Shown: positions 1-56,479 of the stretch, in pieces
How positions within the stretch are numbered: position 1 is the stretch's first letter
How the letters are laid out: each line of letters begins with the position of its first letter
Assembly: GCA_028821235.1 (NCBI GenBank)
Contig: JAPPGV010000120.1
Coordinates: 1 to 56,479, forward strand
Source: a bacterium
GTDB lineage: Bacteria > Actinomycetota > Acidimicrobiia > Spongiisociales > Spongiisociaceae
Reading direction: 5' to 3'
Length of the DNA: 56,479 nt
Position numbers and translations under genes: made by a program
The notes under the pieces: generated by a model
The model's input: the letters and a program-made list of their open reading frames with translations, nothing else
Told to the model about the DNA's origin: nothing
The model's database searches: none

Positions 1-92
1 CCGAACCCGCCAACTCGCCCCGTCCCCGACTTGACAACCGTAGGAGCATCCTTGGATATGGCATGAGACCGCTCCTTCCGGGTCAGCACACC

Positions 93-151
93 ACCAACTC
101 AAGTATCCCCTCCCACTCCGGAAAACTGGGGTATCCCCTCCGCGCTTGTCA
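93..151. mobile_element. Possible insertion-sequence terminus (IS21-like end)
   Basis: Two direct copies of GTATCCCCTCC lie at 103-113 and 131-141, 28 bp apart, followed by TGTCA at 147-151. Ends of IS21-family elements typically carry spaced direct repeats next to a TGACA/TGTCA terminus, so the body of such an element would lie left of the window. No transposase reading frame is visible in 1-150, so this is only an inference from the end structure. Nothing else is recognisable in 1-215. Confidence 0.3.
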
Positions 152-215
152 TCTACCTAGATGGGTAAACCCTCCGAGAAGACCATCCTCATCTCCTAAG
201 TGATCATGGGATCGC

Positions 216-1100
216 GTGGGTGTAGGCTGTCGTATGACGAGAGGGTTGATGGTTCGGACTCGCAGTTATGTTGGTGAGCTTGTCCCGCCGATACAGGCCT
301 TGGAGTTCTATCTGCAAAGGGGCGGGACCACGATCCTGAAGGCGGCTTTCAACTATTCGTTCTTCGTGGATCCCACCCGAGTGAGACAGCGGACTCCCTA
401 TTTCCCGGACCGGGCTCGGTTCAGCCGAAAGTTCTACCGGGGCAAAGGTCGTGGCGATGAGGCTACCTGGGAGGGGCGGACCGTCATCCTTGGTGACAAC
501 GCCTACGCTCAGCAGGCCTGGCAGAGGTACAGCGGCCGGAGTATCTACCGTGGCTCTGGGTACAGCGTTCGCCACATCTGGGGTCATCCATGGAACCCCG
601 ACGCATTCACAGCCGGGTGGAACCTCTGCTACATGCCGTTCTGGGCAGGCATGTTGACAGAGAGACAGCACCCTCATCCAGAGCTGCAACAGGCCGTACG
701 CCAAGCTTCTTGGGACTTGTTCTTCCGGAACGATCCTGTATGCGAACCTCCGGAGTTCGTGTCAGACCCCGGAGTTGAACTGGATTCTCTCCTAGGGGAT
801 CAGCCGCTACTCCTTCTCACAGACGAAACCGACACCAGACCCTCCACCCGTAGACCCTCGCCGGACTCTCCTACACAAGATGTCTGGGACGGGGTGAAGC
901 GCATCAGGACTCACACACATCAGAGTTGGTCGAACATCTGCAAAGCTGTCCTAGCGCTCCAAGAAAAACCACATCCACAGTTCGGGACTCCGAACGTGGA
1001 AGCCAGTTCCAAGAGCACCGTCCGACGCATTCAACGCGAGACAGGTCTCAGCTTGGCACAGCTCGAAGCGCTCCTGAAGAAGCAGGCCGTCTGGAAGTGA
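216..1100 (+). CDS. Unrecognised protein with C-terminal HTH-like module shared with the next gene
   Basis: 294 residues from a GTG; ATG at 234 or 249 are alternative starts and 249 has a GAGAGGG upstream. I do not recognise the family. The first 200 residues are rich in aromatic residues and contain a segment VRHIWGHPWNP followed by AGWNLCYMPFW, in which the His and Asn spacing loosely recalls HNH-type folds; that is a guess. A low-complexity Pro/Ser/Thr linker (about 205-220) leads to a 73-residue C-terminal module with SSKSTVRRI and LSLAQLEALL, which looks like a small helical DNA-binding domain. The same module ends the protein encoded at 1230-1721, with 6 differences in 73 residues. It lies directly after a possible IS end, so it is probably accessory DNA. 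Confidence 0.65.
   Translation: MGVGCRMTRGLMVRTRSYVGELVPPIQALEFYLQRGGTTILKAAFNYSFFVDPTRVRQRTPYFPDRARFSRKFYRGKGRGDEATWEGRTVILGDNAYAQQAWQRYSGRSIYRGSGYSVRHIWGHPWNPDAFTAGWNLCYMPFWAGMLTERQHPHPELQQAVRQASWDLFFRNDPVCEPPEFVSDPGVELDSLLGDQPLLLLTDETDTRPSTRRPSPDSPTQDVWDGVKRIRTHTHQSWSNICKAVLALQEKPHPQFGTPNVEASSKSTVRRIQRETGLSLAQLEALLKKQAVWK
916..1027 (+). repeat. Direct repeat copy 1 (112 bp, identical)
   Basis: This 112-bp block is identical to 1537-1648, offset by 621 bp. It encodes the centre of the shared C-terminal module of two neighbouring genes. Homology continues at lower identity on both sides, to the stop codons. Confidence 0.95.
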
Positions 1101-1229
1101 GCCAGATCAGGATCCGGCCACTCCTCATTTCCTTGCGGGCGATCCGCCTCATCCACCACGGTCTTGTGGAAAGCGAGACCAGTGACATGAGGACCGAGAC
1201 AGGGCATCCGGCAAATAGGCACGCCGCAG

Positions 1230-1721
1230 ATGGCTGACAGCGGCCTAGTCACCGTCATGGTGTGGCTGTTCATCATAGGCTTCGTAATCTATGCGATAGG
1301 CGGGCTGGCTGCCATCATCGGCGGGTGGGCATCTGCAATGAGAGCACTTAGCAAGGATCAACCAAGAAAGGCGAGGACACCTGACCGTCCGAGAACTCAC
1401 AACAACCCAACTGGCCCGGGAACGCCCGCTCCGCAGCGTCAGGACGACCCCAATCTCCCTCAGACTGCCCCCTCGCTGCCATCCGACTCTCCTACGCTGG
1501 ATGCCTGGGAGGGAGTAAAGCGGATCAGGACCCGCGCACATCAGAGTTGGTCGAACATCTGCAAAGCTGTCCTAGCGCTCCAAGAAAAACCACATCCACA
1601 GTTCGGGACTCCGAACGTGGAAGCCAGTTCCAAGAGCACCGTCCGACGTATCCTGCGCGAGACAGGCCTCAGCCTGGCACAGCTCGAATGGCTCCTGAAG
1701 AAACAGGCCGTCTGGAAGTGA
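1230..1721 (+). CDS. Membrane-anchored protein with the same C-terminal HTH-like module
   Basis: 163 residues from ATG at 1230. The N-terminus has one hydrophobic segment (about residues 6-34, VMVWLFIIGFVIYAIGGLAA) that should be a membrane anchor. A basic then Pro/Thr-rich linker of about 55 residues follows, and then the 73-residue module also found at the end of the preceding protein. The module is therefore present once on a soluble-looking protein and once on a membrane-tethered one. The two genes are in the same direction, 129 bp apart, and may be co-expressed. No known family is recognised; a shared DNA-binding or partner-binding domain is an inference. Confidence 0.65.
   Translation: MADSGLVTVMVWLFIIGFVIYAIGGLAAIIGGWASAMRALSKDQPRKARTPDRPRTHNNPTGPGTPAPQRQDDPNLPQTAPSLPSDSPTLDAWEGVKRIRTRAHQSWSNICKAVLALQEKPHPQFGTPNVEASSKSTVRRILRETGLSLAQLEWLLKKQAVWK
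1537..1648 (+). repeat. Direct repeat copy 2 (112 bp, identical)
   Basis: Identical to 916-1027. Identity at every codon position, including silent ones, points to recent duplication or gene conversion. Confidence 0.95.
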
Positions 1722-1758
1722 GCCGACCCCCGATTGCCTCCCGCCCGACACTCGCAAC

Positions 1759-1932
1759 GTGCCCACCTATCGCACAACCAGCCAAACCCCCGAGACTGCC
1801 ACGAACCAACTCGACTGGGCGTTCGCGTCACGCCGCTTCCACCGTAACGTCAAAGTGCCCGTCCTCAACGAAGTCGACGAATGGGGACCGAGCGACCAAT
1901 GCCGGCTACTCATCGAAATCGTCGGCGACTAG
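1759..1932 (+). pseudogene. C-terminal fragment of an endonuclease/exonuclease/phosphatase-type protein
   Basis: A 57-codon open frame encodes a segment with NQLDWAFASRRFH and LNEVDEWGPSDQCRLLIEI. This resembles the C-terminal end of EEP-family nuclease-like proteins, where the usual ending is a SDHCR motif. Here the catalytic His of that motif is Gln (SDQC). An in-frame TGA at 1696-1698 cuts off anything upstream, so only the last domain strand pair survives. It follows the duplicated module closely and is most likely a decayed remnant left by rearrangement. The family assignment is from recall of the motif only. Confidence 0.45.
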
Positions 1933-1957
1933 CCGTACTGTCCAGGGACGTTCCTGG

Positions 1958-2530
1958 TCAGCGTGAGTGCCGTGTGCGTCGCCATATCCAGCGCATCACG
2001 CCGACACAGGTCACAACCAGCGTCGCCACGAACAGCGCGGTCTTGACCGCGGTGAACACCGTGGCCGGCCATGCCAGCGGAGACGGCGCGCCGTTATGGC
2101 TTAGGGCCAGTAACGCGACGGTGATGTTCTCCAGCCCGTCCGCCAGGGCGACTGCCAGCGGCAGCAGGTACAGCGGCGCTCCGCCTCGGAACAGCCGGAA
2201 CAGCAGGACTGCGAGCAGCAGGCCGTAGGAGGCCGGGAAGACAATGTCGATGGTGAGTGCGGTCGTCGCGTAGACGGCCCTTGCGCTCGCGTCGAGCCGG
2301 TCGAGGGCCTCGAACAGGGTTGCCGCTTCGTCCGGCGTGTACCAGCCCCGACTGTCCAGCAGGTCCAGTCCCGCCAGCCGCGCCTGGCGCCAAGCGAGAC
2401 CACCCACGCACCCGACGACGCCGACCGAAGCTGCGACCGATATTCGCCAGGTCGCGCATCGCTCCACTGCCACGCCGATCGATGACGCCAGGCCCCGTCC
2501 CAGCCGACCTCCTGGCACGCCGTCGGGCAT
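1958..2530 (-). CDS. Four-helix integral membrane protein, unknown function
   Basis: 190 residues. After a basic N-terminus there are about four hydrophobic stretches: residues 30-48, 88-108, 116-136 and 150-178. Between the first and second lies a soluble loop with WYTPDEAATLFEAL and a conserved-looking LDRLDASARAVY. The pattern (W/Y-TP-E-x-LF-x-AL, then D-x-VFP, then ALADGLEN) recurs in a family of uncharacterised bacterial membrane proteins that I know only as hypothetical. It converges with the fragment at 1759-1932 and is followed upstream by DUF2461 in the same direction with a 46-bp gap. The true start could be further in, because the first 25 residues look atypical. Confidence 0.7.
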   Translation of the reverse strand: MPDGVPGGRLGRGLASSIGVAVERCATWRISVAASVGVVGCVGGLAWRQARLAGLDLLDSRGWYTPDEAATLFEALDRLDASARAVYATTALTIDIVFPASYGLLLAVLLFRLFRGGAPLYLLPLAVALADGLENITVALLALSHNGAPSPLAWPATVFTAVKTALFVATLVVTCVGVMRWIWRRTRHSR

Positions 2531-2576
2531 CCCTACGGCTCGGTTCTATCCACCGTGCGGGCGGTCCACCATCCTG

Positions 2577-3257
2577 CTACCAGGCCAGGCCTAGAGCGGC
2601 TGTGAGGAAACCGGTGAAGGGCGCGGCTACCCGGCAGGTGTCGGTGTAGAGGTCGATGAAGTCCGGGGCACACGTTTCCTCTTCCGAGAAGCTGGTGGTG
2701 GCCACGAACGACTTCAGCTTCAGGTAGTCGATCAGGGGATGGTCGGGGTCGAAGCCCCTCGGGGCGCGCTTCAGCGACTCGCCTTCAAGCGTGAAGGTGG
2801 AGGCGAAGTCCGGCTCCTCCACGATCCGAAGCCATTCATCCGGGTCCTCGACGATGGCCTCCCGGATCTTTCCGGCTGTGGCCGCGTTCGGCCTCCATAT
2901 GCCGGCGCCGGCGAACACCGTGCCGGGTTCGAGGTGCAGGTAGAGCCCCGGCCCGTGTACATCCCGCCCAGCCTCGTGGCGGAAGTGGACACCGGCATTG
3001 GTCTTGTAAGGGGTTTTGTCCTTCGAGAAGCGGACGTCGCGGTAAATGCGGAACACCGACCCGCCGGACCTCCGGGCGTCGGCCACCATATGGGGGCTGA
3101 TGCTCTCGAGCGGATCCTCGAAGTCGGTCACGAACCCGAGGAGGGGATCCTGGACGTCGGTCCGGTATCGCTGCCTGTTGGCCTGGAACCAGTCGCGCCG
3201 GTTGTTGACAGCCAGTTCCTCCAGGAAGTCGAACAGGGCCGGCGTGAAGTGGGACAT
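2577..3257 (-). CDS. DUF2461 (TIGR02453) family protein
   Basis: 226 residues, the usual size for the family. It shows the family hallmarks: N-terminal FTPALFDFLEELAVNNRRDWF, then FRIYRDVRFSKDKTPYKTN, then GPGLYLHLEPGTVFAGAGIW, and a C-terminal FSEEE segment. Proteins of this family are widespread in bacteria and some fungi but have no established reaction. There is no signal peptide or membrane segment, so it is probably cytosolic. The gene stands alone with a 110-bp gap to the XRE gene upstream. Confidence 0.92.
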   Translation of the reverse strand: MSHFTPALFDFLEELAVNNRRDWFQANRQRYRTDVQDPLLGFVTDFEDPLESISPHMVADARRSGGSVFRIYRDVRFSKDKTPYKTNAGVHFRHEAGRDVHGPGLYLHLEPGTVFAGAGIWRPNAATAGKIREAIVEDPDEWLRIVEEPDFASTFTLEGESLKRAPRGFDPDHPLIDYLKLKSFVATTSFSEEETCAPDFIDLYTDTCRVAAPFTGFLTAALGLAW

Positions 3258-3367
3258 GATGCTTCACGCTAGCGCTGGCCGGAGCAAGCTCATGATCCGG
3301 TCCAACACGGAGAAGGGAACTGTTCTCAGCGCTGCTCGGCGACGCCTGCAATGCAAGGGCGATGAGT

Positions 3368-3715
3368 TCAGAGGGTTTCACCCAGGAGTCGTCGCTCGAC
3401 CGTTGTGTCGACTCCGCGAGCCTGTTTCCACTCCAGCCGTTGTTCGTTGTCACGGGGCGGAATACCGCGTTCGGCCAACCGTCGGGCGCCATCGGCCATC
3501 CTGGCCTGCGCCTCGGCGAGCGTGAGAACGGCCGGATCAGAGACCACCAACTCCACTCCCAGAGCGCGTGCTATCCGCGCCAGTGTGGAATACCTCGCAT
3601 CCACCTTCCCCGCCTCGATACGGGACAGGTTCGGTTGCGCGATGCCAGTCATGGCCGAAAGCTGGGAATGGGTGATTCCCTTGGCCAACCGGGTCTCTCG
3701 TAACTGGTTGTACAT
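3368..3715 (-). CDS. XRE-family HTH regulator, antitoxin-like
   Basis: 115 residues. Residues 1-60 form a Cro/C1-type helix-turn-helix (LRETRLAKGITHSQLSAM, then NLSRIEAGKVDARYSTLARIA). The C-terminal 50 residues resemble the tail of antitoxins of HigA-like or nucleotidyltransferase-toxin systems. No toxin gene is visible next to it, so it is an orphan regulator or the survivor of a broken pair. The start is backed by GGAG 4 nt upstream and by a palindromic site just before it, which suggests autorepression. Just past its stop, another frame from GTG at 3381 reads VKPSELIALAL and could be the stump of a lost partner. Confidence 0.85.
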   Translation of the reverse strand: MYNQLRETRLAKGITHSQLSAMTGIAQPNLSRIEAGKVDARYSTLARIARALGVELVVSDPAVLTLAEAQARMADGARRLAERGIPPRDNEQRLEWKQARGVDTTVERRLLGETL

Positions 3716-3725
3716 GGTACTCCAA

Positions 3726-3743
3726 TATAGCGCATGTGATATA
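3726..3743 (-). promoter_or_regulatory. Imperfect palindrome and -10 region upstream of the XRE gene
   Basis: TATAGCGCATGTGATATA is an 18-bp palindrome with 7 of 9 pairs matched, 10 nt upstream of the XRE start codon. On the reverse strand it contains TATATC and overlaps TATATT, both good -10 candidates in this GC-rich DNA. Operators of XRE antitoxins commonly sit over their own promoter. Confidence 0.45.
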
Positions 3744-3775
3744 ACAGCCAGGCGGCTTGACGAACCCTGACGGAC

Positions 3776-4192
3776 TCAGGAGGCCGACCAGGAGCGGATG
3801 CGTTCTACAGTGATCGCTATGGCGGGGCCGGGAGGGGGTTGGTCGGCATACACGGGATACTTCTCCGCCAGGATCTCGAGGGCGGTATCGCGGAGGGGGC
3901 CGTCGATCACGATCCGGGCCACCCCGTCCAGCCGGATCCACCAGAGCCGGTCCCAGTCGTCCTCGTAGTGATCCACCAGCACGGACACTTGCGGGTTGCT
4001 CTCGATGTTGCGGATCCGGCGCAGGCGCAGGGTGGTCTTCGGCTTGGCGTCAATAGCGGTGTAGATGAGGCCCTCCCGGTATGCGAACACGATGGGAACC
4101 AAGTGGGGCCGGCCGGCCCCATGGGTGGTTCCAAGAGTGGCCGACCGGGCATCGGAGAGGCGCTGCTTTATCCCTTCCGGTGAGAGGCGCAT
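3776..4192 (-). CDS. PPOX-class F420-dependent oxidoreductase (TIGR03668-like)
   Basis: 138 residues from ATG at 4192; a longer frame to 4261 exists, but GGTGG just before 4192 supports the shorter start. The split-barrel fold is indicated by ATLGTTHGAGRPHLVPIVFAY, then the strand with TAIDAKPKTTL, then RLRRIRNIESNPQVSVLVDHY and the tail WWIRLDGVARIV. The family binds F420 or flavin and is typical of Actinobacteria; the substrate is unknown. It is divergent from the methyltransferase at 4327, and the 134 bp between them must hold both promoters. Confidence 0.88.
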   Translation of the reverse strand: MRLSPEGIKQRLSDARSATLGTTHGAGRPHLVPIVFAYREGLIYTAIDAKPKTTLRLRRIRNIESNPQVSVLVDHYEDDWDRLWWIRLDGVARIVIDGPLRDTALEILAEKYPVYADQPPPGPAIAITVERIRSWSAS

Positions 4193-4326
4193 TGTTCCAC
4201 CGGCCTTCGTGTAGAGGAAACCGTCCCCGAACAGTTTGCTGCGGCTCTCCGCACCCGGCAATTCCGTTTCCGGACTGCTCCCGAGTCGCTATCGTTCCCC
4301 CTTAGTCGTCACGGAGGCGGGAGAGG

Positions 4327-5037
4327 GTGTCCGAGGAATTCTTGTGGAAGGGCCGGCTCGGCCCGATGAACCTCCAGATTTCGGACACCACGTTCCGTCC
4401 TTCCACCATCTCGGCCTTGATCGCTCGCGAGCTTCGTATCCAGGAGGGCGAGGTGGCCATCGATGTCGGATGCGGATCGGGGGTGCTGTCGATCATCGCC
4501 GCCAAGCTCGGCGCCCGCCACGTACACGCCATCGACAAGAGCCCGGACGTGATCGAGGTGGGCCGCGCCAACGCCGAAGCCAACGACGTGGCCGATCGCA
4601 TCACGTTCTACCAGGGCGACCTGTTCGAGCCCCTTGCCGACGATGTTCGAGCAGACGTGATCATCGGCGATGTGTCCGGTATCCCCGACACCCTGGCGGA
4701 TGAGAGCGGATGGTTCCCGACCAGGGGCGGGGGCGGCACCCGGGGGAGCGAGCTTCCCATTCGCATGCTCGAGGAGGCAAGGCGCCGACTGAGCGCCGGC
4801 GGGCGCCTATTCCTGCCGACCGGATCCCTGCAGGATGAATCCTCCATCATCGAGGCCGCCAGGCGTCTCTACACCAAGGTGAGGAAGCTCACCGAGCGGG
4901 CCATACCCCTCCCGAGCAAGCTCGCCACCAGCCAGGTGCTTTCCGAGTTGGTGGAGCGCGGAGTGGTCCGGGTCAGCACCCGCGGCTCGCGGTCCATCTG
5001 GGAGGCCCGGGTGTGGGAGGTCTCGGGCGTCGCCTGA
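4327..5037 (+). CDS. Class I SAM-dependent methyltransferase
   Basis: 236 residues from a GTG. Motif I is AIDVGCGSGVLSIIAAKLG (about residues 42-60), followed by the acidic residue of motif II in HAIDKSP. A later DVIIGDVSGIPD replaces the NPPY-type motif of PrmC, so the target is not the PrmC glutamine. The overall arrangement recalls ribosomal-protein or small-molecule methyltransferases of the PrmA type, but the substrate cannot be told. The next gene, NIF3, is 63 bp downstream in the same direction. Confidence 0.82.
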   Translation: MSEEFLWKGRLGPMNLQISDTTFRPSTISALIARELRIQEGEVAIDVGCGSGVLSIIAAKLGARHVHAIDKSPDVIEVGRANAEANDVADRITFYQGDLFEPLADDVRADVIIGDVSGIPDTLADESGWFPTRGGGGTRGSELPIRMLEEARRRLSAGGRLFLPTGSLQDESSIIEAARRLYTKVRKLTERAIPLPSKLATSQVLSELVERGVVRVSTRGSRSIWEARVWEVSGVA

Positions 5038-5100
5038 GGTCGTGGGCTCCCCGCCGGCCGCCGGTACCGGTCTCCCCCGCACGGTTGTCCGGCCGGCATC

Positions 5101-5883
5101 ATGAGCCTCCGTGTCGGTGAGATCCTTGCCGCAATCGACCGGCGAGCGCCGTTCTCCTCCGCCGCCGAATGGGACGCGGTGGGTCTCCAGATCGGCGATC
5201 CGGAGCGGGAGGTCTCGACCATGGCGGTGGTCCATGAGCTCACCGGCAGGATCCTGGATGGGATCCTCTCATCCGGGGCGGAGCTGGTGGTCACCTATCA
5301 CCCGCTGCTATTCCGCCCCCTCAGCTCGGTGACCGCCGTGCCCGGTGCGGAGGGACGGGTACTCGCCCTCGCGGAAGGGCGGGTGGCCGTCATTTCGGTC
5401 CACACCAACTGGGACGCGGCTGCCGGGGGAAGTTCGGATTCGCTGGCCGCTGCCCTGGAGATCCGGGACCCGGAGGGCTTCGCCTCCTCGATGACCGGCG
5501 CCGGGCACGAGATCTGGTTGGGCCGCTTCGGATCCTTCGGTGGCTCGGTGGGGGATCTTGCCGACCTCGTGCAAGCACGGCTCGGCGCCCGGCCCCGCCT
5601 CTCAGGCCCGCTCGACCGGGTCGTGCGCCGTGTGGCGGTGCTGCCCGGCTCTGGTGGCTCCCGAGTCGAGGACGCCGCCTGCGCCGGCGCTGATGCCTAC
5701 GTCACCGGCGACGTCTCGCATCATGAGGCTCGGCGGGCGGCAGACTCGGGGATGGTGATGGTGGATGCAGGGCATGCCCCCACGGAGCGTCCCGGGGTAC
5801 GAGCGCTCTACGATCTGGTGGCCGGAATAGCGCACATGCCCGTCGAATTGGTCGGGGGCGACGACAATCCGTGGGGACTCTGA
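5101..5883 (+). CDS. NIF3-like dinuclear metal centre protein (YbgI/YqfO family)
   Basis: 260 residues. Metal-ligand segments are visible: VTYHPLLFRPL near residue 64, HTNWDAAAGGSSDSLAAAL near residue 101, and DAGHAPTERPG near residue 222. The family forms hexameric toroids with a two-metal site and has been annotated as GTP cyclohydrolase I type 2, although the physiological reaction is not settled. The gene ends in TGATG, overlapping the next start, and NIF3 next to a zinc-ribbon coiled-coil gene is a common actinobacterial pairing. Confidence 0.93.
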   Translation: MSLRVGEILAAIDRRAPFSSAAEWDAVGLQIGDPEREVSTMAVVHELTGRILDGILSSGAELVVTYHPLLFRPLSSVTAVPGAEGRVLALAEGRVAVISVHTNWDAAAGGSSDSLAAALEIRDPEGFASSMTGAGHEIWLGRFGSFGGSVGDLADLVQARLGARPRLSGPLDRVVRRVAVLPGSGGSRVEDAACAGADAYVTGDVSHHEARRAADSGMVMVDAGHAPTERPGVRALYDLVAGIAHMPVELVGGDDNPWGL

Positions 5884-6593
5884 TGGAACGGCTGACCAGC
5901 TTCTCGGATCTGCTCGAACTGCAACAGGTGGATTCGCTCATCGACAAGCTACGGATTGACCGCCGCACGCTGCCCGAACTGGCCGAGCTCCGGGAGGCTG
6001 CGGTGGAGGCCGCGGCCACTGCCGCCGCCCACTCGGATGTGAACGACCGGCTGCGGGCCGTCGAGAGATCCACGGCCCGTGTCGAGGACGAGCTCACCAT
6101 GACGGAGCAACGCGTTCGGGAGCAGGAGCGGCGCCTCTTCGCAGGGGCCATGAGCGCCCGGGAGGCAGACCATCTGCGCCATGAGGTCGGCAACCTCCGC
6201 AAACGGGTCTCCGTGATGGAGGACGAGTTGCTCGAGTTGCTCGAAGAGCGCGAGCGCCTGGACGCGGAAGAGGAGGCGGCGAGAGAGACGGCTACGGAGG
6301 CATCGGGGGTCGAGCGCCGCTTGGCAGCCCGGGTCGCCGAGCTCGAGGCGGCAATCGACGCGTCGCTGGCGCGGTACCGGCAACGGCAGGCCGAAATCGC
6401 GCCTGAGATCGACCGGGGGCTGCTCCGGAAGTACGTTCAGCTGAGGAAGCGTCGGGGTGGGGTGGTCGTAGGGGAGGTGGACGGAAGGGTCTGCGGCGCC
6501 TGCCATCTTCAGATGTCGGTGGCCGAGTACGAAGAGGTGGCGTCGGACAGCATCCCCCAATGCATCCACTGCGCCGCCATCCTGTGCCTCTGA
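5883..6593 (+). CDS. Zinc-ribbon coiled-coil protein (DUF164/C4-type)
   Basis: 236 residues from the ATG that overlaps the NIF3 stop (TGATG). Residues 5-185 are a long charged coiled coil rich in E, R and A. The C-terminus is a zinc ribbon with two Cys pairs, CGAC near residue 204 and CIHC near residue 228. Proteins of this kind are usually encoded next to NIF3 and are thought to bind nucleic acid or act as a scaffold, but no activity is established. Translational coupling suggests the two products work in the same process. Confidence 0.9.
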   Translation: MERLTSFSDLLELQQVDSLIDKLRIDRRTLPELAELREAAVEAAATAAAHSDVNDRLRAVERSTARVEDELTMTEQRVREQERRLFAGAMSAREADHLRHEVGNLRKRVSVMEDELLELLEERERLDAEEEAARETATEASGVERRLAARVAELEAAIDASLARYRQRQAEIAPEIDRGLLRKYVQLRKRRGGVVVGEVDGRVCGACHLQMSVAEYEEVASDSIPQCIHCAAILCL

Positions 6594-6611
6594 AGCTCTG
6601 CTAGCGGGGCG

Positions 6612-7136
6612 ATGATCTTCTGGCACCTGGGCGGAGCTGTATTCCTTTTCCGGCTGGCTTTCAAGGACTCTGACGCGGACCTCCGCTTCCTGGCGATCGG
6701 AGCGCTCCTGCCCGACGCAATCGAGTGGATGGCGGGCTGGTGGGTTCCGGCTGAGGGGATGGGTGCAGGCCGGCTCATCGGCCACTCTGTCGCGTTTTGC
6801 CTCGGATTGCTGGTGGCGGCCCTGGTGCTCACTAGCCGCCGCAGCCGGGGCCGGAAGCGGGCTGTGGTGGTGGCGGCCGGAGCGATCATGCACCTGGTGC
6901 TGGACCTGGGGTGGATCGACCCGCAGCTGCTGCTGTGGCCCATGCTGGGCTACGAGCTTCCCACCGGTATCGAATCCGATTGGTCGGGACTGGCGAGCTT
7001 GTCCAGCGCCGACCTGCTACCGATCGGCCAGGAGATCGTCGCGATCGCCTACCTGGCGTGGCTGGCTCGGAAGGCTCGGCTCGGCGACCCCAGGCGTCGT
7101 TCTCTGCTGTGGAGGTCGGGGACGCTCCGCACTTAG
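6612..7136 (+). CDS. Membrane protein resembling DUF457/YdjM-type metal-dependent hydrolase
   Basis: 174 residues, about four membrane segments. The family signature is a set of membrane-proximal His and Asp residues: WHLGGAV at the start, IGALLPDAIEW (about residues 35-45), IGHSVAF, and AIMHLVLDLGWID. These match the layout of the YdjM/DUF457 inner-membrane proteins, which are annotated as metal-dependent hydrolases by similarity only. It lies 18 bp after the zinc-ribbon gene and could be in the same transcript. It converges with plsC across 40 bp. Confidence 0.65.
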   Translation: MIFWHLGGAVFLFRLAFKDSDADLRFLAIGALLPDAIEWMAGWWVPAEGMGAGRLIGHSVAFCLGLLVAALVLTSRRSRGRKRAVVVAAGAIMHLVLDLGWIDPQLLLWPMLGYELPTGIESDWSGLASLSSADLLPIGQEIVAIAYLAWLARKARLGDPRRRSLLWRSGTLRT

Positions 7137-7176
7137 AAGTGCTGGACCGAGGTGTTCCGAGCGGCGGAGCCGCTCT

Positions 7177-7932
7177 TCAAGTGCGGCTGTCGCTGGGCTC
7201 CGCGGCGGCCTCGGGATCGGCCACTTTCGCGATCAGCGAGTGCGCCTGCTCGGTCAGGCCGCCGAGGTCTCGCAGCGTCATGTTCTCGGTCGAGATCGGA
7301 TCCAGGATCGTCACGGTTACATGTCCCGGACGGATGATCTTTGACCCCGGGCTCCAGGCCTGGCGGCTGCCCGTGATCGCGGTGGGCACGATGGGCACGC
7401 CCAGGTTGCGGGCGATGGCGAAGGCCCCCTTCTTGAACGGCAACATCGCACCGTCGCGTGATCGGGTGCCTTCCGGATAGATCATGAGGGAGCGTCCTAG
7501 GGCCATGTTTCGGGCAGCGCCCCGGTTGACGGCCTGGTGGGTGGCCCGGCCGGCGCCCCGGTCGACCTCCACGATCCCCATCCTGCGCATGGCCGTTCCG
7601 AAGACGGGGATCTTGAACAGCTCCTGCTTGGCCAGGAAGCGGATCGGAACCGGCAAGGCTGCGAAGTGGGCGAAGATGTCGAAGGCCGACTGATGGTTGG
7701 AGATCACCACGTACGCCTGTTTCGGGTCAATACGTTCCAAGCCCTCCACGGTGAGCTTCACGCCGGCGGCCCGGCACCACGTCCGGCCCCAGAAGCCGGG
7801 GACCCGCTCCAGCAGTCCCCCAGGGGGTCTAAACAGGGTGTGCAGGATGACCACCACCGCGCAGAACGCGGTAAGGGGAATGCCGACGGCGAAGGTCAAG
7901 CTCGATCGGAGGCCGCGGGCCAGTGTTCCCAT
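7177..7932 (-). CDS. plsC: 1-acyl-sn-glycerol-3-phosphate acyltransferase (PlsC family)
   Basis: 251 residues. Acyltransferase block I is NHQSAFD (His80 and Asp85, the HX4D catalytic pair). Block III is YPEGTRS (about residues 152-158), and block IV follows with GVPIVPTAI. One N-terminal hydrophobic segment (residues 10-35) anchors it to the inner face of the membrane, where it acylates lysophosphatidate to phosphatidate. It is a lone gene convergent with the membrane protein before it and divergent from the folate gene. A TAACCT hexamer lies 8 nt before the start codon. Confidence 0.93.
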   Translation of the reverse strand: MGTLARGLRSSLTFAVGIPLTAFCAVVVILHTLFRPPGGLLERVPGFWGRTWCRAAGVKLTVEGLERIDPKQAYVVISNHQSAFDIFAHFAALPVPIRFLAKQELFKIPVFGTAMRRMGIVEVDRGAGRATHQAVNRGAARNMALGRSLMIYPEGTRSRDGAMLPFKKGAFAIARNLGVPIVPTAITGSRQAWSPGSKIIRPGHVTVTILDPISTENMTLRDLGGLTEQAHSLIAKVADPEAAAEPSDSRT

Positions 7933-7946
7933 GGCCGGGCAGGTTA
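7933..7946 (-). promoter_or_regulatory. Leaderless-type -10 element of plsC
   Basis: On the reverse strand TAACCT (7941-7946) is separated by 8 nt from the plsC ATG and there is no Shine-Dalgarno sequence. The same arrangement recurs before several other genes in this window. Confidence 0.5.
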
Positions 7947-8109
7947 CCTGGCGCGGCGGCCCGATCCCCGGTCAGGGGGGCATAGCTGATCCCGGAGGCG
8001 AGAGAACAGCTAACTTCACCCGGATGGAACCTCCTTGTTTCCAGGAGTTGCCGCCGGGCCGCGCCGGACCGCCTTCGACTTCCCGAGGCATCCGGCCTGC
8101 AAGGCCACG

Positions 8110-8715
8110 ATGAGGAACCGGGAGTCTCATGGCGCGCCGCCTCCGCCGTCCGGTGGGGGTAAGGAGGAGTTTCGGCGCTGGGCTCGGCGGATACGCCGGC
8201 CGGGCATCCCTGATGATGAGGCCGCCGCGGCCGTCGACGGGATCGTCGAGTGGTTGGCCGGGGCCGGAATTCCGGCCGGGAGCGTGGTCATGTACCTCCC
8301 GCTCCCCGACGAGGTCGACGTGACGGCGGTACCGGACCGGGTGAGCCGGACGTTCGCGGTCACCCGCACCCCGCCCAGCGGGCCCCTGACCCTCCACCCG
8401 GTGGACGCGCCCCGCGAGCGGCACCGGTTCGGGTTCGAGCAGCCGGTGGCCACTGCTCCCCTCGTCGATCCGTCGACCGTGGCGGTGGTGCTCACGCCGG
8501 GCCTGGCGTTCGGGCCGGATGGCGAGCGTCTGGGCCGCGGCGGCGGCTATTACGACCGGTTCCTGCTGACGGTGCCCGAAGGCGCGGCGAGGGTCGGAGT
8601 GACGGTCTCGGCGCTGGTGGTCGACGGACTTCCCACCGATTCCCACGATGTGCCGATGACCCACCTGGCGACTGAGAATGGAGTCAGACCGGTCGGTTGC
8701 CACCTAGGGGGCTAG
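8110..8715 (+). CDS. 5-formyltetrahydrofolate cyclo-ligase family protein
   Basis: 201 residues from ATG at 8110; an upstream in-frame ATG at 8035 would add 25 unlikely residues. The folate-binding hallmark LAFGPDGERLGRGGGYYDRFL is clear near residues 133-154, and VVMYLPLPDEVDV corresponds to the early substrate-binding strand. The enzyme uses ATP to turn 5-formyl-THF into 5,10-methenyl-THF. It is cytosolic. It lies head-to-head with plsC, with 177 bp between the starts. Confidence 0.9.
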   Translation: MRNRESHGAPPPPSGGGKEEFRRWARRIRRPGIPDDEAAAAVDGIVEWLAGAGIPAGSVVMYLPLPDEVDVTAVPDRVSRTFAVTRTPPSGPLTLHPVDAPRERHRFGFEQPVATAPLVDPSTVAVVLTPGLAFGPDGERLGRGGGYYDRFLLTVPEGAARVGVTVSALVVDGLPTDSHDVPMTHLATENGVRPVGCHLGG

Positions 8716-8744
8716 GTCGGCGGGCGGGCCGGTTCGATAATGTC

Positions 8745-8756
8745 TACGATTGCCGC
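8745..8756 (+). promoter_or_regulatory. Leaderless-type -10 element of the dtxR-like gene
   Basis: TACGAT (8745-8750) lies 6 nt before the ATG at 8757, and the overlapping GATAAT (8736-8741) is another -10 candidate. No ribosome-binding sequence is present. Confidence 0.4.
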
Positions 8757-9416
8757 ATGACCGATCCCGCCTACTCCGTCCGATGCCGCGAATACGCCGA
8801 GGCCATCTGGGAACTAGAGGAAGCCGGCATTCCGGTTCTCCAGGCCCGCATCGCGCGCTGGCTGGGAGTGAGTCCGGCGAGTGTGTCCGAGATGGTCCGC
8901 CGGATGACGGCGGAGGGCCTGGTCGAGGTCTCTGACGAGGTTCGTCTCACCGAGGAGGGTCGCCACCTCGCCGCGGTCGTGGTGCGCAGGCACCGCCTCG
9001 CCGAGAGGTTTCTCTCCGAGGTGCTGAAGCTTCCATGGGCGAAGGTGCACGAGGAGGCCGAGGTGTGGGAGACCATGATCTCGGACGACGTCGAGAAGGC
9101 CATGTGGGCCGCCATGGATGATCCGAAGACCTGTCCGCACGGCAATCCCATTCCGGGCGCCGGCTACCAGCCTCCCCGGATGAAGCCGATCGCCGAAATG
9201 GAGAGGGGCGAGACGCTGGCTCTGGAGCGGATCTCGGAGGAGCTGGAGCTCGATGCGGAGATGATGCGGTTTCTCGACGAGAACCACATCCGGCCGGACG
9301 CCCGGATCAGCCTGGTACAGAAGGACCCCTATGGGGGTATCACCGTAGAAGTGCTTGATCAGCCGGTCGGCATCAGCGTCTTCGCCTCGGAACGGCTGTT
9401 CGTAGCCATCGATTAG
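8757..9416 (+). CDS. DtxR/IdeR-family metal-dependent transcriptional regulator
   Basis: 219 residues from ATG at 8757; an upstream frame extends to 8697 but overlaps the folate gene. Residues 1-65 are the winged HTH (ARIARWLGVSPASVSEMVRRM). The dimerisation and metal domain follows (RRHRLAERFL, then HEEAEVWETMISDDVE, then CPHGNPIPG). A C-terminal FeoA/SH3-like domain ends the protein. In DtxR the metal-site run is C-x-x-E-H; here it reads E-V-W-E-T, so the Cys is Glu, as in Mn-responsive MntR, and the usual His is Thr. Metal choice may therefore differ from iron. Its TAG stop is the first unit of a heptad array. Confidence 0.92.
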   Translation: MTDPAYSVRCREYAEAIWELEEAGIPVLQARIARWLGVSPASVSEMVRRMTAEGLVEVSDEVRLTEEGRHLAAVVVRRHRLAERFLSEVLKLPWAKVHEEAEVWETMISDDVEKAMWAAMDDPKTCPHGNPIPGAGYQPPRMKPIAEMERGETLALERISEELELDAEMMRFLDENHIRPDARISLVQKDPYGGITVEVLDQPVGISVFASERLFVAID

Positions 9417-9455
9417 TTGCTAGTTGCTAGTTGCTAGTTGCTAGTTGCTAGTTGC
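9414..9455 (+). repeat. TAGTTGC heptanucleotide array, six perfect copies
   Basis: Six tandem TAGTTGC units; the first unit supplies the stop codon of the dtxR-like gene. Because the period is 7, three units put TAG in all three forward frames. CTAG is its own reverse complement, so the other strand has TAG in all frames too. Related arrays lie at 49792-49819 and 55878-55898. Confidence 0.98.
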
Positions 9456-9482
9456 TGTTAGATGATATTGATCCCTGATGGC

Positions 9483-9640
9483 AGTGGTCGGCCTGTGAAG
9501 TTGCTTGGCGTGTTCTGCTTGCCTTCGGCGGTCCCGTCGCTGCGTTTCGCTCCTTGACAGACCGCTGCGGGTACGCCTTCGTCAGCGGGCCTTGCGAAGA
9601 GGCCGCCGGCCGGCGCACATCACAGCGCCAATTCACTAGT
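9483..9640. repeat. Degenerate copy of the small inverted-repeat element
   Basis: This stretch is related along its length to the element at 16186-16351. It starts with AGTGGTCGGCCTGTG, where the other copy has AGTGGTCTGTCTGTG. The core (about 9537-9600) is roughly 85 percent identical, including CGCCTTCGTCAGCGGGCCTT. The right end (CCAATTCAC) is eroded. The internal CCGCTG...CAGCGG hairpin is kept. Together with the heptad array it fills most of the 457-bp gap 9417-9873; 9641-9873 shows nothing further. Confidence 0.75.
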
Positions 9641-9873
9641 AGTCATAAGAACGTATACAGTTAGATCCTGTCATCCGTTCCATCTGAGAGTTGAATACCG
9701 GTCCAAAAACAACGCGGAAGACCCAGAACGCGGAAAATTCGTCAGTGAAGCCGGATCATCTCTCCACCGGTGGAGATACTCTTGGACGCGAGCATCGTTT
9801 GCCGTTGCGAAGCCAGTGTGGGAGAGCATCTGTGTATGGAAACGATCCTTTCGACTCGGGACTGCACCGGCGT

Positions 9874-10362
9874 ATGGAGACACACATCCGGCAGGAGTTC
9901 GAGGTAGCCGAGTCCGAGGCGATGATCCTGGCGGCCCGCCAGAAGAGAATGCCCGACGTGGCGTGGGAGGCTTCCCAAGCGGGTCGTATGGTGCGCATCC
10001 TGGTCGGTAGGCGCCGTCTGGACGGCCTGCCCGTGTACGTCCGTAACGACCTAATGACCATGGAGACGCGGAACGGGCGGGCCGAGGTCTGCCTGCCAGG
10101 TGTGGATGCTCTGGCGGTGTTGCCGACAATTGGCGAAGGGCAGCCCGAGAGCCATACGGTTGAGACCTTTCTCGCCCGGATAGGCATGCTCCAGCTCATC
10201 GAAGCGGACTTCGAGGTGGTTTGCCGGGGCGGAGAATCCGGCTTCACAGGGAAGATCGAGTGGGTGGCGAGGGATCATGTTGCGATGAGCACCGCGGTCG
10301 GGCGGATCCATGTTGCCCTCGACCGGGTGGCCTATGTGATGCGGCGCACCAAGCCGAGATAG
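9874..10362 (+). CDS. Unrecognised protein, possible tandem Sm-like small barrels
   Basis: 162 residues from ATG at 9874; the frame stays open to a TTG at 9691, but the extra 61 residues look non-coding. After a helical N-terminus (residues 1-35) come two segments with the same rhythm. The first is VRILVGRRRLDGLPVYVRND followed by MTMET and a Leu/Val strand (about 38-82). The second is FEVVCRGGESGFTGKIEWVA followed by VAMSTAVGRIHVALDRVAYV (about 108-155). The pattern of a strand, Gly turn, G-x-V strand, D-x-(V/L)-x-V strand and final basic strand resembles Sm/Hfq-like barrels. It lies 226 bp upstream of the Tad operon in the same direction. RNA binding is only an inference. Confidence 0.65.
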   Translation: METHIRQEFEVAESEAMILAARQKRMPDVAWEASQAGRMVRILVGRRRLDGLPVYVRNDLMTMETRNGRAEVCLPGVDALAVLPTIGEGQPESHTVETFLARIGMLQLIEADFEVVCRGGESGFTGKIEWVARDHVAMSTAVGRIHVALDRVAYVMRRTKPR

Positions 10363-10429
10363 AGGGGTCACAGCACCGCCTCTCAACCTTCCGACAAGAG
10401 GCCGGACCGGCCGGATAGGAAACACTCCG

Positions 10430-10588
10430 AACCCTTCATTGTTCTTGGAATTCGATGCTTCTGTCGGTTTATTCATAATCATTCATACTTATTTAAAGTG
10501 CTAAAAATTATTTCAACACCATCGCATCCTCTGAAACTATGGGATATAGTCATCCCGCTACGGCTGACAGCAGAGGAGGAGTGTGAAC
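10430..10588 (+). promoter_or_regulatory. AT-rich promoter region of the Tad operon
   Basis: Between 10430 and 10550 the sequence becomes strikingly AT-rich, with runs such as TTATTTAAAG and AAAAATTATTT, in an otherwise GC-rich segment. TATAGT at 10545-10550 is a good -10 candidate and lies in the loop of a GGGAT/ATCCC inverted repeat (10541-10556). AGGAGG at 10574-10579 is a strong ribosome-binding site for the ATG at 10589. I see no clear -35 box. Confidence 0.55.
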
Positions 10589-11308
10589 ATGGTCGACCCC
10601 GGAACACCACCATGGACGGCGGTGACCCCACGGCGTCCGACGAGCCGCAGGCGGAATCCCTTCAGTCGCCTCTCCTTCGGCCACGCGGTGATGATCACCG
10701 CCGGCCTGCTGGCGTTCCTGCTCAATGTGCTGATCCTCCGGGACGAGGGAGAAGGGGTCGAAGTCCCCGTGGCCGCCCATGCCATACCGGCCGGCAGCCG
10801 GTTGGGCACAGCCGATGTCTCCTACCGGTACGTGGATGCCGACGGCCCGTTCGTGGATCGCGCGCTCTCCCGGGAACGCCTCGCCAACCTCTTCGGGCAG
10901 GTGGTGGTACGCGATGTGGAAGCGGGCGGCCCGCTGATGGCGGACGACCTGAGGCCGGTCGCCGCTCCGGACGGGCAGCGGGCGATGAGCATTCCGATCT
11001 CGCCTGATCGAGCCGTCGGCGCGGCCCTCCATGTCGGTGATCGCATCGACGTGGTGCTGGTCCAGGGGAGTAGGAGCCGCTTCGTAGCCTCCGGCATCGA
11101 AGTCCTGGCCGTGACAGCCGCCGGTCGGGGCCTGTCCGGGTCAGGCTTCGGTCTGACCGTGTCGGTGAGTCCGGTGCAGGCCCTCCTGCTCTCCTCGGCC
11201 CTCGACTCCGGCTCGATCCACCTGCTCAGATCGACCGGTCTTCCCGCCTACCGTGGCTATCCGGCCATCCGGGAATCCCGGCTGCCCGCGCTCGGGCCGG
11301 GCTCGTGA
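10589..11308 (+). CDS. cpaB: Flp pilus assembly protein CpaB/RcpC (SAF domain)
   Basis: 239 residues from ATG at 10589, chosen over GTG at 10583 because AGGAGG is 9 nt away. A basic N-terminus precedes a single membrane segment (about residues 31-48). An extracytoplasmic SAF domain follows (VPVAAHAIPAGSRLGTADVSY), then a C-terminal CpaB domain with DRAVGAALHVGDRIDVVLV. CpaB helps build Tad/Flp pili. It is the first gene of a Tad cluster and overlaps cpaE by 4 bp (GTGA). Confidence 0.88.
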   Translation: MVDPGTPPWTAVTPRRPTSRRRNPFSRLSFGHAVMITAGLLAFLLNVLILRDEGEGVEVPVAAHAIPAGSRLGTADVSYRYVDADGPFVDRALSRERLANLFGQVVVRDVEAGGPLMADDLRPVAAPDGQRAMSIPISPDRAVGAALHVGDRIDVVLVQGSRSRFVASGIEVLAVTAAGRGLSGSGFGLTVSVSPVQALLLSSALDSGSIHLLRSTGLPAYRGYPAIRESRLPALGPGS

Positions 11309-12468
11309 TCGGATTCGAGCCCGTCATCGCCATCGCCGGGTCGCAACGGGGTTGGGCCTCCGAGCTGGTGCGGTTCCTCAGCGATTTCGGCGGTGCCCGC
11401 CTCAAGGGAACGGTGCTCACCGCAACGGAGGCGCTGCAGACGGAATACGAGGTCCTGCTGATTGACGACATCACCAGCTTCCTGAGCCCGCGTCTGGTAG
11501 ATCGGATCCAGAAGGCAGGCCGCAAAGTGGTGGGAATCTTCGACCCCGACTCGGGCGAACTGGGCAGGGAACGCCTCCTGGCGCTCGGTGTGGACGGCAT
11601 GGCTCCGGCCGGCGGCGGCCCGGAGACGATCCTGGAGATAGTCGCCACCGTGGCCTTCGACGGCCTGCCTCGATCACGTGTGGGGGCCGCCACGATCCGC
11701 GAGCAGACTCGGTTGGGCCGTATCACGATGGTTGCCGGCGGTGACGTGGCCGCTGACGTGGCCGTCATACTGGCGGGAGCGTTCCAAGCCCGCCAGCGTG
11801 TAGCGATGGTGATCGAGGTGGACACCATCACCCCGATGCTTGCGCAGCGGTTTTCCCTACCAATCGTTCCGAATCTGCTGACGGCCCTCGACGCCCATCT
11901 GTTGCTCCGTGGTGACGTGAGGGATTCATTCTTGGCCGGGCCCTACGGTGTAACGCTTCTGACCGGCCTGCCCGACCCCACCGACTGGCACACGGTTCAG
12001 GCGGAGGAGATGGTGGACCTGGTCGAGACCATCTCGGCGCTGCAAGACGAGGTGATCCTCAAGGCCTCTCCGTATCTGGAGGAACCTGGTCCGGCCAAGG
12101 CCCGTGAAGGGCGCTTCGATGTGAGCCGGGCCTTGCTCGGACTGGCGGGGGAGGTGGTTTGCCTGGCCGAGCCCACCCCGGTCGGGTTGTCGAGAACCCT
12201 TGCCTGGTCCGCCAGGGCACGCACCATCACGGCTGCGCCTCTACACATCGTGTTCGAGTCCCGCGCCCTCACCAAGTTCCAGCGGGGCGAGCTGAGCGAT
12301 GAGCTACTGAGGAGCCTCGTTCCCGACTCCATAACCTGGCTACCGGTCGACACCGGTCTGGATCGCGCCGTGTGGAACGGAACGCCCGCGCCGAAGGGTT
12401 CCTTCATCAGGACCGTGGAAAAGCTCGGCGGCGCCATGGTGAGCAGTGGCGACCGGGAAGCGTTGTGA
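11305..12468 (+). CDS. TadZ/CpaE-like pilus localisation ATPase
   Basis: 387 residues from a GTG overlapping the cpaB stop. The N-terminal 120 residues resemble a degenerate receiver domain (VLLIDDITSF), and the rest a MinD/ParA-like fold as in TadZ/CpaE, which positions the pilus machine. A canonical Walker A motif is missing: the expected GxxGGxGKT region reads VAGGDVAADVAVILAG, so it may not hydrolyse ATP. Assignment rests mainly on position between cpaB and cpaF. It overlaps cpaF by 4 bp. Confidence 0.7.
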   Translation: MIGFEPVIAIAGSQRGWASELVRFLSDFGGARLKGTVLTATEALQTEYEVLLIDDITSFLSPRLVDRIQKAGRKVVGIFDPDSGELGRERLLALGVDGMAPAGGGPETILEIVATVAFDGLPRSRVGAATIREQTRLGRITMVAGGDVAADVAVILAGAFQARQRVAMVIEVDTITPMLAQRFSLPIVPNLLTALDAHLLLRGDVRDSFLAGPYGVTLLTGLPDPTDWHTVQAEEMVDLVETISALQDEVILKASPYLEEPGPAKAREGRFDVSRALLGLAGEVVCLAEPTPVGLSRTLAWSARARTITAAPLHIVFESRALTKFQRGELSDELLRSLVPDSITWLPVDTGLDRAVWNGTPAPKGSFIRTVEKLGGAMVSSGDREAL

Positions 12469-13749
12469 GCACCGGCCCGTACGAGACCCTGCGAAGGCGA
12501 GCGGCGGAACGCATCGGTGAGCTGGAGTTGGATCCCCTCGAGGACGGTGAGACCATCCGGGCCGAGGTGGACCATCTGGTATCTGCCTACCAGAGGAGGG
12601 CCTTCGGCGGAGGGGGTGTCCGCCCGTTCCGTGATCCTTGCCGAGATCGGCGCGAGGCTGGTCGACTCTCTGGTCGGCTACGGACCGCTGACGCCGGTGA
12701 TCGACCGTAACGACATAGAAGAGGTCTTCATCGAGGGTGAGCGGGTGACGTTCATCGATTCATCCGGGCGCTTGCAGGCCCTCGACACCCCCACCTCCGA
12801 GGAGGAGAACCGCCAGATCGTCACCCGGATTCTGGCTGGGACCAACCGGAGACTCGATGTCTCCAACCCGATCGAGCAGGCGCGCGTGCTCGGGGGACGG
12901 GCTCGCCTCACCGCGGTCATCCCGCCGGTGGCGGACCGCCTGTCGGTCACCCTCCGGAAGTACACGGTCAAGAACTATGACTTCAGCTTTCTGGTGGAGG
13001 GCGGCGTGCTGTCCAGGCCTGCGGCGGCCTTCCTTTGGGTGGCGGCCCGAGCCAACACCACCATCCTGTTCAGCGGACCGCCGGGGGCGGGCAAGACCAC
13101 CCTCCTGAGCGCCTATCTGAGGTCGGTTCCTGCCGATCTTTGTGTCCGGGTATGCGAGGAGGTCAGGGAGCTCGACATGCCCTTGCTCCACGGGAGTTTC
13201 TACGAGGCGAGCCCGCCCAACCTTGACGGTAGCCGGCGCTACACGCTTCGGGATCTGGTGAAGGTGGTGCTGGCACAGCGTCCTGACCTCATCTGCGTCG
13301 GCGAGGTACGGGGATCGGAAGCATTCGAGCTCACCCGGGCGGTCAACGCCGGGTGCGGGTTCGCCTGCACCATCCACGCCGATTCTGCTTCTGCGGCTCT
13401 GGTTGCGCTGGTGAACGCAGCCTTGATGGCCGGTGAGAATGTGACCGAGGCAATCCTGACCCGCGTGTTCGGTACGGCCATCGACTTCGTGGTACACCTG
13501 CAGCGGGACCAGCCGACCGGCGCGACGGGCATCCGGCGCCGGGTCATGGAGATACTGGTCCTCGACCCCCGTCACCGGCGCGGCGGGCTCGCGACCGAGC
13601 CCCTGTTCCGCCGGAACGATGTCGCCGCAACCCTCGAGTGGACCGGCGTACTCCCGCCGCCCGGCGTCCGGCAGCGGCTGGAACGGTCCCTTCCCGACGG
13701 CGCCGGCATCGAAGCCGTGCTGTCCGAGTGCTGGGAGCCGCCGCTGTGA
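12465..13749 (+). CDS. cpaF: CpaF/TadA pilus assembly ATPase, interrupted by a frameshift
   Basis: This is the motor ATPase of the Tad system. Translation starts at GTG 12465, overlapping the cpaE stop, and reads YETLRRRAAERIGELELDP and a typical CpaF N-terminus in one frame up to about 12612. From there the coding signal continues in the +1 frame (SVILAEIGARLVDSLVGYG) to 13749. The switch lies at a run of five G (12612-12616), and removing one G restores a single frame of about 427 codons. Walker A is GPPGAGKTT (near 13076), with an Asp box CEEVRELDMP, a Walker B region PDLICVGEVRG and a His in TIHADS. As written the first frame stops at 12710. It could be a base-calling error, a mutation or a slippery tract. 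Confidence 0.9.
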
Positions 13750-14642
13750 GGCTGCTGGCGTCCCTGGCCACGGGAGTGGCCGTCTACATGGCGGCCGGCC
13801 TGTTCACGGGTTACACGGCCGCCGTGCGCCGCAGGGCTTCCGCCCGGCGCGACCTGTCCCGCTATCACCTCTGGCTGGTACAGGCAGGAAGCGACCTGAG
13901 CCCGCTCCAGTTCTTGGCCGGCTCCGGTGCCTTGGGTTTGGCGACGCTGGCCGTCATGACCGTAGTCACAGCCGCTTGGTGGTTGGCGATCATGCCGGCC
14001 GTCGTCATGGCGCTCGCGCCGTATGCCTTCTACACGCGCCGCCGCCGTGAACGGCTCCGCCAGATCCGCCAGGCCTGGCCGGATGCTCTCCGGGACGCGC
14101 TTGCGGCCATCTCGGCAGGGTCGACGTTGACACTCGCTCTGGGCGACCTGGCCGAACGGGGGCCGGCGCCGCTCCGACCCGCGTTCGGTCGGTTCCGACT
14201 CATGGCCCGCATGATGGGGGTGATCCCCGGCTTGGAGATGATGAAGGAGGAACTGGGCGATCCCAACTCCGATCGGATCCTGGAGGTCTTGGTGCTGGCG
14301 CACGAGCACGGCGGTGGTCTCGTCGCGGAGGTGCTCCGCGATCTGATCGGAGAGATAACGGAGGATCTCCGCCTCGAGGCCGAAATCCGGGCCGACGGAA
14401 CCGAGCAACGCATCGAGAGTTGGGTGGTGGTGCTTATTCCGTGGCTCCTGCTGCTGTTTCTCACGCAGACCTCGGACCAGTACCAGGCCTTCTATCGCTC
14501 CGGTTCCGGTTTGGTCGTGGTCCTGGCGGCGGTGGTGTGGTCGGCGATCGGGGTGGCGCTCCTGAAGTACATCGGCCGGTCGACCGGTGAGCCTCGTGTG
14601 CTGGCCGGCGCCCGGGAAGTCGAGAAGGGAGTGTGGCGATGA
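13746..14642 (+). CDS. tadB: TadB-like inner membrane platform protein
   Basis: 298 residues from the GTG that overlaps the cpaF stop (GTGA); a longer frame exists upstream but lies inside cpaF. Membrane segments are at about residues 4-20, 50-95 and 220-275. The cytosolic central part carries the type II secretion F signature (AWPDALRDALAAISAGSTL, then LEVLVLAHEHGGGLVAEVL). TadB and TadC form the polytopic base on which CpaF acts. It overlaps tadC by 4 bp. Confidence 0.87.
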   Translation: MRLLASLATGVAVYMAAGLFTGYTAAVRRRASARRDLSRYHLWLVQAGSDLSPLQFLAGSGALGLATLAVMTVVTAAWWLAIMPAVVMALAPYAFYTRRRRERLRQIRQAWPDALRDALAAISAGSTLTLALGDLAERGPAPLRPAFGRFRLMARMMGVIPGLEMMKEELGDPNSDRILEVLVLAHEHGGGLVAEVLRDLIGEITEDLRLEAEIRADGTEQRIESWVVVLIPWLLLLFLTQTSDQYQAFYRSGSGLVVVLAAVVWSAIGVALLKYIGRSTGEPRVLAGAREVEKGVWR

Positions 14643-15595
14643 GAACCGGCTTGTCGGTCCTGGCGGTTGCCTCTTCGGTGGTCTTTGCCGTATCCGGGGT
14701 TGCGCTCTGGATAAAGCCGCCTCGGCGCCTGCGGTCGCGGGTGCGACCCTACTCCAACGCCCCCGGGTTCGAGTTCCGTCCGAGCGCCGACGCCGCGGGC
14801 CGGATGGATCCGGGACGGACGTTCGGCGAGGGTGCCATTCGCCGCTTGGTTGGACCGATGTTGGCCGGGGTGGTGTATCCGTTGGCGCGGCTCCTGATGC
14901 CGATGGACGATCGGGAGCTGGCCGTCCGCCTGCGCCAGGGGGGTCTGTTTCCGGATCTGGATGAAGCCGCACGACCCCGGGCATACCGGATGCGGTCCCT
15001 CGGCCTGATGGTCCTGTACGCCACCGGTCTGGCAGGAGTCGCGTTGCTGAGTGGCGGGTCCGCCATGAGGGTGATCCTGTTCATGGCGGCCGGTGCAACC
15101 TTGGGCGGTCTCCAGGTTCGTACCCGGTTGTCCGAGGCTGTCCGCCGTCGCCGGGAGGCCATCCGCTCGGAGCTCTACACCATCAACCAGCTGGTGGCCA
15201 TGTACACCCGGGTGGGAGGTGGACCCATCCAGGGTCTTCGGTACGTGGTGAGCCGCGCCCGCGGGATCGCGGTGGAGGAGATCGCCGAGGTGCTCCACCT
15301 GCACGAGCGGGGTTGGGTCTTCGCCGAGGCCATGGCCCGGGCGGAGAGGCTGACGCCGGAGCCGGAGGCGGCCCGGACCTACCGCGTCATGGCGAGATCC
15401 CAGGAGCAGGGATCCGATCTCTCCCATGCGCTGCTCGGGCTGTCGAAGGACCTGAGGGCGATGCGGCGGGATGCGCTCAGGAGGGCGGCGGCGCGGCGGC
15501 GGATCCTGATGGTCATTCCGGTGGTGGTGGTCCTCGCGCCCATCACGATGCTGTTCATGGCCGCCCCGATCCCATCGATCGTGTTCGGGGGATGA
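14639..15595 (+). CDS. tadC: TadC-like inner membrane platform protein
   Basis: 318 residues from the ATG in ATGA overlapping the tadB stop; GAGAAGGGA at 14621-14629 is a plausible ribosome-binding site. An N-terminal membrane segment (residues 5-25), a hydrophobic pair around 120-155 and a C-terminal one (about 285-315) enclose a cytosolic T2SF domain with REAIRSELYTINQLVAMYTR and AEAMARAERL. It is the usual partner of TadB. The pilin gene follows after about 100 bp. Confidence 0.85.
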   Translation: MRTGLSVLAVASSVVFAVSGVALWIKPPRRLRSRVRPYSNAPGFEFRPSADAAGRMDPGRTFGEGAIRRLVGPMLAGVVYPLARLLMPMDDRELAVRLRQGGLFPDLDEAARPRAYRMRSLGLMVLYATGLAGVALLSGGSAMRVILFMAAGATLGGLQVRTRLSEAVRRRREAIRSELYTINQLVAMYTRVGGGPIQGLRYVVSRARGIAVEEIAEVLHLHERGWVFAEAMARAERLTPEPEAARTYRVMARSQEQGSDLSHALLGLSKDLRAMRRDALRRAAARRRILMVIPVVVVLAPITMLFMAAPIPSIVFGG

Positions 15596-15691
15596 GCAGA
15601 TTGGGGGAGCAGGGGTTCGGCGGGTCAGGTGGCTCTGCTGGTTCGTTGGTCGGGTCGTATCGAGCAATTCCGAGATAGGAAGGGAGCAAAG

Positions 15692-15919
15692 GTGAAGATC
15701 AAGATCGGCGCCAGGACGATGGCGCGGGTTCATGCCCGTACGCTGTGGATTCGGGAGGAGAAGGGAGCAGCCGAGACCTCGACGATCCTGGCCTGGATAG
15801 TGGTCGGCGTGCTGGTGGTGTTCGCCCTCCGGACGGGGCTTACAAATGCGGGGACAACCGTGATCACCTGGGTGACGGACCAGATCACAAACGTGACCGT
15901 CGCTCCTGCCAACCCCTGA
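15692..15919 (+). CDS. Flp-type pilin-like small membrane peptide
   Basis: 75 residues from GTG at 15692, chosen because AGGAAGGGAG lies about 6 nt upstream; a longer frame to 15629 has no such site. A basic leader of about 30 residues ends in EEKGAAETST and is followed by a hydrophobic helix (ILAWIVVGVLVVFAL) and a polar C-terminus. This is the layout of class III (Flp) prepilins, which are cut after a Gly just before the helix. The Glu is 3 residues after the Gly rather than the usual 5, and the usual Glu-Tyr pair is absent. Its place after tadC supports the role of major pilin. Confidence 0.75.
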   Translation: MKIKIGARTMARVHARTLWIREEKGAAETSTILAWIVVGVLVVFALRTGLTNAGTTVITWVTDQITNVTVAPANP

Positions 15920-15965
15920 CAATGGAGCGGGACTTGCGATTCGCGCGCGACGACTGGGCGACGGC

Positions 15966-16187
15966 ATGATCTACCCATCGGATGCCGGCAGCGATCCCCG
16001 GCTCTTCCCCCCGGTCCTCGATGTGCCCGGGGTGGCCGACCTGCTCGGTCTCTCCATAGAGGAGACCCGCCGGCTCATCGGAGAGGGCTGGATCGACTGC
16101 GCCCGCGTGAAGGGGCGCCTCCTGTTCCATCGTGACCGGGTCATCGAGTGGCTCCGGAGCCAGCGCGTGGACCCCGACGATTGGTAG
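15966..16187 (+). CDS. Excisionase/MerR-type HTH DNA-binding protein
   Basis: 73 residues. The fold is that of the excisionase family (HTH_17): LDVPGVADLLGLSIEETRRLIGEGW gives the helix-turn-helix and RVKGRLLFHRDRVIEWLRSQ the wing and final helix. Such proteins are small regulators or recombination directionality factors. No integrase is nearby, so a regulatory role, perhaps for the adjacent Tad cluster, is more likely. The TAG stop codon is shared with the left end of an inverted-repeat element. Confidence 0.85.
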   Translation: MIYPSDAGSDPRLFPPVLDVPGVADLLGLSIEETRRLIGEGWIDCARVKGRLLFHRDRVIEWLRSQRVDPDDW

Positions 16188-16351
16188 TGGTCTGTCTGTG
16201 GAACCGCTAGGCGTACTCTGGCGGTCATCGGCGCCCCTCGCTGCGTTCCGCTTCCTCACCGTGCCGCTGCGGGCACGCCTTCGTCAGCGGGCCTTGCGAG
16301 GAACACCGCTGCCGACGCCATACCACGCCGCCATTCCACAGACAGACCACT
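16186..16351. mobile_element. 166-bp MITE-like element with perfect 18-bp terminal inverted repeats
   Basis: The left end AGTGGTCTGTCTGTGGAA (16186-16203) is an exact reverse complement of the right end at 16334-16351. There is no reading frame inside. The interior carries a CCGCTG...CAGCGG hairpin and matches the degenerate copy at 9483-9640. Short, non-coding, dispersed and bounded by long inverted repeats is what defines a MITE. No clear target-site duplication is seen. The left end includes the AG of the upstream gene's stop codon. Confidence 0.8.
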
Positions 16352-16409
16352 GGCAAGACGTTTGGCAGGCCGGAAAGAGCCGGAACCGTGCCTAGCCTCG
16401 GCTAGGCTA

Positions 16410-16421
16410 GAACGTATGTTC
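16410..16421. promoter_or_regulatory. LexA (SOS) box upstream of ruvC
   Basis: GAACGTATGTTC is a perfect match to the actinobacterial LexA operator core GAAC-N4-GTTC. It lies just after a -10-like TAGGCT (16403-16408), inside or next to the transcription start, and 30 bp before the ruvC GTG. An inverted repeat CCTAGCC-TC-GGCTAGG (16391-16406) abuts it. This implies that ruvCAB is repressed by LexA and induced by DNA damage. Confidence 0.85.
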
Positions 16422-16450
16422 GCATCACCGGTACCGGCCCCGGAAACGCC

Positions 16451-16966
16451 GTGCTCGTGATCGGTATCGATCCCGGGCTGACGACCACCGGGTTCGGTGC
16501 GGTCCGCAGGGGCGCCGGCTCGCCGGCCGTCCGGGCCGCGGGCGTGATCAGGACGGAAGCCGGCCTGCCCACCGCCACCCGGCTGGACGTCCTGTACCAG
16601 GACATCACGGAGCTGATCGAGGAGGTCCGGCCGGAGGTGATGGCCATCGAGCGGGTCTTCGTCAACCGGAACCGTCTCACCGCCACCCAGGTGAGCCAGG
16701 CTTCGGGGGTGATAATGCTGGCGGCGGCACGGGCAGGGCTCGAGGTGTTCGAGTACTCCCCTTCGGCTGTCAAGGCGATCGTCACCGGCGACGGCCGGGC
16801 TTCCAAGGCGCAGGTCCAGCAGATGGTGGCGCGGCGTCTCGGCATGCGGGAGGCGCCCCGACCGGCCGACGCCGCCGATGCCCTGGCCATCGCCCTCTGC
16901 CACATGCAGAGCACGGGCAACCGGCTGGGCCGCGTCGAGGCGGCGGCTCGGAGGGCTGCCGGATGA
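16451..16966 (+). CDS. ruvC: Holliday junction resolvase RuvC
   Basis: 171 residues from GTG 16451 (GTG 16457 is an alternative). It is the dimeric endonuclease that cuts four-way junctions bound by RuvAB. Acidic catalytic residues are visible: Asp7 in VIGIDPG, Glu67 in MAIERVF and the Asp pair in PADAADALA near residue 140. FVNRNRLTATQVSQASGV is the conserved DNA-contact stretch. It heads ruvC-ruvA-ruvB with a 4-bp overlap to ruvA and is preceded by a LexA box. Confidence 0.97.
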   Translation: MLVIGIDPGLTTTGFGAVRRGAGSPAVRAAGVIRTEAGLPTATRLDVLYQDITELIEEVRPEVMAIERVFVNRNRLTATQVSQASGVIMLAAARAGLEVFEYSPSAVKAIVTGDGRASKAQVQQMVARRLGMREAPRPADAADALAIALCHMQSTGNRLGRVEAAARRAAG

Positions 16967-17550
16967 TCGGCCGGCTCCGGGGCATGCTGGTCGCCAAGGG
17001 CGAGTCGGGTGTCGTGATCGAGGCCGGCGGCGTCGGTTACGAGGTGAACGTGACGCCTCGGGATCTGACGTCTCTGCCCGGCCTGGGCGAGGAGGTGGTG
17101 CTGCATACCCACCTGGCGGTGCGGGAGGACAACATGGCTCTCTACGGCTTCGACGGGCAGGCCAGCCGCGACATGTTCAGGATCCTCCTGGGCGCCAGCG
17201 GCGTGGGGCCGGCCCTGGCCATGGCCATCCTGGCGACAATGCGCCCGGCCGATCTCCGCCAGGCCGTAGCCACGGATGATGTCGCGGCGCTGGTGGCGGC
17301 CCCCGGGATCGGTAAGCGCAAGGCCGAGAAGCTGATCCTCGACCTCCGGCCCAAGCTGGGCTCCATGGTGGTGGGCATGGCATCTACCTCGGAGGTGGCG
17401 AGGGTCAGGGAGGCCCTCGAGTCCCTGGGCTACCTGCCGGTCGAGGTTCGTGCGGCCCTGGAGGAGATTTCGCTCGACGGACCGGTGGAGGAGATGGTCA
17501 GGAGCGCGCTCAAGGTGATGGGCCGGAACAGGGGCCTCTCCGGTGCGTGA
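16963..17550 (+). CDS. ruvA: Holliday junction branch migration protein RuvA
   Basis: 195 residues. Domain I is the OB-fold (MIGRLRGMLVAKGESGVVIEA). Domain II has two helix-hairpin-helix motifs, one around LLGASGVGPALAMAIL and one at AAPGIGKRKAEKLIL. Domain III is the C-terminal UBA-like bundle that contacts RuvB (VREALESLGYLPVEVRAAL). Tetramers hold the junction in a square-planar form. It overlaps ruvC by 4 bp and ruvB by 8 bp. Confidence 0.97.
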   Translation: MIGRLRGMLVAKGESGVVIEAGGVGYEVNVTPRDLTSLPGLGEEVVLHTHLAVREDNMALYGFDGQASRDMFRILLGASGVGPALAMAILATMRPADLRQAVATDDVAALVAAPGIGKRKAEKLILDLRPKLGSMVVGMASTSEVARVREALESLGYLPVEVRAALEEISLDGPVEEMVRSALKVMGRNRGLSGA

Positions 17551-18568
17551 GGACGGCCTCCTGGCCACCCACCCCACCGAGGAGGACCACGCCGGCGAGG
17601 TGCTGCTCCGTCCCAAGACGCTGGACGAGTTCGTGGGGCAGCGGAAGATCAAGCAGCGCCTCTCCGTCTCCATGGACGCCTCGATCAAGCTGGGCCGCCC
17701 CCTCGATCACCTGCTGCTCTCGGGTCCGCCCGGCCTGGGCAAGACCACCCTGGCCCGCATCATCGCCGCCGAGATGGGGGCGCAGCTCCGCTCGACCTCG
17801 GGCCCGGCGGTGGAACGCCCCGGAGACCTGGCCGCCATCCTGTCGGGGCTGGAGTACGGGGACGTGCTGTTCATCGACGAGATCCACCGCCTGCAGCGGG
17901 TCATAGAGGAGGTCCTGTACTCGGCGATGGAGGACTTCGCCCTCGACATCGTGGTCGGCAAGGGCCCGACCGCCCAATCGCTCCGCCTGAGCCTGCCCCG
18001 GTTCACCCTGGTCGGCGCCACCACCAGGATCGGAACGGTGACCGCCCCCCTGCGGGATCGTTTCGGCATGGTGGACCGGCTCGACTACTACGAGGACGAT
18101 GAACTGAAGCGGATCGTGACTAGGTCGGCGACCATCATCGGCGTCCCGGTGACCGACCATGCCGCCGGCTACGTGGCGGTCCGGAGCCGGGGCACGCCGC
18201 GCATTGCCAACCGCCTGCTGACCAGGATGAGCGAGTACGCGGTGGCGCGGGCGGACGGGCGCATAGACGAGGCCGTCGCCGCGGCCGGTATGGCGCTCTG
18301 GGAGGTGGACGATCTGGGACTGGACAAGGTGGACCGAATGATCCTCGACGCCATCGTGTCCAAGTTCGGCGGCGGCCCCGTGGGGCTCACCACCCTGGCG
18401 ATCGCCGTTGGGGAGGAGCCGGAGACGGTGGAGTCGGCCTACGAGCCGTTTCTCGTCCAGCGGGGACTGGTGGCGCGCACCCCGCGCGGGCGGATGGCCA
18501 CGGCGCTCAGCTACGAGCACATGGGCGTGCCGGCGCCCGGATCGGCCCAGACTTCCTTCCTAGGCTAG
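17543..18568 (+). CDS. ruvB: Holliday junction branch migration helicase RuvB
   Basis: 341 residues from GTG 17543, overlapping ruvA by 8 bp. AAA+ features: Walker A GPPGLGKTTLA near residue 60, Walker B LFIDEIHRL near residue 111, sensor 1 GATTRIG, and an arginine finger region in PLRDRFGMVDRL. The C-terminal winged helix is present (KFGGGPVGLTTLA). It is the hexameric motor of the RuvAB complex. The queA gene follows after 48 bp. Confidence 0.98.
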   Translation: MREDGLLATHPTEEDHAGEVLLRPKTLDEFVGQRKIKQRLSVSMDASIKLGRPLDHLLLSGPPGLGKTTLARIIAAEMGAQLRSTSGPAVERPGDLAAILSGLEYGDVLFIDEIHRLQRVIEEVLYSAMEDFALDIVVGKGPTAQSLRLSLPRFTLVGATTRIGTVTAPLRDRFGMVDRLDYYEDDELKRIVTRSATIIGVPVTDHAAGYVAVRSRGTPRIANRLLTRMSEYAVARADGRIDEAVAAAGMALWEVDDLGLDKVDRMILDAIVSKFGGGPVGLTTLAIAVGEEPETVESAYEPFLVQRGLVARTPRGRMATALSYEHMGVPAPGSAQTSFLG

Positions 18569-18616
18569 GCGGCCACCGGCCACTGACGCCTGCCTAATGT
18601 CCACCAGCTTGCTCCC

Positions 18617-20772
<2,156 letters not shown>

Positions 20773-20783
20773 AGCATGTCCCG

Positions 20784-20845
20784 TAACCTCAACTTCCCCT
20801 CTTCGTCATGACCGCTACCATCGACCCACCCTCATACAGGTGGGT
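20784..20845 (+). promoter_or_regulatory. Promoter-like hexamer and hairpin in the yajC leader
   Basis: TAACCT (20784-20789), the same hexamer that precedes several leaderless genes here, begins a roughly 100-nt stretch before yajC. A perfect 7-bp hairpin follows, ACCCACC (20824-20830) and GGTGGGT (20839-20845) with an 8-nt loop. There is no T run, so it is not a standard terminator. It may be a 5' leader structure. Confidence 0.35.
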
Positions 20846-20896
20846 CCGTATCCGAGGCGGTCCCAAGCAAAACCGATCCGAAAGAGGTGTGAAAAG

Positions 20897-21196
20897 GTGT
20901 CCGTTGCCTACATAGCCCAGACAGACGCCGGTGGCGGTCTCAGCGTCCTGTGGCCGCTGTTGCTGCTCGGCGCGCTCATGTACTTCCTCATCATCCGGCC
21001 GCAGCGCAAGCGGACCCGGAAGCAGCAAGCTCTGTCGGCCGCCCTGGAGGTCGGCGATCAGGTTCGCACCATCGGTGGCCTGATGGGAGTGATCGTCGGG
21101 TTGGGCGACGACTGGGTGACCCTCGGCATCGAGGAAGGGCGCATCAGGGTGCTGCGCAGCGCCGTGGCATCCCGCATGAACGCCGACTCCTCCTAG
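20897..21196 (+). CDS. yajC: Sec translocon accessory protein YajC
   Basis: 99 residues from GTG 20897 with GAGG about 9 nt upstream. One membrane helix (about residues 11-32, LSVLWPLLLLGALMYFLIIRPQRKR) with the family's IIRPQRKR end, then a small cytosolic barrel with GDQVRTIGGLMGVI. YajC associates with SecDF. It is followed by secD after 15 bp. Confidence 0.95.
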   Translation: MSVAYIAQTDAGGGLSVLWPLLLLGALMYFLIIRPQRKRTRKQQALSAALEVGDQVRTIGGLMGVIVGLGDDWVTLGIEEGRIRVLRSAVASRMNADSS

Positions 21197-21211
21197 GAGT
21201 AGAACTCTCCC

Positions 21212-22741
21212 GTGTTTCGCCGCTGGCTCGCGGTCGTCATCCTGGCTGGTCTCGCCTGGGGTGGGCTGGTTGCGATCTTCGCTCTCGGCTGGACCCCCCG
21301 GCTGGGCCTTGACCTGCAGGGCGGAACCTCGGTCATCCTGGAGGGGCCGGAAGGCACCGACGAGAGAGTGATCGAGACCGCGGTCGAGGTCATGAGGCGG
21401 CGGATCGAGGACTTCGGGAGCGTCCAGGAGCCGGAGATCTCCATCACCGGAGGAACTTCGATACTGGTCCAGTTGCCCGGCGTGACCGATCAGGAGCGGG
21501 CGCTGAACGCGGTGGGGAGAACCGGGCTGCTGTCCTTCCGGCCGGTCCTGTCCATCTCACCGTATCTGGGGGCGGGGGAGCAGGGTGAAGGCTTCGTGTT
21601 CCCCGACGGCGTCGACCCCGAGACCGGGCTCACCGTCGAAGACGACATCAACGCGGACAGATCGTTCCTGCCCGAGTACGACGACCTGGGGAACATCGCC
21701 GCGGTCTACGAGGTGGGCCCGGCGGACATCGCCGCCCATCGCCAGGGCATCTGTAACCACGGGCTGGACTGTTCCCGATTGCCCACCGTGCCGAGCCTCC
21801 TGACCGGCGCGGAGGTGGCTTCGGCCCTAGCCCTCTTCGGGCAGTATGCCGATAGCGCATGGACGGTGCAGCTCAACATGACCGGGGAGGGCGCCGGCCG
21901 GTTCGCGGCGGTCACCGGGCTGCTCGCCCAGTATCCCATGGGAACCCCCAACCGCCGGTTGGCGATAGTGCTGGACGGAGCGGTTGTTTCGGCGCCGGAG
22001 ATCTCGGCCGGCGTCGGTCCGGACGGAATCAGCGGGGGTACCGCGGTCATAACCCTGGGCGCGTCGGAGGACCAACAGGAGGAAGCCGAGGATCTGACCA
22101 CCGTTTTGCGGTACGGGTCGTTGCCGGTGGCCTTCGAGCGATCAGCGGTCCAGAAGGTCTCGGCAACCCTCGGCGAGGACTCCCTACGAGCGGGACTGAT
22201 CGCGGGCGTGGGGGCCTTGGTGCTGGTGGTGTTCTTCCTGATGGTCTACTACCGCTCCCTCGGATTGGTGACCCTGCTGGGGTTGACCGTGTTCGGCAGC
22301 CTGCTGATCGTCATCTTCGGGGTGCTCGGAGCCTGGCAGGGCCTTACCCTGACCCTTTCCGGGGTGGCCGGGGTGATCGTGTCGATCGGGATCACCACCG
22401 ACTCTTACATCGTCCTGTTCGAGCGGACCAAAGAGGAGATCCGCAACGGCCGGACTGTCGTCGACGCCAATAGGGAGGCCTACCGGCGGGCCTTCCGGAC
22501 CATCCTCACCGCCGACTTCGTGTCGTTCGTCGGCGCGGTGCTCTTGTGGGCGCTGGCGATCGGTCCGGTCAAGGGCTTCGCCCAGGCACTGGGCATCGCC
22601 ACGGTGCTCGACGTGATCGTGTTCGTAGTGTTCACGCGCAACGCGTCGGCGATCATGGCCCGGAGCCGGCTCGGCGACGGCGGGTTCTTCAGCATCCGGG
22701 GCACGACCGGACAGCAGCTGCCCCAGGGGGCCTCGCGATGA
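21212..22741 (+). CDS. secD: Protein translocase subunit SecD
   Basis: 509 residues from a GTG. The first membrane helix (residues 5-25) is followed by the GLDLQGGTSVILE signature, the large periplasmic P1 region, and five C-terminal membrane helices (about 325-500) with VSIGITTDSYIVLFERTKEE. SecDF uses the proton gradient to finish export through SecYEG. It overlaps secF by 4 bp (ATGA). The size is at the short end for Actinobacteria. Confidence 0.96.
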   Translation: MFRRWLAVVILAGLAWGGLVAIFALGWTPRLGLDLQGGTSVILEGPEGTDERVIETAVEVMRRRIEDFGSVQEPEISITGGTSILVQLPGVTDQERALNAVGRTGLLSFRPVLSISPYLGAGEQGEGFVFPDGVDPETGLTVEDDINADRSFLPEYDDLGNIAAVYEVGPADIAAHRQGICNHGLDCSRLPTVPSLLTGAEVASALALFGQYADSAWTVQLNMTGEGAGRFAAVTGLLAQYPMGTPNRRLAIVLDGAVVSAPEISAGVGPDGISGGTAVITLGASEDQQEEAEDLTTVLRYGSLPVAFERSAVQKVSATLGEDSLRAGLIAGVGALVLVVFFLMVYYRSLGLVTLLGLTVFGSLLIVIFGVLGAWQGLTLTLSGVAGVIVSIGITTDSYIVLFERTKEEIRNGRTVVDANREAYRRAFRTILTADFVSFVGAVLLWALAIGPVKGFAQALGIATVLDVIVFVVFTRNASAIMARSRLGDGGFFSIRGTTGQQLPQGASR

Positions 22742-23748
22742 GCGCGATCGGCCGTCTCTACCGGGCCGAGACCTCGATCGACTTCGTCGGCCAGGCCCGC
22801 CGGTGGTTCATCGTCTCGGGCGTCGCGATCGCGCTCTGCCTGCTGAGCCTGGGCATCCGCAACCTCAACCTCAGCCTGGACTTCACCGGTGGTACCTCCA
22901 TCAGCATGCCCAACCCGGCCGGCGCGGGTATCGGTGAGATCCGCTCGGCCTTGGGATCGATGGGCGCCGCGGCCCGCGTGCAGCTGGTGGACGACGGCAC
23001 TTCGATCCGGATCCAGACCGAAGCGGTCGACCTCGACACCGAGCGCTCGATGGTGGTGTCACTCGTAGAGGTGGCCGGGACCACGATCGAAGTGACCGAC
23101 GTGGAGTCGGTGGGCCCCACGTTCGGGCGCCAGATCGCCGGGCGGGCGATGCAGGCGTTGCTGGTGTTCCTGGGCGTGGTGGTGGTCTTCATCAGCATCC
23201 GGTTCGAGTGGAAGATGGCGATCGGCGCCATAGCGGCCCTGTTGCACGACCTGATCCTGACGGCGGGGGCGTATTCGCTGCTGGGCTTCGAGGTCACCCC
23301 GGCCACGGTGGTGGCGGTGCTCACGATCCTCGGGTACTCCCTCTACGACACCGTGGTCGTCTACGACAAGATCAAGGAGAACGTGGAGTCCGACCGGGAC
23401 CGGCGTACCTACACCGACCTGGTGAACCGGTCCATGAACCAGGTGTTGATGCGATCCATCAACACCTCGCTCACCAGCCTGCTCCCGGTTGGTTCCCTGC
23501 TGTTCATCGGCTCGTTGCTGCTGGGAGCCGGCACGCTCCGCGACTTCGCGCTGGCGCTGTTCGTAGGGATCGCTGCCGGTACCTACTCGTCGATATTCGT
23601 GGCCGCGCCGCTGCTCGCCCTGTGGAAGGAACGCGAGACGGAGTGGTCGAGGCGCCGCTACCGGTCGGAACGCAAGGCCGGTGGCTCGAGACCCGCCGGT
23701 CACCGTCTCAGTTCCAGAGGCCAGCAGACCGCTCGAAGGCAGAAGTAG
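22738..23748 (+). CDS. secF: Protein translocase subunit SecF
   Basis: 336 residues from the ATG overlapping the secD stop. First helix at about residues 22-40, then LDFTGGTSISMP, a short external domain, and five further helices (about 140-300) with ILGYSLYDTVVVYDKIKEN. The C-terminal tail is basic (RRRYRSERKAGG). It forms the SecDF complex with its neighbour. Confidence 0.96.
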   Translation: MSAIGRLYRAETSIDFVGQARRWFIVSGVAIALCLLSLGIRNLNLSLDFTGGTSISMPNPAGAGIGEIRSALGSMGAAARVQLVDDGTSIRIQTEAVDLDTERSMVVSLVEVAGTTIEVTDVESVGPTFGRQIAGRAMQALLVFLGVVVVFISIRFEWKMAIGAIAALLHDLILTAGAYSLLGFEVTPATVVAVLTILGYSLYDTVVVYDKIKENVESDRDRRTYTDLVNRSMNQVLMRSINTSLTSLLPVGSLLFIGSLLLGAGTLRDFALALFVGIAAGTYSSIFVAAPLLALWKERETEWSRRRYRSERKAGGSRPAGHRLSSRGQQTARRQK

Positions 23749-23797
23749 ATGAGACCCGCGTCCCTCCCGCCCGGCTCTATCCGACCACCCTCCTAGG

Positions 23798-24334
23798 ATG
23801 ACGGTGATGGATGTCGGTCGGTTGAGCACGCTGGTCCGTGACGTCCCCGGCTTCCCGGTTCCGGAGGTGACGTTCAAGGACATCACGCCGCTGCTGGCCG
23901 ATCCCGACGCCCTCCGGTTGGCCACAGACCTGCTCGCTGCTCCGTTCGAAGATGCGAGTGTGACCACGGTGGCGGGGATCGAGGCCCGGGGTTTCGTGCT
24001 GGCGCCGGCTGTCGCCCTCGTCCTCGGCTGCGGCTTCGTACCGCTGCGGAAGCCGGGAAAGTTGCCCTACCACACCCGTAAGGAGGAGTACCAACTCGAG
24101 TACGGGCTAGACGCGCTGGAGGTTCATGTCGACGGCGTCGGCCCGGACGACCGGGTGCTGCTAGTGGACGACGTGATAGCCACCGGCGGCACGGCCCGGG
24201 CGGCTACCAACCTGATCCGGGGGCTGGACGCGGAACTGGTCGGCATGGGGGTACTCATCGAGCTGGCCTTTCTGGGTGGAAGGGAAACGCTGGACGGAGT
24301 CGATCTGCATTCGATCCTGACCTATGACAGCTGA
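23798..24334 (+). CDS. apt: Adenine phosphoribosyltransferase
   Basis: 178 residues. It joins adenine and PRPP to make AMP. The PRPP-binding loop is VLLVDDVIATGGTARAA near residue 122, and the base-binding blocks are FKDITPLL, GIEARGF and RKPGKLPYHT. A slightly later ATG at 23807 could also be used. Placement between secF and rel is the standard order in many bacteria. The rel gene begins 3 bp after its stop. Confidence 0.96.
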   Translation: MTVMDVGRLSTLVRDVPGFPVPEVTFKDITPLLADPDALRLATDLLAAPFEDASVTTVAGIEARGFVLAPAVALVLGCGFVPLRKPGKLPYHTRKEEYQLEYGLDALEVHVDGVGPDDRVLLVDDVIATGGTARAATNLIRGLDAELVGMGVLIELAFLGGRETLDGVDLHSILTYDS

Positions 24335-24337
24335 GCC

Positions 24338-26530
24338 ATGACAGACCTTGCGGTAGCGCGCGGTCGCCACGATGCCGCCCAAGCCGAGCTGGAACCGATC
24401 CTCTCCGCCCTTAGAGGTCACTTCCCGGATGCCGACGACGACATCGTCATCCATGCCTACGACCTGGCTCAGAGCTACCACGCCGGCCAGTTCCGGCTGT
24501 CCGGCGATCCCTTCATCACCCATCCCATCGCGGTCGCGCAGATACTGGCCGAGTACGGGCTCGATGCCGAGACGATCGCCGCCGGACTGCTCCACGACAC
24601 CGTGGAGGACACCGACCTGACCCTCCGCGAAGTCGAGGACCTGTTCGGTGAGAACGTGGCCCGCATAACCGACGGGGTCACCAAGCTGGACGGAGTGGAG
24701 TTCGACATCACGCGGGAGGAGGCCCAGGCAGAGACCATCCGCAAGATGGTGGTATCCATGGCTCAGGATGTGCGCGTGCTGATCATCAAGCTCGCCGACC
24801 GGCTCCACAACCTCAGGACCATCCATCCGCTGCCGGTGGAGCGCCAGCAAATCAAGGCGCGGGAGAGTCTGGAGATCTACGCGCCGCTGGCTCATCGGAT
24901 GGGCTTCCAGGAGGTCAAGCATGAGATGGAAAACCTCTGCTTCGAGATCCTGTACCCGGGCCGCTACCAGGAGATCGAGGACCTCATCCGGCAGCGGGCG
25001 CCCGAGCGGGAGGCCGTGATCCGCCAGGTCATGTCGGAGGCGAGTGAGATACTGGCCCGAGCCGGGATAGACGCGGTGCTCAAGGGACGCCCGAAGCACC
25101 ACTATTCCATCTACCGCAAGATGGTCGACAGCAGGTTGTCGTTCGAGGACATCCACGACCTGATCGGTATCCGGATCCTGGTGGAGATAGTCAAGGACTG
25201 CTACGGCGCGCTGGGGCTGGTCCACTCCCGGTGGACTCCGGTCCAGGGGCGGTTCAAGGACTATATAGCCCTTCCCAAGTTCAATCTCTACCAGAGCCTG
25301 CACACCACCGTGATCGGTCCCGACGGCAAGCCGCTGGAGGTTCAGATCCGCACTCACGAGATGGATCTGCGCGCGGAGTTCGGCATCGCCGCCCACTGGA
25401 GATACAAGGAAGGCGGGACGAGCACCGACCTGGCGTGGATGGTGGATCTCCGCAACCTGCCGGCCGACTACGAGGACCCGGCCGAGTTCCTGGCCAACCT
25501 CAAGCTCGACCTGTACGAGGACCTGGTGTTCGTGCTCACCCCGCAGGGGGACGTGAAGACCCTGCCGCGCGGCGCCACTCCTGTGGACTTCGCCTACTCG
25601 GTCCACACCGAGGTGGGCCACCGGTGCGTGGGAGCCAAGGTGAACGGACGGCTGGTGACCCTGGCCACCGAGCTCCAATCGGGCGACATCGTGGAGATCA
25701 TCACCACCAAGTCCGACGACTCCGGACCCACCAGGGACTGGCTCGGCTTCGTCCGCACCTCCAAGGCCCGCTCCAAGATCAAGCAGTGGTTCTCACGGGC
25801 TCGCCGCAAGGAGTCCCTCCAGTCGGGACGGGACGCCGTCCAGGACCTGATCAGGCGGGACCGGGTCCACATCATCAAGAACGAGCGGACCAGGGTGCTT
25901 CACGACGTGGCCCTCACGCTCGGCTACCGCGACACGGAGACGATGTACATAGCGGTCGGGGACGGTGCGGTAGCCCCGCAGACGGTCGTCAGCCGGATCA
26001 AGCGGGTGCTCTCGACTCCGGTGGTGGGGGAGGATCTCGGGACGTTAGACCCGGTGCGGCGGAGGACGGACCGACCGGCCGGCGAGGGTGTCATAGTGGA
26101 GGGATTCGATGACGTCTGGGTCCGGATCGCCCGGTGCTGCAGTCCGGTACCCGGCGATGATCTGGTGGGGTTCGTCACAGTCGGTCGAGGAGTGTCGATC
26201 CATCGCACCGAATGCAGCAATATGCAGCGCCTGGCCGGCCAGGAGGAGCGCATGATCGAGGCGAGTTGGGCGCCGGGCCAGCTCAGCAGCTTCAGTGCGT
26301 GGATACAGGTGGAGGCTCTCGACCGGCCCAACCTGCTTCGGGACATCACCTCGGTCATATCGGATGCGGGCGCCAACATCGTGGGGGCGTCCTCGCGGAC
26401 CGACCGCGACCGGGTCGCGGTCCTCCGATACGAGGTGGAGCTATCGGATCCCGGCCAGTTGGACCGGTTGCTGGCAGGCGTGCGCCGGGTTGCCAGCGTC
26501 TACGAAGCCTTCCGCCTGCGGCCGGGTTGA
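24338..26530 (+). CDS. rel: Bifunctional (p)ppGpp synthetase/hydrolase (RelA/SpoT, Rel)
   Basis: 730 residues, the full length of long RSH enzymes. The HD hydrolase domain (about 30-185) keeps its key pair in LLHDTVEDTD near residue 85. The synthetase domain (about 235-350) has KHHYSIYRKM and YQSLHTTVIGP. The TGS domain (about 390-450) has VFVLTPQGDVKTLPRGATPVDF. A zinc-finger-like helical region with CCSPVPGD near 600 and a C-terminal ACT domain (about 655-730) follow. With both sites intact it should be bifunctional, as in other Actinobacteria. It is the only RSH in the window. Confidence 0.97.
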   Translation: MTDLAVARGRHDAAQAELEPILSALRGHFPDADDDIVIHAYDLAQSYHAGQFRLSGDPFITHPIAVAQILAEYGLDAETIAAGLLHDTVEDTDLTLREVEDLFGENVARITDGVTKLDGVEFDITREEAQAETIRKMVVSMAQDVRVLIIKLADRLHNLRTIHPLPVERQQIKARESLEIYAPLAHRMGFQEVKHEMENLCFEILYPGRYQEIEDLIRQRAPEREAVIRQVMSEASEILARAGIDAVLKGRPKHHYSIYRKMVDSRLSFEDIHDLIGIRILVEIVKDCYGALGLVHSRWTPVQGRFKDYIALPKFNLYQSLHTTVIGPDGKPLEVQIRTHEMDLRAEFGIAAHWRYKEGGTSTDLAWMVDLRNLPADYEDPAEFLANLKLDLYEDLVFVLTPQGDVKTLPRGATPVDFAYSVHTEVGHRCVGAKVNGRLVTLATELQSGDIVEIITTKSDDSGPTRDWLGFVRTSKARSKIKQWFSRARRKESLQSGRDAVQDLIRRDRVHIIKNERTRVLHDVALTLGYRDTETMYIAVGDGAVAPQTVVSRIKRVLSTPVVGEDLGTLDPVRRRTDRPAGEGVIVEGFDDVWVRIARCCSPVPGDDLVGFVTVGRGVSIHRTECSNMQRLAGQEERMIEASWAPGQLSSFSAWIQVEALDRPNLLRDITSVISDAGANIVGASSRTDRDRVAVLRYEVELSDPGQLDRLLAGVRRVASVYEAFRLRPG

Positions 26531-26568
26531 TGCCAGCAAGCGCCCGGTGGGGCGCCATCCGTCGACTC

Positions 26569-26583
26569 TAACCTGGCCGCCGT
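26569..26583 (+). promoter_or_regulatory. Leaderless-type -10 element of the MBL-fold gene
   Basis: TAACCT (26569-26574) lies 9 nt before the ATG at 26584 with no Shine-Dalgarno sequence. Confidence 0.45.
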
Positions 26584-27231
26584 ATGCTCATCCGTCGACT
26601 CGAGTTGTGGCTGGCCGCCACCAACACCTACGTGGTCGCCCCCGAGACCGGCGGGCCGGCTGTCGTCATCGATGCTCCACCGGACTGCCTCGACCCCGTC
26701 GCCGGTCTGCTGGCGGCGCATGACCTGGTCCCGACGGCCCTACTGGTCACCCATGGCCATGTCGATCACCTGGGAGGCGCCGGTAGCTTCGTGGCCGGAA
26801 CCGGGGTCTCCGTCTACCTCCACCCTGATGATGACTTCCTGGCCCGTCGTCCGGAGGAGCAGCTCCGCACCTTGATGGGGACCGTTCCGCCGGGGGACTA
26901 CCGGTCGCCCGAGAGCTATCGGGAGCTCTCCGACGGCCTGTCTCTCGATCTGGCCGGACTCCGGCTCGACGTAGTGGCTACGCCCGGACATACTCCCGGG
27001 CACTGTTGTTTCTATCTGTCCGAAGAGGCGATACTCTTCTCGGGCGACCAGCTGTTCGCCGGCTCGATCGGCCGAACCGACCTCCCCGGCGGGGATTACC
27101 AGACCCTCATGAAGAGCATGAGGGAGAAAGTGATCCCCCTCGACGACGGGGTAACCGTCATGCCGGGCCATGGTCCCTCGACCACGATCGGCCGCGAGCG
27201 GCGTTCCAATCCCTTTCTGGGAGGGTACTGA
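26584..27231 (+). CDS. MBL-fold metallo-hydrolase (glyoxalase II-like)
   Basis: 215 residues. The metal motif is THGHVDHLGG (HxHxDH, near residue 58), with later ligands His in TPGHTPGHC near residue 139, Asp in LFSGDQLF, and His in MPGHGPST. The order fits YcbL/GloB-like hydrolases, which act on thioesters such as lactoylglutathione or equivalents for other thiols, but the substrate cannot be told. Between rel and hisS this type of gene is common in actinobacterial genomes. Confidence 0.93.
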   Translation: MLIRRLELWLAATNTYVVAPETGGPAVVIDAPPDCLDPVAGLLAAHDLVPTALLVTHGHVDHLGGAGSFVAGTGVSVYLHPDDDFLARRPEEQLRTLMGTVPPGDYRSPESYRELSDGLSLDLAGLRLDVVATPGHTPGHCCFYLSEEAILFSGDQLFAGSIGRTDLPGGDYQTLMKSMREKVIPLDDGVTVMPGHGPSTTIGRERRSNPFLGGY

Positions 27232-27331
27232 AAAATGTCCAGTTGGCCTGGAGGCCTAGAATGAAACCCCTGGTCAAGATGTGCGGCCAACCAAGATCCC
27301 CGTCTTCTTCAGCACCCTCCCGGGTGTGTGC

Positions 27332-28579
27332 ATGAGCTTCCGGGCGCCCAAGGGCACCGACGACGTATTGCCCCCGGAGTCCCGGCGCTGGCGCGAGCTG
27401 CTCCGTTCCTGGGACTTGCTGGCCGAACAGTACGGGTATGCCTACGTCGCCACCCCCATATTCGAGGCCACCGACCTGTTCGCACGGGGGGTGGGCGAGG
27501 CTACCGAGGTGGTCGAGAAGCAGATGTACAGCTTCCGGGACAAGGGAGGGCGGCATCTCACTCTCCGTCCCGAGGTCACCGCCAGTGTTCTGAGGGCCTA
27601 CATCCAGGGGGGCCTGTCGGGCGAGTTCAAGGGCGCCTACTCGGGGCCGTGCTTCCGGTATGAACGCCCGCAGGAGGGCCGTCGCCGGCAGTTCTGGCAA
27701 TTGGGGGTCGAGTACCTGGGCGCCCCTGACGCCGAGGCCGACCTGGAGGTGATCGAACTCGGCTATCGCTACCTGCTGGATTGCGGCCTCGGCGACGTGG
27801 TCGTGCACGTGAACTCCATCGGTGACGCCCCGGATCGGGTGGCCTACCACGCCCGGCTGTCGGGCTGGCTTGCCGAGCGAAGCCACCTGTTCTCCAAGGA
27901 TGCCCGCCGGCGGATCCATACCAACCCCTTGCGGGTGCTCGATTCCAAAGCCGACCAGGAAGTGGTGGCTGACGCTCCCGTTCCCGTCGACTATCTGGAA
28001 GGGGAGGCGGCCGCCCATCACAGCCAGCTCCTCGCCGGTCTCCAGGAGCGGGGAATCGCGCACCGCCACGCCCCCCGGTTGGTGCGGGGGCTGGACTACT
28101 ACAACCGCACCGTGTTCGAGTACATCCCGCCAAGCTATGCCGCGGCCCATAACGCGGTCGGTGGCGGCGGCCGTTACGACGGATTGTCCCGGCTGCTCGG
28201 CGGCGGCGATCTACCGGGCGTAGGTCTGGCGCTGGGGCTCGACCGGATACTGTCGGCGGCCGGGCAGAGCCCGCCGGCGAGGGCGCTGGACGTGTTCCTG
28301 GTGGTGGCCGACCAGGAGCGCCGCAGCCTCGCCCATGCCTTCGCCCGTCGCCTCAGGGCGGCGGGGGTCCGGTGTGACCTGGTGGCGGGCCGCCGATCCG
28401 TCAAGGCGCAGTTCCGGGCGGCCAATCGACGTGATGCGGCGGCAGCGGTGGTGATCGGCGCCGAGTGGGACGACGGGTTGGTGACCGTCAAGGACCTCAG
28501 CTCGGGCGATGAGCGCACCATACCGGCCGGCGAGGTGGCGGCTTGGGTCATCGGCGGTCCCGCGGGAGGCGGGTCATGA
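27332..28579 (+). CDS. hisS: Histidine--tRNA ligase
   Basis: 415 residues from ATG 27332, which gives the typical SFRAPKGTDDVLP start; 17 further upstream codons are open. Class II motif 2 is FRYERPQEGRRRQFWQ near residue 108. The histidine-specific block is LVRGLDYYNRTVFEY, and motif 3 lies in GLALGLDRI. The C-terminal anticodon-binding domain occupies about 320-415. It overlaps aspS by 4 bp. TAGAAT at 27257-27262 may be its promoter. Confidence 0.97.
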   Translation: MSFRAPKGTDDVLPPESRRWRELLRSWDLLAEQYGYAYVATPIFEATDLFARGVGEATEVVEKQMYSFRDKGGRHLTLRPEVTASVLRAYIQGGLSGEFKGAYSGPCFRYERPQEGRRRQFWQLGVEYLGAPDAEADLEVIELGYRYLLDCGLGDVVVHVNSIGDAPDRVAYHARLSGWLAERSHLFSKDARRRIHTNPLRVLDSKADQEVVADAPVPVDYLEGEAAAHHSQLLAGLQERGIAHRHAPRLVRGLDYYNRTVFEYIPPSYAAAHNAVGGGGRYDGLSRLLGGGDLPGVGLALGLDRILSAAGQSPPARALDVFLVVADQERRSLAHAFARRLRAAGVRCDLVAGRRSVKAQFRAANRRDAAAAVVIGAEWDDGLVTVKDLSSGDERTIPAGEVAAWVIGGPAGGGS

Positions 28580-30375
28580 CCGCTTACCGTTCGCATTTCG
28601 CCGACGAGCTGGGACCCGATCAGCTGGATCAGCATGTGAGGGTGGCCGGCTGGGTGGCTCGGGTCAGGGACCTGGGCGGTATCTCGTTCTTCGACCTGAG
28701 GGACGGGCGGGGGATAGTGCAAGTGGTGGTCGATCCGGCTGTGGTCCCGTCCGCATCGGACCTCCGCATGGAGTACTGCGTCCGCGTGGAGGGTACGCTC
28801 CGCCGGCGCCCGGCCGGGACCGAGAACCCTGACCTCCCCACCGGGGACTTCGAGGTCGAAGCCGGTGTGCTCGAGGTGTTGAGCAGGGCGGCGCCACTCC
28901 CGTTCATGATCGACGACCGTTCCCACTCGGAGGAGCGGGTCCGGCTCGAGTATCGCTATCTGGATCTGCGCCGCCCCCGCATGGCCGCCAATCTGCGAGC
29001 CCGTTCCCGGTGCATCAGCGCCATACGGCGCACTCTCGACGGCCTGGGCTTCCTGGATGTGGAGACCCCCACGCTCGTCAACTCGACGCCCGAGGGAGCC
29101 CGGGACTTCCTGGTACCGAGCCGGCTGCGGCTCGGCCGGTTCTACGCCCTACCCCAGAGTCCTCAGCTCTTCAAGCAGTTGCTCATGATTGCCGGGGTGG
29201 AGCGCTACTACCAGATCGCCCGCTGCTACCGGGACGAGGACACCCGGGCCGATCGCCAGATCGAGTTCACCCAGCTGGACCTGGAGGGATCGTTCTGGGA
29301 GCGGGAGGACGTCTTCGCCGCCATCGAGCAGGTGGTGGCGGCCGTGGTGCGAGACCTGCGCGGCGCCGAGCTCCCACTACCACTACCCAGGATCACTTAC
29401 GACGAGGCGCTGGCCCGCTACGGCACCGACAAGCCGGATCTACGTTTCGGCATGGAGGTGACCGAGCTGTCGGATGCGTTCTCGGGCACCGGCTTCCGCG
29501 GCTTCGCCGGCGCTCTCGCCTCGGGGGGCGTGGTCCGGGGCATCAACGCCGGGCCGATGAGTCCCTCCCGGGCAGAGTTGGACGGTCTGGTGGGCCGGGC
29601 CAGGGAATTGGGCGCCGCCGGCCTGGTCTGGGCCGTGGTCAAGGATGGCGGCGGTTGGCGGTCGCCCGTGGCCAAGTTCCTCGACGCCGCCGAGATAGCG
29701 GAGGCGACCCGGAGTCTCGATGCATCGCCCGGCGACTTGTTGTTGCTGGTGGCCGGCGAGGCCGCCATGGCCTCCTCGGTGCTGGGGGCGATCCGCCTGG
29801 ATCTGGGACGGCCCGGTAGTCATGAGGAATTGTGTTTCGCCTGGATAGTGGACTTTCCGGTCTTCGAGACGACCGAGGGTGGTGACCTGGTTCCCTCACA
29901 CCATCCCTTTACCGCACCGGTCTCGGTGGAGGAGATGCGGGAGCGGCCGGAGACGGCCGTGGCTCAGGCATACGACCTGGTGCTCAACGGGTCCGAGCTG
30001 GGCTCCGGGTCTGTGCGGATCCATGACCCCGATACCCAGCGGGCCGTGTTCGAGACCCTGGGCATCTCCGATGAGGAGGCTGAGTCACGTTTCGGCTGGT
30101 TCCTCGAGGCCCTTGCCTACGGGACGCCACCCCATGCCGGCTTCGCGGTGGGGATCGATCGCCTGGTGGCCATCCTCCAGAACGAGATCAGTATCAGGGA
30201 GGTGATCCCGTTCCCCAAGACCCAGAGCGGCGCCGATCCGCTCACCACCGCTCCGACCCGGGTGGTCGATGACCACCTGGAGGAACTCGGCCTGGACCTC
30301 ACGGCCACCGCCAAGGCGGCCCTGGCCGCCACGGACCAACCCCCGACGGGGCCTTCCGAGCCCGCCGGATCCTGA
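28576..30375 (+). CDS. aspS: Aspartate--tRNA ligase (bacterial type)
   Basis: 599 residues, the bacterial length with the GAD insertion domain (about 285-420). The N-terminal OB-fold has VRVAGWVARVRDLGGISFFDLRD. Motif 2 is YQIARCYRDEDTRADRQ near residue 212, and motif 3 is GIDRLVAIL near residue 525. Whether it also charges tRNA-Asn cannot be decided here; no gatCAB genes are in view. It follows hisS with a 4-bp overlap. Confidence 0.97.
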   Translation: MTAYRSHFADELGPDQLDQHVRVAGWVARVRDLGGISFFDLRDGRGIVQVVVDPAVVPSASDLRMEYCVRVEGTLRRRPAGTENPDLPTGDFEVEAGVLEVLSRAAPLPFMIDDRSHSEERVRLEYRYLDLRRPRMAANLRARSRCISAIRRTLDGLGFLDVETPTLVNSTPEGARDFLVPSRLRLGRFYALPQSPQLFKQLLMIAGVERYYQIARCYRDEDTRADRQIEFTQLDLEGSFWEREDVFAAIEQVVAAVVRDLRGAELPLPLPRITYDEALARYGTDKPDLRFGMEVTELSDAFSGTGFRGFAGALASGGVVRGINAGPMSPSRAELDGLVGRARELGAAGLVWAVVKDGGGWRSPVAKFLDAAEIAEATRSLDASPGDLLLLVAGEAAMASSVLGAIRLDLGRPGSHEELCFAWIVDFPVFETTEGGDLVPSHHPFTAPVSVEEMRERPETAVAQAYDLVLNGSELGSGSVRIHDPDTQRAVFETLGISDEEAESRFGWFLEALAYGTPPHAGFAVGIDRLVAILQNEISIREVIPFPKTQSGADPLTTAPTRVVDDHLEELGLDLTATAKAALAATDQPPTGPSEPAGS

Positions 30376-30387
30376 CCGGTAACCGGG

Positions 30388-31746
30388 ATGCCGTCCGAAC
30401 CCGACCTGTTCTCCGCCGGCCGGGAGAGACGCCGGCGCCGGGTGGCCCCGCTGGCCGACCGCATGCGTCCCCGGTCCTTGCAAGAGGTGGTGGGCCAGCC
30501 CGATCTTCTCGGGAAGGGCGCCGCATTCCGCGCCATGGTCGAATCCGGCCGCCTGGTGTCGGTCCTGCTGTTCGGACCGCCGGGTACCGGTAAGACGACC
30601 CTGGCCCGGCTCATGGCCTCCGAGAGCGACGCGGTATTCGAGCAGCTGACCGCGTCCGCTCACGGGGTGCGTGACGTCCGCCGGGTCCTGGAGGGAGCGG
30701 AGCGCCGGCTCGGGGAGCAAGGGACTCGAACGGTGCTCTTCCTGGACGAGATCCATCGCTTCAACAAGGCCCAGCAGGACGCCCTGCTGCCCGGGGTCGA
30801 GAACGGCACCGTCATACTGGTCGGCGCTACCACCGAGAACCCGTTCTTCGAGGTCAACTCCCCCCTGATCAGCCGATGCACCCTGCTCCGTCTGGTTCCG
30901 CTGTCCGCTGCCGAAGTGGTCGAGCTTCTCGAGCGGGCCCTGACCGACCGCGAGAGGGGGCTGGGTTCCGCAGCGATGGCGATCGACCCGTCGGCCGCCG
31001 AGGCCCTGGCCCGTCGGGCGGGAGGGGACGCCCGGCTATCGCTCAACGTCTTGGAACTGGCCGCCATCGTGGCCGGCGGCGGCGGACGGACCACCATCAC
31101 CTACCGGGATGTGGAGGAGGCCCTCCAGCGCCGCATCATCCGCTACGACAAGAAGGGCGACCAGCACTACGACGTCATCTCGGCCTTCATAAAGTCGATG
31201 CGGGGCTCCGACCCCGACGCCGCCCTCTACTGGCTCCACACCATGCTGTCGGCAGGCGAGGATCCGGAGTTCGTGGCACGACGGATGGTCATCTTCGCCT
31301 CCGAGGACGTGGGCATGGCCGACCCGGACGCTCTGGTCCAGGCGGTGGCCGCCGCTCAGGCCCTGGCGATGGTCGGCCTGCCCGAGGCGGCCTACAACCT
31401 GTCGCAGGCCGCGATCTACCTGGCCACCGCTCCCAAGTCCGACTCGGTGAAGAGATCGATGGGCGCGACCCGCCGGGCGGTCGAGGAGACACCCGCCGCC
31501 ACCGTTCCCGCCCATCTCCGCTCCACCGGCGGGCGGCTGGTGTCGTCGCAGGTAGACGGCACGCCGGCGGGATATGTTGATCCCCACACGGGACCGGGAC
31601 ATCTCGTTCAGCAGCCTCACCTTCCGGAGCAGATGGAGGGGAGGATCCTCTATCGACCCACCCGCCAGGGCAGGGAGGCGGGCGTTGCCGACCGGCTCGA
31701 GGAATGGGACCGGGTACTGGGCCGTCCTACCAGGGCAGGCGATTAG
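30388..31746 (+). CDS. rarA: Replication-associated recombination protein A (RarA/MgsA)
   Basis: 452 residues. AAA+ ATPase with Walker A GPPGTGKTTLA near residue 61 and Walker B LFLDEIHRFNKAQQD near residue 117. The C-terminal tetramerisation domain begins around HYDVISAFIKSMRGSDPDAALYW. RarA acts at stalled forks and is related to clamp-loader and RuvB ATPases. It lies 12 bp after aspS. The coding end is followed by 105 bp with the alaS promoter. Confidence 0.95.
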   Translation: MPSEPDLFSAGRERRRRRVAPLADRMRPRSLQEVVGQPDLLGKGAAFRAMVESGRLVSVLLFGPPGTGKTTLARLMASESDAVFEQLTASAHGVRDVRRVLEGAERRLGEQGTRTVLFLDEIHRFNKAQQDALLPGVENGTVILVGATTENPFFEVNSPLISRCTLLRLVPLSAAEVVELLERALTDRERGLGSAAMAIDPSAAEALARRAGGDARLSLNVLELAAIVAGGGGRTTITYRDVEEALQRRIIRYDKKGDQHYDVISAFIKSMRGSDPDAALYWLHTMLSAGEDPEFVARRMVIFASEDVGMADPDALVQAVAAAQALAMVGLPEAAYNLSQAAIYLATAPKSDSVKRSMGATRRAVEETPAATVPAHLRSTGGRLVSSQVDGTPAGYVDPHTGPGHLVQQPHLPEQMEGRILYRPTRQGREAGVADRLEEWDRVLGRPTRAGD

Positions 31747-31838
31747 CACCGATAGGACGGTCGTGGCTCGGGTTCGCACCGTGGATGAGTGAATTCGCGC
31801 TCCTGATCCGGGGTCACCGGCAACCTGCCGCTCAGGGC

Positions 31839-31851
31839 TAACCTGCAACGG
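31839..31851 (+). promoter_or_regulatory. Leaderless-type -10 element of alaS
   Basis: TAACCT (31839-31844) lies 7 nt before the alaS ATG. No ribosome-binding sequence is present. Confidence 0.5.
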
Positions 31852-34473
31852 ATGCGAGCCAATGCCATCCGGCGCGCCTTCACCGACTTCTTTGCCGAAC
31901 GCAATCACGTAGTTCGGCCGTCCGCGTCGCTGATCCCCACCGACCCGACGCTGCTCGTGACCAACGCCGGCATGGTCCCGTTCAAGCCCTATTTCCTCGG
32001 GGAGGAGGAGCCGCCCTGGCCCCGGGCGGTCAGCATCCAGAAGTGCGTGCGAACGGTCGACATCGACATCATCGGCACCACTGCCCGCCATCTCACCATG
32101 TTCGAGATGCTCGGCAACTTCTCCTTCGGTGACTACTTCAAGGAACTGGCCATCCGCTACGCCTTCGATTTCGTCACCGGACCGCTCGGCCTGGATCCCG
32201 AACGTCTCTGGTACACGGTGTACGAGACCGACGACGAGGCCGAGGAGATCTGGATCGACTCGATCGGGGTTCCACCTGATCGGGTGCAGCGGGGCGGTAA
32301 GGACAACTTCTGGCAGATGGGCATTCCCGGTCCGTGCGGTCCGTGCTCGGAGATCTTCATCGACCGGGGCCCTGCCTACGGGCCTGACGGGGGCCCGATC
32401 GGTGGTGGCGAGGACCGGTTCGTGGAGCTCTGGAACCTGGTCTTCATGCAGAACATCCAGGATGAGCCCTATCACGTTGTCGGCGACATCCCTGCCAAGG
32501 GGATTGATACTGGCACCGGGCTGGAGCGTCTGGCCATGATCCTCCAGGGAGTCGACACTCTTTTCGAGGCCGACTGCGTCCATGACGTGCTGGCGGCCGC
32601 CTCCGGGGCCCTGGGCCGGACCTATGGCGAGGACGAACGGGTCGACGTGGCGCTTCGCCTGCTGGCCGACCACGCCCGCGCCTCCACGTTCCTCATCGGC
32701 GACCTCGCCCTGCCCGGAAACGAAGGCCGGGGTTACGTGGTGAGGCGCCTGATCCGTCGAGCGGTGCGCCACGCCTGGCAACTGGGTAGCGAGAGCCTCA
32801 TCATGCCCCGGCTGGCCGAGGTGACCGCCGACATCATGGAGGATGCCTACCCGGAACTCAAGGCCAACCTCGACTTCATCCGGCACGTCTTCGAGCGTGA
32901 GGAGTCCCGATTCCGGCGCACCCTCGCCGCCGGGACCCAGATGCTGGACGAGGCACTGGTGGGTTCGGAGCCGGGTGCCGTTGTGTCGGGCGCCCTGGCC
33001 TTCAAGCTGCATGACACGTACGGCTTCCCGATCGACCTCACCCGGGAGATCGTGGAGGAGCAGCGGCGCGAGGTGGACCTGGACGGGTTCGAGGCCGAGA
33101 TGGCCGCCCAGAGGGCCCGCGCCAAGGCCGCTTGGAAGGGGGGAGCCGAGGCGGTCCGCGTGGACTCCTACAAGCGAATCCTCGACACCGTAGGCCCCAC
33201 CGAGTTCCTGGGTTACGTCAGGGACGACTCGCCCGCCCTGGTCCTGGCCATACTCCGGGAGGGGGAGTTGGTGGAGAGGGCCGAGAAGGGTCAGGAGGTG
33301 GAGGTCTTCCTGAACAGGTCACCGTTCTACGCCGAGGCCGGTGGGCAGGTGGGTGATGTCGGGTTGATCGCGTCGGTGACCGGACAGATCGAGGTAGGCG
33401 ACACGCAAGCGGCCGTGACCGGCTTGCACGGCCACCACGGCAAGGTGAAGAGCGGGTTCGTCCAGACCGGCCAGGAAGTGGATGCCCGTGTCGACAGCCC
33501 CCGGCGCGACCGCATCCGCAAGTCCCACACCGGTACTCACCTCCTCCATTGGGCGCTCCGGGAGGTGATAGGGGAGCACGCCAACCAGGCCGGTTCCCTG
33601 GTCCAGGACGGGCGGCTCCGCTTCGACTTCAGCCACTACACGGCGGTGGCCGCCGAAGAGCTCGGCGAGGTGGAGCAGTTGGTCAACCAGCGGGTCGTGG
33701 ACAACCATCATGTGGGCCTGCTCGAGACGTCCAAGGACGAGGCCGAGGCGATGGGGGCGCTGGCCTTCTTCGGTGACAAGTACGGTGAGCGGGTGCGGGT
33801 GGTCTCGGTGGGGGACTTCTCGGTCGAGTTCTGCGGTGGCACCCATGTGGGCAGTTCCGCGGAGGTAGGACCGCTGCTGGTCACCTCCGAATCCTCTATC
33901 GGATCGAACGTGCGCCGGGTGGAGGCTCTGACCGGTATGGCCGCCTATTCCTATGCCAGGGAAGCGAGGGAGCAACTGACCGACGTAGGTCGCTTCCTTG
34001 GCCTGTCGATGTCGGAGGTCCCGGCGGGAGTGCGCCGGCTCGCCGAGCGGGCCGACGCCATCCAGAGCGAATTGGACCAGCGCCGCCGGCAGGAGAGGAC
34101 TGCGATCGCCGCCGACCTGGCCGGTGCCGCCCGGCGTACCGGCGATACCTCGTGGCTGGTGGCCGAACTCGACGATCACGCCCCGGTGGCGTTGCGCCAG
34201 GTGGGGGCGCAGGTCCGGGACCGGCTCGGGTCCGGCGTCGTGGTGCTGGGGAGCCGGGCGGGCGGAAAGGGGGCGCTGGTCGGCCTGGCGACCCGTGACC
34301 TGGTCGACAGGGGTGTCTCGGTGGCCGATCTGGTGCTGGTGGGCGCCAAGCTCCTCGGAGGAGGCGGCAGTCGCGATCCCGAGTTGTCACAGGCGGGCGG
34401 ACCCAGGGGCGACAAGGTAGGCGAGGCTCTGGACGCGATCCGGGAGGCGGTGGCGCGCCGTCTGAGTGCCTGA
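31852..34473 (+). CDS. alaS: Alanine--tRNA ligase
   Basis: 873 residues. The N-terminal catalytic domain has FFAERNHVVRPSASLIPTDP and GKDNFWQMG. The editing domain has its zinc-binding HxxxH in HTGTHLLHWAL near residue 563 and the CGGTH motif near residue 661. A C-terminal coiled coil and DHHA1 domain follow (GGSRDPELSQAGG near the end). The protein is complete. It overlaps ruvX by one base (TGATG). Confidence 0.98.
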   Translation: MRANAIRRAFTDFFAERNHVVRPSASLIPTDPTLLVTNAGMVPFKPYFLGEEEPPWPRAVSIQKCVRTVDIDIIGTTARHLTMFEMLGNFSFGDYFKELAIRYAFDFVTGPLGLDPERLWYTVYETDDEAEEIWIDSIGVPPDRVQRGGKDNFWQMGIPGPCGPCSEIFIDRGPAYGPDGGPIGGGEDRFVELWNLVFMQNIQDEPYHVVGDIPAKGIDTGTGLERLAMILQGVDTLFEADCVHDVLAAASGALGRTYGEDERVDVALRLLADHARASTFLIGDLALPGNEGRGYVVRRLIRRAVRHAWQLGSESLIMPRLAEVTADIMEDAYPELKANLDFIRHVFEREESRFRRTLAAGTQMLDEALVGSEPGAVVSGALAFKLHDTYGFPIDLTREIVEEQRREVDLDGFEAEMAAQRARAKAAWKGGAEAVRVDSYKRILDTVGPTEFLGYVRDDSPALVLAILREGELVERAEKGQEVEVFLNRSPFYAEAGGQVGDVGLIASVTGQIEVGDTQAAVTGLHGHHGKVKSGFVQTGQEVDARVDSPRRDRIRKSHTGTHLLHWALREVIGEHANQAGSLVQDGRLRFDFSHYTAVAAEELGEVEQLVNQRVVDNHHVGLLETSKDEAEAMGALAFFGDKYGERVRVVSVGDFSVEFCGGTHVGSSAEVGPLLVTSESSIGSNVRRVEALTGMAAYSYAREAREQLTDVGRFLGLSMSEVPAGVRRLAERADAIQSELDQRRRQERTAIAADLAGAARRTGDTSWLVAELDDHAPVALRQVGAQVRDRLGSGVVVLGSRAGGKGALVGLATRDLVDRGVSVADLVLVGAKLLGGGGSRDPELSQAGGPRGDKVGEALDAIREAVARRLSA

Positions 34474-34916
34474 TGAGCGCCGGACCGGGAGGAGCCAGCC
34501 GCATCATGGGCATCGACTACGGAAGCCGGCGCGTGGGTGTTGCTCTCTCCGACCGTCTCGGTATCGCCGCCCATCCCTTCGTAGTACTCGAGGCTGGCCC
34601 GGGCCTCGGCCGCCGGCTGGCCGACATGGTCGGTGCGGAGGATGTGGCCAAGGTGGTGGTGGGGCTGCCGGTTTCCCTCGATGGAAGCGAGCACGCTGCT
34701 GCCCGCAGGACCCGCCGGTTCGTCGATCGGCTCCGCCCCCTCGTCGGGGTGGAGGTGGTCCTGTACGACGAGCGCCTGACCACCCGGATCGCCGAGAGCG
34801 TCCTGGTGGCGGCTGGGACATCGCGGGCCAAGCGCCGCCGACGGGTCGACAAGGTGGCGGCCGCGGTGATGCTGCAGGGTTATCTCGATAGCCAAGCCCG
34901 CCCGAGGGTCGAATGA
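34473..34916 (+). CDS. ruvX: Putative pre-16S rRNA nuclease / RuvX (YqgF)
   Basis: 147 residues; the true start may be the later ATG in RIMGIDYGSRRVG. RNase H-like fold with the first Asp in GIDYGSRRVGVALSD. The second acidic block is VVVGLPVSLDGSE, and the third is VVLYDERLTTRIAES followed by VDKVAAAVMLQGYL. The family matures the 16S rRNA 5' end and was also described as a junction resolvase. The alaS-ruvX-mltG-aroE order is widely conserved. Confidence 0.94.
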   Translation: MSAGPGGASRIMGIDYGSRRVGVALSDRLGIAAHPFVVLEAGPGLGRRLADMVGAEDVAKVVVGLPVSLDGSEHAAARRTRRFVDRLRPLVGVEVVLYDERLTTRIAESVLVAAGTSRAKRRRRVDKVAAAVMLQGYLDSQARPRVE

Positions 34917-36040
34917 GTGCCTACCGGCGACCGGACGTTCCACCGGAGGGTCACAACGGAGGTGACGATCGATGGCTGATCCGCGCCCGCGGCGCCATCA
35001 CCGGCCTGCTGGTGGCTGCTGTCGTCACCTACGCGCTGATGGTGGGGGGCGCGGGCCTGGGCAACTGGGTCAGCAGGCTGGGCGGGCTCGGTGGAGGAGA
35101 TCAGACCGCCGAGGTCGAGCCGGGCCGCACCGTGGTGGTGGAGATACCGTCGGGGTCCAGCGCCCGCAGCATCGCCGGCATCCTGGTGGGCAACGGTGTG
35201 GTGCCGTCGGCCATCGAGTTCGAGTCCTTGGTCCGGACGCGCGAGGCAGGCAGCCTCCTCAAGGCTGGTACCTACGAGCTGGTCACCGGGACCGACCTCG
35301 ACGAGATCGTCGACCTTCTCATAGCAGGGCCGCCTCTCGATGTGTTCCGGGTGACGGTGGTCGAAGGACTCCGCCTCCACGAGGTCCTGGACGTCCTGGC
35401 CCTGGCCACCCGCAACTACTCGGAAGAGGACTTCACGGCTGCCCTCACGAGCGGGGACGTGACATCCCCCTACCTGCCCGCGGGTCTCGAGCGATCGGTA
35501 TGGGAGGGGCTTCTCTTCCCGGCTACCTACGAGTTCTTCGGCGACGCCACCCCGTCGGAGATGCTGCAACGGCTGGCGACCGAGATGGAGCGACGGCTGG
35601 AGGCGTACGACTGGTCCACTGTTACCACGCGAGGCTTCTCGGTGTACGAAGGGCTCGTAATGGCCTCTCTGGTCGAGGCCGAGGCCGGAACGGATGAGGA
35701 CCGGCCGCTGATCGCCAGCGTTATCAACAACCGGCTGGAGCGAGGCATGCCGCTCCAGATCGACGCCACCGTTCTCTACGCCATGGAAGACCGGGGCCGG
35801 TCGCCCACGCTCGAGGACCTCCAGTTCGAGTCCCCCTACAACACCTACCTGATAGCCGGTCTCCCGCCGACGCCCATCGGTGCGCCGGGCGCCAAGTCCA
35901 TCGAAGCGGTCATCGAGCCGGCCGATACCGAGTTCCTCTATTACGTTCTCACCTCGGAGGATGGATCCCACTCCTTCTTCGCCGACTACGACGACTTCCT
36001 GGTGGCCAAGCAGCAGGCGGACGCCCTGGGGATCGGTTGA
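34913..36040 (+). CDS. mltG: Endolytic murein transglycosylase MltG
   Basis: 375 residues. A membrane helix (about 27-50) anchors a periplasmic LysM-like region (VVVEIPSGSSARSIAGIL) and the YceG catalytic domain. The catalytic Glu is in MASLVEAEAGTDEDRPL near residue 255, followed by VINNRLERGMPLQIDATVLYA. It cuts nascent glycan strands and limits their length. It overlaps ruvX by 4 bp. Confidence 0.95.
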   Translation: MSAYRRPDVPPEGHNGGDDRWLIRARGAITGLLVAAVVTYALMVGGAGLGNWVSRLGGLGGGDQTAEVEPGRTVVVEIPSGSSARSIAGILVGNGVVPSAIEFESLVRTREAGSLLKAGTYELVTGTDLDEIVDLLIAGPPLDVFRVTVVEGLRLHEVLDVLALATRNYSEEDFTAALTSGDVTSPYLPAGLERSVWEGLLFPATYEFFGDATPSEMLQRLATEMERRLEAYDWSTVTTRGFSVYEGLVMASLVEAEAGTDEDRPLIASVINNRLERGMPLQIDATVLYAMEDRGRSPTLEDLQFESPYNTYLIAGLPPTPIGAPGAKSIEAVIEPADTEFLYYVLTSEDGSHSFFADYDDFLVAKQQADALGIG

Positions 36041-36045
36041 TCCCG

Positions 36046-36846
36046 ATGGCGTTCCTGCGTCTGGCCGTCCTAGGCGATCCGGTGGCCCATTCGCTCTCGC
36101 CGGTCATCCACGCCGCCGCCCTGGAGTTCGCGGGACTCGAGGGGGTATACCGGAGGCGTCAGGTCGATCACATCGGCATGAGACGGGCGGCAGACGACCT
36201 CCGGTCCGGGCGCCTGACCGGCGCCAACGTGACGATGCCCCATAAGGCCCTGGCCGCCGGGTTGGCCGACAGGCGCTCGGAGGCGGTGATCCGCTCGGGC
36301 GGCGCCAATACCCTCTGGATCGAGAAGGGCGGGCTCCACGCCGACTCCACCGACCCGGCGGGAGTGCGCTTCGCCTGGCAGCATGCCCGACTCCCCGACG
36401 ATGCTCCCGTGTTGCTGCTGGGCGCGGGCTCGGCTGCCGCGGCGGCGCTCCTGGCGCTGGCCGATCGCGACGTCCGGGTGGCGGCGCGACGGCCGGACGC
36501 GGCCCACCAGCTGGTAGCCCGCGTGGGCGCCAAGGCCGTGGTCGCGCCGTGGGGCCGGCCGGTGGCCGGGGCGGTACTGGTCAATGCGACCCCGCTCGGC
36601 ATGCGCGGCGAGGCCCTCCCGGCCGGCGTGCTGGACGAGGCGGCGGGCCTGCTGGAACTGGCCTACGGCCGCGGGCAGACCCCGGCCGAGGCGGCGCTGG
36701 CGGCGCGGGACCTGCCGGTGGCGTCCGGGGAGTTGGTGCTGGTCGGCCAGGGGGCCGCCTCGTTCGCCATCTGGACCGGCGTGGAGGTGCCTCCGACCGT
36801 GATGCTGGAGGCGCTCACCGGACACCGGGATCCGCCCACCGCGTAG
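36046..36846 (+). CDS. aroE: Shikimate dehydrogenase
   Basis: 266 residues from ATG 36046; a TTG at 36037 overlaps the mltG stop and is less likely. Substrate site: GDPVAHSLSPVIHAAAL near residue 9 and the catalytic Lys in NVTMPHKAL near residue 65. The partner Asp lies in DSTDPAG. A Rossmann loop LLGAGSAAAAAL follows for NADPH. It reduces 3-dehydroshikimate to shikimate for aromatic amino acids. The prepilin peptidase gene starts 6 bp on. Confidence 0.95.
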   Translation: MAFLRLAVLGDPVAHSLSPVIHAAALEFAGLEGVYRRRQVDHIGMRRAADDLRSGRLTGANVTMPHKALAAGLADRRSEAVIRSGGANTLWIEKGGLHADSTDPAGVRFAWQHARLPDDAPVLLLGAGSAAAAALLALADRDVRVAARRPDAAHQLVARVGAKAVVAPWGRPVAGAVLVNATPLGMRGEALPAGVLDEAAGLLELAYGRGQTPAEAALAARDLPVASGELVLVGQGAASFAIWTGVEVPPTVMLEALTGHRDPPTA

Positions 36847-36852
36847 GCGATA

Positions 36853-37611
36853 ATGCTCTACCTGGTCACGGGATTTCTGGGCCTATGGGTGGGCCGACTC
36901 CTGCTGCCAATGATCCGAGCCGAGTTGGATCGGGCGCCGGTCCGGTCGGTCATGGCCCGCCGACCGAGCTGCGACTGTCCTGTGCGCCCGGCGGATTACG
37001 TGCCCCTCTGGTGGTGGGCGGGAAGCCGGGGCTCCTGTTCCCGATGCAACCGGTCCGCCGGGGCGTTCTACCGGCTGGTGGAGCCGGTGACCGCGGCTGC
37101 CTGGGCCGGTACGGTCGGTTTGGCAGGCGCGCAGTGGGCCCTCGCATCGTTTCTGTGGATGGTGGCGGTGACCGTGGTTATGAGCTTCGTCGACCTGCGG
37201 AGCTACCGCCTTCCCAACCGGGTGCTAGTACCCGGCGTCGTGGTGGGTCTGCTGCTGCTCTCCGGTGGCGCCCTTCTGGACGGTCGTATCGGCGACCTGC
37301 CGGAAGCGCTGGCCGGCGGCCTCGGTTACTCGGTCGCGCTGCTGATCCCGGCCCTGCTGACCCGGGGCGCTATCGGGATGGGCGATGTCAAGCTGGCCCT
37401 CCTGCTGGGACTGTTCACCGGCTACCACGGCTGGGAAACCACCGTCGCGGCCTTGGCCGGCGGGTTCCTGCTGGCCGGAGCGGTGGGTGTTCTGCTACTG
37501 GCCCTGCGTCGCATCACCCGCCACGATCACCTACCGTTCGGTCCCTTCATGGTCGCCGGTGCCTGGTTCGCCATCGCTCGGGCGCTGGTAGGAAGTCCGG
37601 GGATCGTCTGA
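36853..37611 (+). CDS. Prepilin peptidase (A24 family)
   Basis: 252 residues, about eight hydrophobic segments. The two catalytic aspartates are seen in SFVDLRSYRLPN near residue 114 and in GMGDVKLALLLGL near residue 177. The N-terminal cytosolic loop has two Cys pairs (CDC and CSRC), as in bifunctional PilD-type enzymes that also methylate the new N-terminus. It should process the pilin of the Tad cluster, which lacks its own peptidase, 21 kb away. In Actinobacteria this gene next to aroE is a usual place. Confidence 0.93.
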   Translation: MLYLVTGFLGLWVGRLLLPMIRAELDRAPVRSVMARRPSCDCPVRPADYVPLWWWAGSRGSCSRCNRSAGAFYRLVEPVTAAAWAGTVGLAGAQWALASFLWMVAVTVVMSFVDLRSYRLPNRVLVPGVVVGLLLLSGGALLDGRIGDLPEALAGGLGYSVALLIPALLTRGAIGMGDVKLALLLGLFTGYHGWETTVAALAGGFLLAGAVGVLLLALRRITRHDHLPFGPFMVAGAWFAIARALVGSPGIV

Positions 37612-37652
37612 GAGCCGCTCACCACTTATCGCGTGGTTTCCGGGCCCGGGTC

Positions 37653-37669
37653 TATCCTGCCGGGTTCGT
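37653..37669 (+). promoter_or_regulatory. -10-like element of argS
   Basis: TATCCT (37653-37658) lies 11 nt before the argS ATG. A 5-bp stem ACCAC/GTGGT (37621-37637) precedes it. Confidence 0.35.
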
Positions 37670-39433
37670 ATGAGCCTTCTCTCGGATCTGACCAGGATCG
37701 TTGCGGCCGGTTTCGAATCCGCCGGTCTGGACGCCTCGTTCGGAGCCGTCCAGGTCTCGGATCGTCCCGACCTAGGACAGTTCCAGTGCAACGGCGCGCT
37801 GGCTGCCGCTCGAAGCGCCGCTCGCGACCCGCGTTCCATAGCCGGGCAGGTGGTGACACAGATCGAAGGCGACCGCAGGCTCGCCTCGGTGTCGATCGCC
37901 GGGCCGGGTTTCATCAACCTGACCGTGACCGGCCGGACCCTGGCCGGCTACGTGGACGCCATGGCGGGGGACGGGAGGTTGGGCGTGCCCGCGGTCGGAC
38001 TCCCCCTCAATGTGATAGTGGACTATGCGGGGCCGAATGTCGCCAAGGCGATGCATGTCGGGCACCTTCGGGCCACGATCATCGGAGACACGATCAAGCG
38101 CCTCTTCCGTTTCGCGGGACACGAGGTGTTGGGAGACGCCCACTTCGGTGACTGGGGCCTCCAGATGGGCATGCTCATCGTGGCCACCCGCCGGCGACAT
38201 CCGGACCTGGCCCACTTCGACGGAACCTACGAGGGTCCCTACGAAGAGCCCCTCTCCATCACGCTGGCCGATCTCCAGGAGTGGTATCCGGACATGGCCC
38301 GCCAGGTGGCGGAGGACGAGGAGGTGGCCACCGAAGCCCGGCGGGCCACCACCGATCTCCAGTCGGGCCGGCCCGGGTACGTGGCCCTCTGGGAACACTT
38401 CGTCCGGGTGTCCCGCGCCTCCCAGGAGCAGGACTTCTCCGACCTGGGGGTGGAGTTCGACCTCTGGTACGGGGAGAGCACGGTCCGGGACCTGCTCCGA
38501 CCGATGGTGGATGGGACCCTCGCCCGGGGGATTGCGGTCCGGTCGGCTGGAGCGGTGGTGATCGAAGTGAGCCGGCCTGACGACAAGGCCGAGATCACGC
38601 CCCTCGTGCTGGAGACCTCCCACGGGGCCTTCCTATACGGCACCACCGACGTGGCCACCATCCAGATGAGGGTCTCGGAACTGGGGGCGGACCTAATCCT
38701 CTACGTGGTCGACTCTCGCCAGTCCTACCACCTCGAGCAGGTGTTCCGGGCCGCCCGCCGGGCCGGCCTGTCCGGAGGGGCAGCCATGGAGCACATCGGA
38801 TTCGGAACCATGAACGGGCCTGATGGCACACCCTTCAAGACACGGGAGGGCGGTGTGCTCAGGTTGGGAGACCTGATCGACATGGTCACGAACGCCGCGG
38901 CGGCCCGTCTGGAAGAGTCGGATCTGGCAGCCCTCTATCCCGGGGCCGAACGAGCGGTGATAGCGCGTCAGGTCGGGATCGCCGCCCTCAAGTTCGGCGA
39001 CCTGGTCAACAACCGTACGTCCAACTACGTCTTCGACGTGCGCCGCTTCACCGCGCTGGAAGGTAAGACCGGTCCCTACCTGCAGATGGCGGCCGTGCGC
39101 ATGGATTCGATCCTTGCCCGGGCCGCTCGCCGGGGATTGGCGCCGGGCGCCATCCTGGCGCCGCAGCACGAGACGGAGACCAGGCTCCTGCTACGGCTCC
39201 TCCAGCTACCCGAGGTGATCGACCGGGCCATGGACCTGCGCGCCCCCAACCACCTGGCTGAGTTCGCCTACGAGGTTGCCGCCGACTTCAGTCGCTTCTA
39301 CGAGGCCTGCCACATCCTGACCGAGCCCGACCCCCGACTGCAGTCCTCGTGGTTGGGGACGGTCCGGACCTCCCGCCGCGTGCTGGATCTCCTGCTCGAC
39401 CTGCTGGGTATCGAAGTTCCGGCTCGCATGTAG
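37670..39433 (+). CDS. argS: Arginine--tRNA ligase
   Basis: 587 residues. Class I enzyme with the HIGH box as HVGH in NVAKAMHVGHLRATIIGD near residue 130. The KMSKS region is replaced by FKTREGGVLRLGDLID, as is usual for ArgRS. The N-terminal Add-1 domain (1-115) and the C-terminal anticodon DALR domain (about 465-587) are complete. It is the last gene of the long forward block and converges with the membrane protein at 39458. Confidence 0.97.
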   Translation: MSLLSDLTRIVAAGFESAGLDASFGAVQVSDRPDLGQFQCNGALAAARSAARDPRSIAGQVVTQIEGDRRLASVSIAGPGFINLTVTGRTLAGYVDAMAGDGRLGVPAVGLPLNVIVDYAGPNVAKAMHVGHLRATIIGDTIKRLFRFAGHEVLGDAHFGDWGLQMGMLIVATRRRHPDLAHFDGTYEGPYEEPLSITLADLQEWYPDMARQVAEDEEVATEARRATTDLQSGRPGYVALWEHFVRVSRASQEQDFSDLGVEFDLWYGESTVRDLLRPMVDGTLARGIAVRSAGAVVIEVSRPDDKAEITPLVLETSHGAFLYGTTDVATIQMRVSELGADLILYVVDSRQSYHLEQVFRAARRAGLSGGAAMEHIGFGTMNGPDGTPFKTREGGVLRLGDLIDMVTNAAAARLEESDLAALYPGAERAVIARQVGIAALKFGDLVNNRTSNYVFDVRRFTALEGKTGPYLQMAAVRMDSILARAARRGLAPGAILAPQHETETRLLLRLLQLPEVIDRAMDLRAPNHLAEFAYEVAADFSRFYEACHILTEPDPRLQSSWLGTVRTSRRVLDLLLDLLGIEVPARM

Positions 39434-39457
39434 GTGCGGCCGGGCGCCGGCCGCGGC

Positions 39458-40096
39458 TCAGCCGCTCCGGTATTCCAGGATTACGAGGAGCATCCAGGGC
39501 GCGTAGAGGAGGGAGGGAACGTTGGCGGCGATCCACGGGTAGCGAGGTGCTCCGTACTGGAGGGCCGGCCAGGCCAGCGCCAGGGCGATCAGACCTGCCG
39601 GCCAGGCCCGGCTGCCCACCACGCCCAGATACGCCGGCACGAGGTCGAACAATTCGGAGAAGCGGGCCAGGCTGGAGGTCGCCAGGCCTGCCAGCGGGCC
39701 GGTCACCCAGATACCGACCAGAATGGCCGGCACCCAGGTAAGCAACGTCTCCCACGGCTCGGCCGCCACCCGCAGGCCGGAGGGCCCGAATCCCCACTCG
39801 GTGGCCAGGCCGATAGCCGCCGCGCCGAGCATCAACACCGCTACCCCGACCGCCAGGACTTCGGACTCCGGCGGTGCCAGGTCGAGCGTGAGCAGTCCGA
39901 ACCCACCCAGGGCCAGCCCGATCCCCATCCCGGCGAGTCCGGTGCCGATGACGGCCAGGACCACGCCGAGCGCCATCCGCAGCGACTGCATGCCGATGAT
40001 CCCCCACCGCCAGAGCTCGGAACCGGGCTGGAGGATCGGGGGGAGCAGTTCGAGTAGGTTCCGGCGCCGCCGGTCATATGGTCGGTAGTCGGTCAC
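39458..40096 (-). CDS. Integral membrane protein, unknown, last gene of the glc operon
   Basis: 212 residues from a GTG that overlaps the glcF stop by 4 bp. After a basic N-terminus (RPYDRRRRNLLELLPPIL) there are about five hydrophobic segments: 33-75, 80-98, 118-138, 155-175 and 180-205. No family is recognised. The overlap shows it is co-translated with glycolate oxidase subunits, so transport of glycolate/lactate or membrane attachment of the complex is possible, but it lacks the size of known glycolate permeases. Confidence 0.75.
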   Translation of the reverse strand: MTDYRPYDRRRRNLLELLPPILQPGSELWRWGIIGMQSLRMALGVVLAVIGTGLAGMGIGLALGGFGLLTLDLAPPESEVLAVGVAVLMLGAAAIGLATEWGFGPSGLRVAAEPWETLLTWVPAILVGIWVTGPLAGLATSSLARFSELFDLVPAYLGVVGSRAWPAGLIALALAWPALQYGAPRYPWIAANVPSLLYAPWMLLVILEYRSG

Positions 40097-41340
40097 CGGA
40101 CGGCTGCCCGTCTCTCCGCCCGCTGCAGAGCCTCCCAGTAGAGCTCCACCGGATGAGCCACCCGGGCCTCATGCCCGAGTTGGCTCAAGTAGGTGCGCAG
40201 TTGGATCTCGCATCCCGGATTGGCACTGGCTACGAGAGAAGCTCCCGTCGCCTCCACCTGTTCCGCCTTCGAGGAGCCCAGGCGGCGTGACATCTCAGGT
40301 TCCAGCAGGCTGTAGATGCCAGCCGCGCCACAACACAGGCCGTTCGGGTCGATCTCGACAGCGGTCAGCCCGGCCGCGGCCAGGATTGTCCGGGGCTGGT
40401 CGGTAATCCGCTGCACGTGCCGGAGATGGCATGGGTCCTGTACCGCCACCAGGCCGCCATCGGTGCTCAGTCGGGGAAGCCTCCCGTCGGCGATCGCCTC
40501 CGCCACCACCTCGTTCACATCGGCCACCCTGGCGGCAAGTTGCTCCCCGTCGTCAACCCAATGGTCGTACTCCTTCATATGGGCCCCGCATCCGGCCGAA
40601 TTGACGACCACCAGATCCACATCCCGGAAGGCCGCCATGTTCACGGAGGCCATCTTCCGGGTGTCATCCGCCCAGCCGTCATGCGCGGCGAGCGCCCCGC
40701 AACAGGTCTGGCCCCTGGGCGAGACGACCTCCCACCCCGCCGCCGCCAGCAGCTCGAGGGTGGCGGTGTGGACGTCTCCGAACCAGGCGTCCATGACGCA
40801 ACCGGCCAACAGAGCGGCCACCCCCCGTTTCTCCCCCTCCGCGGTCCTGGTCCTCCCCACGATCGAGGGAGGCCTCCCCTTGAGCGGTCGGAGCCCCGCC
40901 ACGTTGCCCCGGATCCGGCGCGGCGCCAGCCTGGTGAGCCGGAGTGACTGGGCGATCGAAGCGGCCAGCGTCCCGAATCGAACCGCCATCCGGCTACGCA
41001 GCAGGCGGGCCGTCACCAGCCGCCGGAGCCGGCGGTCGATTCCCGAGGTCTGGGCGGCTATCTCGGCCCTGGCGCCCTCCATGGCCCGGCCGAACGGCAC
41101 GAACGATGGGCACACGACCTCGCAGGCACGGCACTGCAGGCATGCCCCCATGATCTCCTCGAAGCGGCCGTCCACGGGTCTTCCGGCGGCCACCGCCGAC
41201 ATGGCGGTCAGCCGTCCCCGCGGCGAGGCGGTCTCGAGTCCGGTCAGCCGGAAGGTAGGGCAGCTGGGCAGGCACAGCCCGCACTGGATGCATGAGGAGA
41301 GTTCGTCCGGGCGTGGCGCGTGAGGGGTGACCCAGCTCAT
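40093..41340 (-). CDS. glcF: Glycolate oxidase iron-sulfur subunit GlcF
   Basis: 415 residues. Two 4Fe-4S ferredoxin motifs are clear: CIQCGLCLPSCP near residue 17 and CLQCRACEVVCP near residue 67. Two CCG domains follow (TCCGALAAHDG and LCCGAAGIYSLLEPEMS). It passes electrons from the GlcD/GlcE flavin to the quinone pool. It begins 1 bp after glcE ends. Confidence 0.94.
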   Translation of the reverse strand: MSWVTPHAPRPDELSSCIQCGLCLPSCPTFRLTGLETASPRGRLTAMSAVAAGRPVDGRFEEIMGACLQCRACEVVCPSFVPFGRAMEGARAEIAAQTSGIDRRLRRLVTARLLRSRMAVRFGTLAASIAQSLRLTRLAPRRIRGNVAGLRPLKGRPPSIVGRTRTAEGEKRGVAALLAGCVMDAWFGDVHTATLELLAAAGWEVVSPRGQTCCGALAAHDGWADDTRKMASVNMAAFRDVDLVVVNSAGCGAHMKEYDHWVDDGEQLAARVADVNEVVAEAIADGRLPRLSTDGGLVAVQDPCHLRHVQRITDQPRTILAAAGLTAVEIDPNGLCCGAAGIYSLLEPEMSRRLGSSKAEQVEATGASLVASANPGCEIQLRTYLSQLGHEARVAHPVELYWEALQRAERRAAVR

Positions 41341-41341
41341 C

Positions 41342-42466
41342 TCAGATCCGGCCCGGCAGGATGCCCCGGTTGATCCTGCGGCCGGGATCGAACAGGTTGA
41401 CGACTCGCCGCTGGATCTCGATCGATGGGGGCGGCGTTCCCCACGGGTCGAACGCCCCGGCTACCGATTGGGGCGCGTCCAGCATCAACAGAGCCCCTCC
41501 GAGGGACTCGGCCCGGCCCCTCAACTCGCCGAGTTCCTCGAGGTCGACCTCGTCGGCGCCAACCGTTACCTCGCCGACTCCGAATTGAGCCAGGTACGTC
41601 CAGCCCGGGTCGAGCCCATCGACGATGCCACGCAGGGACGAAGGCGGGGTCCGCACCGAGAAGCGAACCGCTCCGGACGGATGGTCCGGCCAGTTGAGCC
41701 CCGGGGTGGGTATGGCGCCCAGCGCGGCAGCCTGGCCTGACACCTCCTCGGGGGTGCCTCCGAGGAATACGGCGGTGCCCTCCCGGGTCTCCAATACGGC
41801 CAGAGGCCGATAGGCCACCTCGAGCGCCTCTTCGGGGGACTCCACGGGCACGGTCGCGGATGCCTGTGGGACCGGCCATAACTTGAGGCAGACCCGGGCG
41901 ATCAGGCCCATGGCTCCGAGCGAGCCGGTGGCGAGGCGGGGAATGTCGTACCCGGTCACGTTCTTCACCACCCGGCCGCCGGCGGTGACCACCCGCCCAT
42001 CGCTGGACACCAGGGTCGTCTCCAGCACCCGGTCCCGGATCGGGCCGTACCGGTAACGCCGCCATCCGGATATGGCGGTGGCGATCGCGCCGCCCACCGT
42101 GCCGGTTCCAGGTTGCTCGGGCAGCAGGGCGGTCTGGCCCTTCGACGCCAGCATCTGCTCGAGTTCCTCGACCAGCACCCCGGCCTCCACCACCACGGTC
42201 AGGTCGTCCGGCTCCCACGCCACCACGCGATCCAGCCGGGACGTGGAAAGGACCACGTCGGAGGTCACCGGGTATCCGATGCCCCGGTGGGAGCCACCGC
42301 CGTGGATCCGGATGCGGTCTCCTCCGGCCGGCAGGTTGGCCATCAGGCCGGCCGCCTCCTCGATGGTCTCGGGCGTGGCGGTCGGTAGGCCCGAGACCCC
42401 GTCCGTCGAGCTGGCGAGGCTCAAACCCAGACCCCCACCGGTGGCGGACGGCCGAAGTCGAAGCAT
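41342..42466 (-). CDS. glcE: Glycolate oxidase FAD-binding subunit GlcE
   Basis: 374 residues. FAD-binding PCMH fold: RIHGGGSHRGIG near residue 54, then LPEQPGTGTVGGAIATAISGWRRYRYGPIRD split across residues 115-145, then GRVVKNVTGYDIPRLATGS. This subunit is shorter than GlcD and usually inactive alone. Its ATG lies 46 bp inside the 3' end of glcD in another frame, so the first 15 or so residues are uncertain. Confidence 0.92.
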   Translation of the reverse strand: MLRLRPSATGGGLGLSLASSTDGVSGLPTATPETIEEAAGLMANLPAGGDRIRIHGGGSHRGIGYPVTSDVVLSTSRLDRVVAWEPDDLTVVVEAGVLVEELEQMLASKGQTALLPEQPGTGTVGGAIATAISGWRRYRYGPIRDRVLETTLVSSDGRVVTAGGRVVKNVTGYDIPRLATGSLGAMGLIARVCLKLWPVPQASATVPVESPEEALEVAYRPLAVLETREGTAVFLGGTPEEVSGQAAALGAIPTPGLNWPDHPSGAVRFSVRTPPSSLRGIVDGLDPGWTYLAQFGVGEVTVGADEVDLEELGELRGRAESLGGALLMLDAPQSVAGAFDPWGTPPPSIEIQRRVVNLFDPGRRINRGILPGRI

Positions 42467-43842
42467 CGTGAGCCCTGTGGCACGATCTTGCCGGGGTTCA
42501 GCCTTCCGTCGGGATCGAAAGCCTCGCGGATGCGCGCCTGGGCATCGAGGCCCATCTCGTCGAAGACCAGGGGCATGTAATCCCGCTTCTCCATGCCGAT
42601 GCCGTGCTCACCGGACAGCGAACCGCCGATGGCTACGCACATCTCGATGAGGTCTCTCCCGGCAGCGTCCACCCGCTCCATGACCCCTGGCACGGAAGCA
42701 TCGAACGACATGAGCGGGTGCAGGTTGCCGTCACCGGCATGGAAGACGTTCAGCATCGGGATGCCGTGACGCTTCGAGATGGCATAGGTCTCTTCTATGG
42801 CTTCCACAAGCCGGGTCCGGGGTACCACCGTGTCGTGCAGGTAATAGTCGGGATTCATCTGGGCGATGGCGCCGAAGGCCGACTTGCGACCCAACCAGAT
42901 CCGCTTCCGTTCGGCCTCGTCGGAGGCTATCCGGGTCAGGGTGGCCCGATGGGAGACGGCCAGCCGGCGCACCAGCTCGGCCTCGGCGTCCACCGCTGAC
43001 GGATGTCCGGTCACCTCGGCGATCAGCACGGCCGCCGACTCGGTTGGAAAGCCGGCATTCGCAAAACGCTCCACCGCGATCGTCATCGGCTGGTCCATCA
43101 TCTCGAGGGCTGCCGGGATCAGCCCGTTGGCGATGATTCCCGACACGGTGGCGGCCGCGTTCTGCACCTCGGGAAAGGCCAGCAGGATGGTGCGGGACGC
43201 GGGCGGGTTCGGCAGCAGGTTCACCAGGACGTCGGTGACGATGCCCAGCGTGCCCTCGGAGCCCACCATCAACCCTCGTATGTCGAGTCCGGTCGGATCC
43301 GGCGCCGGCCCGCCTATCGGCACGATGTCGCCGTCCGGCGTCACTATCTCCATCGCCAGCACGTGGTTGACGGTGGTTCCCTCGGCCAGGCAGTGCGGTC
43401 CCCCCGAGTTGTTGGCCACGTTGCCCCCGATCGTGCAGACCGACTGGGATGAGGGATCGGGCGCGTAGTGGAGGCCGAACGGGGTGGTGTGGATGCTGAG
43501 GTCCAGGTTGATGACCCCGGGCTGTACCCAGACGCACCTGTTCTCGACATCGACGGGGCCGATACGGTTCATGCGGGTTGTGACCAGCAGCACGTGGGGC
43601 CCGGTGGTGACCGCTCCACCTGCCAGGCCGGTTCCCGAGCCGCGCGGCACCACCGGCACGCCGTGACGCCCGGCCAGGCGCATGATCGTGGCTACCTCGC
43701 CGGTACTGCGGGGGAAGACCACCAGTCCCGGCTCGCCGCGTACCAGTCCGGAATCCTTGCCGAAGACGTACAGGTCGAGCGGATCGGAGGCCACCTGCTC
43801 GTCACCGAGCCGGCGACGGAGCTCGAGTTCGAGGGATCGCAC
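42421..43842 (-). CDS. glcD: Glycolate oxidase catalytic subunit GlcD
   Basis: 473 residues from GTG 43842. A longer open frame to 44178 is an antisense shadow of the Nfu gene and was not used. The FAD-binding PCMH domain has PVVPRGSGTGLAGGAV near residue 68 and IGGNVANNSGGPHCL near residue 135. The C-terminal flavin oxidase domain ends with GGSLSGEHGIGMEKRDYM near residue 410. It oxidises glycolate or D-lactate to the 2-oxo acid. It heads glcD-glcE-glcF plus a membrane gene and is divergent from nfu. Confidence 0.94.
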   Translation of the reverse strand: MRSLELELRRRLGDEQVASDPLDLYVFGKDSGLVRGEPGLVVFPRSTGEVATIMRLAGRHGVPVVPRGSGTGLAGGAVTTGPHVLLVTTRMNRIGPVDVENRCVWVQPGVINLDLSIHTTPFGLHYAPDPSSQSVCTIGGNVANNSGGPHCLAEGTTVNHVLAMEIVTPDGDIVPIGGPAPDPTGLDIRGLMVGSEGTLGIVTDVLVNLLPNPPASRTILLAFPEVQNAAATVSGIIANGLIPAALEMMDQPMTIAVERFANAGFPTESAAVLIAEVTGHPSAVDAEAELVRRLAVSHRATLTRIASDEAERKRIWLGRKSAFGAIAQMNPDYYLHDTVVPRTRLVEAIEETYAISKRHGIPMLNVFHAGDGNLHPLMSFDASVPGVMERVDAAGRDLIEMCVAIGGSLSGEHGIGMEKRDYMPLVFDEMGLDAQARIREAFDPDGRLNPGKIVPQGSRCFDFGRPPPVGVWV

Positions 43843-43911
43843 AAGGTGATGGTAGTGGTTACGGGGTTGTGCACACGGGACGGGATTAGCATCTCCGGCA
43901 AAGGAGGTCCG

Positions 43912-44169
43912 GTGCCGATCGTCCCCCAATACACCCCCAATCCCAACGCGCTGAAGTTCGGCGTCGGGGTGGAGGTGGGCGGTCCCCGCAGCTACGTAGC
44001 GGCCAACGCCGGAGACGACCCCGTGGCCGGCGAGCTGTTCGGGATCGAGGGGGTGATGAGCGTCTTCATGACCGCCGACTTCGTCACCGTCACCAAGGCA
44101 CCGGACGCCGACTGGTCCGGCATCGAACCCGCGGTCGTGGTCATTCTCGAGAGGCACTTTCCGGACTAG
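43912..44169 (+). CDS. Stand-alone Nfu/NifU N-terminal domain protein
   Basis: 85 residues from GTG 43912 with AAGGAGG 4 nt upstream; the open frame continues upstream, but inside glcD. The Nfu_N fold is clear: YTPNPNALKFGVGVEV at the start, then FGIEGVMSVFMTADFVTVTK, then W-x-x-(I/L)-EPAVVVILERHF. In Nfu proteins this domain precedes a CxxC cluster-carrying domain. Here that second domain is missing, and the frame ends right after the first. It may assist Fe-S transfer by binding partners. Divergent placement next to glcF (an Fe-S protein) is suggestive. Confidence 0.88.
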   Translation: MPIVPQYTPNPNALKFGVGVEVGGPRSYVAANAGDDPVAGELFGIEGVMSVFMTADFVTVTKAPDADWSGIEPAVVVILERHFPD

Positions 44170-44193
44170 ACAGACCACAAGTACGATTCTGGT

Positions 44194-45063
44194 GTGGAGT
44201 CATGCGCAACACGTCCGGGCCAGGAGGATCGGCTGCTCTGCGCTCTTCGAGCCATTCGATCCGGCGACGCGGACGGGCTTCGAGCGGCTCTCGACACCGA
44301 CCCGGAGGCGGTGACCCTCGCGGTGGGTGGCAACACGTTGCTTGAATTGATGACGCAACCCGAAGCCGGACCTGCTTCACCCGAACTAGTCGACGTGCTG
44401 ATCGACGCCGGCTCCGAACTGGATCGGGCCTTGAATCTCGCTGCCTGCTGGAACCTGGCGGATCTGTGCTCCCAACTCCTAGCGGCCGGCGCCGACCCTA
44501 CCGCCCGAGCCGACGCCGGCATCACGCCGCTGGAGTCGGCCGCCATGCACAGTTCCACCCAGGCCGCCGACGTGCTGGTCCAGCATGGACTCCACCGGCA
44601 AACGCTGTGGCTGGCCGCGGCTGCGGGCCTGCTGCCGATGGTCAGGGAGTGGGTGGCGACCGACGGTTCGTTGCTGGCGGACCCGGGCCCCTACCGGCCG
44701 GACTGGGCCGACGTGGGCAGACCCGTGGGCTGTCCGCCGACCGATGACCCGGCCGAAGTCGTGAATGAGGCCTTGGTGCTCGCCGCGGCCAACGACCGGA
44801 AGGAGGTCGTCGACTACCTCCTGGGAACGGGGGTGGATGTCGACGCGCGCCCGTACCGGAATACGACCGCGTTGCACTTCGCCATCCAATTCGGCCGACT
44901 CGATATGGTGCGGCATCTTCTCCGTCAGGGGGCATCCGTCACCATCGAGGATGACACGTACCGTTCGGACGCCGCCGGTTGGGCGCAGGCGTGCGAGAGT
45001 GGTAGCGAGGACGGGACCGAGATCCACCGACTGGTCAGCGCGGCCCGTTCAATCCGCCCGTAG
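44194..45063 (+). CDS. Ankyrin-repeat protein
   Basis: 289 residues from GTG 44194, 24 bp after the Nfu-domain gene. About six ankyrin units are visible: LRAIRSGDADGLRAAL, VDVLIDAGSELDRALNLAA, DLCSQLLAAGADPTARADAG, AADVLVQHGLHRQTLWLAA, VLAAANDRKEVVDYLLGTG, and TALHFAIQFGRLDMVRHLL. There is no signal peptide or membrane segment, so it is cytosolic. Ankyrin proteins bind other proteins; no partner can be named. In bacteria this is often a domain of niche adaptation, but this copy looks compact and actinobacterial in codon use. Confidence 0.85.
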   Translation: MESCATRPGQEDRLLCALRAIRSGDADGLRAALDTDPEAVTLAVGGNTLLELMTQPEAGPASPELVDVLIDAGSELDRALNLAACWNLADLCSQLLAAGADPTARADAGITPLESAAMHSSTQAADVLVQHGLHRQTLWLAAAAGLLPMVREWVATDGSLLADPGPYRPDWADVGRPVGCPPTDDPAEVVNEALVLAAANDRKEVVDYLLGTGVDVDARPYRNTTALHFAIQFGRLDMVRHLLRQGASVTIEDDTYRSDAAGWAQACESGSEDGTEIHRLVSAARSIRP

Positions 45064-45108
45064 CCGACTGCGCCGTCTTGAAGGCATAGCGTCATGGGGA
45101 ACCGTCGA

Positions 45109-45900
45109 TCAACGTGTCACCGGCCAACCGATACCGGCCGAGTCCACCACCCACGTCAGCTCGGTCTCCGGCAGCGGGAGTAACTCCGTCTCGGTCGGAG
45201 CGGAGATCTCGGGCAGCGAAAGGGCTCGTACCTCACCATCCGGCTCTACCCGGAGGTCGACTTCCACCCGCTCCACCGGAAGCCGCTGGAATGCGGCTCC
45301 GTCCGGCGCCACCAATCGGCGGATCAGGACGGCGGCTCGGTAGGTATCCGGTCCGGTCTGGGTCACGGATCGGGTCCGGGTCCATTCCACATAGGACACG
45401 GTTTCGGCGCTGGACGGCTCAGGCGCCACTCCGTCGGGCAATCGGAGGCCCGAAGCGGCCTGCACCCGATCGGTCCACACTTCCGATGGATCGATGGTGA
45501 AGAACTCCAACACCAGCCACTCGGCGGTGCCCGCGAGAGTCCTCTCCGTACCTTGCCGGTCGACCGCCATGAGGTCGGCCTCCGAGATCCGGGTGGTGAC
45601 CTCCGGCTCGGCCAGGGCCACGGTAGCCGGGCCCGGTCCCTGCCGGTCAGCCACGGGTGGGAGGGTGGAGGTCGTGGCCAGCGGTTCGGATGCGACGGCG
45701 ATCGGCGTGACCGGCATCAGATCCGGTGCCGATGGCCGGTTGATCTGGCGGAAGACCACCATGCCCAGCACCACCACGACCAGGCCGGCTGCGATGCCGT
45801 AGATCAGTATCTTGCGGTCGGGTTGGGCAGGGATGGTGAGCTGTTCCCACGGGATGTGCTCGCTCACCTGGTCGTCGGTTGGAGGTGGAAGGTTTGGCAC
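45109..45900 (-). CDS. Membrane-anchored extracytoplasmic protein, unknown
   Basis: 263 residues from GTG 45900 (AAAGGG about 8 nt upstream); the open frame runs to 45984. About 30 cytosolic residues precede one helix (about 32-52, ILIYGIAAGLVVVVLGMVVF). A Pro/Thr-rich linker and a mixed alpha/beta domain follow, with LVLEFFTIDPSEVW and YRAAVLIRRLVAPDG. The linker and single anchor suggest a surface domain. No family is recognised. The gene is divergent from another single-anchor protein at 46050, with 149 bp between. Confidence 0.72.
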   Translation of the reverse strand: MPNLPPPTDDQVSEHIPWEQLTIPAQPDRKILIYGIAAGLVVVVLGMVVFRQINRPSAPDLMPVTPIAVASEPLATTSTLPPVADRQGPGPATVALAEPEVTTRISEADLMAVDRQGTERTLAGTAEWLVLEFFTIDPSEVWTDRVQAASGLRLPDGVAPEPSSAETVSYVEWTRTRSVTQTGPDTYRAAVLIRRLVAPDGAAFQRLPVERVEVDLRVEPDGEVRALSLPEISAPTETELLPLPETELTWVVDSAGIGWPVTR

Positions 45901-46035
45901 GGGCGGACCCTTTCGCTCCTCCCGGTGCCGACGAACATCGCGCCTCCGGACAACATACCCCGAATATGGCCTCGTTTCCAGCACGGTCGCATGCCCCGCC
46001 GGGCAGGGATAACCGGAAACCGGTCGCGTGCGGAC

Positions 46036-46049
46036 TAACGTTGTTCGCT
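46036..46049 (+). promoter_or_regulatory. Leaderless-type -10 element
   Basis: TAACGT (46036-46041) lies 8 nt before the ATG at 46050. Confidence 0.4.
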
Positions 46050-46712
46050 ATGGTGTCCAACCCCGACCCCAGGCCCGGCCGGTGGGTATTGCCCTTGGTA
46101 GTGCTGGGAATGATCCTGTTCACCTGGGTCTGGGTGAACCGTCTGGAGCCGCCTGCCGTCGAGATTACTTCCGGTGCAACGGGCACTACTCGGCCCACGA
46201 CCGCAACCTCGGCGGCCGTTGAGGACACATCCGCCGGTGATGGCGGGACCGAGACGACCGAAGACACCACTCCTACGACCCTCCTGCCGCCCGAGATCGA
46301 GGTGTACCTCACCAACCTGGCCGAGGACAAGACGGCGCTGGCGGCGCTGGTCGAGGAGTTGAACGCTGTCAACGACGCCTGGGAGAACCGGGATGAGACC
46401 GGTGTTACCTTCGCCGAGACGGAGGCCGGCATGGTCGCTGCCTCCGAGCGCGCCGTGGTCTTCAGCGAGGCGGTGGAGCTCCACCGGCCCCCAGAGGACG
46501 TGGCCGGGTTGACCGACGCTCACCAGCGGGTCTACGAGTCGGCGGCCGCAGTCGCAGAAGCAGCAGCCGCCGCCCTGACCGGATTGAGAGCGCCCGACAC
46601 CGGCGAGGACCGCCGAGCGGCCATGGTGGAGTTCCGGGCCGCAGCGGCCAGCTTCGAACAACAGGTCGACCAGATCAGCGAGATCGTCCGGCAGGGCTTC
46701 GGCGCCGCCTGA
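46050..46712 (+). CDS. Membrane-anchored protein with Thr-rich linker and helical domain
   Basis: 220 residues from ATG 46050. One membrane helix lies at about residues 13-32 (WVLPLVVLGMILFTWVW). A 40-residue Thr/Ala/Glu-rich linker (TTRPTTATSA, TTEDTTPTTLL) follows, then a helical, acidic C-terminal domain (about 85-220) rich in Ala and Glu with regular heptads. The product should sit outside the membrane with a helical bundle. No family is recognised. Confidence 0.72.
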   Translation: MVSNPDPRPGRWVLPLVVLGMILFTWVWVNRLEPPAVEITSGATGTTRPTTATSAAVEDTSAGDGGTETTEDTTPTTLLPPEIEVYLTNLAEDKTALAALVEELNAVNDAWENRDETGVTFAETEAGMVAASERAVVFSEAVELHRPPEDVAGLTDAHQRVYESAAAVAEAAAAALTGLRAPDTGEDRRAAMVEFRAAAASFEQQVDQISEIVRQGFGAA

Positions 46713-46878
46713 CAGTTCCGGGCACGTTCCCGATGACTCCTTGCCTGTCCCGACACGCTGGCTACTACTGAGGCTTCGCCGACCAGCCCCCTTGAAACCA
46801 TCATCGGATAGCGATATATGGAGTGTGGGATGACTAGAAGCAGGGTGTGTAGCTCAACATCCATCCCGTGCTCTGGGC

Positions 46879-46891
46879 TACACTGGCAGCA
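46879..46891 (+). promoter_or_regulatory. Leaderless-type -10 element
   Basis: TACACT (46879-46884) lies 7 nt before the ATG at 46892. Confidence 0.4.
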
Positions 46892-47242
46892 ATGGAGTTA
46901 AGCAATATGGACTATGCAGTGGTCGTCGGATTGTTCGGCATCTCGGTCGCTTTCTTCTGGCGGGTCGTGTTCGTGCTGGCCCGAAGCATCGAGAGAAGCC
47001 TCGATGAGTTCAAGGCCCTTACCAACGAGCGCTTCGACCGCCAAGATGCGGCGATCAGGGAAGGCTTCGCCAAGCAGGATGAGCGGTTCGACCGGCAGGA
47101 CGGGCGGCTGGACCGACAGGATGAGCGCCTGGAGAGGCACGGCGCTTTGCTACTCCAGTTGGTCAGGGACGTCGGTCTGCTGACCGGCGCGCTGATCGGA
47201 ATACCGGGCAAGGAGAGAGAGAAGGTCGGCTCCCGCGAGTAG
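46892..47242 (+). CDS. Small membrane protein with RFDRQD coiled-coil repeats
   Basis: 116 residues from ATG 46892 (ATG 46907 is also possible). A membrane helix occupies about residues 6-27 (YAVVVGLFGISVAFFWRVVFVL). The region 35-92 is a coiled coil built on repeated ERFDRQD-type heptads: ERFDRQDA, DERFDRQD, GRLDRQDER. It ends in a short hydrophobic segment (residues 85-105) and a charged tail. Such repeats recur in phage and plasmid membrane proteins of unknown role. Confidence 0.65.
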   Translation: MELSNMDYAVVVGLFGISVAFFWRVVFVLARSIERSLDEFKALTNERFDRQDAAIREGFAKQDERFDRQDGRLDRQDERLERHGALLLQLVRDVGLLTGALIGIPGKEREKVGSRE

Positions 47243-47278
47243 GCCTTACCGGCCGCCGGCGAGGGTGCGAAAGAGTAA

Positions 47279-47314
47279 AGGCCCGATGCGCGCATTGCTG
47301 CACGCATCGGGCCT
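47279..47314 (-). terminator. Rho-independent-type terminator of glnII
   Basis: A perfect 12-bp stem, AGGCCCGATGCG and its complement, with a 12-nt loop, lies 22 bp past the glutamine synthetase stop. On the reverse strand it is followed by TTTACTCTTT, a loose T run. It may also stop transcripts of the forward gene ending at 47242. Confidence 0.75.
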
Positions 47315-47335
47315 CAGACCACAGGGTCGGTTGGT

Positions 47336-48364
47336 TCAGGAGGAGGCCGCTCCGCAGATGGTCTCCATGATCAGGCGGGTAACCAGGTAGGGATCGCAGT
47401 TCGAGTTGGGACGGCGATCCTCGATGTAGCCCCTCTGGTTCTTGTAGGTGGTCCAGGGGATCCTCACGGATGCGCCCCGGTCGGACACCGCGTAGTTGAA
47501 CTGGTCGTAGCGCTGGGTCTCGTGGGCCCCGGTCAACCGCATCTCGATGTCGGCGCCGTAGTTCTTGACGTGCTCCTGCGCGTTGGCGCCCAGAGCCTCG
47601 CAAGCGGCGATGACGGCGTCGTAGTTCTCCATCATCTGGCGAGTCGAGACGTTGGTGTGGCATCCGGCGCCGTTCCAGTCACCCAGTACCGGCTTCGGAT
47701 GCAGGGTCACCTGGAGGCCGTAGTCCTCGGCGATCCGCTCGATCATCCAGCGGGCGATCAGGATCTGGTCGGATACCTCGACGGGCGGCAGCGGCCCGAT
47801 CTGGTATTCCCACTGCCCCGGCATCACTTCGGCGTTGGTGCCCTCGATCGACAGGCCGGCGTCGATGCAGGCCTGGCTGTGCGCATCCACCACGGGCCTC
47901 CCGAAGGCGCGATTGGCGCCCACGGAGCAGTAGTACGGGCCCTGGGGGGCCGGATACCCGCCGAGCGGGAACCCCGGCGGGGGTCCGTAGTACTGGCTGG
48001 CCGTCGGATCCATCATCGTGATGAAGGTGTATTCCTGCTCCAATCCGAAGATCGGGTTGAAGTCGGCGTACTTCTCGTAGGCTGCCACGCAGGCGGCCCG
48101 GGTATTGGTGGGGTGGGGTTCGAGGTCGGGCGTCAGGCACTCGGAGAGCACGAGAATGTCGTCGCCGCCCCTGATCGGGTCGGGAACGGTCTTCACCGGC
48201 CTGAGCACCACATCCGAGTCGCCTCCGGGCGCCTGGTTGGTGCTTGATCCGTCGAAGCCCCAGATGCCCGGCTCTTCGCCGTCCTTGAGCACGTTGGTCT
48301 TCGACCGCAGGAGCGGGGTCGGATCGGTCCCGTCCGACCAGATATACATCGCTCTGTAAGCCAT
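47336..48364 (-). CDS. glnII: Glutamine synthetase type II (GSII)
   Basis: 342 residues, the length of type II (eukaryote-like) enzymes rather than the 470 of GlnA type I. Hallmarks: IWGFDGSSTNQA near residue 34, NPIFGLEQEYTF near residue 102, GTNAEVMPGQWEYQIGP near residue 177, and LGDWNGAGCHTNVST near residue 227. It makes glutamine from glutamate, ammonia and ATP. GSII is known in Streptomyces, Frankia and rhizobia. The start has AGGA upstream. A clear terminator follows. Confidence 0.96.
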   Translation of the reverse strand: MAYRAMYIWSDGTDPTPLLRSKTNVLKDGEEPGIWGFDGSSTNQAPGGDSDVVLRPVKTVPDPIRGGDDILVLSECLTPDLEPHPTNTRAACVAAYEKYADFNPIFGLEQEYTFITMMDPTASQYYGPPPGFPLGGYPAPQGPYYCSVGANRAFGRPVVDAHSQACIDAGLSIEGTNAEVMPGQWEYQIGPLPPVEVSDQILIARWMIERIAEDYGLQVTLHPKPVLGDWNGAGCHTNVSTRQMMENYDAVIAACEALGANAQEHVKNYGADIEMRLTGAHETQRYDQFNYAVSDRGASVRIPWTTYKNQRGYIEDRRPNSNCDPYLVTRLIMETICGAASS

Positions 48365-48505
48365 TCCATCATCCTCTCATCAGCGGAATCCCCCATGCCG
48401 CAGTGAGTCGACCGCCTGGCGAGTGGTCGCCTCTACCCGTTGCGATCAACGCACCCGGGCCTCGTGGGGCGTGGCGTCGCAAGGCTAGTCCGCCCGAGCA
48501 TGAAT

Positions 48506-48526
48506 CGGAAACGCATGCGTGTTCCG
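48506..48526. promoter_or_regulatory. Palindrome upstream of glnII
   Basis: CGGAA (48506-48510), the perfect palindrome ACGCATGCGT (48511-48520), one G, and TTCCG (48522-48526) form an interrupted inverted repeat about 145 bp before the glnII start. It may be an operator or a stop signal for the methyltransferase gene upstream. No other element is clear in 48365-48597. Confidence 0.35.
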
Positions 48527-48597
48527 GTCGTCTGCCGATCAGGCGTGGCCGCGCCCCGTTCTGGTGGCGGGATGGTGCCGGACCACCTCGACTCGAT

Positions 48598-49278
48598 TCA
48601 TCCGTCCGGTCGTGCGGCTTTGGTGGCTACCAGCAGGATGTCGTGGGCCACCCGCACCACGCCGTCCTCGCCCTCCACTTCACGGAAGACCTTCTCGTTC
48701 CGCAACAACTCCAACTGGCCGAAATCGGCGGCGAGAGCCTTCTCGTCGAACAACACCTCCGGATGCTGGGGTCCTCCGAACCCGTCCGTGATGTTGTCGG
48801 AGTGATGGGCGATCAGCCAGACCGTCCCCCCGGGAGCCACGGCTTCCGCGGCCTTGGCATGAGCCACCCGGCGGTCATGTGGCGCGAGCTGCAGGTACGA
48901 GAGAACCACCAGGTCGAAGGCGCCCGGCGGCGGCGTCCAGTCCTCCACCACGTCCGCCACCTCGAAGAGCACATCCACCGTGCGGTCTCCCGCCATCCGG
49001 CGGGCCTGTTCCACGGCCACCGGGGATAGGTCGACCCCGGTGACCCGATGGCCTTGGGTGGCCAGCCACACGGCGTTGCGTCCCTGCCCACACCCGAGGT
49101 CAAGGACCCGGCGAGGGGTGAGCCCGGTTGCGTAAGCGGCGAGGAACCGGTTGGGCTCGGTTCCCCACACCATGCCTCTGCTCGCGTAGCGCTCGTTCCA
49201 CGCCTCCACGGTGCCGCTCTCGCGATAGGAAGCGGTTGGCGCCCGACCCGATGATTCGACATGGTCGCCGGGCCGCAT
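48598..49278 (-). CDS. Class I SAM-dependent methyltransferase
   Basis: 226 residues from ATG 49278; the open frame continues to 49443 inside ridA. Motif I is VLDLGCGQGRNAVWLATQG near residue 58, with the acidic motif II in TGVDLSP and a motif IV region FDLVVLSYLQL. The N-terminal NERYASRGMVWGTEPNRFL resembles TehB-like and thiopurine-type methyltransferases that make toxic chemicals volatile or less harmful. The substrate is not determinable. It lies 10 bp after ridA ends, so they are likely co-transcribed. Confidence 0.85.
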   Translation of the reverse strand: MRPGDHVESSGRAPTASYRESGTVEAWNERYASRGMVWGTEPNRFLAAYATGLTPRRVLDLGCGQGRNAVWLATQGHRVTGVDLSPVAVEQARRMAGDRTVDVLFEVADVVEDWTPPPGAFDLVVLSYLQLAPHDRRVAHAKAAEAVAPGGTVWLIAHHSDNITDGFGGPQHPEVLFDEKALAADFGQLELLRNEKVFREVEGEDGVVRVAHDILLVATKAARPDG

Positions 49279-49288
49279 GGAGCCGACC

Positions 49289-49681
49289 TCAGGCCTGGTT
49301 CCCGCTCCGGGTGGCCACGATCTCGATCTCGACCAGGAACCCGCCGGGCAGGGCCGACACCTCCACCGCCGACCGGGCCGGGGCATCACCCTCGAAATAC
49401 TCCGCGTACACCGCGTTGATAGCGGCGTAGTCCCCGATGTCAACCATGAAGATGGTGGTCTTGACGATGTCGGAGTAACCCAGGCCGATGTCGCCCAGCA
49501 TGGCGCCGATGTTGTTCATCACCTGACGCGTCTGCGCAGAGACGTCGCCGTCTTCCCGTCCACCCTCCGGTATGAGTGCCACTTGACCCGACAGGAACAC
49601 CAGGCCGGCGGCCTCGACCGCCACCGTGTACGGACCTATGGCAGGTGGGGCACTGGGGGTCTCGAGGGTCTTTCTTGCCAT
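49289..49681 (-). CDS. ridA: RidA family enamine/imine deaminase
   Basis: 130 residues. The RidA fold is indicated by SAPPAIGPYTVAVEAAGLVFLSGQ, QVMNNIGAMLGDIGLGYSDIVKTTIFM, and PARSAVEVSALPGGFLVEIE. The substrate-binding Arg lies in RSAVEV near residue 104. It hydrolyses reactive enamines released by PLP enzymes to 2-oxo acids. Trimeric and cytosolic. It lies upstream of the methyltransferase on the same strand. Confidence 0.94.
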   Translation of the reverse strand: MARKTLETPSAPPAIGPYTVAVEAAGLVFLSGQVALIPEGGREDGDVSAQTRQVMNNIGAMLGDIGLGYSDIVKTTIFMVDIGDYAAINAVYAEYFEGDAPARSAVEVSALPGGFLVEIEIVATRSGNQA

Positions 49682-49791
49682 GGCGATGCCTCCGTTGGCT
49701 GAGGATCAGAGGCTACCGCGCGTTGTGGCGAGCTCGGGCGCCCGACTGCGGCGACCGATGAGTTCGCAGCATTTACTGCGCGTTGTCATTG

Positions 49792-49819
49792 ATAACTAGC
49801 AACTAGTAACTAGCAACTA
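49792..49819 (-). repeat. TAGTTGC-type heptad array, four units
   Basis: Read on the reverse strand the units are TAGTTGC, TAGTTAC, TAGTTGC and TAGTTAT. The first supplies the stop codon of the A-type carrier gene. It is a diverged relative of the array at 9414-9455. Confidence 0.93.
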
Positions 49820-50179
49820 GCTAAAGCTATTGCCGCAACCGCACGACCTGCTGACGTTCGGGTTGTTGATGGCGAAACCCGCCCCCATGAGGCCGTCCTG
49901 GTAGTCCAGGGTCGAGCCGCGCAACAGGTCCACGCTCTGGCGGTCCACCACCACGTAGAGGCCCTCGAACTCCTCGACTACGTCGGCCTCGGATCTGTCA
50001 GAGTCGAAGAACATCTCGTAGGAGAAGCCGGAACACCCTCCGGGGCGGACGGCCATGCGCAGGGCTAGGGCCGGGTCCCCCTCGGAGACCAGCAGTTCAC
50101 GCACCTTGGCGACCGCTCCATCGGTCAGCGTGACCGCCCTCATCGGTCGGCGCGTGGTGATGTTGACGAACTGTTCCAT
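49817..50179 (-). CDS. A-type iron-sulfur carrier protein (IscA/ErpA family)
   Basis: 120 residues from ATG 50179 with GGGAG about 8 nt upstream; the open frame extends to 50422 without coding signs. The three cluster-binding Cys are present: CSGFSYEM near residue 49 and CGCGNSF at the end. YVVVDRQSVDLLRGSTLDYQ is the conserved core. It carries 2Fe-2S or 4Fe-4S units to target enzymes. Its TAG stop is the first unit of a heptad array. Confidence 0.94.
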   Translation of the reverse strand: MEQFVNITTRRPMRAVTLTDGAVAKVRELLVSEGDPALALRMAVRPGGCSGFSYEMFFDSDRSEADVVEEFEGLYVVVDRQSVDLLRGSTLDYQDGLMGAGFAINNPNVSRSCGCGNSFS

Positions 50180-50237
50180 CCGGGTACTCCCGATCGACCG
50201 CCCGGGCCATCCGAGGAATCGCGGGCCCGGCGCTGGC

Positions 50238-50243
50238 ATTATA
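50238..50243 (-). promoter_or_regulatory. TATAAT -10 element ahead of the A-type carrier gene
   Basis: On the reverse strand TGTATAATG contains a perfect TATAAT, giving a leader of about 50 nt before the ATG at 50179. A good -35 box is not seen. It lies in the 236-bp divergent region with mrp; nothing else is recognised there. Confidence 0.45.
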
Positions 50244-50415
50244 CAGGTGGACGGCATCCAACCGTGAGATCGAGCGCAGGAAGTATGCGGATCCGTGCGG
50301 CGCGGTTGTTGCCATTGTGATCGGTTCGCTGCCGGAGGTCGGGGAGAGCCGGCGTGCCGAGAACGGCGCCATTGCCGATAAGGTGGGCCGATCCGACGGA
50401 TGCGCGGAGACGACC

Positions 50416-51555
50416 ATGCCACAGACCCTCACCGAAGACCGGATCATGGATGCCCTACGAGGGGTGATGGATCCTGAGTTGGGTTCGGACGTGGTCGATC
50501 TGGGGATGGTGCGCGAGGTCGTACTCGATGAAGGCGTTGTGACCATCGGCCTGGCTCTGACCATCGCGGAGTGCCCGATGCGGGGTCAGATCGAGAACGA
50601 CACAGTCCGCCGGATCGAGGCCATCCCCGGCGTGCGAAAGGCGGTGGTCGAGACCCGGGCCATGACCAGGAAACAGCGTTCGGAGCTCATGGAGGTGGCA
50701 CGCCGCCGCGCCCGCGAGAACGCAGCACCCACCCGCGTGCCGCCCACTACCAGGACGATCGCGGTCGGGAGCGGTAAGGGCGGAGTCGGCAAGAGCTCGG
50801 TCTCCGTCAACCTGGCCCTGGCGCTCGGCCGGCTGGGGTACCGGGTCGGGTTGCTCGATGCTGACATCTGGGGGTTCTCGATCCCCAGGATGCTGGGGAC
50901 CGAGGCCCGGATCGAGGCCGATCCGGCTACCAGGCTCATGCAACCGGTAGAGGCCTACGGGATCGAGGTGGTGTCCACGGGCCTGATCGTGGAGACGGAG
51001 GAGACCGCCCTCATGTGGCGGGGCCTGATGCTCTCCAAGGCGCTGGAGCAGTTCCTCCAGCAGGTCGCCTGGGGCAAACTCGACTACCTCGTCATCGATC
51101 TGCCTCCCGGCACGGGCGACATCCAGATGGCCCTGGCGCGCCTCCTGCCCCAGTCGGAGATGGTCGTGGTGACCACCCCCTCGCGGACTGCCCAGAAGGT
51201 GGCGATCAGGGTGGCCGACATGGCCCGCCGCTCCGCCATGCCATTGGTGGCGGTGATCGAGAACATGTCTTACTTCGAAACGCCGGACGGGCAGCGGTTC
51301 GAGTTGTTCGGCCAAGGAGGGGGCGAGGCGTTGGCGGACTCGCTGAACATCCCGCTCATCGGAGAGATACCCCTGGATCCGGCCCTGGGCTCAGGCGCCG
51401 ACCGGGGCGAGCCGGTGGTGGTCGTCCGGCCCGACAGGCCTGCCGCCCAGGTCTTCATGGAGATGGCCGATCGGCTGGTCACTCTGGTTCCCCCGGCTGC
51501 CGCCGAGACCTGCACGGGCCGGATCGCCAAGCTGATGGCGGCGCTCTCCTCGTAG
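50416..51555 (+). CDS. mrp: Mrp/NBP35-type Fe-S scaffold ATPase
   Basis: 379 residues from ATG 50416, the first start that keeps the MIP18 (DUF59) domain intact. Residues 5-80 are MIP18-like (ALRGVMDPELGSDVVDLGM). The P-loop is VGSGKGGVGKSSVSVNLA near residue 118, and the switch region is VIDLPPGTGDIQM. The CxxC pair that holds the cluster in many Mrp proteins is missing (ENMSYFETPDGQRFELFG), as in other actinobacterial members. It lies next to cysteine desulfurase and an A-type carrier. Confidence 0.94.
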   Translation: MPQTLTEDRIMDALRGVMDPELGSDVVDLGMVREVVLDEGVVTIGLALTIAECPMRGQIENDTVRRIEAIPGVRKAVVETRAMTRKQRSELMEVARRRARENAAPTRVPPTTRTIAVGSGKGGVGKSSVSVNLALALGRLGYRVGLLDADIWGFSIPRMLGTEARIEADPATRLMQPVEAYGIEVVSTGLIVETEETALMWRGLMLSKALEQFLQQVAWGKLDYLVIDLPPGTGDIQMALARLLPQSEMVVVTTPSRTAQKVAIRVADMARRSAMPLVAVIENMSYFETPDGQRFELFGQGGGEALADSLNIPLIGEIPLDPALGSGADRGEPVVVVRPDRPAAQVFMEMADRLVTLVPPAAAETCTGRIAKLMAALSS

Positions 51556-51591
51556 GGCTCGATTCCTCGGATTACTTCGGGGGGAGGTTCC

Positions 51592-52754
51592 ATGTTCCGC
51601 GCCGGCCGTGGCACAATTCCCACCATGCTCTACCTCGACCATGCCGCCTCCTCGCCTCTGCGCCCCGAGGCTTGGGCCGCCATGGAACCCTTCCGTCTCT
51701 ACGTCTACGGCAATCCGTCGGGCAGCCACACCATCTCCCGCAGAGCCAAGAACACCCTCGAGGACTGCCGCGACCTGGTCGCCTCGCTGATCAACGCCGA
51801 CCCGAAGGAGATCGTGTTCACAGGGGGTGGATCGGAGGCCGACAACCTGGCCATCAAGGGCAGGGCGTTCGCGGGCAGCCGCCGCGGCGCCATCGTCACG
51901 TCGCCCACGGAACACGACGCCGTCCTCATGAGCGCCGAGCACTGCAGCTCCTTCGGATCCGTGGTCAGCTACGCGAAGGTGACCGCCGATGGCCTCGTCG
52001 ACCCGGCCGAGGTCGCCTCCCATGTGTCAGCGGACACCGCGGTGGTCTCGATCATGATGGGCAACAACGAAACCGGCGTGCGGTTGCCGGTCGAGGAGGT
52101 GGTGACAGGGGTCAAGGCGGCCCATCCCGCGGCCATCGTCCACACCGATGCCGTGCAGGGGTACGTGTCGGAACGGGTGGATGTGGACGTTCTGGGTGTC
52201 GACCTGTTGTCTCTCGCCGCGCACAAGTTCGGAGGTCCCAAGGGCGTTGGCCTTCTCTACGTCCGGTCCGGAACGCCCCTCGTTCCCCTGGTCCATGGTG
52301 GCGGGCAGGAGCTGGGCCGGCGCTCCGGCACCCATAACGTGATGGCCGTGGTCGGGATGGCGGCGGCCATGGCCGCTCTTGAGGAAGAGCGGGGTGCCTT
52401 CGGCGCCCGGGTCATGGGCGAACGCGACGCCTTCGAATCCACGTTGAACGAGCTGATGCCGGACCTGGTCGTCACCGGTGCCGGCGCACCCCGGATGGTC
52501 CAGACCGCCCACGTCCGCATTCCCGGTGTTCGCAACGAGATGCTGCTCGTCCGGCTCGACCGGGCCGGGCTGGCCGCGTCGGCGGCCTCCGCCTGCCAAT
52601 CGGGCGCGGCCGCGGTCTCCCACGTGCTCGAGGCCATGGGCATGAGCCCCGCCCTGGCCAGGGAGTGCCTCCGGTTCTCGTTCGGGTGGTCGACCGGGGA
52701 AGGTGAAGGAGCCCGCGCGGCCAGACTGGTCGCCGGCGAAGCAGGCGCCCTGCG

Positions 52755-52758
<4 letters not shown>
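51592..52758 (+). CDS. Cysteine desulfurase (NifS/IscS family)
   Basis: 388 residues from ATG 51592, chosen for GGGGGAGG about 5 nt upstream. The classical family start MLYLDHAA at 51625 is an alternative; it has a -10-like CACAAT 7 nt upstream. The PLP-binding Lys lies in LSLAAHKFGGPKGVG near residue 212, and the catalytic Cys in SACQSGAAAV near residue 335. It moves sulfur from cysteine as a persulfide. It overlaps mnmA by 4 bp, so a main role in tRNA thiolation is likely, with Fe-S supply through mrp also possible. Confidence 0.95.
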
Positions 52759-55858
<3,100 letters not shown>

Positions 55859-55877
55859 CATCTAATAACTAATATTA

Positions 55878-55898
55878 CCAACTAGCAAATAGCAACTA
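55878..55898 (-). repeat. TAGTTGC-type heptad array, three units plus degenerate tail
   Basis: Reverse-strand units are TAGTTGC, TATTTGC and TAGTTGG, followed by an AT-rich tail that includes TTAGATG. The first array also runs into GTTAGATG. The first unit supplies the TAG stop of the gene at 55896. Confidence 0.88.
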
Positions 55899-56297
55899 GA
55901 AAACCCGGAACTCCCAGCTGTATCGGCCCACGTCCGGAAGCCCGCTGAGCTTCCGCCAACTCACCAGGACGGTGTGTGGGCCGGGCGTCCAGAGGATGGT
56001 CGAGGAACGGGTCGGCGCCCATGAATGCACGCCGGTTCCTTCCACGAAACGTACCTCCGAATCGGGCACTCTGAACCCGTCTATGTATATGTCCACCCGG
56101 TAGCCGACCGGGACGTCCACCTCCACGGGAGTCTGGAGCGGTACCTGGCTGCCGGGTTGGGGCGAGATCTTCTCGAGCGTACGAGGCAGGGGCTCACGAC
56201 CCGTGTCCGGTGACCCGAAGACGAACCCCATCACGACCACGAGCACCGCCGCGAGACCGAGCAACAGGAAGACGGCGAGGTAGCGCCGATCGGTCAC
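55896..56297 (-). CDS. Membrane-anchored protein with beta-sandwich-like domain
   Basis: 133 residues from GTG 56297; a longer open frame to 56465 overlaps the start of the next gene and is unlikely. One N-terminal membrane helix (residues 5-27) precedes an extracytoplasmic domain. That domain has SPQPGSQVPLQTPVEVDVPVG, YRVDIYIDGFRVP and TILWTPGPHTVLVSWRK, like Ig-type modules that follow Pro-Gly-Ser turns. No family name can be given. Its stop codon lies in a heptad array. Confidence 0.72.
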   Translation of the reverse strand: MTDRRYLAVFLLLGLAAVLVVVMGFVFGSPDTGREPLPRTLEKISPQPGSQVPLQTPVEVDVPVGYRVDIYIDGFRVPDSEVRFVEGTGVHSWAPTRSSTILWTPGPHTVLVSWRKLSGLPDVGRYSWEFRVF

Positions 56298-56414
56298 GTG
56301 TGGGTCTCCACGGCAGGTGATTCTATGGGGTGGCCCACGCGTGGGGTTCGCCGCCTGTACCAGCGGCGCACCCGGCCGAATGCGGGTCGATGCGGGATGC
56401 CATGGCCATGACGC

Positions 56415-56426
56415 TACCCTGACGCC
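56415..56426 (+). promoter_or_regulatory. Leaderless-type -10 element at the right edge
   Basis: TACCCT (56415-56420) lies 6 nt before the GTG at 56427. Confidence 0.4.
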
Positions 56427-56479
56427 GTGCGCGTGAATCCGGTGCTGGACCAGATCGGCTCCCACGCCATTACGGCCAT
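56427..56479 (+). CDS. Start of a gene, probable PLP-dependent aminotransferase (partial)
   Basis: Only 17 complete codons are visible, from GTG 56427, reading VRVNPVLDQIGSHAITA. The opening (V-N-P-V-L-D, then a hydrophobic segment) resembles the N-terminus of class I/II aminotransferases such as succinyldiaminopimelate or aspartate aminotransferases of Actinobacteria. The -10-like element upstream supports a real start. The assignment is tentative because the gene runs out of the window. Confidence 0.45.
   Translation, partial: MRVNPVLDQIGSHAITA

What the first reader, a model, noticed from the sequence alone, without database searches (positions are those of the whole stretch)
216..1721. 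Pair of unrecognised proteins, one soluble and one membrane-anchored, ending in the same module
The 73-residue C-terminal modules differ at 6 positions, and a 112-bp core is identical even at silent sites, whereas the N-terminal parts are unrelated (an aromatic-rich domain with an HNH-like spacing versus a membrane helix and linker). This looks like domain shuffling or gene conversion keeping two modules alike. A shared DNA- or partner-binding module on a soluble effector-like protein and on a membrane-tethered partner would suit a defence or conflict system. The flanks, a possible IS end and a nuclease remnant, fit an accessory region.
Basis: partly seen in the sequence, partly recalled or inferred. 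Interest (0 to 1): 0.62.

Follow-up and report, generated by a model that had tools for sequence, protein, structure and literature searches.

The report
Orphan HNH-like nuclease with membrane-anchored partner
A horizontally acquired bacterial gene for an unrecognised nuclease-like protein, whose relatives sit inside anti-phage defence systems, lies next to a second gene that puts a near-copy of the same C-terminal module on a membrane anchor.

Summary
P1 (best start 249; 249-1100) and P2 (1230-1721) end in modules that are 91% identical, with a 112-bp core identical even at silent sites. P1 belongs to a sparse, uncharacterised family found in Actinomycetota, Alpha- and Gammaproteobacteria and Chloroflexota, with no Pfam, NCBIfam, PHROGs, PADLOC or PDB match. 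Its N-terminal domain carries an invariant H-x15-N core, as in HNH nucleases, but not the usual third histidine. Two sister subfamilies were found by profile comparison. Members of these lie beside CapH-CapP, PglW/PglX and ZacC genes, so the domain is defence-linked. The C-terminal module is the family's normal tail, replaced in some relatives by other domains; it is four-helical and of unknown fold. P2 is the anomaly: a membrane-helix version of the module seen in no other genome searched. The two modules diverged under purifying selection (dN/dS 0.18) and their core was then homogenised, so P2 is probably a real gene built from P1's tail. I read P1 as an orphan restriction-like effector and P2 as its local membrane-tethered partner or restrainer. 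The nuclease part is fairly supported; P2's role is inference. There is no sign that the two-protein pairing is a general system.

The parts
249..1100 (+). P1: 283-aa orphan protein, N-terminal HNH-like domain plus C-terminal four-helix module
   Evidence: ORF 216-1100; family alignment supports ATG 249; 14 homologous loci, 48-72% identity
264..845 (+). HNH-like domain of P1; invariant H and N in HIWGHPWNPDAFTAGWNL (residues 104 and 120 of the 264-1097 translation)
   Evidence: profile-profile matches to two sister subfamilies
864..1097 (+). C-terminal module, P1 copy
   Evidence: AlphaFold2 four helices, pLDDT mostly above 90
1230..1721 (+). P2: 163-aa membrane-anchored protein ending in the same module
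   Evidence: no other genome with this layout
1230..1340 (+). P2 membrane helix, basic on its C-terminal side, so module probably cytoplasmic
   Evidence: hydropathy; codon score 0.26 per codon, as for the window's coding genes (mean 0.25)
1341..1484 (+). P2 linker, poor coding score
1485..1718 (+). C-terminal module, P2 copy
   Evidence: dN/dS 0.18 against the P1 copy
916..1027 (+). 112-bp core identical to 1537-1648, probable gene conversion or recombination tract
   Evidence: run-length test
1759..1932 (+). 57-aa frame resembling the C-terminus of an exo/endonuclease/phosphatase, probable remnant
   Evidence: read by eye; no Pfam hit

Best explanation
P1 is a horizontally acquired, stand-alone, HNH-like nuclease. 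Its N-terminal domain is the cutting part; its C-terminal four-helix module is one of several interchangeable recognition or docking tails (inferred from domain swaps in relatives). It most likely works as an orphan restriction-like defence effector. P2 arose locally: the stretch encoding P1's tail, from linker to stop codon, was copied next door behind a membrane helix, kept under purifying selection, and its core was later homogenised with P1. P2 therefore shows the same binding surface as P1 on the inner face of the membrane, and most likely either recruits P1 to the membrane or competes with P1 for its target and so restrains it. Shown: the family, domain swapping, H/N core, sister families in defence loci, selection on the module. 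Inferred: nuclease activity, the module's binding, and P2's role.
For: Family of 14 further loci, 48-72% identity, with invariant H and N at spacing 16. Profile-profile match to a DUF7662-fused and stand-alone subfamily (E 9e-14, 98%) and to a second subfamily (E 4e-8, 95%, centred on the H..N motif). Members of these sisters lie beside capP (7.7e-71) and capH (3.5e-30), PglW (score 1486) and PglX (6e-304), and ZacC (5e-274) with a NERD helicase. Domain swaps: DUF7662 or a tyrosine-recombinase SAM-like domain at the N-terminus, other C-termini in L013 and L020. Foreign composition. P2: modules dN/dS 0.18, binomial P 5e-4; membrane helix; duplication edges at the linker and the stop codon.
Against: No third HNH histidine at the usual place; the core of the AlphaFold2 model is below pLDDT 50 and Foldseek finds nothing. 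None of the P1-family loci examined showed a complete defence system around the gene. P2 exists in one genome, its linker scores as non-coding, and purifying selection could have acted before the two copies came together. The module's fold search is inconclusive.
Confidence: 0.48

Rival explanations
1. P1 is a selfish, free-standing HNH-like homing endonuclease gene that spreads between the ends of operon genes; P2 is debris of a local duplication.
For: Family genes sit as single units tightly behind unrelated host genes: overlap of 4 bp in L014 (HemY) and L016, gaps of 14-19 bp in L007, L010, L011, and directly after rbfA in L020. Two 91.8%-identical copies in one genome share exactly 1118 bp, gene plus about 95 bp upstream and 80 bp downstream, with unrelated flanks. 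A sister-family gene lies neatly between hisB and hisH in Pasteurella. Patchy distribution across phyla.
Against: Insertion sites share no sequence. No split recognition site was shown, and no empty sites were available. Sister subfamilies sit in defence loci, not only as orphans. Swapping of tails is not typical of one homing site.
Confidence: 0.22
2. P2 is a non-functional by-product: a duplicated 3' end joined by chance to an open frame with a hydrophobic stretch.
For: Only one genome has it; the linker scores as non-coding; weak similarity only of its N-terminus to other membrane helices.
Against: The module frame is intact with dN/dS 0.18; the helix-coding part has normal codon usage; duplication ends match domain edges; such a hydrophobic stretch occurs in 0.6% of open frames.
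Confidence: 0.25
3. The module is a helix-turn-helix-like DNA-binding domain and P2 is a membrane-bound regulator of P1 expression.
For: Four helices; weak structural similarity to the HTH domains of TraR and DegU (Z 4.0 and 3.6); other family members replace the module with a recombinase SAM-like DNA-binding domain.
Against: Z values are in the range of unrelated helical bundles; Foldseek has no significant match; no operator-like repeats were examined between the genes.
Confidence: 0.15

Closest known systems
HNH / His-Me finger nucleases
   Same: Invariant His and Asn 16 residues apart in a hydrophobic setting; relatives in defence loci
   Different: No conserved third His or Asn at the usual spacing; no Pfam HNH hit; fold not confirmed
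Effector-associated domains (EADs) of bacterial conflict systems (PMC7159879)
   Same: Small helical non-enzymatic module on two adjacent genes, the copies being closest to each other
   Different: No core component such as VMAP, iSTAND or GAP1 seen; the module occurs singly in all other loci
DUF7662-containing proteins (PF24698)
   Same: A sister protein (L022) fuses DUF7662 to the same HNH-like domain
   Different: P1 has no DUF7662; its tail is a different domain
CapH-CapP associated cargo genes
   Same: A sister-subfamily gene (L079, L081) follows capH and capP directly
   Different: P1 has no CapH-CapP neighbours in the sequence held; that gene lacks the module

Membership tests
HNH / His-Me finger nuclease | General-base His and structural Asn at about 15-17 residues | tested here: met
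   Spacing 16 in all 13 family members and in most sister proteins
HNH / His-Me finger nuclease | Third metal-binding His or Asn about 8-10 residues after the Asn | tested here: not met
   Alignments show no conserved H, N or D there; a conserved T-E/T-D lies 12-13 after the Asn
HNH / His-Me finger nuclease | Beta-beta-alpha metal fold | tested here: inconclusive
   Model residues 97-120 have pLDDT under 50; no fold match
HNH / His-Me finger nuclease | Metal-dependent DNA cleavage | not testable with these tools
   needs protein
Effector-associated domain pair | Small, mostly helical, non-enzymatic module | tested here: met
   Four helices, pLDDT mostly above 90
Effector-associated domain pair | Copies on adjacent genes closer to each other than to others | tested here: met
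   91% against at most about 66% elsewhere
Effector-associated domain pair | One copy fused to a core component of a conflict system | tested here: not met
   P2 has only a membrane helix; the downstream genes tested are DUF2461, HTH_3, PNPOx, a methyltransferase and NIF3; upstream lies beyond the contig end
Known defence-system protein | Match to a PADLOC model | tested here: not met
   No hit better than E 0.037 for P1, none for P2
Mobile element (transposon or phage gene) | Phage or IS family match, terminal repeats | tested here: not met
   No meaningful PHROGs match, no phage or viral contig, no shared flanks

The most novel reading that the evidence does not exclude
P1 and P2 form a membrane-coupled defence nuclease: the shared module pairs with itself or a common ligand, so that the orphan nuclease is held at the inner membrane where foreign DNA enters. 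The module would be a new adaptor domain, and a simple tail duplication would have created the membrane branch.
Probability: 0.13. Interest if true: 0.65.

Novelty: new variant of a known kind. Interest (0 to 1): 0.42.

Why it matters
It points to an unmodelled superfamily of HNH-like domains, absent from the family libraries searched, that recurs in defence islands (beside CapH-CapP, PglW/PglX, ZacC) and as single genes tucked between housekeeping genes. If active, it would add a nuclease family with swappable tails to the defence catalogue. P2 would show how a two-protein membrane version can arise by copying one tail.

Tried and rejected
Family libraries Pfam, NCBIfam, PADLOC, PHROGs: nothing for P1 or P2; weak hits such as OAD_gamma (E 0.019) come from the membrane helix. 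PDB sequence profiles of A1, A3, A4: nothing. Fold searches of the whole protein and of the module: no trustworthy match; TraR and DegU HTH domains appear at Z 4.0 and 3.6, within the noise for helical bundles. Integron cassette or IS origin: no shared ends, and no terminal repeats or attC-like ends stood out at the 1118-bp repeated unit (read by eye). Viral contigs, phages, plasmids: no P1 relative; one distant sister on the Methylorubrum AM1 megaplasmid. P2 N-terminus in relatives: only weak low-scoring helix matches. The tree of the N-domain is largely unresolved, so transfer between phyla is suggested by mixed composition and identities, not proved. Literature search for DUF7662: no paper.

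Full report
Observation. The window is the whole of contig C120 of its genome and starts at the contig's end. P1 is open from 216 but, by comparison with its family, starts at ATG 249. P2 starts at ATG 1230. The direct repeat 864-1103 / 1485-1724 is 92% identical and ends just behind both stop codons. Seventeen codons differ; the longest identical run is 112 bp, which random placement of the 20 differences gives with probability 5e-5. In the own genome the module occurs only in these two places. The region has GC 0.588 against 0.674 for the rest of the contig, in the lowest 1% of 1.5-kb stretches.

P1 is a family member. A scan of one genome per species found 14 loci, most of them metagenome-assembled genomes. 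They come from Acidimicrobiia and related Actinomycetota, Alpha- and Gammaproteobacteria and Chloroflexota, at 48-72% identity. The N-terminal domain of about 200 residues is strongly conserved; F34, A51, R52, N79, H104, W106, P112, T116, W119, N120 and P125 hold even in a distant relative. The family is rare: 1 other of 396 genomes of the phylum, and that one distant, 1 other of 99 relatives, and no other of 301 genomes of the Chloroflexota sample.

Tails are swapped. Nine of the loci carry the same C-terminal module as P1. L013 and L020 carry other C-termini; L016 and L017 have no module but an N-terminal tyrosine-recombinase SAM-like domain (E 1.4e-4 and 3.2e-4); the distant L022 has DUF7662 in front (E 4.9e-16). 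A family-level genome (G013) also holds a broken copy of a P1-like gene with the module. The exchangeable tail suggests recognition or docking, with the conserved domain as the working part.

What the N-domain is. Its core reads HIWGHPWNPDAFTAGWNL: His and Asn 16 apart, as in HNH nucleases. A second subfamily (L022, L049, L046, L051, L053, L054) keeps the His and Asn (profile-profile E 9e-14), and so does a third (L071-L074; E 4e-8). Spacing is 16 in most and 17 or 27 in three. The third HNH residue is missing at the usual place, and the AlphaFold model is uncertain just there, so I call it HNH-like and not HNH.

Defence link. In L079 and L081 the third-subfamily gene directly follows an HTH repressor and a metallopeptidase; the L079 repressor matches capH and the metallopeptidase matches capP (E 3.5e-30; 7.7e-71), in an element with a serine recombinase and AbiEi/AbiEii-like genes read by eye. 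In L080 it lies after an Mrr-like endonuclease (E 1.3e-6) and before PglW and PglX. L022 lies between a NERD helicase and ZacC. These are the best grounds for reading P1 as a defence-type effector. P1's own subfamily is mostly solitary.

Insertion pattern. Members of P1's family sit just behind unrelated genes in the same direction: 4-bp overlaps in L014 (HemY_N) and L016 (ADP-ribosylglycohydrolase), gaps of 14-19 bp in L007, L010 (PIN toxin) and L011, and after rbfA in L020. One genome has two copies that share exactly 1118 bp. A third-subfamily gene sits between hisB and hisH in Pasteurella. This resembles free-standing homing endonuclease genes and is my main rival reading for P1; no empty site could be tested.

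P2. Its first 37 codons score as coding and form a strong membrane helix with basic residues on the C-terminal side; by the positive-inside rule (established knowledge) the module would be cytoplasmic. The linker scores poorly. The modules have dS 0.26, dN 0.046, dN/dS 0.18 (P 5e-4 against neutrality), so both copies evolved as protein, at least for part of their history, before the 112-bp core was homogenised. No other locus has a membrane-anchored module. P2 is therefore best read as a local invention from P1's tail: a tethered partner or a competitor. This step is inference.

Comparison with the known. The adjacent-gene, same-module arrangement recalls the effector-associated domains described in PMC7159879, which are small, mostly helical, and closest between neighbours. 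Two of those features are met. The defining fusion to a core component is not met here, and other genomes have the module only once per locus. It may work like such a pair without being one.

Verdict. Real and partly informative: an unmodelled, defence-linked HNH-like superfamily is well supported; the soluble/membrane pair is real in sequence but unique to this genome, and its function is open.

Noticed in passing
L079:6144-8061, L081:7361-9278: capH-like repressor, capP-like peptidase and an HNH-like gene of a sister subfamily in a row, followed by a serine recombinase: a possible regulated defence cassette.
   Followed up: partly
L080:3169-13647: Mrr-like endonuclease and an HNH-like gene next to PglW and PglX homologues.
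   Followed up: partly
L077:5992-6654: Sister-subfamily gene placed between hisB and hisH of a Pasteurella multocida record, overlapping hisB by 4 bp and ending 2 bp before hisH.
   Followed up: no
L031 and L043 (G496 contig 50): Two copies of the SAM-like + HNH-like gene 17.8 kb apart; 95 bp before the gene are 100% identical while the gene is about 92%, and the two different upstream frames end in the same C-terminal tail.
   Followed up: partly
L020:5466-6795: P1-family gene directly after rbfA of an infB-rbfA operon in a Zoogloeaceae genome.
   Followed up: partly
L046:2977-3654: Stand-alone member of the second subfamily on the Methylorubrum extorquens AM1 megaplasmid, not listed in the plasmid gene table.
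   Followed up: no
window 96-113 and 124-141: An 18-bp motif (AACTGGGGTATCCCCTCC) repeated with 3 mismatches near the contig end, unexplained.
   Followed up: no
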